Positions 1 to 64,000 of a stretch of 64,000 nucleotides of DNA are shown piece after piece. Where the stretch lies: positions 1-64,000 of the forward strand of contig NZ_JQKJ01000013.1 of NCBI RefSeq assembly GCF_000745975.1. Direction: 5' to 3'. The position numbers were made by a program, and so were the translations under genes. Within the stretch, counting starts at the first letter, position 1; each line of letters starts with the position of its first letter. The notes under the pieces are model-generated. The model saw only the letters and a list, made by a program, of their open reading frames with translations. It did no database searches and was not told the origin of the DNA. Source of the DNA: Desulfobacter vibrioformis DSM 8776 (GTDB lineage Bacteria > Desulfobacterota > Desulfobacteria > Desulfobacterales > Desulfobacteraceae).

Positions 1-308
1 ACTCGCCGGTCCTCCTTGTATCTCATAATAGGCTGCCTCATACAAGATGCGGTTAATCTCGCGCTTACTTTTCTGTAACGCCTGAGTCACTGCCAGTGTG
101 GGGCATTTACAGCCTAATTGAAACTGCCAAAGCAAATAGTCTTTAACCATACTGGTATCTTTGTTCCCTCTGGAAAAACTCCTCGATACTTATAATCAAG
201 GATGATTACAAAACCTTGTTGCCTCACTATCTCGATATGCCCAGTCTTGCAGGTCCTCTTTATATCGCATAACGAACCGTACTTGCCAAGGTGTGGTTTA
301 TTAAGCGC
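1..308 (-). pseudogene. Frame-broken remnant of an unrecognised gene, runs off the window edge
   Basis: Reading the minus strand, an open stretch from 308 to 114 has coding-like composition and contains the segments GHIEIVRQQGFVIILDYKY and PEGTKIPVWLK. The plausible continuation lies in another frame, from ATG at 150 down to base 1 (segments DYLLWQFQLGCKC and KSKREINRILYEAAYY). The two frames overlap around 141-152, so a single frameshift there would join them into one protein. The first frame has no start codon and follows a stop. I do not recognise the family. Its position beside a tRNA fragment suggests a decaying gene at the end of an integrated element. Alternatively these are two unrelated short ORFs. 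Confidence 0.4.
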
Positions 309-555
309 TTACACTATAATTCTGTGCTATGAACTCAACAATACCAGTCATTAGCAATGCCCAATCTGAATTATACATGCTTTTCTCCCATGGTTCAGAA
401 GAATTATAGATAAAAAGTATTGCTCTTTTAATGTCTATTTTGTCTTGGCCCACCGTGTTAATAATCCAAGCTATACGGCGTCCATATTCTTGAGCAAGGT
501 CTGATTCTATTTTTGTAAAGAGATGATCATTACAAAAATAGAAAAATGATAAAAT
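301..555 (-). pseudogene. 5'-truncated unrecognised ORF next to tRNA fragment
   Basis: An 84-codon minus-strand open frame with no ATG near its beginning, opening directly after a stop at 556-558 and closing with TAA at 301-303. It contains coding-like segments such as IESDLAQEYGRRIAWIIN and NSDWALLMTGIVEFIAQN. The missing start and the abutting tRNA fragment suggest the 5' end was lost or replaced at an integration junction. No family recognised and no catalytic motif seen. Confidence 0.35.
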
Positions 556-556
556 T

Positions 557-613
557 CAGACTTAGGATATAGTGGCGTGAGGCGTGGAGGTTCAAGTCCT
601 CTCTTTGGTACCA
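557..613 (+). other. 3' fragment of a tRNA-Leu gene, probable attachment-site scar
   Basis: The last part of a tRNA is visible: TTAGGAT resembles an anticodon loop with TAG, a long variable region follows, then a T arm (GGAGG TTCAAGT CCTCT, five base pairs), an acceptor 3' strand CTTTGGT, a discriminator A and CCA at 611-613. The matching 5' acceptor strand (ACCAAAG), D arm and a clean anticodon stem are absent upstream, so this is not a complete tRNA. Site-specific integrases commonly use tRNA 3' ends. With this orientation the inserted DNA would lie to the left and native chromosome to the right. The intact tRNA is outside the window. Confidence 0.6.
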
Positions 614-618
614 ATAAT

Positions 619-659
619 AAAAACAGCCGGTTAGATGGAGTGTATATCCGGCTGTTTTT
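619..659 (+). terminator. Rho-independent terminator behind the tRNA fragment
   Basis: A perfect 12-base inverted repeat (AAAAACAGCCGG at 619-630 and its complement at 648-659) with a 17-base loop, ending in a T run. It lies 5 bases after the CCA of the tRNA fragment and is probably the original tRNA terminator. Confidence 0.8.
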
Positions 660-1404
660 GTTTTGGGTAACATTTTTCCAAATTTGGTGATTCTTTTTGA
701 CCTAGGCTTGACTTCGGCAATTTTGACATGGAAAGAGAAATGGTGGGGTATCGCTCATGATCTTGTAGGTTATTTTTATAAAAGTCGCCATCTCTGTTAT
801 AAATATGGATAATGACGACATAGCTAAAAATAAGGCCATGCCGACGCACACCGCCTTGCATACCATCATTTGATCACTCTCCGATCCTGTCTCCTATATT
901 CGTTATAATCAGAAAAGATTTATTCGGGTGTTGCTTTGTTCAAGCGATCCTGCATGACAGTCTGTGGCAAAAATATCGGAAAAATCTCTTTCTTTTACGA
1001 TTTTCTTAATATATTCTGCAATAGAATAATATAAGAAGGCGGTTCTTTTTTCTCAGATTGCTCACGGCAAACGCAAATATAGAAACGTGAACCTTTTCCT
1101 GTTGATATGGTCTTTTCTATAGCTGATACAAAAATGTAACATACATATTTATAGTTTGGGTTGTTATACCGACCGTGCAAAAGGTGTTTTAAATAAAATA
1201 CCCCATGATGTGATCGTTGTACAATGATTATGGCGTTACATACGGCAAAACAGGAGCAGGGCATCATCTAAAGAAGCCATAACCTGAGCGTGAATTTTAT
1301 ATCACAAAACAGATTGATCCGGAAGGCTTCTTTAAGGCCGTCACGATCCTAAAAGAATATTGGTTTCAAATCGTTAAATTACCTTCGAGGGATAGAGGTA
1401 ACAG
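660..1404. other. Stretch without a convincing gene
   Basis: The minus-strand ORFs here (631-861 and 995-1267) lack ribosome binding sites, have no recognisable motifs, and the first ends inside the terminator loop. A 10-base inverted repeat (1269-1278 with 1325-1334) is present, separated by 46 bases. The promoter of the chemosensory cluster presumably lies here, but I see no clear -35/-10 pair. Confidence 0.4.
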
Positions 1405-2979
1405 ATGAAAGAAAAAAAAATAATCATTTTTGCCATTGACGATGACCCGGGGGATCTGGAAATTTTTAGCCGAATTCTGCAAGAGATTCCCGGCTGGAAT
1501 ATAGAATTCAATCCGTTTACAAAAGGAAAAGAATGCGTTGCACAGATAGCAAAACGCCCAATGGATGTTTTGTTCGTAGATTATTATCTGGGTTCAACCA
1601 CAGCTCCTGAAATCATAAGTTCTTTAAGAAAACACAACGACAATCGTCCTATTATTGTTTTGACAGGGAAGGGAAACGAAAAAATTGCTGCTGAAATTAC
1701 AAGGGCCGGTGCAAATGATTATCTTGTAAAAGGTGAATTGACACCGGATTTACTCCGCAGAACCATTTCCAATACCATAGAAAAAGTTATGGCGGATCAA
1801 GAGAAAGCCATGCTGAAAAAGCAGCTGCAGGAAGCACAAAAAATGGAGGCGATTGGAACACTTGCCGGAGGAATCGCCCACGATTTTAATAATATTTTGT
1901 TTCCGATTATAGGGATGGCGCAAATGCTTTTAGAAGACCTTCCTTCTGGAACGTCTGAATGGGAAAACGTAAAAGAAATTGAAACAGCAGGGAAGCGGGG
2001 GGCTGAACTTGTGAAGCAGATTCTTGCGTTTAGCCGTCAGCATGAGCATCAATTTTCACCAACCCGCTTTCAATTTGTTATGAAAGAAGTTCTGAAACTG
2101 ACACGATCTTCAATCCCCGCAAATATTGAAATGACCCAGACACTTCAAAACGACTGCGGTATGGTCCTTGCTGATTCAACGCAACTGCACCAGATCGGAA
2201 TGAACCTGATTACCAATGCATACCATGCGGTTCAGGACAAAGGCGGCAGGATAGATGTTGAAGTCCGGGAAATTGAGATTAATGAAAATTTGGATGGCTT
2301 GAACCTGGCTCCGGGGAGATATGCAGCCCTGAAAGTAGCGGATAATGGAATAGGTATCAAAGAGGCGCACCTGGACAGAATTTTTGAACCCTACTTTACA
2401 ACGAAAGAAAAAGGAAAAGGCACAGGCTTAGGCTTATCAGCCGTTTACGGGATTGTTAAAGAACATGGTGGAGAAATCAAAGTGAAAAGTACCCCGGGCC
2501 AAGGGGCATCGTTTCAGATATTCATCCCTGTTATCGTCCCATTTGCTGAGAGTCATCACCGCCCAAAGGGGGCTTCTCTTCCCACGGGTACCGAACATAT
2601 TTTGCTCGTCGATGATGAAGCGCCTATTGCACGCATTGAAAAGCAGATGCTCGAACGGCTGGGGTATACCGTATCAACAAGAACAAGCAGTCTGGAAGCG
2701 TTAGAGGCGTTCAGAAATAATCCACGCCTATATGACCTTGTACTCTCAGACATGTCCATGCCGCAGATGACCGGAGACAAGCTGGTTGAAGAAATTCTGA
2801 AAATCAGATCTGATATCCCTATCATGATCTGTACGGGGTTTTCTGAACGTATCACCCCAGAACAAACTGAAAAGATAGGGGTTAAAGGCTTTCTGATGAA
2901 ACCTGTGACGAGAATAGATCTTGCAAATGAAGTGCGCCGTATCCTTGATGAAATCAAAATTCACGTTGTCCGAATATGA
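1405..2979 (+). CDS. Hybrid histidine kinase: receiver - HisKA - ATPase - receiver
   Basis: A soluble 524-residue sensor kinase with no membrane segment and no PAS domain. The N-terminal receiver (about 1-125) has the acidic IDDD cluster and phospho-acceptor Asp59. The dimerisation domain carries the phosphorylatable His159 in GGIAHDFNN. The ATPase domain (about 255-375) keeps the GTGLGLSAVYGI box. A C-terminal receiver (about 397-515) has Asp449 and the MKPV lysine. An in-frame TAA six bases before the ATG fixes the start, which is preceded by AGAGGT. It is the first gene of the chemosensory cluster. An N-terminal receiver feeding a kinase suggests it is driven by another kinase, perhaps the CheA encoded downstream; this is inference. 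Confidence 0.9.
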   Translation: MKEKKIIIFAIDDDPGDLEIFSRILQEIPGWNIEFNPFTKGKECVAQIAKRPMDVLFVDYYLGSTTAPEIISSLRKHNDNRPIIVLTGKGNEKIAAEITRAGANDYLVKGELTPDLLRRTISNTIEKVMADQEKAMLKKQLQEAQKMEAIGTLAGGIAHDFNNILFPIIGMAQMLLEDLPSGTSEWENVKEIETAGKRGAELVKQILAFSRQHEHQFSPTRFQFVMKEVLKLTRSSIPANIEMTQTLQNDCGMVLADSTQLHQIGMNLITNAYHAVQDKGGRIDVEVREIEINENLDGLNLAPGRYAALKVADNGIGIKEAHLDRIFEPYFTTKEKGKGTGLGLSAVYGIVKEHGGEIKVKSTPGQGASFQIFIPVIVPFAESHHRPKGASLPTGTEHILLVDDEAPIARIEKQMLERLGYTVSTRTSSLEALEAFRNNPRLYDLVLSDMSMPQMTGDKLVEEILKIRSDIPIMICTGFSERITPEQTEKIGVKGFLMKPVTRIDLANEVRRILDEIKIHVVRI

Positions 2980-3246
2980 TCTGCCCAGGTAAGGGGCGCA
3001 GAAGAAATAAATGCCACAGATTTTGCGCTGAATTTTTGTTCGTATTCAAGGCACGGCTTAGTAATCATATTGTTCCTGATGCCCTGGGTTGCAACGAAGA
3101 ATACGGATAAAACGGCAACTAAAATGGGGATTTATTTTTTTTCGCGGTCCTAAGTCAGATACTGCTTGAATTATTAAAACAATACATATGTATTAGCACT
3201 ATACAAATATTACCCGGTATAAAAGATAGAATTAAAGGAGGAATGG

Positions 3247-3759
3247 ATGACTGATCAAATTGACAGTATTGACAAAGCAGTAGCCGACATGGCCATGAAA
3301 ACAGGTAAATATCTAACGTTCTCATTGGAGTCGGAAGAGTATGGGATTGGTATTCTTAAAGTGAAAGAAATAATTGGTATGTTACCGATCACTTCGGTCC
3401 CCAGAACACCGGAATTTGTCAAAGGCGTCATAAATTTGCGGGGGAAAGTAATCCCCGTAATTGATCTTCGGTTAAAATTCGATATGAAATCGATTTGTTA
3501 CAATGACAGAACCTGCATTATTGTAGTTGAAATCGATGCGTCGGGGTCCACTGTTCTAATCGGAATTGTGGTTGATACCGTGTCCGAGGTTTTAAATATA
3601 AAAGAAGATGACATTGAGGAAACTCCGGCTTTTGGTACGAAACTGGATACAAGATATATCCTTGGCATGGCCAAGCAGGAGAAAGGCGTTAAGATCCTTT
3701 TGAATATAGACAAGGTCCTTTCGTCGAACGAAATGTCTGCTATTCAAAATGCGTCATAA
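3247..3759 (+). CDS. cheW: CheW chemotaxis coupling protein
   Basis: A 170-residue cytoplasmic adaptor that links receptors to CheA. The CheW SH3-like fold is recognisable from [20 protein letters not shown], the conserved [18 protein letters not shown] segment and the [11 protein letters not shown] strand. Length is typical. The start is preceded by a strong AAGGAGG. It lies between the hybrid kinase and the receptor gene, and its end overlaps only a spurious upstream extension of the receptor. Confidence 0.95.
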
Positions 3760-3790
3760 ATACCGGTTAAAAAAAAATAAGGAGTTTAAG

Positions 3791-6133
3791 ATGAAAAACG
3801 TGAGTCTGGGATTAAAAATCACATATGGATTTTCAGTTTTGATCATTATTGCCGTTGCCCTTGGTTTAATGGCTGTAGTGAATATGCGAACTGTAGGAAC
3901 AACAAGTACAATGCTGGCCAATGAATATATACCGGAAGTAGCTGTTGCCATCGAATTAAGTGATACGGCCAGCCAGATGATGTTTGAAATGAGGGGGTAT
4001 GGGTATACGGAAGATGAAACGCTTTATCAACTGGGTCGGACGGCAATGGATTCCGTTGACATGGCCCTGCAAAAGGCGCGTGAGTTAGATGAAAATTCTC
4101 AAAATTTAAAAAACCTTAAAGCTCAGATTGATATCGCCGCCAAATCGGTTGAGGACTATAAGATCCTGATAAAGCAGACCGTTGATTCCAACGCCAGGCT
4201 GGCGGCAAATAGACGGACGCTGGACGAATCGTCCCAAAAGTATATCTCAAATGCGGCTGATTTTTTAACGGGGCAGAACGCAAAATTAAAATCAGATCTG
4301 AACGAACGCCAGCAGAAGATCCAATTTGCCACAGATCTTGTTTATATCGGTTCCAGCGTCAGGATCACCAATTTTAAAGCCCAGGCACGCAATGATACAG
4401 AACTAATGGAAAAAGCAATTTCACAATTGGACGGCGTTGCCGGACCGTTAAATAACTTAAGGGCTGTGAGCCGTGATGGGGAAGATATTCAAAGGCTGAA
4501 CTCAATTCAATCTGCGGCGCAAACTTACCAGAAGGTCATGAAACAATTTATGATTGAGCTTAATCGCGGCAGTCTGGCAGACCAACGACTGCTGAACAGG
4601 TACCGGGACCAGATGGATGAAAATGCCGGGATTTATGTGTCAAACTGCGATGCGTTTCTTAAAGGGCAGCACGAGAAGTTAGATAAGGATATGCTGGAAA
4701 GAAATGCGAAAATTAACCTGGTGACCGATATTATTGATCTTGGAAAGGAGACGCAAATAGGGACCTTTAAATCCCAGGCACTGAGAAGCCCTGAAGTCAT
4801 GAATGCTGCCTTGGATATTTTTCAACAAATAGATCACAAGCTTGAAGAATTGAAAAAAATCACACAGGGGGCTGAATTCTTAAAGCAGATAGAGCGTGTT
4901 GATGCGGCTGGCCATGTTTACCGGACCGCTATGAAAGATTTTCTTGGGAACTGGATTGTTTTGCAGGACCTGGCGGTTAAACGCCTGAACGCCGGCGACA
5001 AAGTTCTCGGTGCATGTAAAACTACGGCGAATGCCGGAATCGGCGCAACCGACACGATTGCCAAGGATGCTGTGAAGGCGCTTTCAAGTGCATCTATCCT
5101 CATGATTATCGGATTGATCGGCGCGCTTGTCGTGGGTATTCTTTCCGCATTTTTTATTACACGCAGCATTACCAAACCCATTAACAAGATCATTACCGGA
5201 CTTAACGAAGGTGCAGTGCAGGTGGCTTCGGCATCCGGGCAGGTTTCCTCCTCCAGCCAGTCCATGGCAGAAGGCGCGTCACAACAGGCCGCATCCATTG
5301 AGGAAACCTCTTCATCCATGGAAGAGATGTCTTCAATGACCAAGAAAAATGCCCAGAATTCAAATAATGCCGACGGGTTGATGAAAGAGGTGAATGCGGT
5401 GGTGAATACTGCCAACCAGTCCATGAATGAATTAACACGGTCCATGAAGGATATCTCCAAGGCATCCGAGGAAACTTCGAAAATTATAAAAACCATTGAT
5501 GAAATCGCTTTTCAGACAAACCTGCTCGCTTTGAATGCCGCAGTGGAAGCCGCCCGGGCCGGTGAAGCAGGTGCAGGTTTTGCCGTGGTTGCCGATGAAG
5601 TGAGAAATTTGGCAATGCGGGCTGCAGATGCTGCCAAAGATACAGCCTCGCTTATAGAAGATACCGTCAAAAAGGTAACTGATGGTTCCGGCATTGTATC
5701 CTCAACCAGTGAGGCGTTTTCCAAAGTGGCGGAAAGCTCGGCCAAAGTCGGATCCCTGGTCTCAGAAATTTCTGTGGCATCAACCGAACAATCCAATGGT
5801 ATTCAAGAGGTCAACAATGCCATCGCTGAAATGGACCGGGTTGTCCAGCAAAATGCTGCAAATGCAGAAGAATCCGCCTCTGCGGCAGAAGAGATGAGTG
5901 CCCAGGCCGAACAACTAAAAGAGTATGTTGATAATCTTGTGATGCTGGTTACCGGTAAAAGGAATTCCAGTCGCAACTTGGACGTTCATCACTCTGTTAA
6001 GCCGATGCCTAAAAGCATCCCGGGTAGAACAAGTAATAATAAAGTAAACGCCAAGGGTCATCACTTGGATTCAACAAGTCGTCCGGATCAGATAATCCCC
6101 TTTGATGACGACGAAACCTTTGAAGATTTTTAA
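3791..6133 (+). CDS. Methyl-accepting chemotaxis protein with a long, internally duplicated helical sensor
   Basis: A 780-residue receptor. The start at 3791 is preferred because AAGGAG lies 6 bases upstream; an earlier ATG at 3749 lies inside cheW. Membrane segments are at about 9-30 and 433-458. Between them is an all-helical periplasmic sensor of about 400 residues, of the helical-bimodular kind, containing two similar modules (beginning near Tyr151 and Tyr282) that share the pattern Y-x-S-N-x-x-x-F-L-x-G-Q. HAMP follows, then the signalling domain with the hairpin tip ([20 protein letters not shown]) near residues 570-600. The C terminus ends in acidic residues plus Phe (DETFEDF), possibly a tether for CheR or CheB. 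It is presumably the cognate receptor for the CheA/CheW here. Confidence 0.93.
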
Positions 6134-6239
6134 TATCATGAAATTGAGGCACAGGGCGGGTTCAAGGTTATCACCCAAGACCCTGTGTCAGCGGTATCCT
6201 TAAAAATTTCACGAGAACTTTCAAAATTGGGAAAAGCCA

Positions 6240-8753
6240 ATGTCTTATGAAAATATAATCGCTACAACGGAAAAGCTGACATCAGAATTGATTTTATTCG
6301 ATCCTGCTCAACCGGACGCAATCAAGACGCTGCTGCCCATTCTCAAGAGTATACATGCGCAATGCAAAATGCAGAATCTATCGTCAGAGGCTGCGAAAAT
6401 TCTGAAGGCCAGACACATTATTGATGCCATAATGAAAGACGGGCCCCAGGTTAGAAGCAATTTGTTGTCAAATCTTGACATGGTTGTTTCAGATTTCAGC
6501 GCGGAACTCAAAGAGATGGATCAGAAAAAGAGCAACGCTTTATTTGTCCAAAAGCCGTTTCAAGCCGATGGGCAAGTCCAGAACGGCGAAGACAAAGCAC
6601 TAGAGGCAAAATTGAATGAACTTTCAATGCTTATTGCCGGCTTTTGCCCGGGAGAAGACCCTGATATAGACGGAATGATTCGTAATGTAGAAGGTCTTAT
6701 CAACATTTCTGAAAATATTCAGCCGTCAACTTTTTATGATATTTCAAAGTTATGTAAACAATATATGGAAAATATGGGCCGCGGCTCTACGTGTAACACA
6801 AGACCGGTTGAAGAAGGCATTGTGTTGTTAAAGTCCATATTAAGTCATTTAAAGAGAAAAGAACCTTTTACCTTCGATTATTCCGATGTTCTTGAGCTTT
6901 TAGAAGAGAACCTTGCCGCGAATGAACAATTCGATGCGTGTTCGGAAAACGAGTTTGAAGCGGAAACTGAACAGGAGAGTACGCCTGAAAAACTGTCGGA
7001 CGATGATATTGAAATCCTGACTGACTTTATATCAGAGGCCGAAGATAACCTGAACAACATCGAGGTGTCTTTAATTGAGTTGGAGCAGGATCCGGAGAAT
7101 GCAGATATCATAAACGATATTTTCAGACCCTTTCACACCATAAAAGGCGTTTCCGGTTTTTTGTCTTTAGGTAAGATCAACCGGCTGTCCCATGCCACTG
7201 AAAATCTTCTGGACAGTGCCAGAAGCGGTGATTTTATAATTACTCATTCCGCTACTGATGCGATTCTTGAGTCTGTTGATTTGTTAAAACAGCTTATCGA
7301 TAATGTAAAGCAAGGGCTTGTCAGCGGATACCATCAAGCGGATGGCCACATAGATGTAGATATTTTGAGGGATAAACTCAAAAAGCTTCAAATGTCTTTA
7401 ACCAGAGGGGAAAAAGAACCTCTAGGTGAAATTCTTGTCAGAAAAAAGGAAATCGAAGAACAGGATATTGATCATGCGCTGGAAATCCAGAAAAACCATC
7501 CGGAAAAAAAATTTGGTGAAATTCTGATCCAAGATAAAAAGATCGCTCCTGTTCAGGTTGCCTCGGCATTAATGGAACAATCCGCAGTTAAAAAAAGAGT
7601 GGATTCTCAAGTTAAAGTCAGCACCCAGAAATTGGACGATCTTGTGGATTACGCCGGTGAACTGGTGATTGCCCAGTCTATGCTGCGGCAGCAAACGATG
7701 GGAAACGCTGCCCTGACCCAGACTGTTTCACAATTGGGACAGATTGTAAACAATATGCAGAATATTGCCATGTCCATGCGTATGATCCCCATTAAAGCCA
7801 CATTTATGAAAATGATTCGCATCGTAAGAGATTTGTCCCGCAAATCCGGCAAACAGATCAACTTGTCCATGACCGGAGAAGAGACCGAAATTGACAGAAA
7901 TGTGGTGGATGCCCTTTATGAGCCAATGGTTCATATGATCAGAAACGCCTGCGATCACGGGATTGAATCCGTAGAGGAGCGCACGGAAAAGAAGAAACCC
8001 CCACAGGGAAATATCAATCTTCGTGCCTATCATAAAGGCGGGAATATTATCATTGAGATCGAAGACGACGGCAAGGGGCTGGATCGGGAGAAAATACTTA
8101 AAAAGGCGGCTGCCACCGGGCTGATTACCGGAGAGGCCCAGATGACGGATGCCCAGGTTTTTGATCTGATTCTGTCACCCGGATTCTCAACCGCAAACCA
8201 AATTACCGATGTATCCGGCCGGGGCGTTGGCATGGATGTGGTCAAAGAGGGAATTGAAAAGTTACGCGGCCATTTGAATATTGAATCCGAAAAAGCGGTT
8301 GGCTCCCGGTTTATTATCAGTCTTCCTCTGACGCTGGCCATTATCGACGGTATGCTGGTCAGGGTTGATGACGAAAAATATGTGATTCCCACCATTGCGA
8401 TTCAAAAAGCATTCAGGCCGGGGCCGGGTGAATATTTCACCGTAGAAGGAAAAGGTGAGATGGTTAAAGATCGTGGCCACCTGGTTCCGCTAATCCGGCT
8501 AAATGAGATCTATGGAACAAGCAGTCATATTAAATCCGTCGAACAAAGCCTGGTTGTCGTTGTTGAATCAAAAGAAGAAAGACGCGGTTTTTTGATTGAT
8601 GAGCTTTTGGGCAAAGATGAGTATGTCATTAAAAATCTCGGCGGGAATATGGATGATATCAGGGGGATTGCCGGCGGTGCGATTCTGGCTGACGGAAAAG
8701 TCGGATTGATTCTGGATGTTCACGGCATCTTTTCCATTGTCTCGGAAAAATAG
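6240..8753 (+). CDS. cheA: CheA histidine kinase with an inserted MshEN-like motif pair
   Basis: An 837-residue chemosensory kinase. Residues 1-250 are an unrecognised helical, acidic region. The phosphotransfer domain follows, with phospho-acceptor His299 in FHTIKGVSGF. Residues 394-447 hold two 24-residue motifs of the form x-[LF]-G-E-I-L-[VI]-x9-[VI]-x2-A-L-x2-Q separated by six residues, as in MshEN/GspE N-terminal domains. Then come the dimerisation helices (about 453-515), the ATPase (HMIRNACDHG N-box, DDGKGLD, GRGVGMDVV) and a C-terminal CheW-like domain (about 700-835). CheA autophosphorylates and feeds CheY and CheB. The ribosome binding site is weak. Confidence 0.95.
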   Translation: MSYENIIATTEKLTSELILFDPAQPDAIKTLLPILKSIHAQCKMQNLSSEAAKILKARHIIDAIMKDGPQVRSNLLSNLDMVVSDFSAELKEMDQKKSNALFVQKPFQADGQVQNGEDKALEAKLNELSMLIAGFCPGEDPDIDGMIRNVEGLINISENIQPSTFYDISKLCKQYMENMGRGSTCNTRPVEEGIVLLKSILSHLKRKEPFTFDYSDVLELLEENLAANEQFDACSENEFEAETEQESTPEKLSDDDIEILTDFISEAEDNLNNIEVSLIELEQDPENADIINDIFRPFHTIKGVSGFLSLGKINRLSHATENLLDSARSGDFIITHSATDAILESVDLLKQLIDNVKQGLVSGYHQADGHIDVDILRDKLKKLQMSLTRGEKEPLGEILVRKKEIEEQDIDHALEIQKNHPEKKFGEILIQDKKIAPVQVASALMEQSAVKKRVDSQVKVSTQKLDDLVDYAGELVIAQSMLRQQTMGNAALTQTVSQLGQIVNNMQNIAMSMRMIPIKATFMKMIRIVRDLSRKSGKQINLSMTGEETEIDRNVVDALYEPMVHMIRNACDHGIESVEERTEKKKPPQGNINLRAYHKGGNIIIEIEDDGKGLDREKILKKAAATGLITGEAQMTDAQVFDLILSPGFSTANQITDVSGRGVGMDVVKEGIEKLRGHLNIESEKAVGSRFIISLPLTLAIIDGMLVRVDDEKYVIPTIAIQKAFRPGPGEYFTVEGKGEMVKDRGHLVPLIRLNEIYGTSSHIKSVEQSLVVVVESKEERRGFLIDELLGKDEYVIKNLGGNMDDIRGIAGGAILADGKVGLILDVHGIFSIVSEK

Positions 8754-8793
8754 GGGGCGGAGACAGCAGAATTGAGATGAGGATATAATATAG

Positions 8794-9273
8794 ATGAAAC
8801 AAATTGTCGGCGTTGCAGATATGAAAGTAAGCAATAATCCTGCAGATGATGTGATCACCTACTCTCTTGGATCATGCATAGGGCTGGTTATTTATGATCC
8901 GGTCGCAAGGGTCGGGGGGATTCTTCACTATATGCTTCCCGAATCCGCCATAGACAAAGCAAAAGCAGCCAAAAAACCCTTTATGTTCGCAGATACAGGT
9001 ATCCCGCGCCTGTTTAAAACGGCCTACACCATGGGCGCAAAGAAGCCCAGAATCAGAATATTTGTCGCAGGCGGAGCTGAAATCCTTGATCAAAAAGGGT
9101 TTTTTAATATCGGAAAACGTAATTACCTGGCGTTAAAAAAAATGTTTTTTAAGAACAACGTCATGATTGATAAGCAGGACGTGGGCGGGAATATCAACCG
9201 GACGATCCGAATTGAAATTGCATCAGGTGATATTTTCCTAAAAACATCAGGATCTCAGGAAGTGAAAATATGA
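8794..9273 (+). CDS. cheD: CheD receptor glutamine deamidase
   Basis: A 159-residue protein of the CheD family, which deamidates glutamines on receptors and can bind CheC/CheX-type phosphatases. The active-site pair is visible: Cys28 in SLGSCIGLV and His45 in GGILHYMLPES. The family strand RIFVAGGAEIL and the GRNYL-like segment (GKRNYLALKK) follow. Length is typical. It overlaps the HDOD gene by four bases (ATGA), indicating translational coupling. Confidence 0.93.
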   Translation: MKQIVGVADMKVSNNPADDVITYSLGSCIGLVIYDPVARVGGILHYMLPESAIDKAKAAKKPFMFADTGIPRLFKTAYTMGAKKPRIRIFVAGGAEILDQKGFFNIGKRNYLALKKMFFKNNVMIDKQDVGGNINRTIRIEIASGDIFLKTSGSQEVKI

Positions 9274-10118
9274 CAGCACTGGATCAAATGATTCGTGAGA
9301 TAAAGGATTTAACGCCCATGCCGGCCATTGCCAGCCGTTTGCTCGAAATTGTTGAAAAGCCGGATAGTTCAATGAACGATATTGCCCAGGTAATTCAGTA
9401 TGACCCTGTCATGACAATAGACATTCTTAAAATCTGCAACTCAGCATATTCGGGGTTAAAGATGCCTGCAGAATCAATTAAAGATGCTGTGAATATGCTT
9501 GGTACAGATCAGATCGTTGAATTGGCACTGGTAAAATCAAGCGCAAGAGTCCTTTCCGGACGTCGAAAAGGCTATGGTCTTGAACACGGGGATATGTGGC
9601 TGTATTCGGTTTCTTCTGCTGTAATTGCCAAACAGGTTGCCAAACGCCTGGGACTTAACAACAAAAGTACAATTTTTACCGCTGCCCTGATCAAAGACAT
9701 CGGTAAAATCATATTGGAAAAATATGTGTCCAAGGACTTTAAAAAAATTGACACGCTTGTAAAAAAAAACGACTACAGTTTCAGGGAAGCGGAAAAAAAA
9801 GTACTGGGTATAGATCATGCTGAGATTGGTGCCTTAATTGGCAAAATATGGAACTTCAGCCCGCGAATGATCAAGCTTATCCAACATCATCATCTCAGAG
9901 ATGAATCCATGGTGAACGATAAAGAGGTCGCAGCGGTGTATCTGGCAGACTGCATTTGCATGATGATGGGAATCGGCGTCGGGGCAGATGGTCTGTCCTA
10001 TCGATTTAAGGATCAGTTAATGAAAATCCATGGCATCTCCCACTCGGACATCACCGGTCTTATGGCCGAATTTGGCGTCAACATGCATGAAGTAAAAATT
10101 TTATTAAACATGGCTTAA
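9270..10118 (+). CDS. HDOD domain signalling protein
   Basis: A 282-residue single-domain HDOD protein. The family hallmark is seen at the N terminus: LTPMPAIASRLLEIVEKPDSS, then IAQVIQYDPVMTIDILKICN. A remnant HD-like core (AALIKDIGKIIL, DHAEIGALIG) lacks the full metal-binding His/Asp set, which is usual for HDOD. HDOD proteins are non-enzymatic scaffolds often found with response regulators and c-di-GMP enzymes. Its placement inside the cluster, coupled to cheD, suggests it is an output or adaptor module. Confidence 0.92.
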   Translation: MTALDQMIREIKDLTPMPAIASRLLEIVEKPDSSMNDIAQVIQYDPVMTIDILKICNSAYSGLKMPAESIKDAVNMLGTDQIVELALVKSSARVLSGRRKGYGLEHGDMWLYSVSSAVIAKQVAKRLGLNNKSTIFTAALIKDIGKIILEKYVSKDFKKIDTLVKKNDYSFREAEKKVLGIDHAEIGALIGKIWNFSPRMIKLIQHHHLRDESMVNDKEVAAVYLADCICMMMGIGVGADGLSYRFKDQLMKIHGISHSDITGLMAEFGVNMHEVKILLNMA

Positions 10119-10137
10119 TGAAACTGAAAGGGATCAA

Positions 10138-10563
10138 ATGTCTTATTCGATATTGATTGTAGATGATTCAATGCCCATGAGGACCGTTTTAAAACGATCT
10201 CTTGCAGCGGCGGGATACGGCAGTTCCAGAATACTTGAAGCCTCGAACGGTAAAGAGGCGTTAAAGGTAATGGAAGGGGACTGGGTGGATTTGATTCTAA
10301 CCGACCACAACATGCCGGAAATGAATGGGTTCAGCTTTTTAAAAAAAGTAAAAGCCGAAGCATTGTTCAAGGACATTCCGGTGGTTGTTATTTCAACCGA
10401 AGGCAATGAATCTAAAATCAAAGAATTTATGAATACCGGTGCATCCGGTTATATGACCAAGCCGTTTACCCCTGAGGCGCTCAGGGATTTGATCGTCAGT
10501 ATTATTGGAAAGGCAGATTATGAAGAAAGTATTGATGACCGCGATGACGAATTCGATTTCTGA
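10138..10563 (+). CDS. cheY: CheY-like single-domain response regulator
   Basis: A 141-residue receiver with no output domain. The acidic pair VDDS is near residue 10, phospho-acceptor Asp56 is in LILTDHNMPEMNGF, Thr is in VISTEG and the conserved Lys is in GYMTKPF. A short acidic C-terminal tail (IDDRDDEFDF) is present. It overlaps the downstream CheX gene by 44 bases. It is the most likely diffusible output of the CheA encoded here. Confidence 0.93.
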   Translation: MSYSILIVDDSMPMRTVLKRSLAAAGYGSSRILEASNGKEALKVMEGDWVDLILTDHNMPEMNGFSFLKKVKAEALFKDIPVVVISTEGNESKIKEFMNTGASGYMTKPFTPEALRDLIVSIIGKADYEESIDDRDDEFDF

Positions 10564-10975
10564 AGTCATGGAGATCATGTTTTTCATGCCGGTTGAAATC
10601 GGTCCTGAGACGATTTTAAATGATTCCGGCATCAACCGAAACAACGCATTGGCATGCCGGTTGAATTTCACCGGAGATATCACCGGAAATATAGATCTTA
10701 TTTCACCGGAACCTCTGGTTGCCGAACTCGCATCCAATTTTTTGGGCGAAACCAAAGGCGAACTGACTTGGGAACAGCAATTCGGAACATTGTCTGAAAT
10801 GCTCAACATGGTGTGCGGGAATGCTTTAAAAAATGTAAAATGCAAGTTGCCTTATCATCTCGGTATCCCTCAAATGATTACCAGTACTGATCTTGACGGC
10901 ACTGCAAAATGCACACTGATTGAAACAATGGATTCGAAAATGGCTCTTTTACTATCAATGATTAAGAGTGAATAA
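10520..10975 (+). CDS. cheX: CheX-like CheY-P phosphatase
   Basis: A 151-residue protein of the CheC/CheX/FliY phosphatase fold. The defining E-x2-N signature is in LSEMLNMVCGNALKNV, and the N-terminal helix (ISEVMEIMFFMP) also fits CheX. The start at 10520 is chosen because GGAAAGG lies six bases before it; an ATG 15 bases upstream has no site. The start lies inside the cheY-like gene, implying translational coupling between a regulator and its phosphatase. Predicted role: removing phosphate from CheY-P to reset signalling. CheX rather than CheC is chosen because only one signature helix is seen. Confidence 0.85.
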   Translation: MKKVLMTAMTNSISEVMEIMFFMPVEIGPETILNDSGINRNNALACRLNFTGDITGNIDLISPEPLVAELASNFLGETKGELTWEQQFGTLSEMLNMVCGNALKNVKCKLPYHLGIPQMITSTDLDGTAKCTLIETMDSKMALLLSMIKSE

Positions 10976-11009
10976 CCCGTGTGAGTCAATAACGACAAGG
11001 GGCGTTTCA

Positions 11010-12053
11010 ATGTCTAATGAAATTAAAGTGCTTGTGGTAGATGATTCCGCCGTTGTCAGAAAGGTGTTTAAAGAACAATTATCCCGGCACAAAGGAATTA
11101 CGGTAATTGGTACGGCTCCTGATCCATACATCGCCCGGGAAAAAATTGTAAGATTAAAACCGGATGTTATTACCCTGGATATAGAAATGCCGCGTATGGA
11201 TGGGATTACTTTTTTGAAAAAATTAATGAAGTATTATCCTCTTCCCGTTATCATTGTCAGTTCTTTGAGTACAAAAGGAAGCCGCCTTGCCATGGAAGCG
11301 TTGGCCATTGGGGCATTGGAAGTGATGGCAAAACCCAATGACGCCTATTCGGTAGGCGATGTCAACGTGCAGCTTGCCGAGAAAATCCGGGCGGTTCATG
11401 CGGCTAAATTACCCCGATACGGGCAGCGGCAAAATTCAACGAACCAGACAAAGATCATATCCATGGCACCTTCTAAAAACGTCAATCGAATTATTGCCAT
11501 CGGCGCGTCAACCGGGGGGGCGGAAGCCATTAAAAATATCCTGACCCAAATGCCGGAAAACGCCCCAGGCATCGTTGTCGTACAGCATATGCCTGCTCAG
11601 TTTACTACGTCCTTTGCCGGACGGTTAAATGAATTGTGTCAAATGCGTGTTAAAGAAGCAGAAAATGGGGACCCTGTAACAAGTGGTAACGTCCTTATTG
11701 CCCCGGGTAATTTTCATATGCTTTTAAAACGCAGGGGCCCAGGCTATTGCGTCGTCGTTAAAACAGGGCCTCTTGTTCACTTTCAGCGGCCGGCAGTGGA
11801 TATTTTATTTCGGTCTGTTGCAAGACACGCTGGTGCCAACGCTGTGGGGATTATTTTAACCGGTATGGGTAAAGATGGTGCAGAAGGATTGCTCGAAATG
11901 AAAAAAGCGGGTGCGGTAACGATTGCCCAGGATGAAAAATCAAGCGTGGTTTACGGGATGCCCAAAGAAGCACGATTGATAGGGGCGGTTGATTATGTGG
12001 AAAGTATTCACAGTATAGCAGGAAAAGCCTGTTCATTTTTTAACGAACTGTAG
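11010..12053 (+). CDS. cheB: CheB receptor methylesterase/deamidase
   Basis: A 347-residue two-domain protein. The N-terminal receiver has VVDDSAVVRK and phospho-acceptor Asp57. The C-terminal esterase domain carries the catalytic triad: Ser167 in IGASTGGAEA, His193 in VVQHMPAQF and Asp289 in GMGKDGAEG. The start at 11010 has AAGGGG in place, whereas the upstream ATG at 10968 overlaps cheX and has no site. It removes methyl groups from the receptor and opposes the CheR at the end of the cluster. Confidence 0.95.
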   Translation: MSNEIKVLVVDDSAVVRKVFKEQLSRHKGITVIGTAPDPYIAREKIVRLKPDVITLDIEMPRMDGITFLKKLMKYYPLPVIIVSSLSTKGSRLAMEALAIGALEVMAKPNDAYSVGDVNVQLAEKIRAVHAAKLPRYGQRQNSTNQTKIISMAPSKNVNRIIAIGASTGGAEAIKNILTQMPENAPGIVVVQHMPAQFTTSFAGRLNELCQMRVKEAENGDPVTSGNVLIAPGNFHMLLKRRGPGYCVVVKTGPLVHFQRPAVDILFRSVARHAGANAVGIILTGMGKDGAEGLLEMKKAGAVTIAQDEKSSVVYGMPKEARLIGAVDYVESIHSIAGKACSFFNEL

Positions 12054-12140
12054 TGCATAAGCAATTAAGAGGGGTAGGGGTAAGGAACTGCTTTTTCCAT
12101 TTACCTGCCAGAATATACAGACAAAAAGGAAAAAAACGAT

Positions 12141-12569
12141 ATGGCAACGTTATCCTTTACACCGTTAAACGGAAATGAATCAGTTTTACTGATTGATGAT
12201 GAAAAACCGATTCTGAGCATGGTGACACAACTGCTTAAGCGATTTGGATACCATGTCATCCCATATGATAAAAGTGCGGATGCGCTTTCTTGCTTTGAAT
12301 CATCTCCCGATGAATTTGATCTTGTTATTACTGATTTAACCATGCCTGAAATTAACGGGGATGAAATCGTGGCACGCATTAAATCAATTCGAAAGGACAT
12401 ACCTGTCATTTTATGTACAGGGTCCAGCGAAAAAATGGTTGATACTAAAATAAACGGGCCAAAGCCGGACAAAGTGTTGATGAAGCCTTCGGGAAAAGAC
12501 GAACTCTTAAACATGATTCGAATGCTGTTGGATGAATCAAAACAGTCAAAGACAGAAAGAAAGGAATAA
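12141..12569 (+). CDS. Response regulator, receiver domain only
   Basis: A 142-residue receiver with an eleven-residue N-terminal extension. Acidic residues are in LLIDDEKPIL, the phospho-acceptor Asp65 is in LVITDLTMPEINGDE and the conserved Lys is in VLMKPSGK. The domain resembles the C-terminal receiver of the hybrid kinase at 1405 more than the CheY at 10138. It lies two bases before the ATPase-less kinase gene, so the two probably act together. No DNA-binding or enzymatic output is present. Confidence 0.9.
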   Translation: MATLSFTPLNGNESVLLIDDEKPILSMVTQLLKRFGYHVIPYDKSADALSCFESSPDEFDLVITDLTMPEINGDEIVARIKSIRKDIPVILCTGSSEKMVDTKINGPKPDKVLMKPSGKDELLNMIRMLLDESKQSKTERKE

Positions 12570-12571
12570 AA

Positions 12572-13330
12572 ATGAATGATACCATATTGGCGTCTCCAGC
12601 AGCGTTTTCTATGGATGATATCCTGCGTATTATTGACGATTTACCAATTGCTGTTGCGGTGGTTAACGGGGACCGGAAACTGATCCTGGTAAACAAGATG
12701 GCCTGCATGTTTATAAACAAGGAGAGTGATCAACTGGTCGGGCTTATGTTTGGGGCGGCCTTTGGCTGCATTCATTACAAAGATTCCCTTGGGGAGTGCG
12801 AATATGAAAAAGGGTGCCTTAATTGCAACTTGCGGACAACAGTGAAGGATACCATTGAAAATGCTAAGGGGCATTTTATGGTTGAAACAGCCATGACCTT
12901 AAAATCTATCGGGCACAGGCATTTGAGAATTACGACCCAGCCCTTGGAGTTGCAAAAGGAGAAGGCTGTTTTGCTGTCGATTGAGGATGTTACAAAGGTA
13001 AAAAAGTATGAGCATTCAGAAATAGAAAAGGAAAAACTCAAAGCGGTCGTTCGGACTGCAGGCGCAATCTGCCATGAAATTAATCAGCCTCTAATGGCGA
13101 TTTTAGGTTTTTCGGAATTATTAATCGATGATGTTTGCCAGGGGGAAATCCAGGAATCAAATGTCAAGGAAATCAGAGACCAGGCAGAACGGTTAGGTGC
13201 GATTACAAACAAGCTGATGGCTATTACGAAGTACAAAACAAAAATGTATTTGGGTTCCGAAATTTTGGACCTTGATGCCGCATCTTCAATTGTTGCCGCA
13301 AGCCCGACCCCCGAGGAGAAGAAAAAATGA
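12572..13330 (+). CDS. PAS-HisKA protein lacking an ATPase domain
   Basis: A 252-residue protein. A PAS domain (about 14-145) contains a CLNC pair in GCLNCNLRTTV. It is followed by a clear HisKA dimerisation helix with His168 in AICHEINQPLMAILGFSELL. The protein stops about 85 residues later, with no N, G1 or G2 box, so it cannot bind ATP like a normal kinase. No frameshift is evident: the next gene starts in a four-base ATGA overlap and is a different receiver. It could be a phosphotransfer hub between two receivers, a partner that dimerises with a full kinase, or a degraded kinase. Confidence 0.85.
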   Translation: MNDTILASPAAFSMDDILRIIDDLPIAVAVVNGDRKLILVNKMACMFINKESDQLVGLMFGAAFGCIHYKDSLGECEYEKGCLNCNLRTTVKDTIENAKGHFMVETAMTLKSIGHRHLRITTQPLELQKEKAVLLSIEDVTKVKKYEHSEIEKEKLKAVVRTAGAICHEINQPLMAILGFSELLIDDVCQGEIQESNVKEIRDQAERLGAITNKLMAITKYKTKMYLGSEILDLDAASSIVAASPTPEEKKK

Positions 13331-13716
13331 TGGAAAATAAAAAAATATTAATTGTTGATGACGAGCCCCCCATTTTAAGGTTGCTTTCTCAGTTGTTTAC
13401 CAAAGCCGGCTATGATGCTTCCACCGCAGAAAATGCACAGGATGCATTGAAAATTATCGAAGAGAGTAACATTATGGTCATGTTTTTTGATTTAAATATG
13501 CCGGTGATAAACGGTATGGAATTATGTAAGAAAGTAAAAAGTCTTAAGCCCATGTCTATTATCTATGCCATTACCGGCTATGCGTCTTTATTTGAATTGT
13601 CAGAATGCCTTGATGTCGGGTTTGAAGATTATTTTAAAAAACCGGTGAATGTATCGACTCTGTTGAAAACGGCTGAATCCGCATTCGAAAAAGTGAACCG
13701 CTGGAAAAAAATGTAA
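13327..13716 (+). CDS. Response regulator, receiver domain only
   Basis: A 129-residue stand-alone receiver. It shows LIVDDEPPILRLL, phospho-acceptor Asp55 in MFFDLNMPVINGME, Thr in AITGYAS and Lys in YFKKPVN. Its start overlaps the preceding HisKA-only gene by four bases. A gene pair of receiver plus ATPase-less HisKA, flanked by a second receiver, suggests a local phosphotransfer unit embedded in the chemosensory operon. Confidence 0.9.
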   Translation: MMENKKILIVDDEPPILRLLSQLFTKAGYDASTAENAQDALKIIEESNIMVMFFDLNMPVINGMELCKKVKSLKPMSIIYAITGYASLFELSECLDVGFEDYFKKPVNVSTLLKTAESAFEKVNRWKKM

Positions 13717-13730
13717 AAGTTTTAATAAAA

Positions 13731-14528
13731 ATGAATTCAATACGGTTTAAACCTAGTGAATTGACTGAATTGAAAACGCTTGTGTATAAGACGTGCGGCA
13801 TTAATCTTCATGAGGGAAAGCTTGAATTGTTAAAATCCAAGGTTGCCAAACGAATGCGTCTGACCCAGATGAATGTCCAGGAATACTTATCACATTTAAG
13901 GTCAAATGAACGCGAGGTGATCGAATTTATAGATGCGATAACAACCAATCATTCTTTTTTTTACAGAGAAAATAAAAGCATTGAATATATCGTCAAACAG
14001 TTTGGTTGTCACCCTAAACGGGAAAGAAAACACTTCAAGATATGGAGTGCGGCCTGTTCCACCGGTGATGAGCCTTACACTGCGGCGGTGCAGTTAAAGG
14101 CTTTGGGCCTAGCGTTTTCTATCCTGGCCACAGATATATCTCACTCCGTGCTGGAGATCGCCCAAAAAGGGATATATATAAATGATAAGGTCAAGCAGGT
14201 GCCCCTGCCTATCCTGCATCGTTATTTTCAGAAAGGAACCGGAAAATATAGGAGCTATTTAAAAGTGAAAAAAGAAATACAACAGCATATCACCTTCAAG
14301 AAATTTAATTTAATTTCAGACCCCATCCCCCGCTCAGACTTTGATGCTGTTTTATGTAGAAATGTAATGATTTATTTTAACAATCAAACCAGTGAAGCAA
14401 TTGTGAATAAATTGTACCAATCCCTTTGCACAGACGGTTTTTTTGCCATTGGCAACGCTGAAAGCTTGATGAGTATGAAGCATCCTTTTAAATCTGTGGC
14501 GGGAATTCCCAGCCTTTATGTAAAATAA
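13731..14528 (+). CDS. cheR: CheR receptor methyltransferase
   Basis: A 265-residue S-adenosylmethionine-dependent methyltransferase that methylates receptor glutamates. The N-terminal helical subdomain (EVIEFIDAITTNHSFFYRE) and the SAM-binding motif WSAACSTGDEPYTAA are clear. FDAVLCRNVMIYF and FAIGNAESL complete the family pattern. Length is typical of minimal CheR with no TPR extension. It is the last gene of the cluster and converges on the diguanylate cyclase gene; I see no strong terminator in the 70-base gap. Confidence 0.94.
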   Translation: MNSIRFKPSELTELKTLVYKTCGINLHEGKLELLKSKVAKRMRLTQMNVQEYLSHLRSNEREVIEFIDAITTNHSFFYRENKSIEYIVKQFGCHPKRERKHFKIWSAACSTGDEPYTAAVQLKALGLAFSILATDISHSVLEIAQKGIYINDKVKQVPLPILHRYFQKGTGKYRSYLKVKKEIQQHITFKKFNLISDPIPRSDFDAVLCRNVMIYFNNQTSEAIVNKLYQSLCTDGFFAIGNAESLMSMKHPFKSVAGIPSLYVK

Positions 14529-14599
14529 CGTTATGAATGAACAGCAGCTTGTTTGGCGGCAACGCTTTCAAACAAAGCAGGATTAAAGATCTCAGATGA

Positions 14600-16099
14600 T
14601 TATAGACATACAACTTTATTCCTCTGTTTTTTGGCTTCATAAAGACAGTGATCGGCCTGGCTGTAAAACTGGTTCTTATCGGGTATTTCACTCCCTTTAT
14701 ATGTCCTGGCACCAATGGATACAGTAATATATGCACTGACATCATTGTACGCGTGGGTAATTTTTAATGCTTCAATGTTTTTTCTGATCTTTTCAAGAAA
14801 TTGACAGGAATTGGCGGGGTCGGTTCCAGGAAAAAGGATGGCAAACTCTTCTCCACCAACCCGGAAAATGTAATCATCCGGACGTTTTGCGCTATTTTTA
14901 AGCGCCCCTGACACCTGAATTAATACATCATCTCCGGCAGGATGTCCGTAATGGTCGTTATATCGTTTAAAAAAGTCGATATCCATCATTGCCAAAGTTA
15001 AAAAAGCATCTGTTCTGTGGGCCATGCGGATCTTTTTTTCAATGATATCATCAAAAAATCTTCGATTGAACAGCGTTGTGAGCTTATCGGTGACGGACAA
15101 CGCTTCAAGCGCCTTTTTGTCTGTAACATCATTAATAATATGTGAATAGGACGATATCTTATAATCCTCATCATAAACCGGATGGACAACCTGGTAAATC
15201 CAGCGGATATCTGAATCGCCGAAAACTTTTTTTATATTCCCCTGCCACTTTTTGCCTGTCTCCACGATTCTGACAATTTCATCTGACAGATCGTTTTGAT
15301 CATCATCAGTAAAAAAGCGGCATGGTTTTCCCATCATCTCTTTTTTGGTTACGCCCAGATACCGGCACAGGGCATTGCTGATATCCACGATCCGGCCCTG
15401 GGTGTCTGTTGATGCCAGCATGATATTTTGATCAATGAGATGAAAATAACGCATGATCTCCCTTTGGGCAAAATCATGATTTTTGACAACGTAAAAAAGG
15501 ATAAACAACGATCCGACAATGGTCAGCGTCAGCAATGAGGTAAACATAACCAAAGAGCCCTTTTTACGCTCCAGGGTCAACGTATAGAATTCGTTGGCCT
15601 TGGCATTGGCAAAATCGGCAAGGAACTGTATTGCGGACTCGAGCTGTTCCGTGCTTTTCGGCAATTGCCCATGCATGATGTGCATCGCCTTTTCTGTCAT
15701 ACCTTTTCTTTTTGCGGAAATGATTGATTCGTATATTTCCTGCCATTGGGTAAATGCGTCAAGCATTGTTTTGACATCTTTTTGATCACCTAGAAATCGT
15801 TCACTAATTCGTTCAAACTGTTTCCGGAACCTGTTTTCATTTAAACGGATTTTTTCCACAAGGATGCCGAATGTCTCGTCATCCCGGGATAGCATGATCT
15901 CTGTAAGATGATTTTGAGTAGATAGGATATAAACCCTGATATCTCGTGTGGCATTACTGACGGCAAAAGGATGTCTGTATATATTTTCAGTTTCCTTGGC
16001 CAGGCTTTCCATGCTTTGAATCAAAAATAATCCCGTTGCCGCAAGTAAAAGCACAATAAAGCTGAATGCCAGAATAATTTTGTATTTGATATTGACCAT
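14600..16099 (-). CDS. Membrane diguanylate cyclase with helical sensor, PAS and GGDEF domains
   Basis: A 499-residue protein that should make cyclic di-GMP. Membrane segments at about 7-27 and 185-207 bracket a four-helix periplasmic sensor. A PAS domain (about 220-330) with an LGVTKKEMMGKPC segment follows. The GGDEF domain starts at about 340 with LTTLFNRRFFDDI, and the active site is GGEEF near residue 418. The allosteric RxxD site is not obvious. The start has AAAGGA upstream. It faces the chemosensory cluster, whose CheA has a possible c-di-GMP-binding module, so a link is plausible but inferred. Confidence 0.93.
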   Translation of the reverse strand: MVNIKYKIILAFSFIVLLLAATGLFLIQSMESLAKETENIYRHPFAVSNATRDIRVYILSTQNHLTEIMLSRDDETFGILVEKIRLNENRFRKQFERISERFLGDQKDVKTMLDAFTQWQEIYESIISAKRKGMTEKAMHIMHGQLPKSTEQLESAIQFLADFANAKANEFYTLTLERKKGSLVMFTSLLTLTIVGSLFILFYVVKNHDFAQREIMRYFHLIDQNIMLASTDTQGRIVDISNALCRYLGVTKKEMMGKPCRFFTDDDQNDLSDEIVRIVETGKKWQGNIKKVFGDSDIRWIYQVVHPVYDEDYKISSYSHIINDVTDKKALEALSVTDKLTTLFNRRFFDDIIEKKIRMAHRTDAFLTLAMMDIDFFKRYNDHYGHPAGDDVLIQVSGALKNSAKRPDDYIFRVGGEEFAILFPGTDPANSCQFLEKIRKNIEALKITHAYNDVSAYITVSIGARTYKGSEIPDKNQFYSQADHCLYEAKKQRNKVVCL

Positions 16100-16271
16100 A
16101 TCGTGATCCTTTAAATGTTAATCATACATGGAAAAAGGACCGGTTGAAAGGTAATATCACTAATTGGTCCTGATGTTTTTGCAGCCAGGGGTTGACGCCA
16201 CCCCTTGCGGTGCACAACATAAAATAAGTTGCAAACAAACCTATATCAAAACCCAAATCAGGAGGTTTATC

Positions 16272-16619
16272 ATGGAAAAAGTCGTATTATTTGCATTCCG
16301 GGGAGACCCTTTATGCTTTATCCACGTGCTTCTCAACGGTCTTGACCTGAAACAGCGGGGCAAGGAAGGACTTATTGTCCTGGAAGGAGAAGCGGTCAAG
16401 CTTGTGGGGCCCATGTCTGAATCAGGGCATTTTTTAAATCCTCTTTACAAAAAAGCCAAGGATGCAGGCCTTATTTACGGCGCCTGCAAGGCCTGTGCAA
16501 CCAAACTTGACGCCCTGGATCCCATTGAAAAAGAAGGAATCCCTCTGGTTGGGGATATGGCCAATCATCCGTCCATGGGCGCGTTCATTGAGAAAGGATA
16601 CAGAGTAATTACATTTTAA
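16272..16619 (+). CDS. DsrE/DsrF-like family protein
   Basis: A small 115-residue cytoplasmic protein. The start at 16272 has a perfect AGGAGG; a longer reading from 16164 has none. The fold is suggested by VVLFAFRGDPLCFIHVLLNG, the loop IYGACKACATKLDALD and the closing GYRVITF strand, as in DsrE-like sulfur-handling proteins. The two cysteines in ACKAC could carry persulfide. Members occur widely in sulfate reducers, but the specific role is unknown. It is transcribed alone and followed by a hairpin. Confidence 0.8.
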   Translation: MEKVVLFAFRGDPLCFIHVLLNGLDLKQRGKEGLIVLEGEAVKLVGPMSESGHFLNPLYKKAKDAGLIYGACKACATKLDALDPIEKEGIPLVGDMANHPSMGAFIEKGYRVITF

Positions 16620-16638
16620 GCCCAAGATTATCAAATGA

Positions 16639-16679
16639 CCGCAGGAACCCCCTTTCTTTAAATATGGCAGTTCCTGCGG
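16639..16679 (+). terminator. Hairpin behind the DsrE-like gene
   Basis: A perfect 10-base stem (CCGCAGGAAC at 16639-16648 with its complement at 16670-16679) and a 21-base loop, followed by a T-rich but interrupted tract. Probably a terminator. Confidence 0.55.
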
Positions 16680-16968
16680 CGCATTATTTTCTTAAACCAC
16701 ATCTGTCCCACACATTTACCGGCATCAGAATTAATGGATTGGGAAGCGCTTTTTTGCTGTCCCAACCTTGCGCCTGGATAGAACCAATATTCTCCTCACC
16801 GATATCTCATAAAAAACTCACACGATTCATGTGAAATCAGTCCAGATGTTGTTTTCAATCCTGACCGTTAGTGCCTTACTCCTCAGTTTCTGTCAAAAAA
16901 AAACAAGAAAATGAGGAGGGGCAATTGGGTTGCGGGTTTCCCGCGTTAGATAATAATCCGGAGGAAAA
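16680..16968. other. Intergenic stretch before the phytase-like gene
   Basis: No ORF with a start signal and no repeat are visible. It probably contains the promoter of the gene at 16969, but no confident -35/-10 pair could be picked. Confidence 0.4.
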
Positions 16969-18252
16969 ATGAAGAAAGTCCTGTTTGCATGCGTTTTGAC
17001 CATGCTTTTGGCATCCTGTGCCGGTACAACCCCAAGCAGCATCCAGTCGATTTCCGACAGCGGTGCTGACCTGCCGTATTCGGTTTTAACAACCCTTCCC
17101 AACGGCACGGAGATCAGAAACGGCGGTTTTGGTTCATCTGCCGTTGCCCATCCAAGTGCAGGCAATATGTTTTATGCCCTGACAGACAGGGGTCCCAATG
17201 CGACGTACAAGGGGGAAGCGGGCAAAGGTAAAAAATTTCCTGTGGCCTCATACACCCCCCGGATCGGCCTTTTTAAAGTGAATACTGACGGTTCCGTGAC
17301 CATGGAGAAAGAAATCCTTTTGAAAAACCCTGCAGGCGAGCCCATTACCGGGCTTCCCAACCCCGAGGGCCGCGGCACCACAGGCGAGATTCCCTATGAC
17401 AATGACGGCAAGGTACTCTCATATGATGACTACGGTCTGGACGGTGAAGGACTTGTGGCGCTGAAAGACGGCGGGTTCTGGATCAGCGACGAATACGGTC
17501 CCCATATTGTGCACTACAATGCCAATGGCGTGGAACTGGAACGAATTAGCCCCGTGGGTGTTGATACAGGAAAAAGAAAACTGCCCGCCGTATTCAAAAG
17601 AAGAAGAGCCAACAGGGGCATGGAAGGCCTGGCCATAACCCCGGATGAGAAAACCCTGGTGGGCATTATGCAGTCCACCCTGTACAATCCGTCCAAAAAA
17701 GAAGTCACCAATCCCACGGTCACAAGGATCGTCTCCTTTGACCTTGAAACAGCCCAAACCCATCAATACCTTTACAGGCAGAACAGCAAATGGCTGTCCA
17801 ATTCTGAGATTACCGCCCTGAACAACAAGGAATTTCTGGTTATTGAAAGGGATGGTAAATTTTCGGGCAAAGAGGACGCCCAGAAACACATCTATAAAAT
17901 CAGTCTGAACGGTGCCACTGATGTCTCCGGCGATTTCAATGCCCGGGACGGTTTGACGATCCAGGGGAAAACCCTGGAACAGTGCTCATGGGAAGATATC
18001 GAGGCTTCCGGTATTACGCCTGTCAAAAAAGTGCTGGTGGCTGATGTGGTAAAGGCGCTTCCCAACCACTATCCCCATGAAAAAATGGAAGGGATATGGC
18101 TGATCAGCGACACCACCATCGGTATTTTAAATGATGACGATTTTGCCGTGTCTGTAAAAGACGGAGAAGTGATCCAAAAAATTCTTCCCGGGGCCGGCAC
18201 TGTGGACGGAAACACCCTTTATATTATCCAACTTAAGGCTGTTTCCAACTAG
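16969..18252 (+). CDS. Phytase-like (esterase-like) domain lipoprotein
   Basis: A 427-residue predicted lipoprotein: signal MKKVLFACVLTMLLASC with Cys17 in a good lipobox. The body matches the 'esterase-like activity of phytase' family, with GLDGEGLVALKDGGFWISDE and EYGP at about 160-185, RGMEGLAITPDEKTLVG at about 212-230 and a repeating beta-propeller character. It probably acts on a phosphorylated or ester substrate at the cell surface; the substrate is unknown. The start has CGGAGG upstream. Monocistronic, ending at a bidirectional hairpin. Confidence 0.85.
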   Translation: MKKVLFACVLTMLLASCAGTTPSSIQSISDSGADLPYSVLTTLPNGTEIRNGGFGSSAVAHPSAGNMFYALTDRGPNATYKGEAGKGKKFPVASYTPRIGLFKVNTDGSVTMEKEILLKNPAGEPITGLPNPEGRGTTGEIPYDNDGKVLSYDDYGLDGEGLVALKDGGFWISDEYGPHIVHYNANGVELERISPVGVDTGKRKLPAVFKRRRANRGMEGLAITPDEKTLVGIMQSTLYNPSKKEVTNPTVTRIVSFDLETAQTHQYLYRQNSKWLSNSEITALNNKEFLVIERDGKFSGKEDAQKHIYKISLNGATDVSGDFNARDGLTIQGKTLEQCSWEDIEASGITPVKKVLVADVVKALPNHYPHEKMEGIWLISDTTIGILNDDDFAVSVKDGEVIQKILPGAGTVDGNTLYIIQLKAVSN

Positions 18253-18297
18253 AAAGGCTACCTGTTTTAAATTTTCAACTTGAGAATATCAAGACGG

Positions 18298-18335
18298 CAT
18301 CAGCCCGGATTCCTGAAAAAGAGTCCGGGCTGATG
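18298..18335. terminator. Convergent terminator hairpin
   Basis: A perfect 12-base stem (CATCAGCCCGGA at 18298-18309 with its complement at 18324-18335) and a 14-base loop, between the phytase-like gene and the convergent YchJ gene. Confidence 0.75.
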
Positions 18336-18371
18336 TCAGGTTCAATAAATTGTATTTTTAAAAAATATTTT

Positions 18372-18854
18372 TTATTTACCGCAGCATTTCTTGTACTTGC
18401 GCCCGCTGCCGCAGGGGCAGGGCGCATTCCGGCCCACCTTGGTGGAAACAGCAGGTTTGGGTTTCACCATCTCACCGGTGGTGAACAGCCAGGCATCGTC
18501 CTGCTTTGAAAACCGGCCAAGCTCATGGTGTTTTTGATCAGTGCCGTTTGCCCGGTAAGAGGCTATGAATTCAACCGTACCTTCCTGGTCTTCGGAACAG
18601 CCGGCTTCTGTTGCAACGATTTCAAGGCCCAGCCATTCGGAATCCTGGGCCCATGATTTTGTGCTGTCATGGTCGTACCCGTCCCGGTGATCCGGATGGG
18701 TGGTGTTAAAAATAAAGTCCGTGTCAGCCTTTGTATAGGCGGAATAACGAGCCCGCATAAGTTGTTGTGCTGTCCGGGCAGGCTGTGTTCCGGTAATAAC
18801 AGGTTCGCAGCATTCGGCATAGGCAAGGGTGCTTCCGCAGGGACATTCTTCCAT
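18372..18854 (-). CDS. YchJ-family protein with two SEC-C zinc motifs
   Basis: A 160-residue cytoplasmic protein of the YchJ/UPF0225 family. It starts with a SEC-C-like cluster ([13 protein letters not shown]) and ends with a second ([14 protein letters not shown]), each expected to bind zinc. Between them is an NTF2-like domain with [18 protein letters not shown] and the acidic HPDHRDGY segment. Function is not established; SEC-C motifs in SecA bind SecB and ribosomes, so a role near translation or export is possible. Confidence 0.9.
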
Positions 18855-18944
18855 AGTTACGTTTCCTCCATGGGAATCAGTTGATTTGAATCACTGAGAA
18901 ATATCACATGCGCCGCAGTCCGGCAATATTCATAATACATTTTC

Positions 18945-21053
18945 TTAATTTTGTGCGTTTCCGGCCTGGGCCTGGATGGCTGTTATCGCCACGGTATTTA
19001 CAATATCCGGCACGGTACATCCCCGGCTCAAATCATTAATGGGCCGTTTCAGCCCCTGGAGCACGGGACCGATGGCCACAGTCTTTTCCGAGGCCCGCTG
19101 GACAGCCTTGTAAGTATTATTCCCGGTGTTCAGATCCGGGAAAATGAATACTGTGGCCCGTCCGGCCACCTGGGAGTCGGGCAGCTTGGTCATGGCCACG
19201 GCCGGGTCAATGGCTGCATCGTACTGAATAGGGCCTTCTATGGGAAGATCCGGGGCCTTTTCCCGGGCCATGGCCGTGGCCTGGATCACCTTGTCCACAT
19301 CTGCGCCCGTTCCTGAAGAGCCAGTGGAATAAGAGAGCATGGCCACCCGGGGTTCAATGCCGAAAATGGAAGCGGTCCCGGCTGAAATCACCGCAATTTC
19401 GGCCAGCTGGGAAGCCGTGGGATTGGTGTTCACAGCACAGTCGCCAAACACCAGGACCCTGTCTTTCAGGCACATGAGGAAAACAGACGACACAATGGAG
19501 GAGCCGGGCCGGGTCTTGATGATCTGGAATGCCGGAAGAATGGTGTGGGCCGTGGTATTCACAGAGCCTGATACCATGCCGTCGGCATTGCCTTTATGCA
19601 CCATCATGGTGCCGAAGTAAGACGGATCAGTCATGGTGTCCCTGGCCATGTCCAGGGTTACGCCCTTGTGTTTGCGCAATTCAAAATAGGTCTGGGCATA
19701 ATCGTCCAGCCAGGGGCTGGCATCGGGTTGGATAATCCGGGCCTGGGACAGGTTCAGCCCCAGCTCCTTGACCCTGCGTTCAACCGCTTCGGACCTGCCT
19801 AAAATGGTGATATCGCAGAATGAGCGCCGCAGAAGAATATCAGCGGCTTTCAGAATCCTGTCGCTGCTGCCTTCGGGCAGCACAATATGCTGGCGATCCT
19901 TTTTGGCCTTCTCAATAAGGCTGTATTCAAACATCTGGGGTGTGATGCGCACCGATTTTCTGGCTGCCAGCCGCTGCCTTAAAGAACCGGCATCCACATT
20001 TGTTTCAAAAACACCCAGGGCCAGGGCAATGCGTTGGGGATCATCCGGCGAAATCCTGCCGTAAATCCGGTCAACCGCCTTGACAGCCGTATAGGTATCC
20101 ATCCGGGTCAGCAGAATGGGCACCGGCAGTTCCTTCCAGCCCTGGATAAGTCGAATGATGGAATCGGGAATATGAATACCGCCGGTGACCAGGATGCCTG
20201 CGATATCTGGATAGGCCATGGAAAGCCGGGAAGCAATGCAGGTGATAACAATGCTGGACCGGTCTCCGGAAGTAACGACCAGGTAGTCTTTTTTAATGTG
20301 GGCCAGAAAATTGGGGGCCAGCATGGCCGCAATCACACATCCTGAAATCTGATTTTCAAGCCCCTGCCTGCCGTACAAAACCTGGGCATCCACGACCGGG
20401 ATCAGATCCCGAAACGAAGGACGGCTTAACGCCTGGGTTTCAGGAATGGTATAAACCAGAACTTCGGGCCGGTTAATTGCCCTGTCCAAAGCGATTTTAA
20501 GGCTATCCAAAGATCCGGGCACCACCCGGTTAACCATCACGGCCAGCACATCCACTCCTTTGTGGCATAAGCTTTCCACAGCCAGCTGACACGAGGTGAT
20601 TACCTGTTCGGCATCCTTTTCATATCCATAGGAGACCACCAGGGCCGGACATCCTATGTCTGCAATAATCTTGGCATTGATATCAAATTCAAAGGCCTCG
20701 GAACCGGCTGCGAAATCAGTGCCTTCGCACAGGACAAAACGGCTTTTTTCCTCAAGGGCCTTATACTTGTTTAAAATGGTTTCCATCATCTCTGCCTGGC
20801 GGCCGGAATTGACCATCTGCTTGGCCTCTTCCAGGGTGTAGGCATAGGTTTCTTCATACGTCAGCGCAAGGTTGAAGTTGGAAAGAACCAGATTAATATC
20901 ATGGTCCCTGGCCCCTTTTTCGTCCGGGTTGATAATGGGCCTGAAAAACCCCACAATCCGGATATCTTTGAGCAAAAGCTGCATGATGCCAAGAACGATG
21001 AGGGATTTTCCGCTTCGGGTCTCAGTGGGCGTGATGTAAAGACTGTTAGCCAT
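18945..21053 (-). CDS. pta: Phosphate acetyltransferase, long form
   Basis: A 702-residue enzyme converting acetyl-CoA and phosphate to acetyl phosphate. The N-terminal P-loop-like dethiobiotin-synthetase fold (about 1-210, TPTETRSGKSLIVLGI) is followed by a DRTGG domain (about 215-330) and the catalytic domain (about 375-695) with LPEGSSDRILKAADILL, MVHKGNADGMVSG and SYSTGSSGTGADVDKV. The start has AAAGG seven bases upstream. No acetate kinase gene is present in the window. Could serve acetate activation or overflow. Confidence 0.95.
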   Translation of the reverse strand: MANSLYITPTETRSGKSLIVLGIMQLLLKDIRIVGFFRPIINPDEKGARDHDINLVLSNFNLALTYEETYAYTLEEAKQMVNSGRQAEMMETILNKYKALEEKSRFVLCEGTDFAAGSEAFEFDINAKIIADIGCPALVVSYGYEKDAEQVITSCQLAVESLCHKGVDVLAVMVNRVVPGSLDSLKIALDRAINRPEVLVYTIPETQALSRPSFRDLIPVVDAQVLYGRQGLENQISGCVIAAMLAPNFLAHIKKDYLVVTSGDRSSIVITCIASRLSMAYPDIAGILVTGGIHIPDSIIRLIQGWKELPVPILLTRMDTYTAVKAVDRIYGRISPDDPQRIALALGVFETNVDAGSLRQRLAARKSVRITPQMFEYSLIEKAKKDRQHIVLPEGSSDRILKAADILLRRSFCDITILGRSEAVERRVKELGLNLSQARIIQPDASPWLDDYAQTYFELRKHKGVTLDMARDTMTDPSYFGTMMVHKGNADGMVSGSVNTTAHTILPAFQIIKTRPGSSIVSSVFLMCLKDRVLVFGDCAVNTNPTASQLAEIAVISAGTASIFGIEPRVAMLSYSTGSSGTGADVDKVIQATAMAREKAPDLPIEGPIQYDAAIDPAVAMTKLPDSQVAGRATVFIFPDLNTGNNTYKAVQRASEKTVAIGPVLQGLKRPINDLSRGCTVPDIVNTVAITAIQAQAGNAQN

Positions 21054-21241
21054 GAAAAAAGCCTTTATTATAATTGTTTTCAGTCAAATACCAGCCTTTT
21101 CAACTGATAGCAACAGCAAAAAAACCGCCATGATGTAAAAGAAACGTATATGGATGATGACGTCTTCGTATTCATGCATTATCGTTTGAATAAGGATAAT
21201 GAAAAACAGCCTTCCTGAAAGGCAACAAAAGGAGCGCATAT

Positions 21242-22741
21242 ATGAAAAAAACAACAGCTGTGTCAACCCTTAAAGCCGGATTTGAAAACAATTTTGCCGC
21301 TCTTTCCAATAAGTTTTATGAACCCAGTATGCCCCAGGCCGTACATGATCCTGTATTGCAAAAGTACAACCTGAAACTGGGCCGGGAACTGGGTTTTACG
21401 TTTACTGAAGAGACGCCGGAACTGGCAGATTATCTGGCAGGCAATCTTGTTTTTGCAGATTCCACACCCATTGCCATGGCCTATGCCGGGCATCAATTCG
21501 GCAGTTTTGTTCCCCAGCTTGGCGATGGCCGGGCCATTCTGCTCGGAGAAAAAATCACCCCGGACGGCAAACGCCTGGATGTTCAACTCAAAGGTTCCGG
21601 CAGGACCCGGTTCTCCCGGGGCGGAGACGGCAAATCCCCCCTGGGGCCTGTGATCCGTGAGTACATTGTCAGTGAGGCCATGCACGCGTTAGGGGTGCCC
21701 ACCACCCGGGCCCTGGCAATCGTGACTACCCAGGAACAAATCCTGCGCGAGGACGGGATCCATCCGGGAGGCATCATGACCCGGGTCGCATCGGGTTTTG
21801 TCCGGGTGGGCAGTTTCGAGTATTTTGCCGCCCGGGGTGATGACGCAGCAGTACGCAAGCTTGCCGACTACGTGATTGCCCGCCATTATCCTGAAATTAT
21901 GGAAAAAAAAGACCGGTACAGGCAATTTTTTTCCTCGGTTGCCACAAGGCAGGCCCGGCTTGTGGCCAAATGGATGCAGCTTGGATTTATTCACGGTGTC
22001 ATGAACACGGATAACACCTCAATTTCAGGGGAGACCATTGATTATGGCCCCTGCGCCTTTATGGATCATTATGATCCAAACATGGTCTTCAGTTCCATTG
22101 ATACCATGGGAAGATACCGATATGCCAATCAGGGCACTGTCATGAAGTGGAATCTGCACTGTCTTGGCATTTGTTTACACGCGCTTTTAGGGAAAACCGA
22201 TGACGAGGCAGCGGAGGTGATTGATGCGGCCCTGGCCGCCTTTGAACAGGAATTTCTTTACGCCCGAAAAGTGGGTATGCTCAAAAAAATCGGGATAGAA
22301 ACTCCTGAAGACCAGGATTATTCCCTTCTTGGGGAACTGCTTGCTCTCATGGAAAATCAAAAAGCCGATTTTACCCTGACCTTTCGCTATCTGGCAGATC
22401 ATACCCGGCAAGATTCGAACATGACGCCGCAATTCCGGAAACTTTTCAAAGCACCGGATGCCGTTGCGGCCTGGCTTAAAACATGGCAGCAGCGCCTGGC
22501 AACAGTGAATAGGCCTGAAATCATTCAGGCGGAAATGAACCGGGTCAATCCCCTTTTTATTCCAAGAAATCACCGGATTCACAAGGCCATCGAGGAGGCG
22601 GAAGCCAGAGATGACTTCAGCCAGGTACACCTGCTGGCAATGCTTTATGAAAATCCTTTTACCGAACAGCCGGAGTTTACCGATTATGCCCAGGCCCCTG
22701 CCAGCGAAGAACGGGTGACCCGGACCTTTTGCGGCACCTGA
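21242..22741 (+). CDS. selO: SelO family protein AMPylase
   Basis: A 499-residue pseudokinase-fold enzyme that transfers AMP to proteins (family knowledge). Hallmarks seen are AGHQFGSFVPQLGDGRAILL, QLKGSGRTRFSRGGDGK, HALGVPTTRALAIV and HGVMNTDNTSISGETIDYGP. The C terminus ends in TFCGT, with Cys where some members carry selenocysteine. The start has AAGGAG upstream. It converges on the rhodanese gene with a 17-base gap. Proposed family role is redox stress signalling. Confidence 0.93.
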   Translation: MKKTTAVSTLKAGFENNFAALSNKFYEPSMPQAVHDPVLQKYNLKLGRELGFTFTEETPELADYLAGNLVFADSTPIAMAYAGHQFGSFVPQLGDGRAILLGEKITPDGKRLDVQLKGSGRTRFSRGGDGKSPLGPVIREYIVSEAMHALGVPTTRALAIVTTQEQILREDGIHPGGIMTRVASGFVRVGSFEYFAARGDDAAVRKLADYVIARHYPEIMEKKDRYRQFFSSVATRQARLVAKWMQLGFIHGVMNTDNTSISGETIDYGPCAFMDHYDPNMVFSSIDTMGRYRYANQGTVMKWNLHCLGICLHALLGKTDDEAAEVIDAALAAFEQEFLYARKVGMLKKIGIETPEDQDYSLLGELLALMENQKADFTLTFRYLADHTRQDSNMTPQFRKLFKAPDAVAAWLKTWQQRLATVNRPEIIQAEMNRVNPLFIPRNHRIHKAIEEAEARDDFSQVHLLAMLYENPFTEQPEFTDYAQAPASEERVTRTFCGT

Positions 22742-22758
22742 CACTGTTAATATGGGGT

Positions 22759-23583
22759 TTAATCATCCGAAAGCATTTGCGCAACCTGTTTCATATGTGA
22801 TTTCTCCATCTGGGCAATGGAAAGAAAGGCGTTTTGTGCCTGCCCGGGCCCCCGGCGGTCTGCCATGGTGCGGTAAAGATCATAGGCCTGGATTTCAATG
22901 CCCAGAGCCATCTCAATGACATCTGTCCATGCAATCTCTTTGTTTGCGTGCAACGCAGCCGTCACTTCGGAAAGGGGCTGGCCATTTTCAAGGATATTCC
23001 CTTTCAGAGCGCCATAAAGGTCCTCAAAGGGTTTAGGGTTCTCAACGGTTTGCTTCCAGTATGAATAAATAGTTCGGGCATGGGCGATTTCCGCCTTTGC
23101 CAGTTGTTCAATGGGCCCTGTAAATTTTTCATCCGGGGCAAAGGAGAGAATGGTTTCATAAAACCGCTCTGCGGCTTTTTCCAGTTCCATTGCCTGATAA
23201 AGCAGTTTGTCATCGCTTTCTTGATAGTCAAAAACCTGGAGCCGGGGAAATCCTTCCAGGGAATGGCCCTGGTATGAACGAAACCCGCCGGTGATATTGT
23301 AGGTTTTCTGCGGGTCCCTGCCGCTTTCTGCGGCCATAATCCCGGCCACCTCAGAACGGGGTCCGCTATGGCAGTAAAAAAACAGATCCTTGTCCAAAGC
23401 AAGTTCAGGTAGATGATTGCCCAGGGTGTTTAAGGGGATCAGTTTTGCCCCCGGAACATGCCCGGCTGTATATTCACGTTCCTGCCGGACATCAACCACT
23501 ATAAAATCGGCTTCCTTGTTTGCCGCGCGGTACTGCTCAAATTCTTCAAATGAGATCTCTTTAAATTCGTCTTCTGTGATCAT
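22759..23583 (-). CDS. Rhodanese domain fused to rubrerythrin-like ferritin domain
   Basis: A 274-residue cytoplasmic fusion. A rhodanese domain (about 5-115) has the active-site Cys in YCHSGPRSE, preceded by IVVDVRQEREYTAGHVPGA. It is followed by a four-helix ferritin-like domain (about 125-270) with di-iron ligands in KAEIAH, GIEIQAYDLY and QMEKSHMKQ. Lacking a rubredoxin-like tail, it differs from classical rubrerythrin. Probably a sulfane-sulfur or peroxide-handling protein. It lies 31 bases after the cyclic-nucleotide-binding gene on the same strand and is probably co-transcribed. Confidence 0.88.
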   Translation of the reverse strand: MITEDEFKEISFEEFEQYRAANKEADFIVVDVRQEREYTAGHVPGAKLIPLNTLGNHLPELALDKDLFFYCHSGPRSEVAGIMAAESGRDPQKTYNITGGFRSYQGHSLEGFPRLQVFDYQESDDKLLYQAMELEKAAERFYETILSFAPDEKFTGPIEQLAKAEIAHARTIYSYWKQTVENPKPFEDLYGALKGNILENGQPLSEVTAALHANKEIAWTDVIEMALGIEIQAYDLYRTMADRRGPGQAQNAFLSIAQMEKSHMKQVAQMLSDD

Positions 23584-23614
23584 GTTTCTTTATTTCCTGG
23601 TCATTGCTGCAAGC

Positions 23615-24106
23615 TCAATATTCTCCCATATAATCCACCAGCATCCCCGTGGTCTGACGTAACCGCTGACTGATGAGCTTGGAGATTTTCCACAGCAGTT
23701 GGACTCCCAATTGTGAATCGTCCCGGGTCAGGCGAATCAGATTATCCTGGGTCATAAAAAAAATTACGGTTTCTTTCACGGCAATGCCCGAGGCAGAGCG
23801 TGGTTCACCGTCGATCAGGGCCATTTCGCCAAATGTCTGGGAACTGGTCAGGGTGGCTACCCGGGTGTTTTCCTTAATAATGTCAATGGCACCCTTGACA
23901 ATGATCCCTAAGCTTTTGTCCGTATCCCCTTCCTTGAACACGATGGCCCCTGGCTTGGCCATCACCGGTTCAATATATAAACATATTTTTTTGATATGAT
24001 CCCAGGAAAATTCCCTGGCCCATTTTGTTTTCTGGAGTACATTGGCATACCTGGCATATTTTTCCAGGGGCGGGCTTGCTGCATTCTGCCGGTCATTGGT
24101 TTTCAT
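23615..24106 (-). CDS. Cyclic-nucleotide-binding domain protein
   Basis: A 163-residue protein consisting of one cNMP-binding beta-roll with KEGDTDKSLGIIVKGAIDII and the phosphate-binding cassette FGEMALIDGEPRSAS. No helix-turn-helix follows, so it is not a Crp-type DNA-binding protein. The C-terminal helices contain LISQRLRQTT. The start at 24106 is preferred because GGAAGAGG precedes it, while the earlier ATG at 24121 has no site. It may be a ligand-sensing partner of the downstream rhodanese-rubrerythrin protein. Confidence 0.85.
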   Translation of the reverse strand: MKTNDRQNAASPPLEKYARYANVLQKTKWAREFSWDHIKKICLYIEPVMAKPGAIVFKEGDTDKSLGIIVKGAIDIIKENTRVATLTSSQTFGEMALIDGEPRSASGIAVKETVIFFMTQDNLIRLTRDDSQLGVQLLWKISKLISQRLRQTTGMLVDYMGEY

Positions 24107-24178
24107 GCCTCTTCCGATCATTTAAAAATTGAATTAATTCAATAGTAAATTCTTGATCGGCTGATGTCAATGAACCGG

Positions 24179-24346
24179 CTAATCTCTATCTTTAATAATA
24201 AATTCATCCAGTTTGGTAAAAAGGCTGTCAGGCCATTGCTCGGCTGTTAAAAACAGTTTTTTTTCTTCGGGTGTCAGGCTTTCTCTGATACCGGGAGGCA
24301 GGCTTTCATAGGCCTCTTGTCTGTTTTTATCTATTTTTTTATCCAT
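24179..24346 (-). CDS. Small hypothetical protein, 55 residues
   Basis: A short minus-strand gene starting with ATG at 24346 and ending TAG at 24179. It encodes a charged, probably helical protein with the segments YESLPPGIRESLTPEEKKLF and WPDSLFTKLDEFI. An AGGAG lies 13 bases and GAGAAAG 2 bases before the start. Amphipathic periodicity and lack of rare codons suggest it is real. Function unknown. It sits between rsmE and the cNMP-binding gene, all on one strand. Confidence 0.6.
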   Translation of the reverse strand: MDKKIDKNRQEAYESLPPGIRESLTPEEKKLFLTAEQWPDSLFTKLDEFIIKDRD

Positions 24347-24407
24347 TCTTTCTCATCTCCTGTTTTATCCTTAATTTTTTATTCCCTTAATATAACAGCT
24401 CAACATT

Positions 24408-25118
24408 TCAGGTAAAAATCCTGGATACCAACGCGGTTACGGCCGTTTCCACCCGCAAAATACGGGGCCCCATGGTCATGGGCTCAAACCCTTTGTCCGC
24501 AAGGGTCCGGACTTCAAGATCAATGAATCCGCCTTCGGGGCCGATCACAAGCACTGTATCGGAATTCAGGCCCACCGGACAGAAAGCTTGGGCCTGGGGG
24601 TGGGCAAGAATTTTTTTTTTGTTTCTGCACAGTTGCGGCAGCTCCTCTTTAACAAAGGGAGAAAAAAAACGTTTCAGATATACCCGGGGGACAAGGGTAT
24701 CCCTGGCCTGACAAAGGCCCAGGTCAAGATGGCGCTGGATATCGGCTTGGGACAATACGCCTGAATCCCAGAAACTTTTTTCCACCCGCCGGGAATTGAT
24801 CAGAAAAATCTCTTTCACGCCCAGGCTTGCAAGGCTTTGAAGTATCCGTTTAAGCATCTTGGGGCGGGGCAACGCCAGCACCAGGGTCAGGGGCAGGGGG
24901 GCTGGCGGGTCCTGGTCAAGGCGAACATCCATTTCAATGGACTGCCGGTCCATGGACACGATCAGGCCTGTGCCCATTTTTGAATTTTTCCTTCCGCAGA
25001 CAAGGGTATCCCCCGGCTTTGCCCCGAGCACCCGGAAAATATGGCTGCACCGGTCATCCTGGAGCCGCACCCGGTCAGGACTTATGAAATCCCGGTCTTC
25101 CAGCAGTATCAGGTTCAT
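24408..25118 (-). CDS. rsmE: 16S rRNA (uracil-1498-N3) methyltransferase
   Basis: A 236-residue SPOUT-class RNA methyltransferase. The N-terminal PUA-like part contains HIFRVLGAKPGDTLV, and the knotted SAM-binding site shows LPRPKMLKRILQSLASLGV, VIGPEGGF and the C-terminal LRVETAV. Length matches RsmE. It follows the FAD/Fe-S gene with a one-base gap, so the two are co-transcribed, though their functions seem unrelated. Confidence 0.93.
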   Translation of the reverse strand: MNLILLEDRDFISPDRVRLQDDRCSHIFRVLGAKPGDTLVCGRKNSKMGTGLIVSMDRQSIEMDVRLDQDPPAPLPLTLVLALPRPKMLKRILQSLASLGVKEIFLINSRRVEKSFWDSGVLSQADIQRHLDLGLCQARDTLVPRVYLKRFFSPFVKEELPQLCRNKKKILAHPQAQAFCPVGLNSDTVLVIGPEGGFIDLEVRTLADKGFEPMTMGPRILRVETAVTALVSRIFT

Positions 25119-25119
25119 G

Positions 25120-28100
25120 TCAGAAGGTAACGATTTCCAGGTTTTTAATCAATGCCCGGAACTGATTCATCCAGCCGGCACCGCCTGTAAGCCGTGCCAG
25201 TTCCACGGCCATATGCACGGCAGTCACCTGGTGCTGGCGGCCCAACCCCTGGACACAGGAAGGGCAGTTGGTCAGGATTTTGGGTTTTGGGGTCTTATCC
25301 AGGCCCTGACGCGCCTGTTCAATGGCATCCTGTTTCCTTAAAAACATGCTGTAGCTGATATCCGGACGGGACAGGGCCATGGTTCCGGCTTCGGAACAGC
25401 AGTAAGGCACGGCCCGGGCATCAATGCCTGCTTTGGCAAGCTGTGCCCCTGCCGTGCCCTTCAAACTGTCATGGCAGGGGGTATGGTAAAGGCAGGTTTG
25501 GGGTTGCGCTATGGTCAGACCATTTTCAAACAGATATCCCGAGATATCAAACAGCCTGGCGCCAAACAGATCTGTTATGCCCAGATCGGACAAAGATTCC
25601 ATGCAGGTGCCGCAGGAGACAATGACGCCTGAAAAATCAAGGTCATTGAACATGTCCCTGATCTGGGTCATGATAATGGTGTTCTCAAGAGAGACCTTTT
25701 GGGCCTCATTTGTCCGGGCATTTACCTTCAACGGATACCCGCAGCACAGATATGGCGGCGGCAGCACCACCTGGTGCCCCTGAAAGAGCAGCAGAAAAAT
25801 GGTCGCCTTTGAGATATTGGAAAACATGCGTTCACTGCCGCATCCTGGAAAATAAAACACCGTGGACACTGCTCTTCCAGGAGGGTTTAATAAAATGGCC
25901 TGGTTTCTGTCCGCATGGGGCAGGTGGGTCCGAAGCGTGGTCAGACCCGGCTGGGACACCGGAGCGTGCAGCATTTGCAGCGGTCTTGTTTCCTTTAACG
26001 CCGGTATAAAAGAGATGGGTTTTGCAAGTTTCACCGCTGTACGCTGGGCAGAACTTCCGCCTGCCAGAAGCCCTGTACGAATGACCGGGTTCAGTATCTG
26101 GTTGCGACTCCCCAGATAACCAAGGGTTAACTGTGTGGATACGGGCGTATGCTTGAAATCCATTTTTTTCAGGATTTCACGTTCCTTGATGGAAATGACC
26201 CCGGAATCAATATTAACCGGGCACTTGTCAAGACATTTGTGGCAGATGGTGCAGTGATCGGCAATCTGTTCAAGGTTTTTGAGTACCTTGAATTTTGTGG
26301 ACTGGATCCGCTGGGTAATGTAAAGCAACGCCTCGATCAAAGCGCCTATCGCCAGGTTTTTATTCCTGGGATGGAAAAACATGTTCCTTGCCGGATAAAA
26401 CACCGGGCATTGGGGCTTGCATTTGCCGCAGCGAACGCAATGGGAAATGTTTGCGGCAAGGTCGGACAGGGAGCCGTGCTTGAGAATCTGGGCTTCAAGT
26501 TCCAGAAGATTGAACGACGGGGTGAACATTTTGTTCAGGATATCCGGCTCGGAGAGCTTGCCCGGGTTCATCAGCCCGTTCGGGTCCACCTGTTTGCGAT
26601 ACGCGTCAAATTGGTTCACCTGATCCTCATTCAGGTATTTGAATTTGGTGACACCGATACCGTGCTCGCCGGAGACCACACCGTCAAGGGCCACAGCCTT
26701 TGCCATGACCTTGTCAGCGGTCATGTGGGCCCGTGCAAGCATGGCCCTGTCATTGGAAAACACCGGGATATTCACATGTACGTTGCCGTCCCCTGCATGC
26801 ATGTGGGTGGCAATGACAATGAGACGGCTCAGGGTATCATTGTAAATACCTTCCACATTGGAGAGAATCTGGCTGTATCCGCGCAGATGATCCTGGATCT
26901 GTCCGTGGAAATTTTTGGTGTGAATAAAGGCTTCCAGGGCGTCCCGGGACGCAATGTCGAGCTTTTTACGGATGCTGTAAGCAATATCCTTGATCCGGCC
27001 CACCTTTTTTCCCAGCCACTGGGGATCGGAAAGGGGAATGGCCGTTTCCAGATATGTCAGGATATTTAGAATAATCCGGCCCTGGGTGTATTTTTTCTCT
27101 TCAATATTGGTTTGGTCAACAAATCTGACAAAATCGGCCAGGCTGTCAATGGGCAGAACAATATCTTCGTTGAGCTTGAAGGCATTGGTATGGGCGGCAA
27201 TGGCACCCAGCCGTTTGCGGTCTTCCCAGTAACGGGCGGCTTCGGCCCGGTCCCGGGCAATGGAAAGCCCGGTCTTGTCATAGGGCTCCAGGATGGTTTC
27301 AAGACCGCGCAGACCCTGGTCAAGGGTGACCGCATCATTGGAAACCATATCAATGAGCAATACGGCTTTAAGCCTGTCTCCCACAGACCGTTTGGTCTTG
27401 TATTTGATGGCTTTGATGTACTCCTCGTCAAAATGTTCCAGGGCCATGAGTGCGGGATCGCTGTTGTCAAACCGGGTGCAGACTTGGGTAATCACCTTGC
27501 CTGCCTCGGTCATGTCATTGCCGAAAAATTCAATGCAGCAGGTGGCCTTGTGTGCAAACTCAGGATAGAGGATAAATTCGGCCCAGGTAATGATGCCGTC
27601 ACACCCTTCTTTCTGCAACCCGGGTACACCGCCTAAAACTTTATTGGTGACATCCTTGCCCAGGTGCTTTTTACGGATATCCGCCCCGGTCAGCTCAATG
27701 GTGTCCAGGATCTGCCCGGTTTCATCTGTCACCACAAAACGAAGCGTATCCTCGTACCGGATTTTGCGCAGGGGATGGTCCTGGCGCGCCACTGTGAGCA
27801 GGCGGCCGTCGGGCATGGTGATCCTGAAAGCAAGGACATTGTCAATGGCGGTACCGTAGAGTACGGCTGTTTTGCCCCCGGCGTTTTCCGCCAGATTGCC
27901 GCCAATGGTGCAGGCCCAGGCAGAGGTGGGGTCCGTGGCAAAAATATACCCCTGGGCCGCTGCCGCATCCTTGGCATTCTGGGTGATGACACCGGCTTGA
28001 AGCGGCATCACGGCATAATCCCTGCCGTCTTTGGTTTTGCGGTGTTCAATGGGAAAAATGGTGTTCAGTTTCTCCGTATTGATCATGACGCAGTCCGGGG

Positions 28101-28713
28101 CCAGGGGCGTGGCCCCGCCGGTTAGCCCGGTGCCCCCGCCCCGGGGAATGATATGAAATCTTAGGTTTTTTAATTTTTTTACCAGTTTGGGGATCTGGTC
28201 TTCCCGGTCCGGCCGCAGCACTGCAGCGGGCATGTATCTTCGCCAGTCCGTGGCGTCCGTGGCATGGGATGTAATGTTAAAGGGGTCAAAGCATATGTTG
28301 GCCTTGCCGGCAACCGGGGAAAGCCGCCGTGTTACCCGGGTCTGTTCCTTTGCCACGGCACGGATCTGGTCCTTGAGCTGCCGGAGTGAGGATCTGCAGG
28401 CGTCAAGCACGATACGGACTTCCTCGTGTTCGGCATGCCCGGCAATATTGAAAAGGTCATTTTCAAATTCGGTAAACAGCCGCCGTCTCAGCATGGGGTG
28501 TTCCACCAGCTCCTGGAACAGAAAGGCATTCCGGTTGATGATGAAAAGGTCCCCCATGAAACGGTGGAGAAGGCGGGAGGAGCGGCCTGTGCCTTTAAGC
28601 GTTTCCAGGATTTGAATGGTGCTCAGGATCTCATTGCCGAACAAATGTGCAATGATCTGGTCGTCCCCGGCCGAGGTATAGTTAAACGGTATTTTTCTGA
28701 AAGGATCTCGCAT
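25120..28713 (-). CDS. Giant FAD-linked oxidase / Fe-S / CCG-domain oxidoreductase
   Basis: A 1197-residue fusion. An N-terminal DUF3683-like region (about 1-150) is followed by a FAD-binding PCMH domain (IIPRGGGTGLTGG, near 195) and a GlcD-type oxidase C-terminal domain that ends near 660 with GVVSGEHGIGVTKF. Two 4Fe-4S motifs come next (CVRCGKCKPQCP, CTICHKCLDKCP; about 760-830). Two CCG domains (about 960-1160: PGCGSERMF, CCGYPL, CGTCMES, then CHDSLKG, CCSEAGT, CPSCVQG) form the HdrB/GlcF-like electron-transfer part. Likely oxidises a 2-hydroxy acid such as lactate or glycolate and passes electrons to the quinone or a heterodisulfide-like partner; the substrate is inferred. Confidence 0.9.
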   Translation of the reverse strand: MRDPFRKIPFNYTSAGDDQIIAHLFGNEILSTIQILETLKGTGRSSRLLHRFMGDLFIINRNAFLFQELVEHPMLRRRLFTEFENDLFNIAGHAEHEEVRIVLDACRSSLRQLKDQIRAVAKEQTRVTRRLSPVAGKANICFDPFNITSHATDATDWRRYMPAAVLRPDREDQIPKLVKKLKNLRFHIIPRGGGTGLTGGATPLAPDCVMINTEKLNTIFPIEHRKTKDGRDYAVMPLQAGVITQNAKDAAAAQGYIFATDPTSAWACTIGGNLAENAGGKTAVLYGTAIDNVLAFRITMPDGRLLTVARQDHPLRKIRYEDTLRFVVTDETGQILDTIELTGADIRKKHLGKDVTNKVLGGVPGLQKEGCDGIITWAEFILYPEFAHKATCCIEFFGNDMTEAGKVITQVCTRFDNSDPALMALEHFDEEYIKAIKYKTKRSVGDRLKAVLLIDMVSNDAVTLDQGLRGLETILEPYDKTGLSIARDRAEAARYWEDRKRLGAIAAHTNAFKLNEDIVLPIDSLADFVRFVDQTNIEEKKYTQGRIILNILTYLETAIPLSDPQWLGKKVGRIKDIAYSIRKKLDIASRDALEAFIHTKNFHGQIQDHLRGYSQILSNVEGIYNDTLSRLIVIATHMHAGDGNVHVNIPVFSNDRAMLARAHMTADKVMAKAVALDGVVSGEHGIGVTKFKYLNEDQVNQFDAYRKQVDPNGLMNPGKLSEPDILNKMFTPSFNLLELEAQILKHGSLSDLAANISHCVRCGKCKPQCPVFYPARNMFFHPRNKNLAIGALIEALLYITQRIQSTKFKVLKNLEQIADHCTICHKCLDKCPVNIDSGVISIKEREILKKMDFKHTPVSTQLTLGYLGSRNQILNPVIRTGLLAGGSSAQRTAVKLAKPISFIPALKETRPLQMLHAPVSQPGLTTLRTHLPHADRNQAILLNPPGRAVSTVFYFPGCGSERMFSNISKATIFLLLFQGHQVVLPPPYLCCGYPLKVNARTNEAQKVSLENTIIMTQIRDMFNDLDFSGVIVSCGTCMESLSDLGITDLFGARLFDISGYLFENGLTIAQPQTCLYHTPCHDSLKGTAGAQLAKAGIDARAVPYCCSEAGTMALSRPDISYSMFLRKQDAIEQARQGLDKTPKPKILTNCPSCVQGLGRQHQVTAVHMAVELARLTGGAGWMNQFRALIKNLEIVTF

Positions 28714-28747
28714 TATGCTTCAAATAAAATATAGCTGTCTGTCAAAC

Positions 28748-30364
28748 CTACTCGTTGTGTTCCCTTGTTTTATGGAACTCGATGTCCGGCCAGTCTTCCC
28801 GGGTAAACCCAAGCTGATATTCACTTGTGGTCAGAAAGGTCAAACGCCCTTCTGCATCCCGGGTCAGGCTGGATTCGTTTTGCCGGATAAATTCTTTGAG
28901 CCGTGCTTCGTTTTCGCATCCCACCCACCGGGCCACGGACAGGTCAATGGACTCGTATCCTGCACTGACATTGTACTCAGCCTTAAGCCGTGCCATGGTC
29001 ACGTCAAACTGGAGCACACCCACGGCACCGATGATATGCATGTTGCCGTGCAACGGGCGGAATACCTGGATGGTGCCCTCTTCTGCCAGCTGGGTCAGCC
29101 CCTTGGTCAGGGCTTTGGCTTTCAAGGGATCTTTAAGCAGCACCCGCCTGAAATGTTCCGGGGCAAAATTGGGGATGCCCAAAAATTTCAAAGGTTCTTT
29201 TGTGGTAAAGGTATCCCCGATCTTGATGGTGCCGTGGTTGTGGATGCCGATGATATCTCCGGGATATGCCTCTTCCACATTGGACCGCTCCTGGGCCATG
29301 AAAATGGTGGCATTGGCAATCTTGATATCTTTTCCAATACGGTGGTGCCTCACCTTCATGCCCTTGGTGAATTTCCCCGAACAGATCCTGAAAAAAGCGA
29401 TCCGGTCCCTGTGCTCGGGGTCCATGTTGGCCTGGATTTTAAAGGTGAACCCTGAAAATGCAGCTTCGGCAGGATCCACATCCCGGCTTGCTGTGGGCCG
29501 GACCCCGGGACATGGTGCAATCCGGACAAATGCGTCCAGCATCTCCCGGACTCCGAAATTGTTGATAGCTGAACCGAAAAACACCGGGGTCTGGGTGCCG
29601 TTGAGATAAAGGTTGAGATCAAAGGGTTCAGCAGCCACGGCAAGCAGTTCCACATCCTCGCGAAGTTGATCAGCCCGGCTCTGGCCGATCAGCTCATCCA
29701 GCATGGGATCATCAAGATCCCGGATCAATACCCCGTCGTCATTTTTGGGGGTATATCCCGGCGTAAAAATCCCCAGCTGCTGTTCTTCCAGGTTATACAC
29801 CCCTTTAAACCGCTTTCCCATACCGATGGGCCAGGTCAACGGCACGCACTCGATCTGCAGCTTATCCTCAATATCCTGAAAAAGATCAAGGGGTTCGAGC
29901 CCCTCCCGGTCCAGCTTGTTGATAAAGGTGATAATCGGCGTGTTACGCATCCGGCATACTTCCATCAGTTTCTGGGTCTGGGGTTCCACCCCCTTGCCGG
30001 AGTCAATGATCATCACGGCACAGTCAACCGCGGTGAGCACCCGGTAGGTGTCCTCACTGAAATCCTTATGTCCCGGGGTGTCCAGAAGATTGATTTCATA
30101 ATCCTTATAATTGAACTTCATCACGGAAGATGATACGGAAATACCTCTTTCCTGTTCAATGGATAAAAAATCCGAGGTGGCGGCCCGGGCGGCTTTCTTG
30201 GATTTCACGGCACCGGCCTGCTGGATGGCACCGCCAAACAACAGCAGTTTTTCCGTCAATGTTGTTTTGCCGGCATCCGGGTGGCTGATAATGCCGAATG
30301 TTCTGCGTTTTTTGATTTCCGGTAATAATGTTTTGTCTAATATCTTGTTTACGGGGTTTGTCAT
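28748..30364 (-). CDS. prfC: Peptide chain release factor 3
   Basis: A 538-residue translational GTPase that recycles RF1/RF2. The G motifs are present: [10 protein letters not shown] (about 27-36), [20 protein letters not shown] and NKLDREG. The C-terminal domains have [18 protein letters not shown]. Length is typical of RF3 and shorter than EF-G. The start has AAGAG upstream. A 6-3-6 palindrome (ATTCCAGCATGGAAT, 30439-30453) lies upstream of the gene. Confidence 0.95.
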
Positions 30365-30656
30365 TGATGTCTCTTTAACCTGCCTGATTCATGCAAAGGC
30401 CTTGAAATAGTATAAATTAAGGGTGGAAATCTAACAGTATTCCAGCATGGAATCAAGCCTTTAAAAAAGTCCAGATCAACCATCTATCTTTTAACGCACT
30501 TTTCCGTGTGCAATTCAGGAGTTTTTTGCTTACAGATCAATTACATAAACACAAATGACAATTCATTATATGGTGATAGCTGTCATTTTGCTGGTTCCCC
30601 GAAACAACAATGCCTTTGCCTTCATTAACAATTTTAGAGATAGATGACCCCCTGTT

Positions 30657-31361
30657 TTAATGTTCATGGACTAAAAGAAACCGTTCCAGGAAATCCATGG
30701 ACACCACGCGGAGTACGTCCCTGGAAACGCTTAATAGTTCCTGCTCCTCAAGTTTTTTTATGATGCGATTGATGCTCCTTGGACTGGTTCCAAGGTACTC
30801 TGCCAGTTCCTTTTTTGACACGCACAGCTTTTGGTCAGGGCTTGCCTGGACCGCATCCTTGATATACTTGAGTACTGAATATTCCAGGGGATATATCAAG
30901 TGCATTGCCGCCCTTGCGCTGATTTTCTGAAGCCGGAAACAGATGGATTGGTTCACCAGGAGGGAAAAGCTGTGATCTTCCCTAAGCCACTCCAGGTAGT
31001 GGGTTTTGCCTACCACACCCAGGCGGCAGTCTGTCAAGGCTTTGACCGAACAGATATGATTTTCATTGGTCAGAATTTCCACTTCACCCACAAGTTCCCC
31101 GGGCCCTGCCATGGCCATCAGGTATTCACGGCCTTTTAAGGTAGTATGAAAAATTTTCATTTTTCCCTGAAGAATGAAATACAACTGCTTTGGGGCACCA
31201 TCCTGTTCAATTATCACATTGCCGGATGAAATTATATTCTCTACGATCTGGTGCGGATGGGTTTTCATCCTTTTTTCAACCAATTGCAGAATTTGTTTTG
31301 CCAGATCCGATCTTATGGATTTCATAATATATGTTCCGGGACAAATGTCCTTTTTTATCAT
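30657..31361 (-). CDS. Crp/Fnr-family transcriptional regulator
   Basis: A 234-residue regulator: a cNMP-like beta-roll (about 45-150, EQDGAPKQLYFILQGKMKIF, GELVGEVEIL) followed by a winged helix with the recognition segment LAEYLGTSPRSINRIIKKLEE. No N-terminal cysteine cluster for an Fe-S centre is present, so it is not a classical oxygen-sensing FNR. An alternative ATG at 31325 would remove 12 residues; neither start has a strong ribosome binding site. It is divergent from the HD hydrolase gene, which shares its promoter region. Confidence 0.88.
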   Translation of the reverse strand: MIKKDICPGTYIMKSIRSDLAKQILQLVEKRMKTHPHQIVENIISSGNVIIEQDGAPKQLYFILQGKMKIFHTTLKGREYLMAMAGPGELVGEVEILTNENHICSVKALTDCRLGVVGKTHYLEWLREDHSFSLLVNQSICFRLQKISARAAMHLIYPLEYSVLKYIKDAVQASPDQKLCVSKKELAEYLGTSPRSINRIIKKLEEQELLSVSRDVLRVVSMDFLERFLLVHEH

Positions 31362-31451
31362 TACTGTTTTAGATAGGGTTACTGAAAATCAAAGGTATAA
31401 ATACCACAGTATACGGATTGATCAAAAGACAAGGAGAATTAAGGTAAAACC

Positions 31452-32015
31452 ATGGATACCGGTAAATTGGAAGGGATACTTCATTTTTTAAAGAACGCGG
31501 AACAGCTTAAAGACACCATTCGTAGTTCATATACATCAAAAGGCAGACATGAAAGTACTGCAGAACATAGCTGGCGGCTGTGCCTGATGGCTATTGTTCT
31601 GGAAAAAGAGTTCCCGGGAATAAGCATTGAAAAATTGCTCAAACTCTGCGTTGTCCATGATTTGGGCGAAGCCCTGAACGGTGACATTTCCGCGGTTGAT
31701 CAGACAGGCGATATAAACAAGGGTGTGGAGGAACGAAAGGATTTAATGGAACTTGCCCGTCCTTTGCCCCCGGAGTTGCAAAAAGAAATTCTTGATCTCT
31801 GGGATGAGTATGAAAATGCAGGATCTCAAGAGGCAAGGCTTGCCAAGGCCCTTGATAAACTGGAGACCCTGCTTCAGCATACCCAGGGGAAGAATCTGGG
31901 CAACATTGATTACCAATTCAACATGACCTACGGAAAACAATACACTGATTATGATCCCGTCACCTGTGGGCTAAGAGCCATCATTGACATTGAAACCAAA
32001 AAACGGACTGAATAG
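31452..32015 (+). CDS. HD domain hydrolase, 5'-deoxynucleotidase-like
   Basis: A 187-residue metal-dependent phosphohydrolase. The HD signature is complete: ESTAEHSWRLCLMAIVLE supplies the first His, VVHDLGEALNGD the His-Asp pair, and KALDKLETLLQ the distal Asp. This is the YfbR/HDDC2-like subgroup that acts on deoxynucleoside monophosphates. AAGGAG lies upstream of the ATG. Divergent from a Crp/Fnr regulator. Confidence 0.87.
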   Translation: MDTGKLEGILHFLKNAEQLKDTIRSSYTSKGRHESTAEHSWRLCLMAIVLEKEFPGISIEKLLKLCVVHDLGEALNGDISAVDQTGDINKGVEERKDLMELARPLPPELQKEILDLWDEYENAGSQEARLAKALDKLETLLQHTQGKNLGNIDYQFNMTYGKQYTDYDPVTCGLRAIIDIETKKRTE

Positions 32016-32117
32016 TTGCGTTTTTGATACTCCATATGCCACAATTTGTGTTGATGGGGTGTTTTTTACATTGCCAGAACTGCCCGGGTTGTCCATAGTC
32101 GGTCATTTCAATGGTGA

Positions 32118-33323
32118 TTATTCATGGCGCAACGCGTCAATGGGATCCATACGGGCTGCCTTCAGGGCCGGGAAATACCCGAACACCACACCCACTGCCG
32201 CAGAAAAGAAAAACGCAATAATGATGATGGAGATATCCGGAGCAAAGGGAATCCCCAGCATTTTTGTCCCGCCAAAGGAGGCTGCCAGGGCCAGGATGAT
32301 GCCGAAAATGCCGCCAAAAGAGGAGAGCACCACGGATTCCACCAGAAACTGGAGCAGCACTTCATGTTCATAGGCGCCGATGGCCAGGCGGATGCCGATT
32401 TCCCGGGTGCGCTCGGTCACGGAGACCAGCATGATGTTCATGATACCGATTCCCCCGACCAGGAGGCTCACCGCAGCCACGGCACCGAGAAGAGCGGTCA
32501 TGGTTTTGGTGGTGGAGGTGAGCATGGTGGCAAGTTCCTTGGTGTCCATGATCCTGAAATTGTCCTCTTCATTGTCGGCGATGTGCCGGCGTTTTCTCAA
32601 CAGTGACTGGATGGCGGCCGACGCCGTGGTGGTGGATGCATCGCTTTTTACAGCCACCTGGATAAAGGGAATGTCCTTGTTGCCGGAAAACCGCCGCTGG
32701 ACCGCTTTCATGGGCATGATGACACAATCATCCTGGTCCCGGCCCATGGAGGAGTTGCCCTTGGCCTCTAAAAGGCCGACGATCTGACAGGAGACCCTGC
32801 CCAGGCGCAGTTTTTGCCCCACAGGGTCTGTGTCGCCAAACAGGTTTACCCTGATGGTGTCCCCCACCACACATACGGTTCGCCCGGCGTTGATTTCATT
32901 TTGGGAAAAGGTTCGCCCGGCTTTTATGGTCCAGTTGCGTACCGTAAAAAAATCGTTGGTGGTGCCGGTGATGCTGGTACTCCAGTTCTGGTTGCCCGCC
33001 ACGGCCACGGCAGATGCGGATACGGCCGGGGCCACGCCTGCCAGATCATTGATCTGCTGTTCAATGGCCTGGACATCTTTGACCGAAAAATTCGGGGCGC
33101 CTGCAGCCCCGCCAGGCCCGTGGCGCTGGCCCGGGCTAATGAGCAGCACATTGGTGCCCATGGCGGCAATCTGCTGGGTCACCTGGGCCGTTGTGCCGTT
33201 ACCGATGGTCACCAGGGTGATCACGGCGGCCACGCCGATGATAATACCTAAAATGGTGAGCACCGAGCGCATGACATTGCGCCGGATGCCCCGGAAAGCC
33301 AGGATAAACGTGTTCCGGATCAT
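32118..33323 (-). CDS. macB: MacB-type ABC transporter permease
   Basis: A 401-residue inner-membrane permease of the MacB/FtsX family without its own ATPase domain. One N-terminal membrane helix (about 20-42) is followed by a periplasmic MacB-PCD domain of about 230 residues and three C-terminal helices with GIGIMNIMLVSVTERTREIG. Its start overlaps the ATPase stop by four bases. With the adaptor and outer-membrane protein encoded upstream it should form a tripartite mechanotransmission pump, exporting a drug, peptide or lipid. Confidence 0.92.
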   Translation of the reverse strand: MIRNTFILAFRGIRRNVMRSVLTILGIIIGVAAVITLVTIGNGTTAQVTQQIAAMGTNVLLISPGQRHGPGGAAGAPNFSVKDVQAIEQQINDLAGVAPAVSASAVAVAGNQNWSTSITGTTNDFFTVRNWTIKAGRTFSQNEINAGRTVCVVGDTIRVNLFGDTDPVGQKLRLGRVSCQIVGLLEAKGNSSMGRDQDDCVIMPMKAVQRRFSGNKDIPFIQVAVKSDASTTTASAAIQSLLRKRRHIADNEEDNFRIMDTKELATMLTSTTKTMTALLGAVAAVSLLVGGIGIMNIMLVSVTERTREIGIRLAIGAYEHEVLLQFLVESVVLSSFGGIFGIILALAASFGGTKMLGIPFAPDISIIIIAFFFSAAVGVVFGYFPALKAARMDPIDALRHE

Positions 33324-34051
33324 CGGTCCTGGCCTCCTTTTGCTGTCGGGGTCTGCCCGTTTTCAACGTCTGCCACCTGGCCGTCCACAAAGTGAATGAT
33401 CCGGTCCGAGTAAGCGGCCATATCGGATTCATGGGTGACCATGACCACGGTGATTTTCTGCTCCTGGTTCAATTGTTTTAAAAGTTCCATGATTTCATGG
33501 CTTTTGGCTGTGTCCAGGTTACCCGTGGGTTCGTCGGCAAATAACACCGAAGGTGTGGTGGCAATGGCCCGGGCAATGGCCACCCGCTGCTGCTGCCCCC
33601 CGGACAACTCGCCGGGGGTGTGGGCTTCGCGCCCTGCAAGCCCTACCTGTTCAAGGGCCTTGCGTGCCAGGGCTTTGCGTTTTTTGGGCGGCATGCCTCT
33701 GTACACCAGAGGAAGTTCCACATTTTCCATGGCCGTGGTCCGGTTAAGCAGGTTGAATCCCTGGAATACAAAGCCCAGGTAAAATCTTCGCAGGGTAGCC
33801 AGCTGTTTACGGCTCATATGGCTGACCTCCACCCCCCCAAACTTATACTGGCCGGATGTGGGGGTATCCAGGCATCCCAGAATGTTCATGCAGGTGGATT
33901 TGCCCGAGCCGGACGGTCCCATCACCGAGATAAACTCCCCGGATTCAATGGACAGATCAATGCCGCGCAAGGCAAAAATCCTGGCTTCATTGCTGCCGTA
34001 AGCCTTGGTGACCCGGGTCAGGGAAATCAACGCATGTTTTTTGTCAGCCAT
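33320..34051 (-). CDS. MacB/LolD-type ABC transporter ATPase
   Basis: A 243-residue ATPase. Walker A GPSGSGKSTCMNI, Q-loop in GFVFQGFNLL, signature LSGGQQQRVAIARA, Walker B VLFADEPTGNLD and switch His in VTHESDM are all intact. It powers the permease encoded by the next gene, with a four-base overlap. The C-terminal tail contains VADVENGQ. Confidence 0.93.
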   Translation of the reverse strand: MADKKHALISLTRVTKAYGSNEARIFALRGIDLSIESGEFISVMGPSGSGKSTCMNILGCLDTPTSGQYKFGGVEVSHMSRKQLATLRRFYLGFVFQGFNLLNRTTAMENVELPLVYRGMPPKKRKALARKALEQVGLAGREAHTPGELSGGQQQRVAIARAIATTPSVLFADEPTGNLDTAKSHEIMELLKQLNQEQKITVVMVTHESDMAAYSDRIIHFVDGQVADVENGQTPTAKGGQDR

Positions 34052-34055
34052 GGCG

Positions 34056-35357
34056 TTACTTGCCCTTTGTGGTCGCGGAAATAATAACTTCGGTGCCTTG
34101 GGTGATCTCCCCTTCCAGAATCTGGGTGTGAATGCCGTCGCTCAGGCCCGGTTTGACAGGCACAGGCTTTGGTCGCTTGTTTTCATCCAGAATCCATAGG
34201 GTGTCCTGGTTTTTGCCGCCTGTGATGGTCACGTGCTTGGCCGACTGGCCGCCGCGCCTGGACGGACCTGGCATGAACATCTTTAACAGCGATGGTTTGC
34301 TGTTGTTTTCCCCGGGTTTGGGCATAGAGAATCTCAGGGCCGCACTGGGTACGGACAATACCTGGTCCGCCTGCTCAACAATAATGTCTGCCGTGGCAGT
34401 CATGCCCGGGCGTAAGGCCAGGTCGCCGTTGTCACAGGTCATGATGGTTTCATAGGTGACCACCCCGTCCGTGGTGGTGGCATTGAACCGGACCTGCAGT
34501 ATTTTTGCCTCAAATTTGCGTTTGGGATAGGCATCCACGGTAAAGTGGGCGTTAAGCCCTTCCTTGACCACACCGATGTCTGCTTCGTCCACATCCACGT
34601 TCAGCTTCATCCGGGTTAAGTCTTCTGCCAGGGTAAACAGCACCGGGGCTTCAAATGAGGCGGCTACGGTGGCGCCTTTTTCAATGTCCCGGGTCAGGAC
34701 AATACCATTCACAGGGGAGATAATGTCTGCCTTGGACAATTCGGTCAACGTGCTGTCCAAAGAGGCCTGGACTTCGGCCACACTGGCTTCGGCACTGGCC
34801 TGGTCAGCCAAGGCCCGGGTATAGTTGGCCTGGGCTTCATCCAGGTCGGTCTGGGCCGGTACTTTGCCGCCGCTTAATTCATGGACTTTTTTCAGGTTTT
34901 TTAATTTCCGGTCTGTCTCTTTCACTGTGGCCTGGGCCTGGCGCACTGATGCCCGGGCTGAAGCCAGGGATGCCTCGCTTTTGCGCACCTGGGCCTCAAG
35001 ATCCGTGATGTCCAGCCGGGCAAGGACCTGTCCTTCGGTGACCTGGTCGTTGTAATCAGCAAAAACAGCCTTGATGGTGCCGGATAATTCACTGCCTACT
35101 TCCACCTCGTTGGTGGGTTCCAGGGTGCCTGTGGCGGAGACTGTTACGTGAATATCGGTGACAGCGGCAGGCGCGGTTTTAAAGGCCATTCCCGGGTCCG
35201 GGCCGGAACTGCCGCCTGGCAGGCCCTGGGGCAGCAGGAAAAAATACGCCCCGCCTGCGGCAAGTGCCAGAACCAATAGAATTATGAAAATGCGCTTTTT
35301 GCCTTTTGGGGAGTGGGCTGCGTTTAATCTGTCATTGATATCATCGGTTAAATCCAT
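34056..35357 (-). CDS. macA: Periplasmic adaptor (MacA/HlyD family)
   Basis: A 433-residue membrane-fusion protein. The start at 35357 is chosen because CCGGAG lies six bases before the ATG and this reading does not run into the upstream gene. An N-terminal membrane anchor (about 20-42, FIILLVLALAAGGAYFF) is followed by a barrel-sandwich half (TLEPTNEVEVGSELSG), a long coiled-coil hairpin (about 115-215) and a beta-barrel. It bridges the permease and the TolC-like protein. Confidence 0.92.
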   Translation of the reverse strand: MDLTDDINDRLNAAHSPKGKKRIFIILLVLALAAGGAYFFLLPQGLPGGSSGPDPGMAFKTAPAAVTDIHVTVSATGTLEPTNEVEVGSELSGTIKAVFADYNDQVTEGQVLARLDITDLEAQVRKSEASLASARASVRQAQATVKETDRKLKNLKKVHELSGGKVPAQTDLDEAQANYTRALADQASAEASVAEVQASLDSTLTELSKADIISPVNGIVLTRDIEKGATVAASFEAPVLFTLAEDLTRMKLNVDVDEADIGVVKEGLNAHFTVDAYPKRKFEAKILQVRFNATTTDGVVTYETIMTCDNGDLALRPGMTATADIIVEQADQVLSVPSAALRFSMPKPGENNSKPSLLKMFMPGPSRRGGQSAKHVTITGGKNQDTLWILDENKRPKPVPVKPGLSDGIHTQILEGEITQGTEVIISATTKGK

Positions 35358-35373
35358 GGGAACTCCGGAGATG

Positions 35374-36879
35374 TTAAGGGGTTTGCTGTGCTTCAGATCT
35401 GTTTTGTCCGCCTGTGGTGTTGTTGGATCCGGCCGGGGACCAGCCCCCGCCAAGGACTTTATAGAGGGTGATCAGGTTGGATACACAGGTGCCCTGGCTT
35501 GTGGCAAGATCGCTTTCATAGGATAACACGGTCTGTTGGGATGTCAGTACTGTGCTGAAATCAATAAGGCCGGATTCGTATTTTTTTTTGGCCAGGTCTT
35601 CGGCCATCCGGGCCTGTTCAGCGGCAACACTTAGATGGTCCAGACGGATCTGCTCCTTGGCATAAGCAATCAGGGCGTTTTCCACCTCTTCCAGGGCCGA
35701 CAGGATGGTTGTTTCATACTGGATCAGGGCCTGTTCCTGTAATGAGCTTTGGACTGCAATGTGTTTACGGATAGAGCCTGCATCAAACAGGGTATGGGAC
35801 AGACTTGCAGCCAGGGACCGGGCCCAGTGAGATGGATCAAGGGCATTGTCAATAAGTTCGGCAGGGTTCAGGGCGTTGACACCGATGGAACCGGACAGGG
35901 TCAGATCGGGATAAAGGCCTGCCGTGGCTACCCCCACCTGGGCGGTCTGGGCAATGAGCTCGTATTCAGCTTCCCTGATATCGGGCCGCCTTCGCAGGGC
36001 GTCCACGGGAAGCCCCACGGCAATGGCTGGCGGAAGCTGGGGCAACGGCCTGGGATCTGTCAGTTTATTATTCAAGGTGCCCGGGGCAAGGCCCGAGAGC
36101 ACCGCCACCCGGTTCATGGCCTCGGCCAGGGTGGATTCAAGGGCGGGAACCTGGGCTTTGGCACGTTCCAGGCTGTACCGGGCCTGGTGGACATCCAGCT
36201 CATCGGTAAGACCTGCCTGGTTCTGCCACTGGGTCAGCTGGAAAGATTCGGTCTGGGAGGCAATGTTCTGATTGAGCACGTGAAGACGTATCTGGGCGGT
36301 CCGTACATCAATGTAACTGCCGGCAAGGTCTGCCACAAGACTGACCAAGGCGTCCCGCCATGCTTCCTGTTTGGCGGCCAGGCTGGCGTCCGCGGCTTCA
36401 ATGGAGCGCTGAATCCGGCCGAACAGATCAATTTCCCAGCTGGCATCAAGGCCGGCATTATAGGATTTTGAAACGGTGCCGGTACCCTTTTCATTGCTGG
36501 TCCCGGCCCAGGACGCCCCGCCCGAGGCATTGACGGCGGGCAGTTCATCTGCCTTTTCAATTGCCTTGAGCAGCCTGTACTGGCGAATGCGCTCCAGGGC
36601 CAGTTTTATCTCCAGATTGTTTTGAACCGCACAAAAGATCAGATCCGTGAGCACCGGGTCATTGAGTACCGTCCACCATTGGGCGAGCTGTTCAGGGGCT
36701 GAAGGCGTTTGCGCCAACCCCTCCTGCATGGGCGCATGCCAGGCCCCTTTCGGGAAAAGGTCCGGCTGTTTGTAATCCGGTCCCACGGCGTTGCAGCCCG
36801 CAAAAAGAGTCACAAAAAGAAAAATCATACACATGACTGGCCAGGGGGGGCCTGACAGAAAAGAAAAGCGTTTTTGCAT
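35374..36879 (-). CDS. NodT-family outer-membrane efflux lipoprotein
   Basis: A 501-residue TolC-like channel. The signal peptide ends in a lipobox (LFVTLFAGC, Cys29), typical of the RND/NodT outer-membrane lipoproteins. VGPDYKQP follows immediately, and two TolC repeats contain LPVDALRRRPDIREAEYEL. First gene of the four-gene efflux operon. Its stop is 17 bases before the adaptor start. Confidence 0.93.
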   Translation of the reverse strand: MQKRFSFLSGPPWPVMCMIFLFVTLFAGCNAVGPDYKQPDLFPKGAWHAPMQEGLAQTPSAPEQLAQWWTVLNDPVLTDLIFCAVQNNLEIKLALERIRQYRLLKAIEKADELPAVNASGGASWAGTSNEKGTGTVSKSYNAGLDASWEIDLFGRIQRSIEAADASLAAKQEAWRDALVSLVADLAGSYIDVRTAQIRLHVLNQNIASQTESFQLTQWQNQAGLTDELDVHQARYSLERAKAQVPALESTLAEAMNRVAVLSGLAPGTLNNKLTDPRPLPQLPPAIAVGLPVDALRRRPDIREAEYELIAQTAQVGVATAGLYPDLTLSGSIGVNALNPAELIDNALDPSHWARSLAASLSHTLFDAGSIRKHIAVQSSLQEQALIQYETTILSALEEVENALIAYAKEQIRLDHLSVAAEQARMAEDLAKKKYESGLIDFSTVLTSQQTVLSYESDLATSQGTCVSNLITLYKVLGGGWSPAGSNNTTGGQNRSEAQQTP

Positions 36880-37019
36880 GAACCAAATCCTTTGGCGTTG
36901 AAAGCGGCAAAATAAAGAGAGGAGACAGGAGCGCTTCCGATTAACGCATGGTTACTCTAATGCAGGCAGGGCAGGGCGTCAATATGTTTTGTATAAGATT
37001 TGTTTTAGGTTTTGCCCTG

Positions 37020-37055
37020 TCCGGGGCTTAAGAATCTATAAGATCCGGCCCCGGA
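37020..37055 (-). terminator. Possible terminator hairpin after the DUF4198 gene
   Basis: An eight-base perfect stem (TCCGGGGC at 37020-37027 with its complement at 37048-37055). It lies downstream of the minus-strand cluster end but has no clear T tract, so the call is weak. Confidence 0.3.
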
Positions 37056-37127
37056 ATCCGGGCATGACACGTCAACGTAATACTGGCTGCGGCAAAAGGC
37101 GATTGTTTGAAATTTGAAATTTAAAGC

Positions 37128-38000
37128 CTAATGGGATTTGGATTCAGGGCGTTTGCGTTCATTATCAATTTGTAATGTCAATGAAGCCGTCAGCTTCATC
37201 TGCAGATATTTGTCCTTCTCCTGCTCAGGTGCATCCACTTTAATAAAATACCGGATAAACCACCTGCCCGGATTGGGTAGAGGAATGGAAACCTTAGATC
37301 CATTAACGTTTGTGTGCGGGTAAAAATTGTCTTCAGCCAGGGTGGAAAACCCCATGTACGTGGCATCCCAGGTCCCTTCGCCTGTATATGGCTTCCCATC
37401 CAGGACAACTTGAAGTTCCAGGGTATCCCCGGGTTTGAGGCCAAAAATATCGGTTGCAGGTATAAGTTCCAGGGGCAGACCCAGATTTGCAGGAAAAGGC
37501 CCTTTGGGGATGCCGCATTTAACATAGGTTTTGGCGTATTGTTTGGAATAGTAGCTTGTTATTACCGTGCCAAGCCGATTTTTGATCTTGTCAATGGATT
37601 TGATGGCATGCCGTTCTTTGCCGTTGGTATCCTTGAAAAAGGTGTAATAGCCTGGCGTTGTTTGCGCTGTCACCCCCCAGATACCGGGGGCATTGTATTC
37701 CACCATGTGCGAATGCAGTCCCTTGGCGTCCATGATCTCAACGACCCGGGCCTTGCCGTCAGGGGCGATCACCTGGACCAGGTTCAGTTTTTTGCCCCGG
37801 ATGGCGTCGGCCACGGGGATGAAGTGGCCGTAACAGAAAAAAAACGGAATGGATTTGCCTTCATCGACCGTGAACCGGGTGGGCTGGATGTAAAGGGTGT
37901 GGCCCAATGCACTGGCTGCCGTAAGACAGATCAGTGCCGGGATCAGAAAAGGTAGAAAACTGTGTGCTAAACGGGAATGGGCATTGGTATGTTGTGTCAT
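37128..38000 (-). CDS. DUF4198 secreted protein, NikK/NikM-like
   Basis: A 290-residue exported protein with a signal peptide (about 12-33, FLPFLIPALICLTAASALGH). After cleavage it begins with HTLYIQPTRFTVDEG, the usual start of DUF4198 proteins, which accompany nickel or cobalt transporters. The remainder is beta-rich (GDTLELQVVLDGKPYTGEGT). It starts immediately after the TAA of the Cys-rich gene and closes the FeoAB/ABC cluster. A metal-binding accessory role in the periplasm is likely; the metal is unknown. Confidence 0.8.
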   Translation of the reverse strand: MTQHTNAHSRLAHSFLPFLIPALICLTAASALGHTLYIQPTRFTVDEGKSIPFFFCYGHFIPVADAIRGKKLNLVQVIAPDGKARVVEIMDAKGLHSHMVEYNAPGIWGVTAQTTPGYYTFFKDTNGKERHAIKSIDKIKNRLGTVITSYYSKQYAKTYVKCGIPKGPFPANLGLPLELIPATDIFGLKPGDTLELQVVLDGKPYTGEGTWDATYMGFSTLAEDNFYPHTNVNGSKVSIPLPNPGRWFIRYFIKVDAPEQEKDKYLQMKLTASLTLQIDNERKRPESKSH

Positions 38001-38189
38001 TTATTTTTCCTTTGTTTCTGCCTCTTCCATGGAATCGAAAATGGCGTTTGACCTGTTTTTTTTGCTGCCTGCGCATGCATTACATCCGGCACACGAGGGG
38101 GAATCAGCATTTTTTATTTTTTTCCATTGCCGGTAAAGGTAGAAAACCGCACCACACACGGCAGCGGCGACAATCATGTTTTCAATCAT
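38001..38189 (-). CDS. FeoB-associated Cys-rich membrane protein
   Basis: A 62-residue protein. The start at 38189 has TTAGGAG before it. One membrane segment (MIENMIVAAAVCGAVFYLYR) is followed by a Cys cluster CAGCNACAG and a charged tail. This is the arrangement of the small FeoB-associated family, thought to help FeoB-dependent iron entry. Its presence here, seven genes after feoA, supports a single iron/metal cluster. Confidence 0.8.
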   Translation of the reverse strand: MIENMIVAAAVCGAVFYLYRQWKKIKNADSPSCAGCNACAGSKKNRSNAIFDSMEEAETKEK

Positions 38190-38199
38190 TATTTTTCTC

Positions 38200-39483
38200 C
38201 TAATCACTGATAGTTGCGATAACCATGGCAACCAGTCCGTAAAGCCCGGTCAGGGCCACCGTGGCTGTCCGCATACCCCGGGGCCATTGGCCTGTAAATA
38301 TTTTTGCACCACCGGCAAAGAGCAGTGCACAGATGCCCATGCCGGACAAAGACCATATGGTGCCGGGCACGAGCCTGGCCTTGACATACCTGCTGTCCGG
38401 GGTGGGGCCAAGTGCCAGGGCAAAGGGAAACAGCAGATTCCGGAACCGGGTCGCGGGTGTGGCAGTGGCCCTGGACATGGTGTGCTCATAACGTTTAACC
38501 GGAGAAAAAGAGTCGTCCAGGAGAACTGCCCGTATCACCGTACCATCGGAATACACCGCCGTGCAGTACAAGGGATTAAAAATCAGTTTCAAGTCCATAC
38601 GGTCAGGATCAAAATTGTTTAACGGCAATGGTATCAGCCGGTAGTTGTCATAGGACATAAGGCTGATGCCGCCGTTGCCCTCAAGGGCTAAACCGTAAAA
38701 TTTCTTCTGGCTGTTTTCAGATACCTGGATGGCCCTGATCCTCAATTCAGGCGAAATCGGGGTTTTCTTGATCTCAGGTTTGTCATTCACCCGTTTGACA
38801 TGAAAAACATGATAATCGCGGTCCACAATGAACACACCTTCGTCAAAGGGTTTAAGCACCGAAAATTTACCGTTCACAGATCTGGCAGGGAATTTAAATC
38901 CCTTTTTTTTAAGGGTATAGGTGTACATTTTTGTGAACACCGGATCCACAGCATTCTCATCGGCATTGATGAACTCCATATCACTGTCAGTCATGCGGAA
39001 CCGGTCTTCGGGAAAAACTAGCCTGGCCTGGCCCGGGTTGGATTCCAGCAGGGGGTAGAACGGCACATGGGGGGATTTTTCAGCAAGATCTTTGGCCTTA
39101 AGCTCAAGAACACGGCGCTGGGCCTTGATCGTTATTTTATCAAAGGTCTGTCCGTTCAGGGTTATGGGCAGAAGGCCCCGGATCTCCATGTTTTTATAGT
39201 AGATAAACGGCAGATGGCGTTCAAAGGTTTTGCGGGGCACATAGGTGCCGTCCGCTTTCATATAAGCCTGGTTGCTGTGGTGGTCCAAGGCAAATCCTTT
39301 GGCAGGGTCCGGCACCTTTCCCACTATTTTTTCCATTAGAATAAAGTCCTGGCTCACAGGGCTGTAGAACAGATGGGTTTTTTCAACTTCATCCATAAAA
39401 ATTTTGTCATACAGCATGGGCAGATATACCGCAGATACCAGGATGACCAGGACATAATAAACGGCCTGCGCTTTGGGATTCAT
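38200..39483 (-). CDS. DUF4857-like membrane protein
   Basis: A 427-residue protein. The start at 39483 has AGGAGGGTAGGATA upstream and overlaps the permease stop by one base. A membrane helix at the N terminus (about 8-26, VYYVLVILVSAVYLPMLY) precedes a large extracytoplasmic domain with propeller-like strands, and two or three helices end the protein (WSLSGMGICALLFAGG, TATVALTGLYGLVAMVIA). The family assignment is from remembered resemblance and genomic context with a small ABC exporter. Function unknown. Confidence 0.65.
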   Translation of the reverse strand: MNPKAQAVYYVLVILVSAVYLPMLYDKIFMDEVEKTHLFYSPVSQDFILMEKIVGKVPDPAKGFALDHHSNQAYMKADGTYVPRKTFERHLPFIYYKNMEIRGLLPITLNGQTFDKITIKAQRRVLELKAKDLAEKSPHVPFYPLLESNPGQARLVFPEDRFRMTDSDMEFINADENAVDPVFTKMYTYTLKKKGFKFPARSVNGKFSVLKPFDEGVFIVDRDYHVFHVKRVNDKPEIKKTPISPELRIRAIQVSENSQKKFYGLALEGNGGISLMSYDNYRLIPLPLNNFDPDRMDLKLIFNPLYCTAVYSDGTVIRAVLLDDSFSPVKRYEHTMSRATATPATRFRNLLFPFALALGPTPDSRYVKARLVPGTIWSLSGMGICALLFAGGAKIFTGQWPRGMRTATVALTGLYGLVAMVIATISD

Positions 39484-40154
39484 TATCCTACCCTCCTGCA
39501 GCGAAATCTGAATACCGGTAAAAGCACTGCCAGCATCATCAACCCCAGGGGTACACTGAGCAGTGCCAGACATGGTTCGTATGCACCGGGGTCAACAGTT
39601 TGCAGGTAAAGCCCTGTGATGCCGGCCCCAATGAGCAGGTTGACTGCCTTGAGCCGGAAATTGGGTTCGAGCAACGCCAGTGCCATGCCAAGATAGGCGC
39701 CTGCCCCGGCCATGGTCCAGGGCAGGGCGGTGAGCAAACTGATTTTTATACCCTGCCAGGGAAAGAACAGGCCTGTAATCAGGCCAAGTCCGAAAAGGTC
39801 GGCCAGGGCCATGGCGCAATAAACGGTCAGCCCCACCAGAAGATGAGTCAGGGCCACAAACCCAGGAGGCACAGGCAGATGAAGGGAAAGGCGGAACCGC
39901 TCCCCCCACATTTCAGGAAGAAACTGAAAACAGGCAATCAGAATACCGGATAAAAGCGGGATATTTTTTAAAAGGCCAAAATGGATCTGGCCCAAGTGAA
40001 GTACGCGATACCACACCACCTCCGGGTGGTCCAGCATAAACAGCCTGCGGGTGGCAACATAGAGGTATAAAAGAATACAGATGTGGGCAGCGATCACCAG
40101 TAAGCCGGGTCCGCGGATTTTGAAAAATTCTTTTCGGAAAATGGCCTGAATCAT
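39483..40154 (-). CDS. ABC transporter permease-like membrane protein
   Basis: A 223-residue integral membrane protein with about six hydrophobic segments (ARGPGLLVIAAHICILLYLY near the N terminus; LLVGLTVYCAMALADLFGLG; LLTALPWTMAGAGAYLGMAL). It has no recognisable conserved signature but sits exactly between an ABC ATPase and a DUF4857-like gene, with one-base overlaps on both sides, so it is very probably the transmembrane part of the exporter. Confidence 0.75.
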   Translation of the reverse strand: MIQAIFRKEFFKIRGPGLLVIAAHICILLYLYVATRRLFMLDHPEVVWYRVLHLGQIHFGLLKNIPLLSGILIACFQFLPEMWGERFRLSLHLPVPPGFVALTHLLVGLTVYCAMALADLFGLGLITGLFFPWQGIKISLLTALPWTMAGAGAYLGMALALLEPNFRLKAVNLLIGAGITGLYLQTVDPGAYEPCLALLSVPLGLMMLAVLLPVFRFRCRRVG

Positions 40155-41065
40155 TAATACCTCCCCGTGTATCCGATGAATGCATCCTCAAGGCTTAAGG
40201 GAATAGTCTCAAGCAGGTTCCCGGGAATGTCTGTATTTTTAAGCGCATTTTCCAGTTCCCGGACCGGGGTGAACGTAAACAGATCCCAGTGATCCTTATG
40301 AATTTCAATATTTTTGAGCATGGGGCAGGCAGACAGCATCTGTTCCCGGTTCATGCCGGAGGTGCTGCCATTGGCTGAAACCGGCAACCGGAAGCAGGAA
40401 AAATCAGTTTTAAACTGCGCCAGGGAGGTGGTCATCAAATTTCCGCCGCGTTCTAGGAAGATCGCCTCATCTACAAAATTTTCCATATCCTGGATCACAT
40501 GGGAGGTTAAAAATACAGTGCGGTTCCCCTGGGCCAGATAGTCGCGCATTTCATCCAGAAACAGCCGTCTGTATCCGGCATCAAGCCCGATGGAATAGTC
40601 ATCAAGGAGCAGCAGTTCAGGCTGCTGGGCCATCAAAAGTCCCAGCACCACCTGGGAACGCTGGCCGCAGGACATCTGCCGGATCAGATGGCCTGGTGAA
40701 AGTCCAAGCTTTTTCACCATCCGGTAGTAAATGCGTTCATCCCAACTGGGATAGAAAGGGGCATAAAATTTTTCAATCTGACGGATGGACATGAATTCAT
40801 AGGCCAGATGGCCTTCAAACAAAAGGCCGATGCGGGCCCTGGCGGCCGGCGTCAGTGCATGGGAGTCTTCACCGAACACAGTACACCTGCCGGATACCGG
40901 CCTGAGAAATCCCATTAATATCTTAATCAGCGTTGTTTTACCCACGCCGTTTTTTCCCAGAAGCCCATAAATTTTTCCCGGCGTAATGGAAAAGTTCAGG
41001 TCTTTGTAGATATAGCGTTTGCCGTATCTATGGCTAAGATGTTCAACATGAATTACAGGTGTCAT
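40154..41065 (-). CDS. ABC transporter ATPase with Asp at the catalytic Glu position
   Basis: A 303-residue ATPase. Walker A LLGKNGVGKTTLIKI, signature MSCGQRSQVVLGL, and H-loop TSHVIQD are intact. Walker B reads LLLLDDYSIGLD, with Asp where Glu normally activates water, so hydrolysis may be slow or context-dependent. The C-terminal 90 residues are divergent. It pairs with the permease-like and DUF4857-like proteins. Confidence 0.9.
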   Translation of the reverse strand: MTPVIHVEHLSHRYGKRYIYKDLNFSITPGKIYGLLGKNGVGKTTLIKILMGFLRPVSGRCTVFGEDSHALTPAARARIGLLFEGHLAYEFMSIRQIEKFYAPFYPSWDERIYYRMVKKLGLSPGHLIRQMSCGQRSQVVLGLLMAQQPELLLLDDYSIGLDAGYRRLFLDEMRDYLAQGNRTVFLTSHVIQDMENFVDEAIFLERGGNLMTTSLAQFKTDFSCFRLPVSANGSTSGMNREQMLSACPMLKNIEIHKDHWDLFTFTPVRELENALKNTDIPGNLLETIPLSLEDAFIGYTGRY

Positions 41066-41365
41066 ATGGCATATTCTGGCAGGCGTCTGCAGCGGGCGGC
41101 AGAGGCCGCTTTTATGTTAAATATTTTTAGGATATAAGGAAAGTGCCGGGCCAGTTGGGAAATAATGCGATCCTGAAGGATGGCAGAAAGGTAAGGAAAC
41201 TGGGAAACTGTGGTCCGGCACTTGTATTGATTTGCAGCATCCGGCAGTTTTGGCGCGTATATAATGGCCCCGGTCATGGTTATCGGTTTTACAATCATGG
41301 TCAGGGCCATTGTAACAAGCCGCATCTGATTCGTGTATGCCTTAACTGCTGAATAAAATAGGCAT

Positions 41366-42178
41366 TTATTTCATATCCACAGCTGTGATCCAGATCACGG
41401 CGTCCCTGGAGCACTCTTTTCCTTTATAGGAACCTTCCGGGTCCAGGCCAAGGGCGGCAAATCCCCACCATCCGGCCTTGGGAATGCCAAAGGTAAATAC
41501 GCCGTTGTCATCGGCAAAAATGGTCTGCAGCACAAAGGCGTCCTGGGGGGCAACTGCCGAGGCTTGCCTGGCAAATGCTTTTTTATCCAGCAAGGGCTTA
41601 TGGTTCATGAATTCGATCTCAATTTCGGCGTTGGGAACAGGTTTGCCCTTGAACAGGACTTTGCCCTGAAATACATTGCCGGTCCAGCGGTCATAGGGTT
41701 TGCAAAGGGGGACGATTTCGCAGTCAAGACCTACAGGTTCCATCCAGGCACCGGGCTCTCCGCCTACATTGACGATCACTTTGGTGCTCTGCTGGATATA
41801 GGCATCTTCTCCAGCCTCAAAATAGGGTGCCGGTACCAGGCAGAATACATGGTCCCCCCCCCTGGCTGTATACTCGGTTTCATATGCTTTGCCGGAATTG
41901 GTCAGGCTTGTCCAGTTAATCGGGGTAAGGGTGGACAGCAGATCCGTTTTCTTGGGTTCGTTTTCCCCCCTGGAGCGGACAACGAAAAATTGTTCCGGAC
42001 TTCCCATGTCCATGGTGTGACCGGCTTCAAATGGGTGGGTGAACACCAGAGCCAAAGGGATTTTCCCTCCCTTGGTAAGGGCTGCTTCAGGCGTATAAAT
42101 CATCTGAAAGTGAGCAAATGCCGGTACCGTAAATGCCAGGATCGCCAGGGTGCTGATGGTGGTGATAACATGTTTCAT
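41366..42178 (-). CDS. DUF4198 secreted protein
   Basis: A 270-residue exported protein: signal peptide ending near AHFQ (LAILAFTVPAFAHFQMIYTP), then a DUF4198-type domain with LALVFTHPFEAGHTMDMG, DHVFCLVPAPYFEAGEDAYI and a carboxypeptidase-regulatory-like fold (GKPVPNAEIEIEFM). It ends with an Asp/Met-rich segment. The ATG at 42178 has AAGGAG 12 bases upstream; a TTG at 42184 has better spacing and would add two residues. Likely binds or delivers a divalent metal or assists the exporter; inferred from context. Confidence 0.8.
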   Translation of the reverse strand: MKHVITTISTLAILAFTVPAFAHFQMIYTPEAALTKGGKIPLALVFTHPFEAGHTMDMGSPEQFFVVRSRGENEPKKTDLLSTLTPINWTSLTNSGKAYETEYTARGGDHVFCLVPAPYFEAGEDAYIQQSTKVIVNVGGEPGAWMEPVGLDCEIVPLCKPYDRWTGNVFQGKVLFKGKPVPNAEIEIEFMNHKPLLDKKAFARQASAVAPQDAFVLQTIFADDNGVFTFGIPKAGWWGFAALGLDPEGSYKGKECSRDAVIWITAVDMK

Positions 42179-42226
42179 CTTCAAAATTTTCTCCTTTTTA
42201 ACGTTTTTGAGTATGCAGTGGCCGGG

Positions 42227-42553
42227 CTATTCGGTGATTTCCTTGCCGTCCACGGTAATTTCATGCCCTTCTCCGGCGTCAAACGCTACCTTGTAGTCGC
42301 CTGCGGGTTTTTTAAATGTAAACTCACTGTCGTCATCCATTTTGCCATTGATCAGCATCTTTCCGGTACCGTCTTCAACACGTATTTCAACGCCTGCGGC
42401 AGAAGATCCGTCGGAAAATCCGCCTTCGCAGGTTACACTTCCGTCGCCATTGTCATAGCAGGAACACAACGGGGTATGGGCCTGGCAAACCGGGGTCAGA
42501 AAGAATCCAAACACCATGGCAGCAAAGATTAATACAGATACTTTCAGTTTCAT
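42227..42553 (-). CDS. Small secreted protein with regulatory-like beta domain
   Basis: A 108-residue exported protein. The ATG at 42553 has AAGGAG upstream. The signal peptide (LIFAAMVFGFFLTPVCQA) precedes a mature part starting HTPLCSCYDNGDGSVTCEGG, which is Cys-rich, then a carboxypeptidase-D-regulatory-like strand region. It lies between feoB and a DUF4198 gene and probably works with them. No enzymatic residues seen. Confidence 0.7.
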   Translation of the reverse strand: MKLKVSVLIFAAMVFGFFLTPVCQAHTPLCSCYDNGDGSVTCEGGFSDGSSAAGVEIRVEDGTGKMLINGKMDDDSEFTFKKPAGDYKVAFDAGEGHEITVDGKEITE

Positions 42554-42596
42554 TTTTTTCTCCTTGTAAATTTGTAAAATTGGCCCGGCAGGCCAT

Positions 42597-45089
42597 TCAG
42601 GCAATGGCCTGCCGGACAGGGTCAAATTCTGATTTTGTTTTTATAAAGCCTGTGGCAATGGTTGTGCCCAGGGCCATTGCGTAAAAGACCCCCATGGCCT
42701 GGAGCCCGTTTAATCCCAGAAGGGTGCCGCCGGTAAATATTAACGTGGCCGCACTGATGCCCAGCACCATGGGATAAAACATGCCGAACAGCATCCACTT
42801 GACAGATCCGGACTGGAGTTTAACGGCAATGGAGGTGGCCAGGCACGGCGGGTAAAGCACCATGAACATCATCAGGGCCAGGGCATGAAGCGGCGTAAAC
42901 CCGTCTTCACTTTTGGCCATGCGTGATTCCAGGGAGCCGTCTCCGCCATCATCATTCTGTTCATACAAGGCGCCCAGGGTGGCCACAGCGCTTTCCTTGG
43001 CAGCAAAGGCTGACAGCAGCGCCACATTGACCCGCCAGTTAAATCCTGCAAATTGGGTTACAGGTTCCAGGGCGCGTCCCATTTTGCCCAAAAAGCTTGT
43101 ATTAATTCTTTCCTTGCGCATTTCCCGCAGCAGCCCTTTCCGGGTTTTAAACAGCTTTTTAAAGGATTTGTTTACCTTTCTGGCCACCTTATCCTTGCCG
43201 GGCTGGGCAATGGAAAAAAATTGCGGATTTATCTTCCGGTACTTTGCATTCAGGGCATCCGTGGCTTCAGGACCCTTTGCCAGCATCTTTTTATCCTTGT
43301 AGCTTTCCCAGTAGAGCACCATCTCCATAAGCTTGGCCCCGGCAAGTACTTCGGCGTAGGGCGTATGGGCAATGCTGTTCCTGAACTGGGTAATGGCCTT
43401 GTCTCTTTGGGCCTGAAAGTCAATTTTCCGCTGGGGTGAAATGCCGGGGAACTGCAAAAGGATAAAGATCACCACGGCCAGTGCCACCACAATGGAGGTG
43501 ATTTTTTTGATGAACATCCATACCCGTTCCAGGGCCCGGCCCACAACCCCCCTGAACGTGGGTAAATGGTAGGGGGGCATCTCCATGACAAAGGGTGAGA
43601 TGGGTTTGTCCTTGAGTACGGTGGTGGTCAGGAATTTGGACACGGGCAGTACCATTAAAAGGCTGATGGTGGAAATATAAAACATGGCCAAACCCTTGTG
43701 GGCGGCAAAGTAAATATTGATCAGCAGCACATAAAGGGGGACCTTGGCCAGGCAGTTGAGCATGGGAATGATCAAAATGGTGGCCAGCCTGGACCGCTCA
43801 TCCGGGATACCCTTGCAGGACATGACACCGGGCACGGCACATCCGCCCACATAAATGCCGCCAAGCACCATGGGCAGGGTGGACTGGCCGTGAAGGCCGT
43901 ACCGGCTGAACAGCCGGTCCATGATAAATGCCATTCGCGGCATGTAGCCGCTGTCTTCCATGACGGCGATCAGCCCGAAAAGAATAAAGAAAATAGGAAT
44001 GTAGTTGAGCAGGGCATTTACCGAATCCATCAGCCACAAAGCAAATGCCGAGATCAGGGGTACATCAATGAAGCCAGGGTCCGGGACCATGGCGGCCACA
44101 ACCCCCCGAAGCTTAGCCAGAAGCGGCCAGGTGTAGTTGGTCAGGTTGTATCCCTGGACAATGGAGAGATAATAAAGCAGCCAGATGACAGCCAACAGAA
44201 CAATGGGCCCCATGAATTTATGGCAAACCACGGCATCAATCCGGTCAGACATGGGTTTTTTCTTTTCAGCCGGCAGGGTCAGGCAGCCGGCAGCCACCTT
44301 GTCGGCTGCCGCATATCTGGCCTGGGCCACGGCAAGCGCTGTGTTCTGGTCATATTCCGCTTCAAATTGATTTTTCAAGCCATCCACACGGTCAAGGATT
44401 TTTGTGCCCTGGACACCTTTTTCCCTGATCAGTTTCCGGATCTCTTCATCCCCTTCCATGAGTTTGATGGCAAGCCAGCGGGCCGGATATGCTTCAAGGT
44501 CACCCGTATCCTGCCGGATCATTTCACAAATATTGTTGATAAAGGCTTCCATGGGGCCGTAATCCACCTTGAACCGGGCATGGAATGATTTTTTGCGTCC
44601 AGTGTCTGTTATGGCGTCAAACAGCTCTGTTTTTCCCAGGCCCTGTTTCATGGACGTGGCCACCACAGGCACACCTAAAATCCGGGTCAGTTTCTCTATA
44701 TCTATGGTTACGCCCCGGTTTTGCGCCACATCCATCATGTTCAGGTTCAGGATCATAGGGTTTTCCATCTCCATGACCTGGAATGTCAGGTACAGACAGC
44801 GCTTGATATTTGAGGCGTCCATGACATTGACCACGACATCGGGTTTGTCATTGAGGATAAAATCCCTTGATACCCGTTCTTCCGGGGAATAAAAGGTCAA
44901 AGAGTAGGTGCCGGGAAGATCAACCACGTCCACCCGGGTCTCCCCATATTTGTACCACCCGGACATTTTGTCCACAGTGACCCCGGGATAGTTGGCCACA
45001 TGCTGCTTGGCCCCGGTCAGGGCATTGAAGACCGTTGATTTCCCGCAGTTGGGCTGGCCGGCCAGGGCGACTAATAATCTGTCTTTCAT
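42597..45089 (-). CDS. feoB: FeoB ferrous iron transporter
   Basis: An 830-residue inner-membrane iron(II) permease. The cytoplasmic G domain has GQPNCGKSTVFNAL, VANYPGVTVDK, DLPGTYSL and LNMMDV. A helical GDI-like segment follows, then membrane gates with CAVPGVMSCKGIPDERSR and FNWRVNVALLSAFAAKE. An unusually long soluble insertion of more than 100 residues separates the first gate region from the second (after FPGISPQR, roughly residues 550-680). It overlaps feoA by four bases. Iron uptake under anoxic conditions. Confidence 0.95.
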   Translation of the reverse strand: MKDRLLVALAGQPNCGKSTVFNALTGAKQHVANYPGVTVDKMSGWYKYGETRVDVVDLPGTYSLTFYSPEERVSRDFILNDKPDVVVNVMDASNIKRCLYLTFQVMEMENPMILNLNMMDVAQNRGVTIDIEKLTRILGVPVVATSMKQGLGKTELFDAITDTGRKKSFHARFKVDYGPMEAFINNICEMIRQDTGDLEAYPARWLAIKLMEGDEEIRKLIREKGVQGTKILDRVDGLKNQFEAEYDQNTALAVAQARYAAADKVAAGCLTLPAEKKKPMSDRIDAVVCHKFMGPIVLLAVIWLLYYLSIVQGYNLTNYTWPLLAKLRGVVAAMVPDPGFIDVPLISAFALWLMDSVNALLNYIPIFFILFGLIAVMEDSGYMPRMAFIMDRLFSRYGLHGQSTLPMVLGGIYVGGCAVPGVMSCKGIPDERSRLATILIIPMLNCLAKVPLYVLLINIYFAAHKGLAMFYISTISLLMVLPVSKFLTTTVLKDKPISPFVMEMPPYHLPTFRGVVGRALERVWMFIKKITSIVVALAVVIFILLQFPGISPQRKIDFQAQRDKAITQFRNSIAHTPYAEVLAGAKLMEMVLYWESYKDKKMLAKGPEATDALNAKYRKINPQFFSIAQPGKDKVARKVNKSFKKLFKTRKGLLREMRKERINTSFLGKMGRALEPVTQFAGFNWRVNVALLSAFAAKESAVATLGALYEQNDDGGDGSLESRMAKSEDGFTPLHALALMMFMVLYPPCLATSIAVKLQSGSVKWMLFGMFYPMVLGISAATLIFTGGTLLGLNGLQAMGVFYAMALGTTIATGFIKTKSEFDPVRQAIA

Positions 45090-45310
45090 CTACGTTCCAC
45101 CTCAATAAACCGGGCTTCATCATGGCGCAGACTGATGAAATAACCGTCGATTTCCACTTCCATAGGGTCTTCAAGGGGGGCGTTGCGGACCACGTTCAGG
45201 ATGAGACCGGGATAAATACCCATATCCATCAGACGCTGGCCCAGTTTGTCCCTGATGGATAGTTTTTTGATTGTTCCGCTGTTGCCGGGTTTAAGTTCAT
45301 CCAGTGTCAT
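45086..45310 (-). CDS. feoA: FeoA iron-transport accessory protein
   Basis: A 74-residue SH3-like protein with LKPGNSGTIKKLS, RLMDMGIYPG and FISLRHDEARFIEV. The ATG at 45310 has AAAGG six bases upstream; an ATG at 45316 overlaps that site. It starts the FeoAB cluster and overlaps feoB by four bases. Confidence 0.93.
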   Translation of the reverse strand: MTLDELKPGNSGTIKKLSIRDKLGQRLMDMGIYPGLILNVVRNAPLEDPMEVEIDGYFISLRHDEARFIEVERR

Positions 45311-45430
45311 AATCATCCTTTCACTTAAATATTTTTTGTTTTTAAACTTTCTAAAATAATGAAATCTTGTTTTTTAAACGATATATACTGGGCAAATAAA
45401 TTATTTGTTAGCTTGATCTAATTCACAAAC

Positions 45431-45466
45431 GAATAACTTATTTTCATTTTTTAAGCTTTTTGTCAA
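45431..45466 (-). promoter_or_regulatory. Possible promoter and Fur-like site upstream of feoA
   Basis: On the minus strand a consensus -35 TTGACA (45466-45461) is followed after 18 bases by AATAAG (45442-45437), a 4-of-6 match to -10. A loose near-palindrome (GAAAATAAGTTATTC, 45445-45431) overlaps this -10. It only roughly resembles a Fur box, so this is tentative. Confidence 0.25.
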
Positions 45467-45503
45467 TTGTTTTTTAAGATTTGTGAGAGCGGGAAGTACG
45501 TCT

Positions 45504-46538
45504 TTAGGATTTAAAAATTGTGAGAAGAAGCATAAGAGATATGGCAGAAAGAATTAAACCTGCCAGGGCTTCAAGTATATCTCCTGCATTTTTTGCAAAA
45601 GAGGAACGCCGGGGCAGGGGGGCAAGAAGGGCGGCTTTCCCGGCCATGGCAATTATAACGACCAGAGACAGCGTTGCTGCCATACCAAGGGAGACGGCAC
45701 AGGCCAGCATAATGGCTAACCCGGGTAATCCTAAAGACAGGCAGAACAGAACCGCTAAAACAACGCCGGGGCAGGGAATCATGCCCATGAAAACGGCGGG
45801 CAGCATGGACCTGGCATCCAGGGTTGCCCTGATCTGTTCAACAGACGTATCACTCACCGGTTTAAATTTTTTCCATACCGGCAGTTTGCGCAAAAAAAGA
45901 AACAGGCCCAGAATAATAATCAGTGAATAACTTGCAATCTGGGTGGTCCGGGTGATCGAAGCAAGGGTGCCTGAAATGGATGTCTGCAGGATAAATTTGA
46001 CGCAAAAAACCAAAGCCGCTCCGGACATCCCATGGCTGACGGCCAGGATATTGCCAAAGGCAAGGGCCTTGGGAAGTGTGGGCTTTATCGAGATAATATA
46101 GGACAGGGCAAGGGCCTTGCCGTGGCCGGGACCGGCAGCGTGTACCATCCCGTATACAACGGCCGCTGCCAGAACCCACAACAGGGGGGCCACTTTCCCG
46201 GTATTTTTTGCCTGCCGGATCAGGGCCGTCATTTTTTCCTTGATTTTCATCTGGAAAAAGATGATGCGTTCTACAATACTTGAGCCTGGGATACTTGAGT
46301 CCGGGGCGCCTGAACCCGGCGTTTGGGATATGGAAACTTCCGGTGCCGGTTGCAAAGAATCGTCCTGGTGCTGGGGAGAAGGATTGGTATTTTTCCGGGT
46401 AAACGGGTTGGCCTGGGCTGTGCCGGACGTGACCCCAAAAAGGCCCCATGCAATACCGGCTATAATGAGAAAAACAGGCCAGAACCGCTTGGGAAAAGGT
46501 CTGTCCGGGCCTAGGATGTCAGAAATATCAGGGACCAT
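45504..46538 (-). CDS. NicO-family nickel/cobalt transporter
   Basis: A 344-residue membrane protein. Hallmarks are VHAAGPGHGKALALSYI and MGMIPCPGVVLAVLF, the first containing the conserved His-x2-Gly-Pro-Gly-His metal motif of RcnA/NicO. The N terminus has a membrane segment and a Ser/Pro-rich linker (about 45-85). About six helices follow. It is encoded 190 bases upstream of feoA on the same strand and may belong to the same metal-homeostasis group. Confidence 0.88.
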   Translation of the reverse strand: MVPDISDILGPDRPFPKRFWPVFLIIAGIAWGLFGVTSGTAQANPFTRKNTNPSPQHQDDSLQPAPEVSISQTPGSGAPDSSIPGSSIVERIIFFQMKIKEKMTALIRQAKNTGKVAPLLWVLAAAVVYGMVHAAGPGHGKALALSYIISIKPTLPKALAFGNILAVSHGMSGAALVFCVKFILQTSISGTLASITRTTQIASYSLIIILGLFLFLRKLPVWKKFKPVSDTSVEQIRATLDARSMLPAVFMGMIPCPGVVLAVLFCLSLGLPGLAIMLACAVSLGMAATLSLVVIIAMAGKAALLAPLPRRSSFAKNAGDILEALAGLILSAISLMLLLTIFKS

Positions 46539-46698
46539 AAAAGGCTTATAGGGTATGGCTGTTGTTTTTTCAAGATCTTAAAAATTTAAGTTTATTTAAA
46601 AAGCCCATTGTCTGTTTTTATATCAGTATGTTATTAGAGTCGTGGAAGTTTATATTGCCGGTTACCCCATGGGATGATTGTGTACGCACGGGCGTTCC

Positions 46699-46746
46699 CC
46701 GTTAAATATCATTACCGTTGAACATAATTGCCGTTGAGCATAATTA
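46699..46746. repeat. Three tandem 16-base repeats upstream of the repeat-protein gene
   Basis: Three abutting units beginning CCGTT at 46699, 46715 and 46731. The second and third differ at two positions (CCGTTGAACATAATTG, CCGTTGAGCATAATTA); the first matches them at about 12 of 16. They lie between the divergent starts of the NicO gene and the gene at 46802 and may be a regulatory array. Confidence 0.6.
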
Positions 46747-46801
46747 TTGATTGATGAATAATACCCGTAAATCATTAAACAAAACCAAATAAGGAGAGAT
46801 T

Positions 46802-48715
46802 ATGGGACTCAAAGAAGAATTGGAAGAGAAAGCGGAAAGCTGTGATTCACCTGAAGAATACATTGGTGTGGCCAGGGAAATCGTAGCAGGTCTGGATGAC
46901 AAGGACTGGGCCGTTGAGCTGATGGAAGAGGGTGCTGAATGGGCACAGACCTATGATGAGGCCGTGGTCTATGCCGAGGCAGCCAAAGAGATCATTGGTG
47001 ATGATGACGTGGTGGGCAATTTTCTTTCCAACGCCAAAATGCTGTGCATGAGCGCTGCAGATTTCATCGGCCTTGGCGCTGCTGCGGGCAAACTTGGCCT
47101 GGATGATACGGCCAAGGAGATGAATGAAGCGGCCATGGGTAAATGCACCAAGCTCACCGATTTTCTTAATCTGAGCAATGAGCTGGCCAAAACCGATCCT
47201 GACATGGCCCAAAAGGTCATGGACAAGGCCTTTGAAAAATGTACAAAACCAGAGGATTTTATATCGTTTGCCAAATCCATTCTGGACAGTACCAAGGATA
47301 AGGACAAAGCCAAGGAAATTTACGAAAAAGGCATGGCTGCCGCCACCACGGCTGACGGATTCAGCGCCCTTGCCGCAGGGGCCATAAAAGATCTGGGTGA
47401 TAAGGATTTTGCCCGGGCCATTTATGAAAAGGCGGTTGCGTCCCTGGAAAAAGGGGATGAGCTGCTCAAGTTTGCCGTGATCGTCAAGGAACAGCTGGAT
47501 GACAATGAGTTCACCCTGTCTATTTATAAAAAAGCCGAAGCCCAGTATACAAAGTTTGATGAATACCTGAAGCTGGCCAAAGCAAGCTTCGAGAATACCG
47601 GTGACAAGGCTTTTGCCTCAGGTGTGTACCAGAAAGCTGCCGCCACCAATCCCGACTGCGTCCAGCTGGTTTCCCTGGCCCTGGCCATGGCCAGGGACTT
47701 AGGTGATACAACTGCAGCCCTGCCCGTATTGAAACAGGCCCAGGCCGCCGTGAAAAATAATGAGGAGTTCCTTAAAACCGCTGAAGCCATTCTTGAAGTG
47801 GCCAAGGACGACAAAGCATGGACCGACGCCATTGCCTTCCAGAAAGCCAAACGTGAAGAGTTCGGCAAACTTTACAATGATTTTGCCCTGCGTGAAAACG
47901 AGTGTAAGAATTGTTCCCCCATGCGTGTACTGGCTGCTGAGGTAGTTAAAGAGACCGGCGATATTTATTATGCAGCCAAACTGTACAAAAAAGCCCAGGG
48001 CCTTACCATTCATTTCAGCGATTTTATCAAACTGGCCGCTGCCATCCATGCAGATCTCAATGATGCGGAATGGATCAAAGAGATCTATACGGCACTTCTG
48101 GACAAATGCAAAAGCTTTGGCGATTACAACACCTTGACCAATGCCATCCAGAATACCCTTGGGGACGGTGCCTGGGTAAAAGAGATTTATGCAGGCATAG
48201 AGAAAAAGGCTGCGGGCAACGCAGATCTCATGAAGCTTGCCGCTGTGGCCATTGAGAAGTTCAATGACAAGGCATGGGCCAAAAAACTTGTGAGTGCTGC
48301 AGGAAGCAAGGCCAAGACCGTTTATGACTTTACCTTTGCAGGCAGTGCTACCCTGAACCTGCTTAAAGACAGGGACGGTGCTTTGGCGCTGTATAAATCC
48401 GCCGAAGGCCTTTGCCGCACCAAACAGGATTATGCCGGTCTGGTGGCATTGGTTAAACAGCAGACTTCGGACAAGGCCATCCTTTCAGAACTGCTGGACC
48501 TGGGCCGCCAAAAACTGACCGAATTCAGCGATTTGATCTTCCTGGCTGAATCTTTTCTGATCGACGCCCAGGATGCCGAGAACGCGGCGGTTGTGTATGA
48601 AGATGCAGAACGCAACGCTTTGACCAATGACGCATTGTCCCAGTTAGGCACCAGCGTTTCCGGTCGTCTGGGTGATGCCAAATGGGCATCCCGTATTTTG
48701 GCAAAAATAAAATAA
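46802..48715 (+). CDS. Protein built of about eighteen 34-residue helical repeats
   Basis: A 637-residue acidic cytoplasmic protein with no signal peptide or membrane segment. Nearly the whole length is tandem repeats of about 34 residues following the pattern D-[FY]-x2-LA-x10-DD-x2-[WF]-A-x2-[IL]-Y-x-KA. Examples are KLAKASFENTGDKAFASGVY and KLAAAIHADLNDAEWIKEIY. Each unit should be a helix pair, giving a TPR/Sel1-like solenoid. One unit near residue 365 is longer and contains two Cys (NECKNCSP). The start has AAGGAG upstream and the gene ends in a very strong terminator. Probably a scaffold; I do not know a named family. Confidence 0.85.
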   Translation: MGLKEELEEKAESCDSPEEYIGVAREIVAGLDDKDWAVELMEEGAEWAQTYDEAVVYAEAAKEIIGDDDVVGNFLSNAKMLCMSAADFIGLGAAAGKLGLDDTAKEMNEAAMGKCTKLTDFLNLSNELAKTDPDMAQKVMDKAFEKCTKPEDFISFAKSILDSTKDKDKAKEIYEKGMAAATTADGFSALAAGAIKDLGDKDFARAIYEKAVASLEKGDELLKFAVIVKEQLDDNEFTLSIYKKAEAQYTKFDEYLKLAKASFENTGDKAFASGVYQKAAATNPDCVQLVSLALAMARDLGDTTAALPVLKQAQAAVKNNEEFLKTAEAILEVAKDDKAWTDAIAFQKAKREEFGKLYNDFALRENECKNCSPMRVLAAEVVKETGDIYYAAKLYKKAQGLTIHFSDFIKLAAAIHADLNDAEWIKEIYTALLDKCKSFGDYNTLTNAIQNTLGDGAWVKEIYAGIEKKAAGNADLMKLAAVAIEKFNDKAWAKKLVSAAGSKAKTVYDFTFAGSATLNLLKDRDGALALYKSAEGLCRTKQDYAGLVALVKQQTSDKAILSELLDLGRQKLTEFSDLIFLAESFLIDAQDAENAAVVYEDAERNALTNDALSQLGTSVSGRLGDAKWASRILAKIK

Positions 48716-48824
48716 AGTTATGTCGATGAAACTTTTTTATTGACAAGTTATAAAATTATGGTAGGTTGTCTTTAACGCCAATTTTTAAATTAAAAACTGG
48801 CTCCATAACCTCCTTATTATCCTC

Positions 48825-48867
48825 AAGAAATCAGCCGCCGGATTTGCCACCCGGCGGCTGATTTCTT
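48825..48867 (+). terminator. Strong rho-independent terminator
   Basis: A perfect 17-base stem (48825-48841 with its complement at 48851-48867) with a nine-base loop, followed by T residues. Terminates the repeat-protein gene. Confidence 0.9.
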
Positions 48868-49281
48868 TTTGCCTAATGATTTCAAGTGGTTTTGCTTTTT
48901 GAATTTTGGCTTTCACGGTGATCATGTCGTGAAAGTAAGGCCTTTTTAGTAACTTCTCAATAAGTGGGGGTAAACATTATTTTATATTTATTTCAACATG
49001 TTAGACTATATGGTGCTCACCCGCTAATACTTTGAAAAAGAAAAAAGTATTCGCGGGTGAGCACCCACGCGCGGATATGTAACTCAATTCAATCCGCTAC
49101 AGCCAAACAACGGATATCCGTACTTCCAGAACCTTAACTGCGAAACCATTGCCTCAGACGAGAACGACGCTTCGGATTCCGATTTTTTAGAAAAGAAGTA
49201 ACCGGATGACCAAGTGTAACATTCGTTAACACCTTTTCGATATTATGTCCTCTGACCCGAACACCGTCTTTGTTCTAAGTC
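48868..49281. other. Gene-free stretch with a long hairpin
   Basis: No ORF with a start signal is seen. It contains the 22-base inverted repeat listed separately at 49012-49065. The sequence around it is otherwise ordinary. Confidence 0.5.
49012..49065. repeat. 22-base inverted repeat with ten-base loop
   Basis: The left arm starts GGTGCTCACCCGC (49012-49033) and the right arm (49044-49065) complements it with one mismatch. It is not directly behind a gene and has no T tract. Could be a transposon-end remnant, a dispersed palindromic element or a structured RNA. Confidence 0.65.
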
Positions 49282-49319
49282 AAAAAAACGCCTGCCGGGC
49301 CTGTTTGAGCCTGGCAGGC
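49282..49319 (-). terminator. Terminator of the deaminase-like gene
   Basis: An 11-base stem with one wobble (49290-49300 with 49309-49319), followed on the minus strand by seven T residues (49288-49282). Confidence 0.8.
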
Positions 49320-49350
49320 ATCAAGAATAATACTTAATATTATTCAACAC

Positions 49351-50142
49351 TTAACTTTTTGGCTTGATACAGATAGTCGGGATTCCAGGACGAACATTTT
49401 TCAATGTTTCCTGCGCGTGTGCCAAGATACTCAGGTTTTCTTTTGGATATTTTAGCTGATAATGGTTCAGTTGATTGACGGCCTGAGTAAAAATTGACTT
49501 TGCCTGGTCTGTTAATAAAAATTTGGTAATGGAACCACCGGTTTGCTTATATGCATTATCCAGCATATCACAATAGTTAGATTTACTTCTCTCAGAGATT
49601 ACCTTCCGTGGATAAGGCTCATAACCATTTTCATTCCACTTCTTACTATCCAGAGATAAACGTTCCAGAGCTTTACCAAAGCCGGGGTCGGTTTGTCCGT
49701 ACACTGTTTTATATAAGCTGCATAATACCATCATTCCGCTGCATTGCGCACATGGTTCCAAAGTAGTGTAAACTGTGTACCCTTTCAGGGAGTAGCCGCC
49801 CTCACGATTTAAATAGCCCATCATTAAACGCACCTCTCCATGCTGGGTACCGTTCGACAAGGCAGAATTACAATTTCTCGCCCAATTCACAATCCGACCG
49901 TCAGGAGCCACCAGAATAGAACCGATATTATGTCCGCGTTTGTTTTCTTGTTTTCCATCCTGCCAGTCATTAAGCACAACCCCATAGGCCGTTAGAATGT
50001 AAATTTCATCACGTTCTTCCTGTACTTGAGGTGTAACCTTTGCTTCAACGAAAGAATATTGGGCTACCTCTACCTGAGGAGCACAGGAAACCAAAAACAT
50101 AAGCAAAAGAAATAAAGATAGCATTCTTGCTTTCAACTTCAT
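49351..50142 (-). CDS. Predicted lipoprotein with cytidine-deaminase-like domain
   Basis: A 263-residue protein. The signal peptide MLSLFLLLMFLVSC gives a lipobox with Cys20. The domain at about 45-165 has the zinc-dependent deaminase fingerprint: His101-Gly-Glu103 in TQHGEVRLMM and Pro-Cys131-x2-Cys134 in TLEPCAQCSG. It is therefore a deaminase-fold protein sent across the membrane, where free nucleoside pathways are absent. The C-terminal 90 residues are helical and unrecognised. Possible roles are a secreted toxin-like deaminase, salvage of external nucleosides, or a non-enzymatic lipoprotein. No immunity-like gene is adjacent. Confidence 0.8.
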   Translation of the reverse strand: MKLKARMLSLFLLLMFLVSCAPQVEVAQYSFVEAKVTPQVQEERDEIYILTAYGVVLNDWQDGKQENKRGHNIGSILVAPDGRIVNWARNCNSALSNGTQHGEVRLMMGYLNREGGYSLKGYTVYTTLEPCAQCSGMMVLCSLYKTVYGQTDPGFGKALERLSLDSKKWNENGYEPYPRKVISERSKSNYCDMLDNAYKQTGGSITKFLLTDQAKSIFTQAVNQLNHYQLKYPKENLSILAHAQETLKNVRPGIPTICIKPKS

Positions 50143-50286
50143 AAAACATCCCTCCTTTTCTATATTAAGGCCATCACAGTAAAAACACCTTTGGAAATGA
50201 ACTCCGCCTATTTCGTATCATTGAGCTAAATAGATGTCTATCAGGGAAACCCTTAGTTTTTGAGATTTTTTTATGTTGCTTGGGAA

Positions 50287-53010
50287 TCAAAAAAAAATAC
50301 TTTTATCAGGATAGGGTTCAGGTTTCCCGTGATAATAACCCTGCTGGTAGTCAATACCGAGGGATTTGGCCTTGACCGAAAGGTTTTTATCGGAGATAAA
50401 TTCTGCAATGGTCTTCATTTTAAGCTTGTTTGCATATGAGACAATGGAGTTAACAATATCAACGGCCCGCTCATCCTTTGTGATCAGTTTAATGATACTG
50501 CCGTCTATTTTAATGTAGTTGGCTTTGATTTTGAGCAGGTAATCAAAATTGGAATATCCTGTGCCAAAATCATCAATGGCAATTTGGGCCCCTGCATGTT
50601 TAAATCTGGTGAGAATTAAAGTCGCATCAGCATATGAAGACAAGCTTTCCGACTCAACGATCTCAAGTATCATGCGGGACATAACATTTCTCTCAACAGC
50701 ATAGTCATGGATGAACGCCATGGTTTCATTGTTTAAAATGTCTTCCGTTGAAATATTGATACTGAAGTTACTATCATCGTCGGCAAAGATGTCTATGGCT
50801 TTTTTTGCTATAATTTTAGTCAGCGTCGGATAGAATCGCGTCTGCTTGCTGATATCAAGAAACGCTGCTGGTGAAATAACTCCTCCATTCGTGTCAATAA
50901 TGCGCATAAGGCTCTCATACTTGGGTATATCAGCTCCGATTATCGGCTGGAAAAAAGGCACAACACGGTCTTCATCAATGGCACTGGTGAGCATTTTTAC
51001 CACCCGGATATTCTGCTCATAAATTTTGCTGTTATCCACCTTAAGCGGATCATATGCGTAATGCCCGATGTTATTGGCTTTTGCAAACTGAAGTGCGGCA
51101 TCTGCATGGGCCATGATGTGATCCGAACCATGGGCATAACCTGTGATGGTACTGACCATCAGCTCTTTTTCACCGATCATGAACGTCTTTTTGGTAATAT
51201 CTTTAACCGCGGTTTCAACGTTGATGATAAAAAGGTTTTTATCGCTTTGGGATGAAAATACGGCAAATACGTCAGAGTGAAGCCTGTAAACAGAATACCG
51301 GTACAGATGAATACGTTCGGCAAGTCTTAACGCAAACTCCTTAAGCAGTTGATCCCCGATTTTCATACCATATGTCTCGTTGATCTTATGAAAGTTGTCG
51401 ATGTCAATAAGCGCCAAATCAGCAGACGTGGAATTTTTTATCTCCATGAGCAGGCTGTTTCTGTTGTTCAGCTCGGTCAACGGATCATAATTGAGATATT
51501 TCTGAAGCTGTGATTTATTTTCAAATACTTCAGTCACATCGTGGCTGATTGAAACATACTTAATGACTTTGCCATCTTTATTATTAAAAGGTACAATAGT
51601 CGTTTTCTGAAAAAAGTATCCACCGTCTTTTTTAAAATTTTTAATAATCCCGCGCCAGATCTCACCCCTTTTAATGGTTTCCCATAATTCCTGGTATGTT
51701 GATATCGGGTTGTCCGGATGGCTGAGCTGATTATGGCTTGAGTACAGCAGATCTTCCTCATTGAACCCTGTGACCTTGCACATCTGATCATTTACATGAA
51801 TGATACTCCCGTTCAGGTCTGTGATGCAGACGATGGCGCTTGTATCGATCACTGTTTTATACTGAATCAAGTCACTGAGAAATATTTCCTGCTCCTGTTC
51901 GATGATCCTGATTCTTTTATAAATAAAGAGTGCAACCCCCAGCGTAAACACAAAAAGCAAGATGATAATAACGCTGTTTTTTATGATCTCCGGCCGGAGA
52001 AGAGCGCAGCTTATTCCCTCCACGGTTCTTACAAGTTCGTAGAAATTTTCAAAATAAAATCCTGAGCCTACAATCCAGTCCCAATCCGGGATATATACCA
52101 GATAAGATATTTTTTCTGCCGCTTTTTCCTGTCCCGGAATATTCCAGGAATACGTGCTGAATCCACTGCCTTTGGATGTTGCGATATCTACAAACTCTTT
52201 GATGACCAGTTTATCGTTTTCGTCGCGTAATGTTTTTAGATTCGTATGGTAAATATTTGAATCTATGTGAAATATTGTTTTATAATTTGTTGAAAATATC
52301 CAGAAATAGCCATAATTCTGATAGCCGAACCGCTCCCCGGCTATAAATCCCAGGACCTCCTGTTTGCATAGTTCATCCAGGCTGTCGATATAGTATCCAG
52401 TGCCGATAATGATATCAAAGGCCGTGTTGTATATGGCATATCCCAGCTTTTTGTAGCGTTTGTGATCCTTGCCCGGTTTGTAAAACATATACTCCCCCAT
52501 GGCTGTGCCGCTGGTTTTAACTTCTTCAAGAAATGTCATTAAATCCGGGAACTCTTTTTTCAGGGAATCAATATTTTTGCCCACAAGTTCAGATCGTGCT
52601 CCGTGATGCCTGATGGTGCCATCCCCGGATATTATGTAAAAATAACCGGATTTATTGGCCCAGTTAAAAGAGGAAATCATGTTGTTTATATGCGTTTTAT
52701 AATGGTCTTCCTTATGGTTCACGTAGACATTCTGAATGAAATCCTCTGCCGAACGTACCTGGTCTTTCAGATTTTGCTGGGCCCCTTTGATTACCGTTTC
52801 CCTTATGGCATAGATTCGCTTGACCAGTCGTTCAACTTCGTTTTTGATAAGCTCTTTTTGTTGATCAATATAAAAGGTTCTAAGCCCTTCCTTATTTTTC
52901 TCACTGAATTTTGTGAATATGCTGTGCATATTCCACAAAATGATCACGGAGAATACAGATGCGATGGCAAGCGCTGTAAATAAAGTGATGTTTGAAATTT
53001 TAGTTTTCAT
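50287..53010 (-). CDS. Double-Cache, PAS, degenerate GGDEF and EAL protein
   Basis: A 907-residue membrane sensor. Membrane segments near 8-27 and 350-370 flank two Cache modules (WANKSGYFYIISGDGTIRHH; YGYFWIFSTNYKTIFHID). A PAS domain (about 390-505) precedes a GGDEF domain whose active site is replaced by LHSDV near residue 578, so it should not make c-di-GMP. The EAL domain (about 690-895) keeps metal and catalytic residues: Glu in YESLMRI, Asn in FSINIST, Glu in LEIVESE, Asp-Asp in IDDFGTGYSN, Lys in IKIDGS and Glu in IAEFI. Probably a c-di-GMP phosphodiesterase responding to a small ligand. Confidence 0.92.
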   Translation of the reverse strand: MKTKISNITLFTALAIASVFSVIILWNMHSIFTKFSEKNKEGLRTFYIDQQKELIKNEVERLVKRIYAIRETVIKGAQQNLKDQVRSAEDFIQNVYVNHKEDHYKTHINNMISSFNWANKSGYFYIISGDGTIRHHGARSELVGKNIDSLKKEFPDLMTFLEEVKTSGTAMGEYMFYKPGKDHKRYKKLGYAIYNTAFDIIIGTGYYIDSLDELCKQEVLGFIAGERFGYQNYGYFWIFSTNYKTIFHIDSNIYHTNLKTLRDENDKLVIKEFVDIATSKGSGFSTYSWNIPGQEKAAEKISYLVYIPDWDWIVGSGFYFENFYELVRTVEGISCALLRPEIIKNSVIIILLFVFTLGVALFIYKRIRIIEQEQEIFLSDLIQYKTVIDTSAIVCITDLNGSIIHVNDQMCKVTGFNEEDLLYSSHNQLSHPDNPISTYQELWETIKRGEIWRGIIKNFKKDGGYFFQKTTIVPFNNKDGKVIKYVSISHDVTEVFENKSQLQKYLNYDPLTELNNRNSLLMEIKNSTSADLALIDIDNFHKINETYGMKIGDQLLKEFALRLAERIHLYRYSVYRLHSDVFAVFSSQSDKNLFIINVETAVKDITKKTFMIGEKELMVSTITGYAHGSDHIMAHADAALQFAKANNIGHYAYDPLKVDNSKIYEQNIRVVKMLTSAIDEDRVVPFFQPIIGADIPKYESLMRIIDTNGGVISPAAFLDISKQTRFYPTLTKIIAKKAIDIFADDDSNFSINISTEDILNNETMAFIHDYAVERNVMSRMILEIVESESLSSYADATLILTRFKHAGAQIAIDDFGTGYSNFDYLLKIKANYIKIDGSIIKLITKDERAVDIVNSIVSYANKLKMKTIAEFISDKNLSVKAKSLGIDYQQGYYHGKPEPYPDKSIFF

Positions 53011-53039
53011 TATGGCTGCCTCTCCATTTGCCTGAATAT

Positions 53040-53381
53040 AGAATGAATTACCCTGGATGTTTGGATGGCGGATCGGAACTTTATTCTTTTTAAAAAGATT
53101 AGGATAAGAACTTCCGTTTTGTCAAGAAAACTATGAAAGATTATAGAAATTCCAACATAAGGCTTTGATCAAACGAAAGCACAGCATCAGGGGGGGCGCA
53201 TATTTTTTATGAGACTGGATACCTTTAAACGAGCCGTTCAAACACTAATTAATCAAGCACTAATTAAATAATATTGCTTCCCTGACTTTATTTTAACACC
53301 GTTCAATAATAGTCCCTAAACGGAGAATCGGGTTGAATTATCCGACAAAACAACAAAATTTCAATATCAGGGAGAACCGCC
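53040..53381. other. AT-rich intergenic region
   Basis: No gene seen. A ten-base direct repeat (CACTAATTAA at 53243-53252 and 53258-53267) lies upstream of the metallophosphoesterase gene. Divergent promoters are expected here. Confidence 0.4.
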
Positions 53382-54371
53382 ATGAACCAGAACCGTCGTC
53401 AATTTCTTGGGGCCACAGCTGCAACAGGCGTGGCCCTTGCCGCAGGGCTCACCTTTCCGGGAACAAGCAGGGCCCTGGAAGAAAAACCCATGGTAAAAGC
53501 CGGTATCATTACAGACATGCATCATACCAGCAAGGCGGATACGCCAACCCGCAAATACTCTGCATCTCTTTCAAAAATGGAGACGTTTATTAGCTCAATG
53601 AAACAGGAAAAACCTGATTTTGTTGTAGAGATGGGAGATTTTGTGGATACCCTGGCGCAAGGCACTGATCCAGCCAAAAATCTTGGAGAGATCGAAACCG
53701 TTTTTACATCAATCGGTCCGGCTTATCACGTCCTTGGCAACCATGAATTTGATAACCTTACCCGTGAGTTTGTTCTCAAGGCTGTCTCCAATACCGGCAT
53801 TTCCCAGGGCCGGACCTGGTACTCCTGGGACAGTAACGGCGTACATTTCATTGTCCTTGATGCGGACTACACCCCTAAAGCCCCCCATCGTGCCTATGAC
53901 ATGAATACACCCGGGGACACGTTCTGGACCTGGAAAGATACCTTTATTCCGCCCCGGGAACTTGCGTGGCTGGAAAAGGATCTTTCCGCCACCACGTTGC
54001 CCAGTGTGGTCTTCACCCATCAGACCCTGGACCGTGTGGATGACCAGGACCATAATATTAAAAATGCCTCAACTGTGCGTAAAGTGCTGGAAGATTCCGG
54101 AAAGGTGATTGCCGTTCTATCAGGTCATGACCATGCCGGCGGGTATGCAAACATCAAGGGTATTCACTATATTGTCATGAACGGGAATGTGGGAACAAAT
54201 GATTCACGGCCCTGGGCGGAGACCAGCAGAAAAGAGGGGTTTGACACCAGGCTTGACAATCAGTTTGCTGTTCTGGAGATATATGCCAGGGGCACAAAAC
54301 AATACCGCATCAAATTGACCGGCTATGGGCGCCAGGCGTCCTATGACTTGGGTGCATTCATTAGTATTTAA
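53382..54371 (+). CDS. Tat-exported calcineurin-like metallophosphoesterase
   Basis: A 329-residue periplasmic enzyme. A Tat signal (NRRQFLGATAATGVALAAGL) heads the protein. Dinuclear metal motifs are complete: D-x-H in ITDMHH, GDFVD, GNHEFD, the His in FTHQTL and GHDHAGG. Overall it resembles ADP-ribose/CDP-alcohol pyrophosphatase-type and purple-acid-like phosphoesterases. The start has AGGGAG upstream. It ends at a convergent terminator. Confidence 0.9.
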   Translation: MNQNRRQFLGATAATGVALAAGLTFPGTSRALEEKPMVKAGIITDMHHTSKADTPTRKYSASLSKMETFISSMKQEKPDFVVEMGDFVDTLAQGTDPAKNLGEIETVFTSIGPAYHVLGNHEFDNLTREFVLKAVSNTGISQGRTWYSWDSNGVHFIVLDADYTPKAPHRAYDMNTPGDTFWTWKDTFIPPRELAWLEKDLSATTLPSVVFTHQTLDRVDDQDHNIKNASTVRKVLEDSGKVIAVLSGHDHAGGYANIKGIHYIVMNGNVGTNDSRPWAETSRKEGFDTRLDNQFAVLEIYARGTKQYRIKLTGYGRQASYDLGAFISI

Positions 54372-54388
54372 CTGAATTTATAGATGGT

Positions 54389-54419
54389 CCGGGTGAAAAG
54401 GCGTCCCCTTTTCACCCGG
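54389..54419. terminator. Convergent terminator
   Basis: A perfect 12-base stem (CCGGGTGAAAAG with its complement) and a seven-base loop, between the metallophosphoesterase and DUF5320 genes. Confidence 0.85.
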
Positions 54420-54433
54420 GGTTGTATCAAGGA

Positions 54434-54736
54434 TTACTTGTCTTCGGACATGGGATTCAGCTGTGCCTTAATGGCGTTGAGTTCCTGTTCCAGTATTCTG
54501 GCCCTGTCCTGGAGTGCGGTTTCGTTTTCAGCCCCAGGCACAGGGCCGGCAGCGGGGCCAAGCCCGCGGCCCATACCACGGCCGCCACCGCCAAATTTCC
54601 GGCCGCATCCCCGGCCGCCGAATCCGGCCCCGTAACCGGCACCTGTGCCGGCCATATTTTGATTTGCGCAAACACCCTGGCCTCTTCCGGTCATGGGTCC
54701 GAACCCCTGTGGTCCTCTCTGATTAAAACCTGGCAT
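54434..54736 (-). CDS. DUF5320 Gly-rich protein
   Basis: A 100-residue protein with the family start MPGFNQRGPQGFGPMTGRG, a Gly/Arg-rich middle containing spaced Cys (VCANQN, RGCGRKFG) and a C-terminal coiled coil (LQDRARILEQELNAIKAQL). Members usually accompany Fe-S or NifB/NifX-like cofactor proteins in anaerobes; none is adjacent here. AAGGAGG precedes the ATG. Its promoter carries two operator-like sites. Confidence 0.8.
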   Translation of the reverse strand: MPGFNQRGPQGFGPMTGRGQGVCANQNMAGTGAGYGAGFGGRGCGRKFGGGGRGMGRGLGPAAGPVPGAENETALQDRARILEQELNAIKAQLNPMSEDK

Positions 54737-54762
54737 GATAATTCCTCCTTATATCTATGTTT

Positions 54763-54831
54763 TGGTCATTTGATCATAAATATAGAGCTGCCATGTGGCG
54801 CTGTCAAGGAAAATAATGGTCAAATGATCAT
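54763..54831 (-). promoter_or_regulatory. Promoter of the DUF5320 gene with two flanking operator-like sites
   Basis: On the minus strand a perfect -35 TTGACA (54807-54802) and -10 TATATT (54784-54779) are separated by exactly 17 bases. Two near-identical sites, TGGTCATTTGATCAT (54763-54777) and TGGTCAAATGATCAT (54817-54831), lie just after the -10 and just upstream of the -35, 54 bases apart (about five helical turns). Each is a near-palindrome. This is a classic layout for repression by a looping or cooperatively binding dimer. Confidence 0.7.
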
Positions 54832-55057
54832 TATTTTTTTAATCAGCCTTAATATAGGAGGATTCAACGTTCCCGTTTTTTTTAAAGCGTTAAAACGTGA
54901 CACTATGATTTTGAATTTTTTACCAAAAATCAATGGATTCTATAAACTTCTCCTTTAGTTTATGACATGGAATGGCTGACGGGTCAGGAAAGTATCTTGA
55001 CACAGGAGACGACTTTGAGTAGTTTGTGTGAAACCGTATAACGAAGGAGGTCGATTC

Positions 55058-55807
55058 ATGCAAGATTCCACTCCGTTTCAAGCCCGGGACCTTACCCCTG
55101 ATATGCAGAAAACCCAGCTGATCGACATGTTCACCCGTATTGTTGTCCATTACGGTCTCTGGTTCAATGAGGTCCAGCACCAGATGGGCATGGAAAAGGC
55201 ACTTACCGCTCTGGATAAGGCCACACAATCTTCGATTTCCATTCTCATGAAACATCTGTCCCGCACCCTGGGATTTGAACTGGACCAGGGTATGCCCAAA
55301 GCGTTGATGTCACTGGATGACGCCACAACCGAAAAATTGATGGCAGCCGTGGGAAAATCCTGGCTGGCCAATGACGGGGTCTGGTTTCAGGCTGTGGAGT
55401 TCGAACACGGCATGAACGATGCCAAACGGTGCAATGACTCCTGCTGGGCCCGTTTCTCCCCCTTTGAAGCCCACCGCATAAAAAATATTCTGGGCCTGGG
55501 CAAACATCCGGGACTTGAGGGGCTGAAAAAGGCCCTGAATCTCAGGATGTACGCATTTATCAACCGCCAGAGCATTGTGGAAGAAACCGAGGACAGCTTT
55601 GTCTTCCGGATGAATGAATGCAGGGTCCAGCAGGCAAGGATGCGCAAGGGGCTGGATGATTATCCCTGCAAGTCCGGCGGTCTTGTCGAGTACGCCCGTT
55701 TTGCCGAAGGCGTTGATGACGCAATTAAAACCGAATGTATCGGGTGTCCGCCGGATCCCCATCCTGAAACCTGGTTCTGCGCATGGCGTTTTACCCTGGC
55801 ACAGTGA
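55058..55807 (+). CDS. DUF6125 / ATC hydrolase-like protein
   Basis: A 249-residue cytoplasmic protein. The start at 55058 has AAGGAGG; a longer reading from 55028 lacks it. Features are HYGLWFNEVQHQMGMEKAL, DGVWFQAVEFEHGMNDAKRC and a Cys-rich C terminus (YPCKSGG, ECIGCPPDPHPETWFCAW) that may bind metal. Similar proteins of sulfate reducers are annotated as DUF6125 or L-2-amino-thiazoline-4-carboxylate hydrolase-like. Role unknown; upstream of the carboxylase genes. Confidence 0.7.
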   Translation: MQDSTPFQARDLTPDMQKTQLIDMFTRIVVHYGLWFNEVQHQMGMEKALTALDKATQSSISILMKHLSRTLGFELDQGMPKALMSLDDATTEKLMAAVGKSWLANDGVWFQAVEFEHGMNDAKRCNDSCWARFSPFEAHRIKNILGLGKHPGLEGLKKALNLRMYAFINRQSIVEETEDSFVFRMNECRVQQARMRKGLDDYPCKSGGLVEYARFAEGVDDAIKTECIGCPPDPHPETWFCAWRFTLAQ

Positions 55808-55889
55808 TGTGCTAACCCCGGTGTCTCAGGGTTCATCAGTTTGAGTTAAATAGACAACGCAGTTATTCAACCATATATTTTAAAAAGAA

Positions 55890-57452
55890 ATGCGAATTAT
55901 GGGAGTCACTTCCGACAAAATTCATGAATTAAGGCTAAAAGAGAAAAAGATCAAGGCCATGGGCGGTGAAAAAGCCCTGGCCAAGCGCCGTGAAAAGGGC
56001 ATTCTTAACGCCAGGCAGCGTCTTGGTCTGTTGTTTGACGCCGGGACCTTCAGGGAACTGGACATGTTCGTGACCCACCGGTGTACCAATTTTGGCATGG
56101 AAACCAAGGAAATTCCCGCGGACGGTGTAATAACCGGGCACGGAAAGGTGGATGGCCGCCTGGTCTTTGCCTATGCCCAGGATTTTACGGCCTCGGCCGG
56201 CTCCCTGGGAGAAATGCAGGCCAAAAAAATCTGTAAGGTCATGGACTTAGGGATTAAAGCTGGCGCTCCTGTCATCGGCATGAATGATTCCGGCGGTGCC
56301 CGGATTCAGGAGGGCATTGACGCCTTGTCCGGATACGGCGAAATCTTTTTTCGTAATTCCGCAGCTTCGGGTGTAATCCCGCAGATCTCGGCCATCATGG
56401 GCCCCACGGCAGGCGGGGCCGTTTATTCTCCGGCCATGACCGATTTTATTTTCATGGTCAAGGAGTCCTCGTATATGTTCATCACCGGCCCCAATGTCAT
56501 TAAGGCGGTCACCGGCGAGGTCATTTCCTTTGAGGAGCTTGGCGGCGCCATGACCCATAACGAAAAGTCCGGGGTGGCTCAGTTTGCCTGTGAGTCTGAT
56601 GAAGACTGCATTGAACAGATCAAGCAGCTTTTATCATTTTTGCCGTCCAACAACATGGAAGATCCCCCGATTAAACCCACGGACGATTCCCCGTATCGCA
56701 TGGCCCCGGTCCTTGACACGATTATTCCGGACAAATCCAACCAGGCCTATGATGTCAAACAGGTCATTGCCGCCATTGTGGACGACGGCTATTTTTTCGA
56801 ACCCCACCAGTATTTTGCCAGAAACATTGTGATCTGTTTTGCCCGGCTCAACGGCCGTCCCATCGGCATCATTGCCAACCAGCCCATGATTATGGCCGGT
56901 TGCCTGGATATTGATGCATCTGACAAGGCCACCCGGTTTATCCGGTTTTGTGACGCCTTTAACATTCCCATGCTGACCATTGCCGATGTGCCCGGTTATC
57001 TTCCCGGTTCCAACCAGGAGTGGGGCGGGGTTATCCGGCACGGGGCAAAACTTCTGTGGTGCTACGCCGAGGCCACGGTACCCAAGCTTTTGCTGATCAC
57101 AAGAAAGGACTACGGCGGATCATATATCGCCATGTGTTCCAAACATCTTGGTGCGGACATGGCCTTTGCCTGGCCCATGGCCGAAGTTGCCGTCATGGGG
57201 GCCGAAGGCGCGGCAAACGTCATCCATGCAAGGGAGATAAAAAATGCCGAAGACCCGGCAGCCATGCGCAAGCAGAAAATAGATGCGTACAATACACAAT
57301 TCTCCAATCCCTATTGTGCCGCAGCACGGGGATATGTGGATGCCGTGATCGTGCCAAGTGAAACCCGGCCAAGGCTCATAGATGCCCTTGAGGCCGTGGC
57401 AACCAAACGGGAATACCGGCCGGCCAAGAAACACGGAAATATTCCGGTGTAA
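55890..57452 (+). CDS. Carboxyltransferase beta subunit (methylmalonyl/propionyl-CoA type)
   Basis: A 520-residue crotonase-fold carboxyltransferase of the acyl-CoA carboxylase beta family (transcarboxylase 12S-like). Key segments are NARQRLGLLFDAGTF, VFAYAQDFTASAGSLGE, NDSGGARIQEGIDALSGYGE and IMGPTAGGAVYSPAMTDF, then the C-terminal PGYLPGSNQEWGGVIRHGAK and YGGSYIAMCSKHLGAD. It works with the biotinylated subunit downstream. An ATG nine bases into the gene (55899) is an alternative start; neither has a good ribosome binding site. Confidence 0.92.
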   Translation: MRIMGVTSDKIHELRLKEKKIKAMGGEKALAKRREKGILNARQRLGLLFDAGTFRELDMFVTHRCTNFGMETKEIPADGVITGHGKVDGRLVFAYAQDFTASAGSLGEMQAKKICKVMDLGIKAGAPVIGMNDSGGARIQEGIDALSGYGEIFFRNSAASGVIPQISAIMGPTAGGAVYSPAMTDFIFMVKESSYMFITGPNVIKAVTGEVISFEELGGAMTHNEKSGVAQFACESDEDCIEQIKQLLSFLPSNNMEDPPIKPTDDSPYRMAPVLDTIIPDKSNQAYDVKQVIAAIVDDGYFFEPHQYFARNIVICFARLNGRPIGIIANQPMIMAGCLDIDASDKATRFIRFCDAFNIPMLTIADVPGYLPGSNQEWGGVIRHGAKLLWCYAEATVPKLLLITRKDYGGSYIAMCSKHLGADMAFAWPMAEVAVMGAEGAANVIHAREIKNAEDPAAMRKQKIDAYNTQFSNPYCAAARGYVDAVIVPSETRPRLIDALEAVATKREYRPAKKHGNIPV

Positions 57453-57525
57453 CAGCCATGGGCTGGCCTGGCAGTACCTATGCGTAATCTTTGAAACCGT
57501 TTAAAAAGCCAAGGAATCCTTTTTC

Positions 57526-57735
57526 ATGAAAAACAAAAAACTGGCTGCTGCCATGGCTGCTGTTCACATGTATATCAGAACCGAAGAGGAGGCAGCCGTT
57601 GCAGCCATGCAAAGCCGGGCTGCGGCCAAACCTTTGGCACCGGCCCCTGTTGGACAGATGAACCTTTGGGGCCTTTCCGGACGGCAGGCGATTATGAACG
57701 GCAATGCAGTGATACGGCAAAGAATGCTGAAATGA
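57526..57735 (+). CDS. Small subunit of the carboxyltransferase complex
   Basis: A 69-residue protein with KKLAAAMAAVHMYIRTEEEA near the N terminus, resembling the C-terminal part of OadG/MmdD-type delta or epsilon subunits, and an Ala/Pro-rich stretch. The rest (QMNLWGLSGRQAIMNG) also matches the tail of such subunits. No membrane helix is seen, unlike OadG. AAGGA lies upstream. It sits between the two catalytic genes and probably stabilises the complex. Confidence 0.7.
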   Translation: MKNKKLAAAMAAVHMYIRTEEEAAVAAMQSRAAAKPLAPAPVGQMNLWGLSGRQAIMNGNAVIRQRMLK

Positions 57736-57773
57736 TAAAACACAAGATAATTTTATAATATATGTAGGATATT

Positions 57774-59801
57774 ATGACCGATCACAATGAAGTTAAAATG
57801 GTTGAGATGGATTATTCCCAGGCACGGCCCAAGGCAGAAAACCCTTTGAAAATTGAGGATCTTTCCCTGCGGGACGGCCATCAGTCATTGTTTGCCACCC
57901 GGGGGCGCACCGAGGATATGATCCTTGTGGCCGAGCAGATGGATGACATCGGGTTCTGGGCCGTGGAGATCTGGGGCGGGGCCACCTTTGATACCATGCA
58001 CCGGTATCTCAACGAAGATCCATGGCAGCGGATTCGCACCCTGAAACGGTATTTCAAAAAAACCCCTCTCTCCATGCTGCTGCGCGGCCAGAACCTTGTG
58101 GGACACCGTAACTATGCCGATGATCTGGCCGAGCTTTTTGTTAAAAAGGGCGTGGAAAACGGGCTGGACATCTTCAGAACCTTTGATGCCCTCAATGATT
58201 ACAGAAATTTTGAGACCGTGGCGCCTGTTATCAAAGCGTGCGGTGCTCATTTCCAGGGCTGCATCTGCTATACCCTGACAGAACCCCGCCTGGGCAAAGG
58301 GGTGTATAACCTGGACTATTATGTGAAAAAGGCCAAAGATCTTGAGGATATGGGCGCTGACTCCATCTGCATCAAGGATGTGGCAGGTCTGATGTCCCCC
58401 TATGACGCCTTTGAACTGGTAAAAGCGCTGAAGGCCGAAGTCAAACCCCTGATCCACCTGCATTCCCATTTTACTACGGGCATGTCCCCCATGACCCAGC
58501 TCAAGGCGGTAGAGGCAGGGATTGACATCATTGATACCTGCATGACGCCCTATGCATACAGAACATCCCATGCTGCACTGGAACCCCTTGTGATGAGCCT
58601 TATGGGCACCAGCCGGGATACGGGATTTGATATCAAGGCCCTTACCCGGATCAATGAGACCCTGGAAAAAGAGGTGATACCCAAGTATAAGCACCTGCTG
58701 GACGACACCAGGGTTTCCCAGATCGATATCAATGTGCTTTTGCACCAGGCCCCTGACTTCATGCTCGCCAACCTGGTGAAACAGCTCCGGGAAATGGATG
58801 CCCTGGACAAAATTGATGAGGTGTACAAAGAACTGCCCAGGGTCAGAAAAGAGCTGGGCCAGATTCCGCTTGTGACGCCCACCAGCAGGATTGTGGGCAC
58901 CCAGACGGTTAATAATGTGCTTTTTGACACCAAGGAAGAGCGCTACAAAATGATTACGGCCCAGGTCAAGGATCTGTGCTACGGCCTGTACGGCAAAACC
59001 CCGGTTCCCATTGATGCCGCAGTTCAGAAAAAGGCGCTCAAGGGATATGAGAGGGGCGAGGAACCCATTACCTGCCGTCCGGCCGAAGTCCTTTCACCGG
59101 AACTTGAAAAAGCCAGGGAAGAGATCGGTAATCTGGCTGTGGACGATGAAGATCTTATTCTTTATGCCCTGTTCCCCGTAACCGGCAAAAAATACCTGAT
59201 GCAGAAATACGGCAGGGAACAGGTGCCTGACGCTGTCAAACCCATTACCCTGGAAGATGTAAAAAAACAGGATGATATGATTAAAAAGGCCCGGGCCGGA
59301 AAACTTATCGAGCCGGTTGCGGATCTGCCTGAAAAAAGCGAATTTGCCAGAACCTTTAACGTATTTGTGGACGGTGAATGTTTTGAAGTGGGTGTCGATG
59401 AGGTGGGCGGTTCTCCCGTGATTTCCTACGCAGCCCTTGCTGGGGCCATGCCCCTAGCACCTTCTGCCCCTGCATCCCCTGCGCTCCCTGGGGCGCCGGC
59501 AGCCGTACCGGCTCCGAAACCCGTACCACCCAAACCGGTGGAGTCAGCGCCCAAACCCGCCCCCAAACCTGCTGCGGCAGCAGGTTCCGGAACGCCTGTC
59601 AAGGCACCCATGCCCGGCATGATCGTCAAGTATGAGAAAAATGTAGGGGATACGGTGAATGCGGGCGATACCGTTGTGGTGATTGAGGCCATGAAGATGG
59701 AAAACGCCCTGCCGGCAACAGCCGGGGGAACGATTTCAGCCATCAATTTTAAAACCGGTGATTCCGTGGCCAAGGATGATATACTGGCAATCATTGAATA
59801 A
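57774..59801 (+). CDS. Biotinylated carboxyltransferase alpha subunit (PycB/OadA type)
   Basis: A 675-residue protein: a TIM-barrel carboxyltransferase domain (about 22-300; LSLRDGHQSLFATRGR, SICIKDVAGLMSP, HLHSHFTTGM) with the metal ligands and catalytic Lys, a conserved PYC/OADA region, an Ala/Pro-rich linker (about 560-605) and a C-terminal biotinyl domain with Lys641 in VIEAMKMENAL. With the beta subunit upstream it can exchange carboxyl groups between methylmalonyl-CoA and pyruvate/oxaloacetate. Confidence 0.93.
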   Translation: MTDHNEVKMVEMDYSQARPKAENPLKIEDLSLRDGHQSLFATRGRTEDMILVAEQMDDIGFWAVEIWGGATFDTMHRYLNEDPWQRIRTLKRYFKKTPLSMLLRGQNLVGHRNYADDLAELFVKKGVENGLDIFRTFDALNDYRNFETVAPVIKACGAHFQGCICYTLTEPRLGKGVYNLDYYVKKAKDLEDMGADSICIKDVAGLMSPYDAFELVKALKAEVKPLIHLHSHFTTGMSPMTQLKAVEAGIDIIDTCMTPYAYRTSHAALEPLVMSLMGTSRDTGFDIKALTRINETLEKEVIPKYKHLLDDTRVSQIDINVLLHQAPDFMLANLVKQLREMDALDKIDEVYKELPRVRKELGQIPLVTPTSRIVGTQTVNNVLFDTKEERYKMITAQVKDLCYGLYGKTPVPIDAAVQKKALKGYERGEEPITCRPAEVLSPELEKAREEIGNLAVDDEDLILYALFPVTGKKYLMQKYGREQVPDAVKPITLEDVKKQDDMIKKARAGKLIEPVADLPEKSEFARTFNVFVDGECFEVGVDEVGGSPVISYAALAGAMPLAPSAPASPALPGAPAAVPAPKPVPPKPVESAPKPAPKPAAAAGSGTPVKAPMPGMIVKYEKNVGDTVNAGDTVVVIEAMKMENALPATAGGTISAINFKTGDSVAKDDILAIIE

Positions 59802-59823
59802 TTATTCCAAGATAATCTGTTAA

Positions 59824-59857
59824 CACAGGGGGATGGTTTGACAACCATCCCCCTGTG
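59824..59857 (+). terminator. Terminator after the carboxyltransferase locus
   Basis: A perfect 15-base stem (59824-59838 with 59843-59857) with a four-base loop TGAC; the T tract is short. Confidence 0.75.
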
Positions 59858-59917
59858 CTTATTATGGTAGATGCTGCGGTTTTTTTGATCCGGCATAATT
59901 ACTATAAGGAGAAAACA

Positions 59918-60595
59918 ATGGCTTTTGAGACCAAAGAAGAACTGCTTGAAAAATATATTAAATTGGACAAACCCCATTGTCCCCATTGCGATGAGCCCAT
60001 GACCCTGTGGGAGATTCCGCCCATTAATTTTTCCGACGGTCTGGGCTGGCAGACCCCCTATCTGTTTGTCTGTTTTAATGATCAATGCCCTTCTTACCAA
60101 AAGGGCTGGCAGCACCTGATGGAATCCATGGAAGCACCTGCCTCGTACAGATGCTTTTGCGAACCCGGTGCCGACCATTTTGAATACATGCCCGTGTTCA
60201 GCCCCATCGGCGGCACCGGTTCTGTTATGGATGATGCAGCGATTATCGCGGAAGAGGCCAAAAAAGAGCTGATGAAACAAACCTTTTCCATTCTCACTGA
60301 TTATTATATTTCCAAGGATTGGGATGAGATTTTAAAGCTCTGCCTGGACCCAAAAATTCCGCCCAAGGTAAGGCTGAAAGCGGCAGAAATGGTAGGCGAG
60401 TTAGGTGATGCCACGGCTGTGGAGCACCTGATCAACCATAAGTTCCCGACCCCGGTGCTCCAGGAAGGGGTGAAAAAAGCCATTGAGCAGCTCCATGAAC
60501 GCCATTTCACCCGGGAGTGCCCCTTCTGTGCCGAGATTATTAAAAACCGGGCCACGGTATGCAAACATTGCGGCAAGGATGTGCCCCGGGCATAA
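59918..60595 (+). CDS. Zinc-ribbon protein with HEAT-like segment
   Basis: A 225-residue cytoplasmic protein. The ATG at 59918 has AAGGAG upstream. An N-terminal ribbon (CPHCDEPM, then FNDQCP), a middle helical segment with a HEAT-like motif (VRLKAAEMVGELGDATAVEHL) and a C-terminal CPFCAEIIKNRATVCKHCGK ribbon are visible. No catalytic residues. Function unknown; the gene follows the carboxyltransferase locus after a terminator. Confidence 0.8.
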   Translation: MAFETKEELLEKYIKLDKPHCPHCDEPMTLWEIPPINFSDGLGWQTPYLFVCFNDQCPSYQKGWQHLMESMEAPASYRCFCEPGADHFEYMPVFSPIGGTGSVMDDAAIIAEEAKKELMKQTFSILTDYYISKDWDEILKLCLDPKIPPKVRLKAAEMVGELGDATAVEHLINHKFPTPVLQEGVKKAIEQLHERHFTRECPFCAEIIKNRATVCKHCGKDVPRA

Positions 60596-60612
60596 TTGGA
60601 AACGGGCACGTT

Positions 60613-61314
60613 ATGCAGGACCGTCATTGGGGGATGACCCCCGATAAAAACAGGGCATTGATGCACACAAAAAGAATGATGCCTGAATTTGTGTGCGACG
60701 CAGTAAACCTGGAGGGTCTGAATTTCACCATTCCTGAAATTCAGACCCTGCTTGACGGGATAACCGTTGGCGGACATAAGGTTTCGGATCAGCAGGTGGT
60801 CCTGAACCAGGCAGATGCCTGGAGATACATTTTCAGCCTGGTTGAAAGCGATACTTTTAAAGTCGATATGCTAACGGTCAATGAAATTCATAAAATAGCG
60901 GCAAAAGAAGATGCGCTGACCTGGGGAAAATTCAGGGACGGAATCGTAACCATTGCCGGCACCCCGTATACGCCACCCAGGGCAGAGCAGTTACCGGAAC
61001 AGTTTGATCTGATGCTGTCAACTGCCCTTGGATATAGTGATGTGTATGACCGGGCAATCCATTATTTTTTAGCCATGGCCCGAAACCAGTTTTACCATGA
61101 TGTGAATAAACGCACCGGCCGCTTCGTAATGAACGGTTTTCTTCTTCAAAGCGGATTTCCAGGGATCAATGTCCAGGCCAAACGCAAACTGGAATTCAAC
61201 ACCCTGATGCTGGACTTTTATGAAACCGCAAACCCGGTGCCCATGAATCAATTCATTCGGTCCTGCCTGGACACCAGAATTATTGAGGATATGAAGATTC
61301 ACCCTGAATCATGA
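60613..61314 (+). CDS. Fic-fold protein with substituted catalytic His
   Basis: A 233-residue Fic-family protein. The helical Fic core is clear, but the active motif reads NQFYHDVNKRTGR: aligned to HPFx[DE]GNxRxxR, the catalytic His is Gln159, Pro is Phe, and Gly is Val. The distal N-K-R-T-G-R part, which binds nucleotide phosphates, is kept. An N-terminal [ST]-x3-E-[GN]-like inhibitory segment is present as AVNLEG, with Ala for Ser/Thr. Start choice is uncertain (60613 or 60661). Classical AMPylation is unlikely; another nucleotide transfer or binding role is possible. Confidence 0.8.
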   Translation: MQDRHWGMTPDKNRALMHTKRMMPEFVCDAVNLEGLNFTIPEIQTLLDGITVGGHKVSDQQVVLNQADAWRYIFSLVESDTFKVDMLTVNEIHKIAAKEDALTWGKFRDGIVTIAGTPYTPPRAEQLPEQFDLMLSTALGYSDVYDRAIHYFLAMARNQFYHDVNKRTGRFVMNGFLLQSGFPGINVQAKRKLEFNTLMLDFYETANPVPMNQFIRSCLDTRIIEDMKIHPES

Positions 61315-61361
61315 TTCATGTTCTGGCGCATATGCCCGGCTAAATGCGTCCACACCATTCT

Positions 61362-61874
61362 TTATTTGTTGACCTTTTCCAGGTTGAACGATCTGTAGAT
61401 AATCATTTCACCGCTTCTTTTGTCCGGATCAAGGACAATGGCTTCCATGTTTTTTAACAGGTCCCGGGCCTGGGAATAATCCGGGATGGCGTCAAGGCCC
61501 TGTCCGATGGTTTTTCCTGTGACGCTGTCTTTGATGATGGCGCTCCTGGCATCCGTGGATACGGCAAAGGGAATGATGTGGTCATAGATCAGCCTGGCAC
61601 CGGCCAGGATTTCCCTTTCATAGGAGCCAATGGACCCTGCCACACAGGTAATGGCCATAAAGGGGCGGTCTTCCACGTTTACAATCAGATCGATCACGGA
61701 CAGATAGTCTTCGCCCTTGAACTGAACGGTTAAAGGGACATCCACAAGGATATCCGTTCTGGCGTAGCCTTTGGTCAGAACCAGGAATTTTTCAAAAATC
61801 TGGCGGCTGGCTTCCGCGCCCACATTGTCGATCTCTTTGCCGGTAATATAATCAGTGATTTGATCAAGTGTCAT
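61362..61874 (-). CDS. Orphan HsdR N-terminal-like domain, catalytic residues lost
   Basis: A 170-residue protein matching the type I restriction HSDR_N family. The PD-(D/E)xK core keeps the first Asp (SVIDLIVNVEDRP), but the E-x-K position reads AITCVA, so Glu and Lys are replaced and cleavage is not expected. The following helix (EREILAGARLIYDHIIPFAV) and TGKTIGQGLDAI are conserved. No hsdM or hsdS is adjacent. Probably a domesticated nuclease fold that binds DNA or another partner. Confidence 0.78.
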   Translation of the reverse strand: MTLDQITDYITGKEIDNVGAEASRQIFEKFLVLTKGYARTDILVDVPLTVQFKGEDYLSVIDLIVNVEDRPFMAITCVAGSIGSYEREILAGARLIYDHIIPFAVSTDARSAIIKDSVTGKTIGQGLDAIPDYSQARDLLKNMEAIVLDPDKRSGEMIIYRSFNLEKVNK

Positions 61875-61922
61875 AATTTATAAATTATTCAAGTTGTGAA
61901 ATGATTAATTTTAATATTTGTC

Positions 61923-63473
61923 TTATTTTCCCTGGATCAGACACTGGCCTGTCATTTCCAAAGGCTGCTCTATGCCAAGAGCCTTGAGTATGGTCGGGGC
62001 AATATCCCCAAGTTTGCCGTCCGAAAGCGTGATGGCAGGGGCTGGCTTGGCTGCAACGATAAACCTTACCGGATTTAAGGTGTGGGCCGTATGGGGGGAC
62101 CCGTCTTGGGCCAGCATCTGTTCGGCGTTGCCGTGGTCTGCCGTGACAAAAGCGGTGCCGCCTGTTTCCCAGATGGCTTCAACGACTTTTTTTACACAGA
62201 TATCCACGGTTTCACATGCCTTTACCGCCGCTTCAAATATGCCGGTATGGCCCACCATGTCCATGTTGGCAAAGTTAAGCACCACAAACTGAAATTTGCC
62301 TGATCTGATCTGCTTGCAGGCTGTATCCGCCACTTGGGCTGCACTCATTTCAGGTTTTTGGTCATAGGTGTCCACATCCCGGGGGGAGGGGATGAGTATG
62401 CGCTCTTCTCCCTCAAAGACGGCCTCGTCACCACCGTTGAAAAAATAGGTGACATGGGCGTATTTTTCAGTCTCTGCAATGCGAAGCTGGGGGATTTCAT
62501 GTTCGCTTAAGATCTGTCCTAAAATCTTGTCCAGGTGCTGGGGACCAAAGGCTGCGGGCAGATCAAAGTGCTCGTCATACTGGGTCATGCACACAAAATC
62601 GGAAAGCGTGGGATTGACGGGCCGCTCAAATTCGTAAAAATCTTTTTGTGTAAATGCCCGGGTGATCTCCTTGGCCCGGTCAGCCCGGAAATTGAAAAAT
62701 ATCACGCCGTCGCCTGGTTCAATTCTGCCTTCATTCCCCGGACAAAAGCATACCGGCTTGATGAATTCATCGGTTTCTTCCCGGTCATAGGCGGCCTGGA
62801 TGGCCTGGACCGGGGTCTGTCCTGACGCATCAATCCCTTTGCCCTGGGTATAAAGCGCATAGGCCTTTTCTATCCGTTCCCAGCGGGTATCCCTGTCCAT
62901 GGCCCAGAAACGGCCGGTCATGGTGGCCACTTTTCCTGTGCCAAGGTCCTGGAGTTTGTCCCCAAGCTGTTTTAGAAAATCAATGCCGGATGTGGGAGAG
63001 GTATCCCGGCCGTCCATAATGGGGTGGATATAAACCCGGGTAATGCCCTGATCCTTTGCCATTTTTATTAAGGCAAACAGGTGATTGATGTGGGAGTGGA
63101 CCCCGCCGTCGGAAAGCAGCCCTAACAGATGCAGGCTTTTATCGGCCTGTTTCACCTTATCCATAACTGAAACAAGGGCCGGGGTGGAAGAAAAACTGTT
63201 GTCCCGGATGGCCATGTTGATCCGGACAAAATCCTGGGCCACAATCCTGCCGGCCCCCATGTTCATGTGTCCCACTTCGGAGTTTCCCATGGTACCGTCG
63301 GGAAGACCCACGGCCTCGCCGCAGCATTTAAGGGTTGTGTTCGGACAGCCGGCCATCAGCGTGTCCAGAAACGGTGTGTTGGCCGCGGCCACGGCATTGC
63401 CTTTTTCCGATTCGTTGATGCCCCATCCGTCAAGTATCATCAAGATATTGACCGGCTGTTTTTCAAAATCCAT
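61923..63473 (-). CDS. gpmI: 2,3-bisphosphoglycerate-independent phosphoglycerate mutase
   Basis: A 516-residue alkaline-phosphatase-fold enzyme interconverting 3- and 2-phosphoglycerate. Motifs are LMILDGWGINE, the active Ser in GTMGNSEVGHMNMGAGR, HPIMDGRDTSP, and NFANMDMVGHTG with VTADHGNAEQM for metal binding. The ATG at 63473 has TGGAGG; earlier ATGs would run through the rsfS end. Co-transcribed with rsfS, overlapping it by 11 bases. Confidence 0.95.
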   Translation of the reverse strand: MDFEKQPVNILMILDGWGINESEKGNAVAAANTPFLDTLMAGCPNTTLKCCGEAVGLPDGTMGNSEVGHMNMGAGRIVAQDFVRINMAIRDNSFSSTPALVSVMDKVKQADKSLHLLGLLSDGGVHSHINHLFALIKMAKDQGITRVYIHPIMDGRDTSPTSGIDFLKQLGDKLQDLGTGKVATMTGRFWAMDRDTRWERIEKAYALYTQGKGIDASGQTPVQAIQAAYDREETDEFIKPVCFCPGNEGRIEPGDGVIFFNFRADRAKEITRAFTQKDFYEFERPVNPTLSDFVCMTQYDEHFDLPAAFGPQHLDKILGQILSEHEIPQLRIAETEKYAHVTYFFNGGDEAVFEGEERILIPSPRDVDTYDQKPEMSAAQVADTACKQIRSGKFQFVVLNFANMDMVGHTGIFEAAVKACETVDICVKKVVEAIWETGGTAFVTADHGNAEQMLAQDGSPHTAHTLNPVRFIVAAKPAPAITLSDGKLGDIAPTILKALGIEQPLEMTGQCLIQGK

Positions 63474-63855
63474 CGTCATCCTCCATATCGGTTTCTGTCT
63501 GGGTACCAAATCCGGAGAGATCAACCCGTTTGGCATCACTCCACAGCCCTTCAAGGTCATAAAACGCCCTGGCATCGGATTCAAAGACATGGATGATCAG
63601 GTGCCCGAAATCCAGAAGCGCCCACAGGCCTTCTTTGACCCCTTCTGAACCGATTGCCTTTATTTTTGCGTCCTTAAGGGATGTTACAATATGTTCGGCC
63701 AAGGACGTTACCTGCCGGCTTGATCCGGCCTCCACAATGACCACCATGTCTGTGTAAGAGGTTAATTCACTGACCATCAGTGCAACCACGCTTTTGGGTT
63801 TTCGGTCAAATATCGGGGAAAAATAGGGGATATATTCCTCTTGGAGGGCGATCAT
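63463..63855 (-). CDS. rsfS: Ribosome silencing factor RsfS
   Basis: A 130-residue protein that binds ribosomal protein L14 and blocks subunit joining in starvation. Family features are [41 protein letters not shown] and [20 protein letters not shown] short acidic tail follows. It overlaps nadD by four bases and gpmI by 11. Confidence 0.94.
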
Positions 63856-64000
63856 TTATATAAATCCTTTGTTCTGATAAAAGTCTCAACATATTCAGGT
63901 ACAAGTCCTGAAATGGATTTACCGGATTTAATCCGGTTCCGAATCTGTGTTGATGAAATATCAATTCTTGGAACATTGCAGATGCGGATGGCAAAAAGCC
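63852..64000 (-). CDS. nadD: 3' end of nicotinate-nucleotide adenylyltransferase
   Basis: Forty-eight C-terminal residues are visible, in the frame ending TGA at 63852, which overlaps the rsfS ATG. The segment has [19 protein letters not shown] followed by [13 protein letters not shown], the conserved NadD ending, including the ISST phosphate-binding turn. The gene continues beyond the window. nadD next to rsfS is a common arrangement. Confidence 0.85.

What the first reader, a model, noticed from the sequence alone, without database searches (positions are those of the whole stretch)
37128..45310. FeoAB linked to two DUF4198 proteins, an ABC exporter, a DUF4857-like protein and two small Cys-rich proteins
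Nine minus-strand genes from feoA to the last DUF4198 are closely packed (several one- to four-base overlaps), except for a gap of about 300 bases before the ABC ATPase. An iron importer together with nickel/cobalt-type accessory proteins and an ABC unit of unknown cargo could be a composite metal uptake and handling system not described as a unit. A NicO transporter gene lies just upstream.
Basis: partly seen in the sequence, partly recalled or inferred. Interest (0 to 1): 0.65.

Follow-up and report, generated by a model that had tools for sequence, protein, structure and literature searches.

The report
Iron-uptake operon with dedicated ABC machine
This is a conserved ferrous-iron uptake gene set found across anaerobic and phototrophic bacteria, in which the iron importer FeoB is paired with secreted metal-binding proteins of a nickel-transport lineage and with an unstudied ATP-driven membrane complex (ABC plus DUF4857) that elsewhere pairs with a different, iron-starvation-induced receptor system.

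Summary
In detail: nine tightly packed minus-strand genes, feoA to the last DUF4198 gene, with one 300-base gap. The set is not a local accident. The order feoA-feoB-NikL-like-DUF4198-ATPase-permease-DUF4857 recurs in several Desulfobacterota families, and variants recur in alpha- and gammaproteobacteria, mostly purple sulfur bacteria. Two modules can be separated. (1) FeoAB + NikL-like protein + a distinct DUF4198 clade: an iron-linked paralogue of the nickel NikK/NikL pair, present without the ABC genes in many genomes, often beside an LbtU-family porin. (2) ABC ATPase + permease + DUF4857: the DUF4857 tree splits into two fully supported clades, one with Feo/NikL/DUF4198 (28 of 34 loci), the other with TonB-receptor/M16-peptidase clusters (11 of 11). 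The Bacteroides version of the second is induced 37-128-fold by iron depletion. So this is iron acquisition, not a nickel/cobalt composite. The ABC part resembles CcmAB/NosFY, and all 92 ATPases examined have aspartate for the catalytic Walker-B glutamate. I propose an ATP-driven periplasmic metal hand-over machine; that step is inferred. All three secreted carriers have a predicted mature N-terminal histidine, the metal-binding feature of DUF4198. I found no description of the unit in the literature searched.

The parts
45086..45316 (-). feoA
   Evidence: PF04023 4.7e-21; 4-base overlap with feoB
42597..45089 (-). feoB, GTPase-linked Fe(II) permease, 830 aa
   Evidence: PF02421/PF07670/PF17910/PF07664; TIGR00437 475 bits over cut-off
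42227..42553 (-). NikL-like secreted protein; mature N-terminal His, invariant C32, C42, H97
   Evidence: NCBIfam NF058648 1.1e-14 below cut-off; conservation in 50 homologues
41366..42184 (-). DUF4198a, Feo-linked clade; mature N-terminal His, conserved H50, H56, M58, M60
   Evidence: PF10670 2.6e-59; bimodal score distribution; beside FeoB in nearly all loci read
40154..41065 (-). ABC ATPase, NosF/CcmA/PmtA-like; Walker B LLLLDD, signature SCGQRSQ
   Evidence: PF00005; PDB hits incl. NosF; motif conservation 92/92
39483..40154 (-). ABC permease of about six membrane helices, no Pfam family
   Evidence: AlphaFold model pLDDT 86; fold hits CcmB and NosY
38200..39483 (-). DUF4857: N-terminal TM, periplasmic beta-rich propeller-like domain, two C-terminal TMs
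   Evidence: PF16149 9e-76; model pLDDT 88; weak propeller hits
38001..38189 (-). FeoB-associated Cys-rich membrane protein (one TM, CxxCxxC)
   Evidence: PF12669 4.3e-7 over cut-off
37128..38000 (-). DUF4198b, second secreted DUF4198; mature N-terminal His, invariant H59, D65
   Evidence: PF10670 3.9e-38
45436..45466 (-). promoter-like element TTGACA...ATGAAAATAAGT upstream of feoA, conserved in genus and family
   Evidence: phylogenetic footprint; not recognised as a Fur box
45504..46538 (-). NicO-family transporter, neighbour outside the conserved core
   Evidence: PF03824; directly upstream only in the window and three same-genus loci (L058-L060); scattered NicO genes elsewhere (L050, L112, L182)

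Best explanation
The locus is one ferrous-iron acquisition operon. The NikL-like protein and the two DUF4198 proteins are exported and, after signal cleavage, start with histidine; they bind Fe(II) in the periplasm and present it to FeoB, which imports it (FeoA regulates or assembles FeoB; the FeoB-associated protein is a small membrane partner). The ABC ATPase, permease and DUF4857 form one membrane complex of the CcmAB/NosFY type. It does not pump bulk iron across the membrane but uses slow ATP turnover to drive a periplasmic step through DUF4857, most likely release or hand-over of metal between secreted carriers and the importer. A diverged form of the same complex does the equivalent job for TonB-receptor-delivered iron in other bacteria. 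Shown: the gene set, its conservation, the two DUF4857 lineages and their partners, the conserved residues. Inferred: Fe(II) as cargo of the DUF4198/NikL-like proteins, and the hand-over role of the ABC complex.
For: Recurrent synteny across phyla. Feo-type DUF4198a is a distinct group, 27 hits at 345 bits or more, then a gap to 233 bits; nearly all lie beside FeoB and mostly beside NikL-like genes, while the low group lies mostly beside NikM (tree). An LbtU-family siderophore porin gene is often adjacent. DUF4198 is a proven metal binder through its N-terminal His (PMC12537917); N-terminal His is conserved here in all three proteins. DUF4857 tree: clade A with Feo/NikL/DUF4198, clade B with TonB receptor/M16 (28/34 and 11/11). 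Clade-B-type genes are induced 37-128-fold by iron depletion in B. thetaiotaomicron (PMC10434189), and an apparently matching pqqL-atpX operon is predicted Fur-regulated in Desulfovibrio (PMC545781). The permease fold is nearest to CcmB and NosY. Aspartate replaces the catalytic Walker-B residue in 92/92 ATPases.
Against: The only measured DUF4198 prefers Ni(II), and Fe(II) was not reported for it in the passages read. No convincing Fur box was found in this promoter. Some genus members keep the ABC/DUF4198 unit but lack, replace or truncate the adjacent feoB (L059, L061, L062, L063), so the unit is not strictly tied to this FeoB. The CcmB/NosY fold matches are weak (E 1e-3 to 0.07). DUF4857 has no conserved His/Cys/Met cluster that would bind metal itself; mainly D214, D221, E256 and H228 are conserved in both clades.
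Confidence: 0.5

Rival explanations
1. The ABC/DUF4857 complex is an exporter of an iron-mobilising small molecule, peptide or reductant; FeoB or a TonB receptor brings the iron back.
For: ATPase scores with exporter-type ATPases (PmtA, DrrA, NodI); clade B lies with TonB receptors that could import chelates.
Against: No biosynthetic genes recur beside it in clade A; nearest permease folds are CcmB and NosY rather than drug exporters; invariant Asp in place of catalytic Glu suggests low turnover.
Confidence: 0.22
2. One reading: a composite uptake system for iron plus nickel/cobalt, with DUF4198/NikL serving nickel.
For: DUF4198 from Ideonella binds Ni(II) with Kd 18 nM (PMC12537917); NikL-family match; NicO gene upstream.
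Against: Nickel NikK-NikM-NikL set is separate in the same genome; the Feo-linked DUF4198 forms its own group beside FeoB; no NikM/Q/O here; NicO not part of the conserved core.
Confidence: 0.12
3. An envelope iron-homeostasis or efflux device: the ABC/DUF4857 complex senses or clears excess periplasmic Fe(II) while FeoAB is active.
For: P1B-type ATPase genes lie near in several loci and inside the operon in Desulfosarcina widdelii.
Against: The Bacteroides homologue is induced by iron depletion, not excess (PMC10434189).
Confidence: 0.1
4. Chance adjacency of unrelated operons.
For: 300-base gap before the ATPase; FeoAB and the ABC part occur apart in some genomes.
Against: FeoB within 8 kb in 21/34 clade A loci against about 1% expected from three feoB genes in 4.5 Mb (my estimate); DUF4857 and Feo-type DUF4198 co-occur in 8 of 12 genomes, Fisher p 5e-8 (genomes not phylogenetically independent).
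Confidence: 0.02

Closest known systems
FeoABC ferrous iron transport system
   Same: feoA and feoB are present, standard families, overlapping
   Different: Adds secreted NikL-like/DUF4198 proteins, a FeoB-associated Cys protein and an ABC/DUF4857 complex; no FeoC was looked for specifically
NikKMLQO nickel ECF transporter (nikK = DUF4198, nikL)
   Same: The NikL-like and DUF4198a pair are homologous to NikL and NikK
   Different: No NikM, NikQ or NikO; coupled to FeoAB; separate DUF4198 group; the true nickel set is on another contig
NosDFY copper ABC complex and CcmAB of cytochrome c maturation
   Same: ATPase and permease resemble NosF/NosY and CcmB in sequence or fold; ABC plus an extracytoplasmic partner
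   Different: DUF4857 is membrane-anchored and propeller-like; no NosD was detected; catalytic Glu is Asp; partners are iron genes
Bacteroides thetaiotaomicron BT3625-BT3633 (PMC10434189)
   Same: DUF4857, hypothetical protein, ABC ATPase in a row; induced by iron depletion
   Different: Partners are PepSY proteins, DUF4876 and a TonB receptor instead of FeoAB and DUF4198; function untested
Desulfovibrio foxR-pqqL-atpX predicted Fur regulon cluster (PMC545781)
   Same: M16-type peptidase followed by an ABC ATPase, as in loci L048 and L049, which carry clade B DUF4857
   Different: Predicted siderophore cluster; my match is by gene order and description, the published genomes were not compared by sequence
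Signal-strapped DUF4198 nickel binder IsDUF4198 (PMC12537917)
   Same: DUF4198 with mature N-terminal His
   Different: Characterised protein binds Ni(II); the Feo-linked group has extra conserved His/Met residues and an untested metal

Membership tests
Feo system | FeoB with G-domain, helical domain and gate domains | tested here: met
   TIGR00437 over cut-off; G1 motif GQPNCGKS
Feo system | Fe(II)-dependent uptake | not testable with these tools
   needs transport assay
Nickel ECF transporter NikKMLQO | NikM S-component with NikQ/NikO in the same cluster | tested here: not met
   none among the nine genes; CbiM/NikM present instead at C43 of the same genome (7e-58)
Nickel ECF transporter NikKMLQO | DUF4198 in the NikK clade | tested here: not met
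   score gap 345 to 233 bits; NikK rows on one side of a 100-support branch
DUF4198 metal-binding family | PF10670 match and N-terminal His after signal peptide | tested here: met
   cleavage site judged from sequence, not by a signal-peptide predictor
NikL family (NF058648) | score over curated cut-off of 100 | tested here: not met
   54.9 bits over the first half of the model: a NikL-like relative, not filed as NikL
DUF4857 | PF16149 over cut-off | tested here: met
   255 bits against 25
NosDFY-type ABC complex | permease of NosY/CcmB fold | tested here: inconclusive
   CcmB 8ce1_B E 1.1e-3, NosY 7o0y_E E 0.07, TM about 0.5
NosDFY-type ABC complex | NosD periplasmic beta-helix subunit | tested here: not met
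   partner is DUF4857, propeller-like hits only
Canonical ABC ATPase | catalytic Glu after Walker B and LSGGQ signature | tested here: not met
   DD in 92/92 and SCGQ in 79/92
FeoB-associated Cys-rich protein | PF12669 over cut-off | tested here: met
   30.5 against 27 bits

The most novel reading that the evidence does not exclude
ABC/DUF4857 is a previously undescribed class of ATP-driven periplasmic iron-transfer machine, an iron counterpart of NosDFY, with two ancient lineages: one serving FeoB through N-terminal-histidine carriers, one serving TonB-receptor systems with M16 peptidases.
Probability: 0.33. Interest if true: 0.82.

Novelty: new variant of a known kind. Interest (0 to 1): 0.6.

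Why it matters
How Fe(II) crosses the periplasm and reaches FeoB is poorly understood. This gene set names candidate periplasmic Fe(II) carriers (a Feo-linked DUF4198 and a NikL-like protein), a candidate outer-membrane route in relatives (LbtU porin) and an energy-using accessory complex, and it shows that the same accessory complex recurs in an iron-starvation-induced locus of a gut Bacteroides. It turns an unannotated DUF into a testable iron-acquisition factor.

Tried and rejected
Fur box: the delta-proteobacterial consensus WTGAAAATNATTTTCAW gave at best 12/17 upstream of feoA here and no consistent site in relatives. The E. coli box gave sites only in two Chromatiaceae loci (L097, L099). 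A 14/17 site lies 71 bases upstream of the M16 gene in L048/L049 (p about 0.02, not corrected for the several loci tested). Foldseek for DUF4857 gave only weak, low-TM propeller matches. PDB sequence searches with DUF4857 and permease profiles found nothing. The first genome scan failed because the alignment was too diverse. The OMF/HlyD/MacB genes downstream (32118-36879) were considered and left out: they follow the cluster in five genus members but not in other families. The quick DUF4198 tree was disturbed by two long rows, so only the NikK split is used from it. LbtU was not found in the window's own genome, but the control set gave no positive either.
Full report
What is there. The window is contig C12 of a 4.47 Mb, 95% complete Desulfobacterota genome; same-family genomes gave contigs identical to ones deposited as Desulfobacteraceae (L055/L071, L054/L072). 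Pfam and NCBIfam confirm FeoA, FeoB, two DUF4198, an ABC ATPase, DUF4857 and a FeoB-associated Cys-rich protein. Two corrections: the first small protein is a secreted NikL-like protein, and the permease belongs to no Pfam family.

Is it a unit? DUF4857 is single-copy in this genome and rare: 12 of 395 genomes sampled over the phylum and 13 of 98 near relatives, patchy even within the genus. Around it the order FeoA-FeoB-NikL-like-DUF4198a-ATPase-permease-DUF4857 is repeated in the genus, the family and other Desulfobacterota families. A scan of one genome per species gave 80 further loci. In Chromatiaceae and relatives the DUF4198a and NikL-like genes are divergent from feoA-feoB-ATPase-permease-DUF4857; in alphaproteobacteria the blocks are permuted. 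FeoB lies within 8 kb in 9 of 9 gammaproteobacterial loci with full flanks. With three feoB genes in 4.5 Mb, chance would give about 1% per locus (my estimate).

Two modules. Searching 395 Desulfobacterota genomes with the DUF4198a alignment gives a clean gap: 27 hits at 345 bits or more, then 233 bits and below. I read the surroundings of 22 high-scoring hits: in all but one (L184, where the hit is near the contig start) FeoB lies beside or within a few genes of it, usually as FeoA-FeoB-NikL-like-DUF4198a, often followed by an LbtU-family siderophore porin gene (NF033652 1e-107). Of the eight low-scoring hits read, six lie beside NikM, including this genome's own NikK-NikM-NikL set on C43. 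In the tree the NikK rows sit behind one 100-support branch. So the Feo-linked NikL-like/DUF4198 pair is an iron-linked paralogue of nickel NikL/NikK that exists with or without the ABC genes. Where DUF4857 is present, the Feo-type DUF4198 tends to be too (8 of 12 genomes; Fisher p 5e-8; phylogeny not corrected).

The ABC/DUF4857 module has two lineages. The DUF4857 tree has two clades with 100 support: 66 rows, 43 of them with FeoB and 9 more with NikL-like/DUF4198 only, none with TonB/M16 genes; and 30 rows, 23 with TonB-receptor, DUF4876 or M16-peptidase genes, none with FeoB (partner families; the Desulfobacterota receptor-like protein c16 was judged by eye only, since it has no Pfam hit). 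Among non-redundant loci with 8 kb on each side, 28 of 34 clade A loci have Feo/NikL/DUF4198 and 11 of 11 clade B loci have the TonB/M16 set. The same BLAST/HMM pipeline was used for both.

Link to iron. In B. thetaiotaomicron BT3625 (DUF4857), BT3626 and BT3627 (ABC ATPase) with PepSY proteins, DUF4876 and a TonB receptor are induced 37-128-fold by iron depletion (PMC10434189). In Desulfovibrio a foxR-pqqL-atpX ABC cluster is a predicted Fur regulon member (PMC545781); loci L048 and L049 show M16 peptidase-ATPase-permease-DUF4857 in that order. Both contexts of the module are therefore iron acquisition. I found no convincing Fur box at this operon, only a promoter-like element conserved in the genus and family.

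How it may work. DUF4198 proteins bind metal through a mature N-terminal histidine (Ni, Kd 18 nM, for an Ideonella protein; PMC12537917). All three secreted proteins here have the histidine directly after the likely signal peptide: NikL-like H26 100% of 50, with C32, C42 and H97 invariant; DUF4198a H25 98% of 46, with H50, H56, M58, M60; DUF4198b H34 17 of 17, with H59 and D65. Metal capture in the periplasm is thus likely; Fe(II) is inferred from partners. DUF4857 is modelled (pLDDT 88) as TM, beta-rich periplasmic domain with weak propeller matches, then two TMs. The permease model (pLDDT 86) is nearest to CcmB and NosY, and NosF is among the ATPase's best bacterial matches of known structure. 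Those systems do mechanical work on a periplasmic partner (NosDFY from general knowledge; for CcmAB a lever role is proposed in PMC9616876). All 92 ATPases have Asp in place of the catalytic Glu and 79 have SCGQ for SGGQ, which suggests slow turnover. I therefore favour a metal hand-over machine; this last step is inference. Against a strict FeoB partnership, genus members keep the unit where the adjacent feoAB is gone (L059), replaced by a 50% identical pair (L061, L062) or reduced to a fragment (L063).

Novelty. Each family is known; DUF4857 appears in one paper of the 5.39 million searched, and I found no paper describing the Feo-NikL-DUF4198 set or its ABC partner. Absence from an open-access library is not proof of absence.

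Noticed in passing
L063:6126-7014: In one complete same-genus genome the feoB beside the unit is reduced to a fragment; in L059 feoAB is absent and in L061/L062 a different feoAB (about 50% identical) sits in its place.
   Followed up: partly
L064:8045-11938: Permease-DUF4857 pair duplicated in tandem behind one ATPase.
   Followed up: no
L070:6469-8322: Desulfosarcina widdelii carries a P1B-type heavy-metal ATPase inside the operon between DUF4198a and the ABC ATPase.
   Followed up: no
L100:11276-11950: A conserved protein of about 206-224 aa and no known family follows DUF4857 in nine gammaproteobacterial (mainly Chromatiaceae) loci.
   Followed up: no
L048:11587-14529: M16 peptidase next to the clade B ABC/DUF4857 unit and TonB-receptor-like proteins, reminiscent of peptidase-assisted iron piracy systems.
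   Followed up: partly
window:46802-48715: 637-aa repeat-like protein with no Pfam match, 84-87% identical in genus members and transcribed divergently from the NicO gene.
   Followed up: no
window:32118-36879: OMF, HlyD and MacB-type ABC genes follow the unit in several genus members, probably a separate efflux operon.
   Followed up: partly
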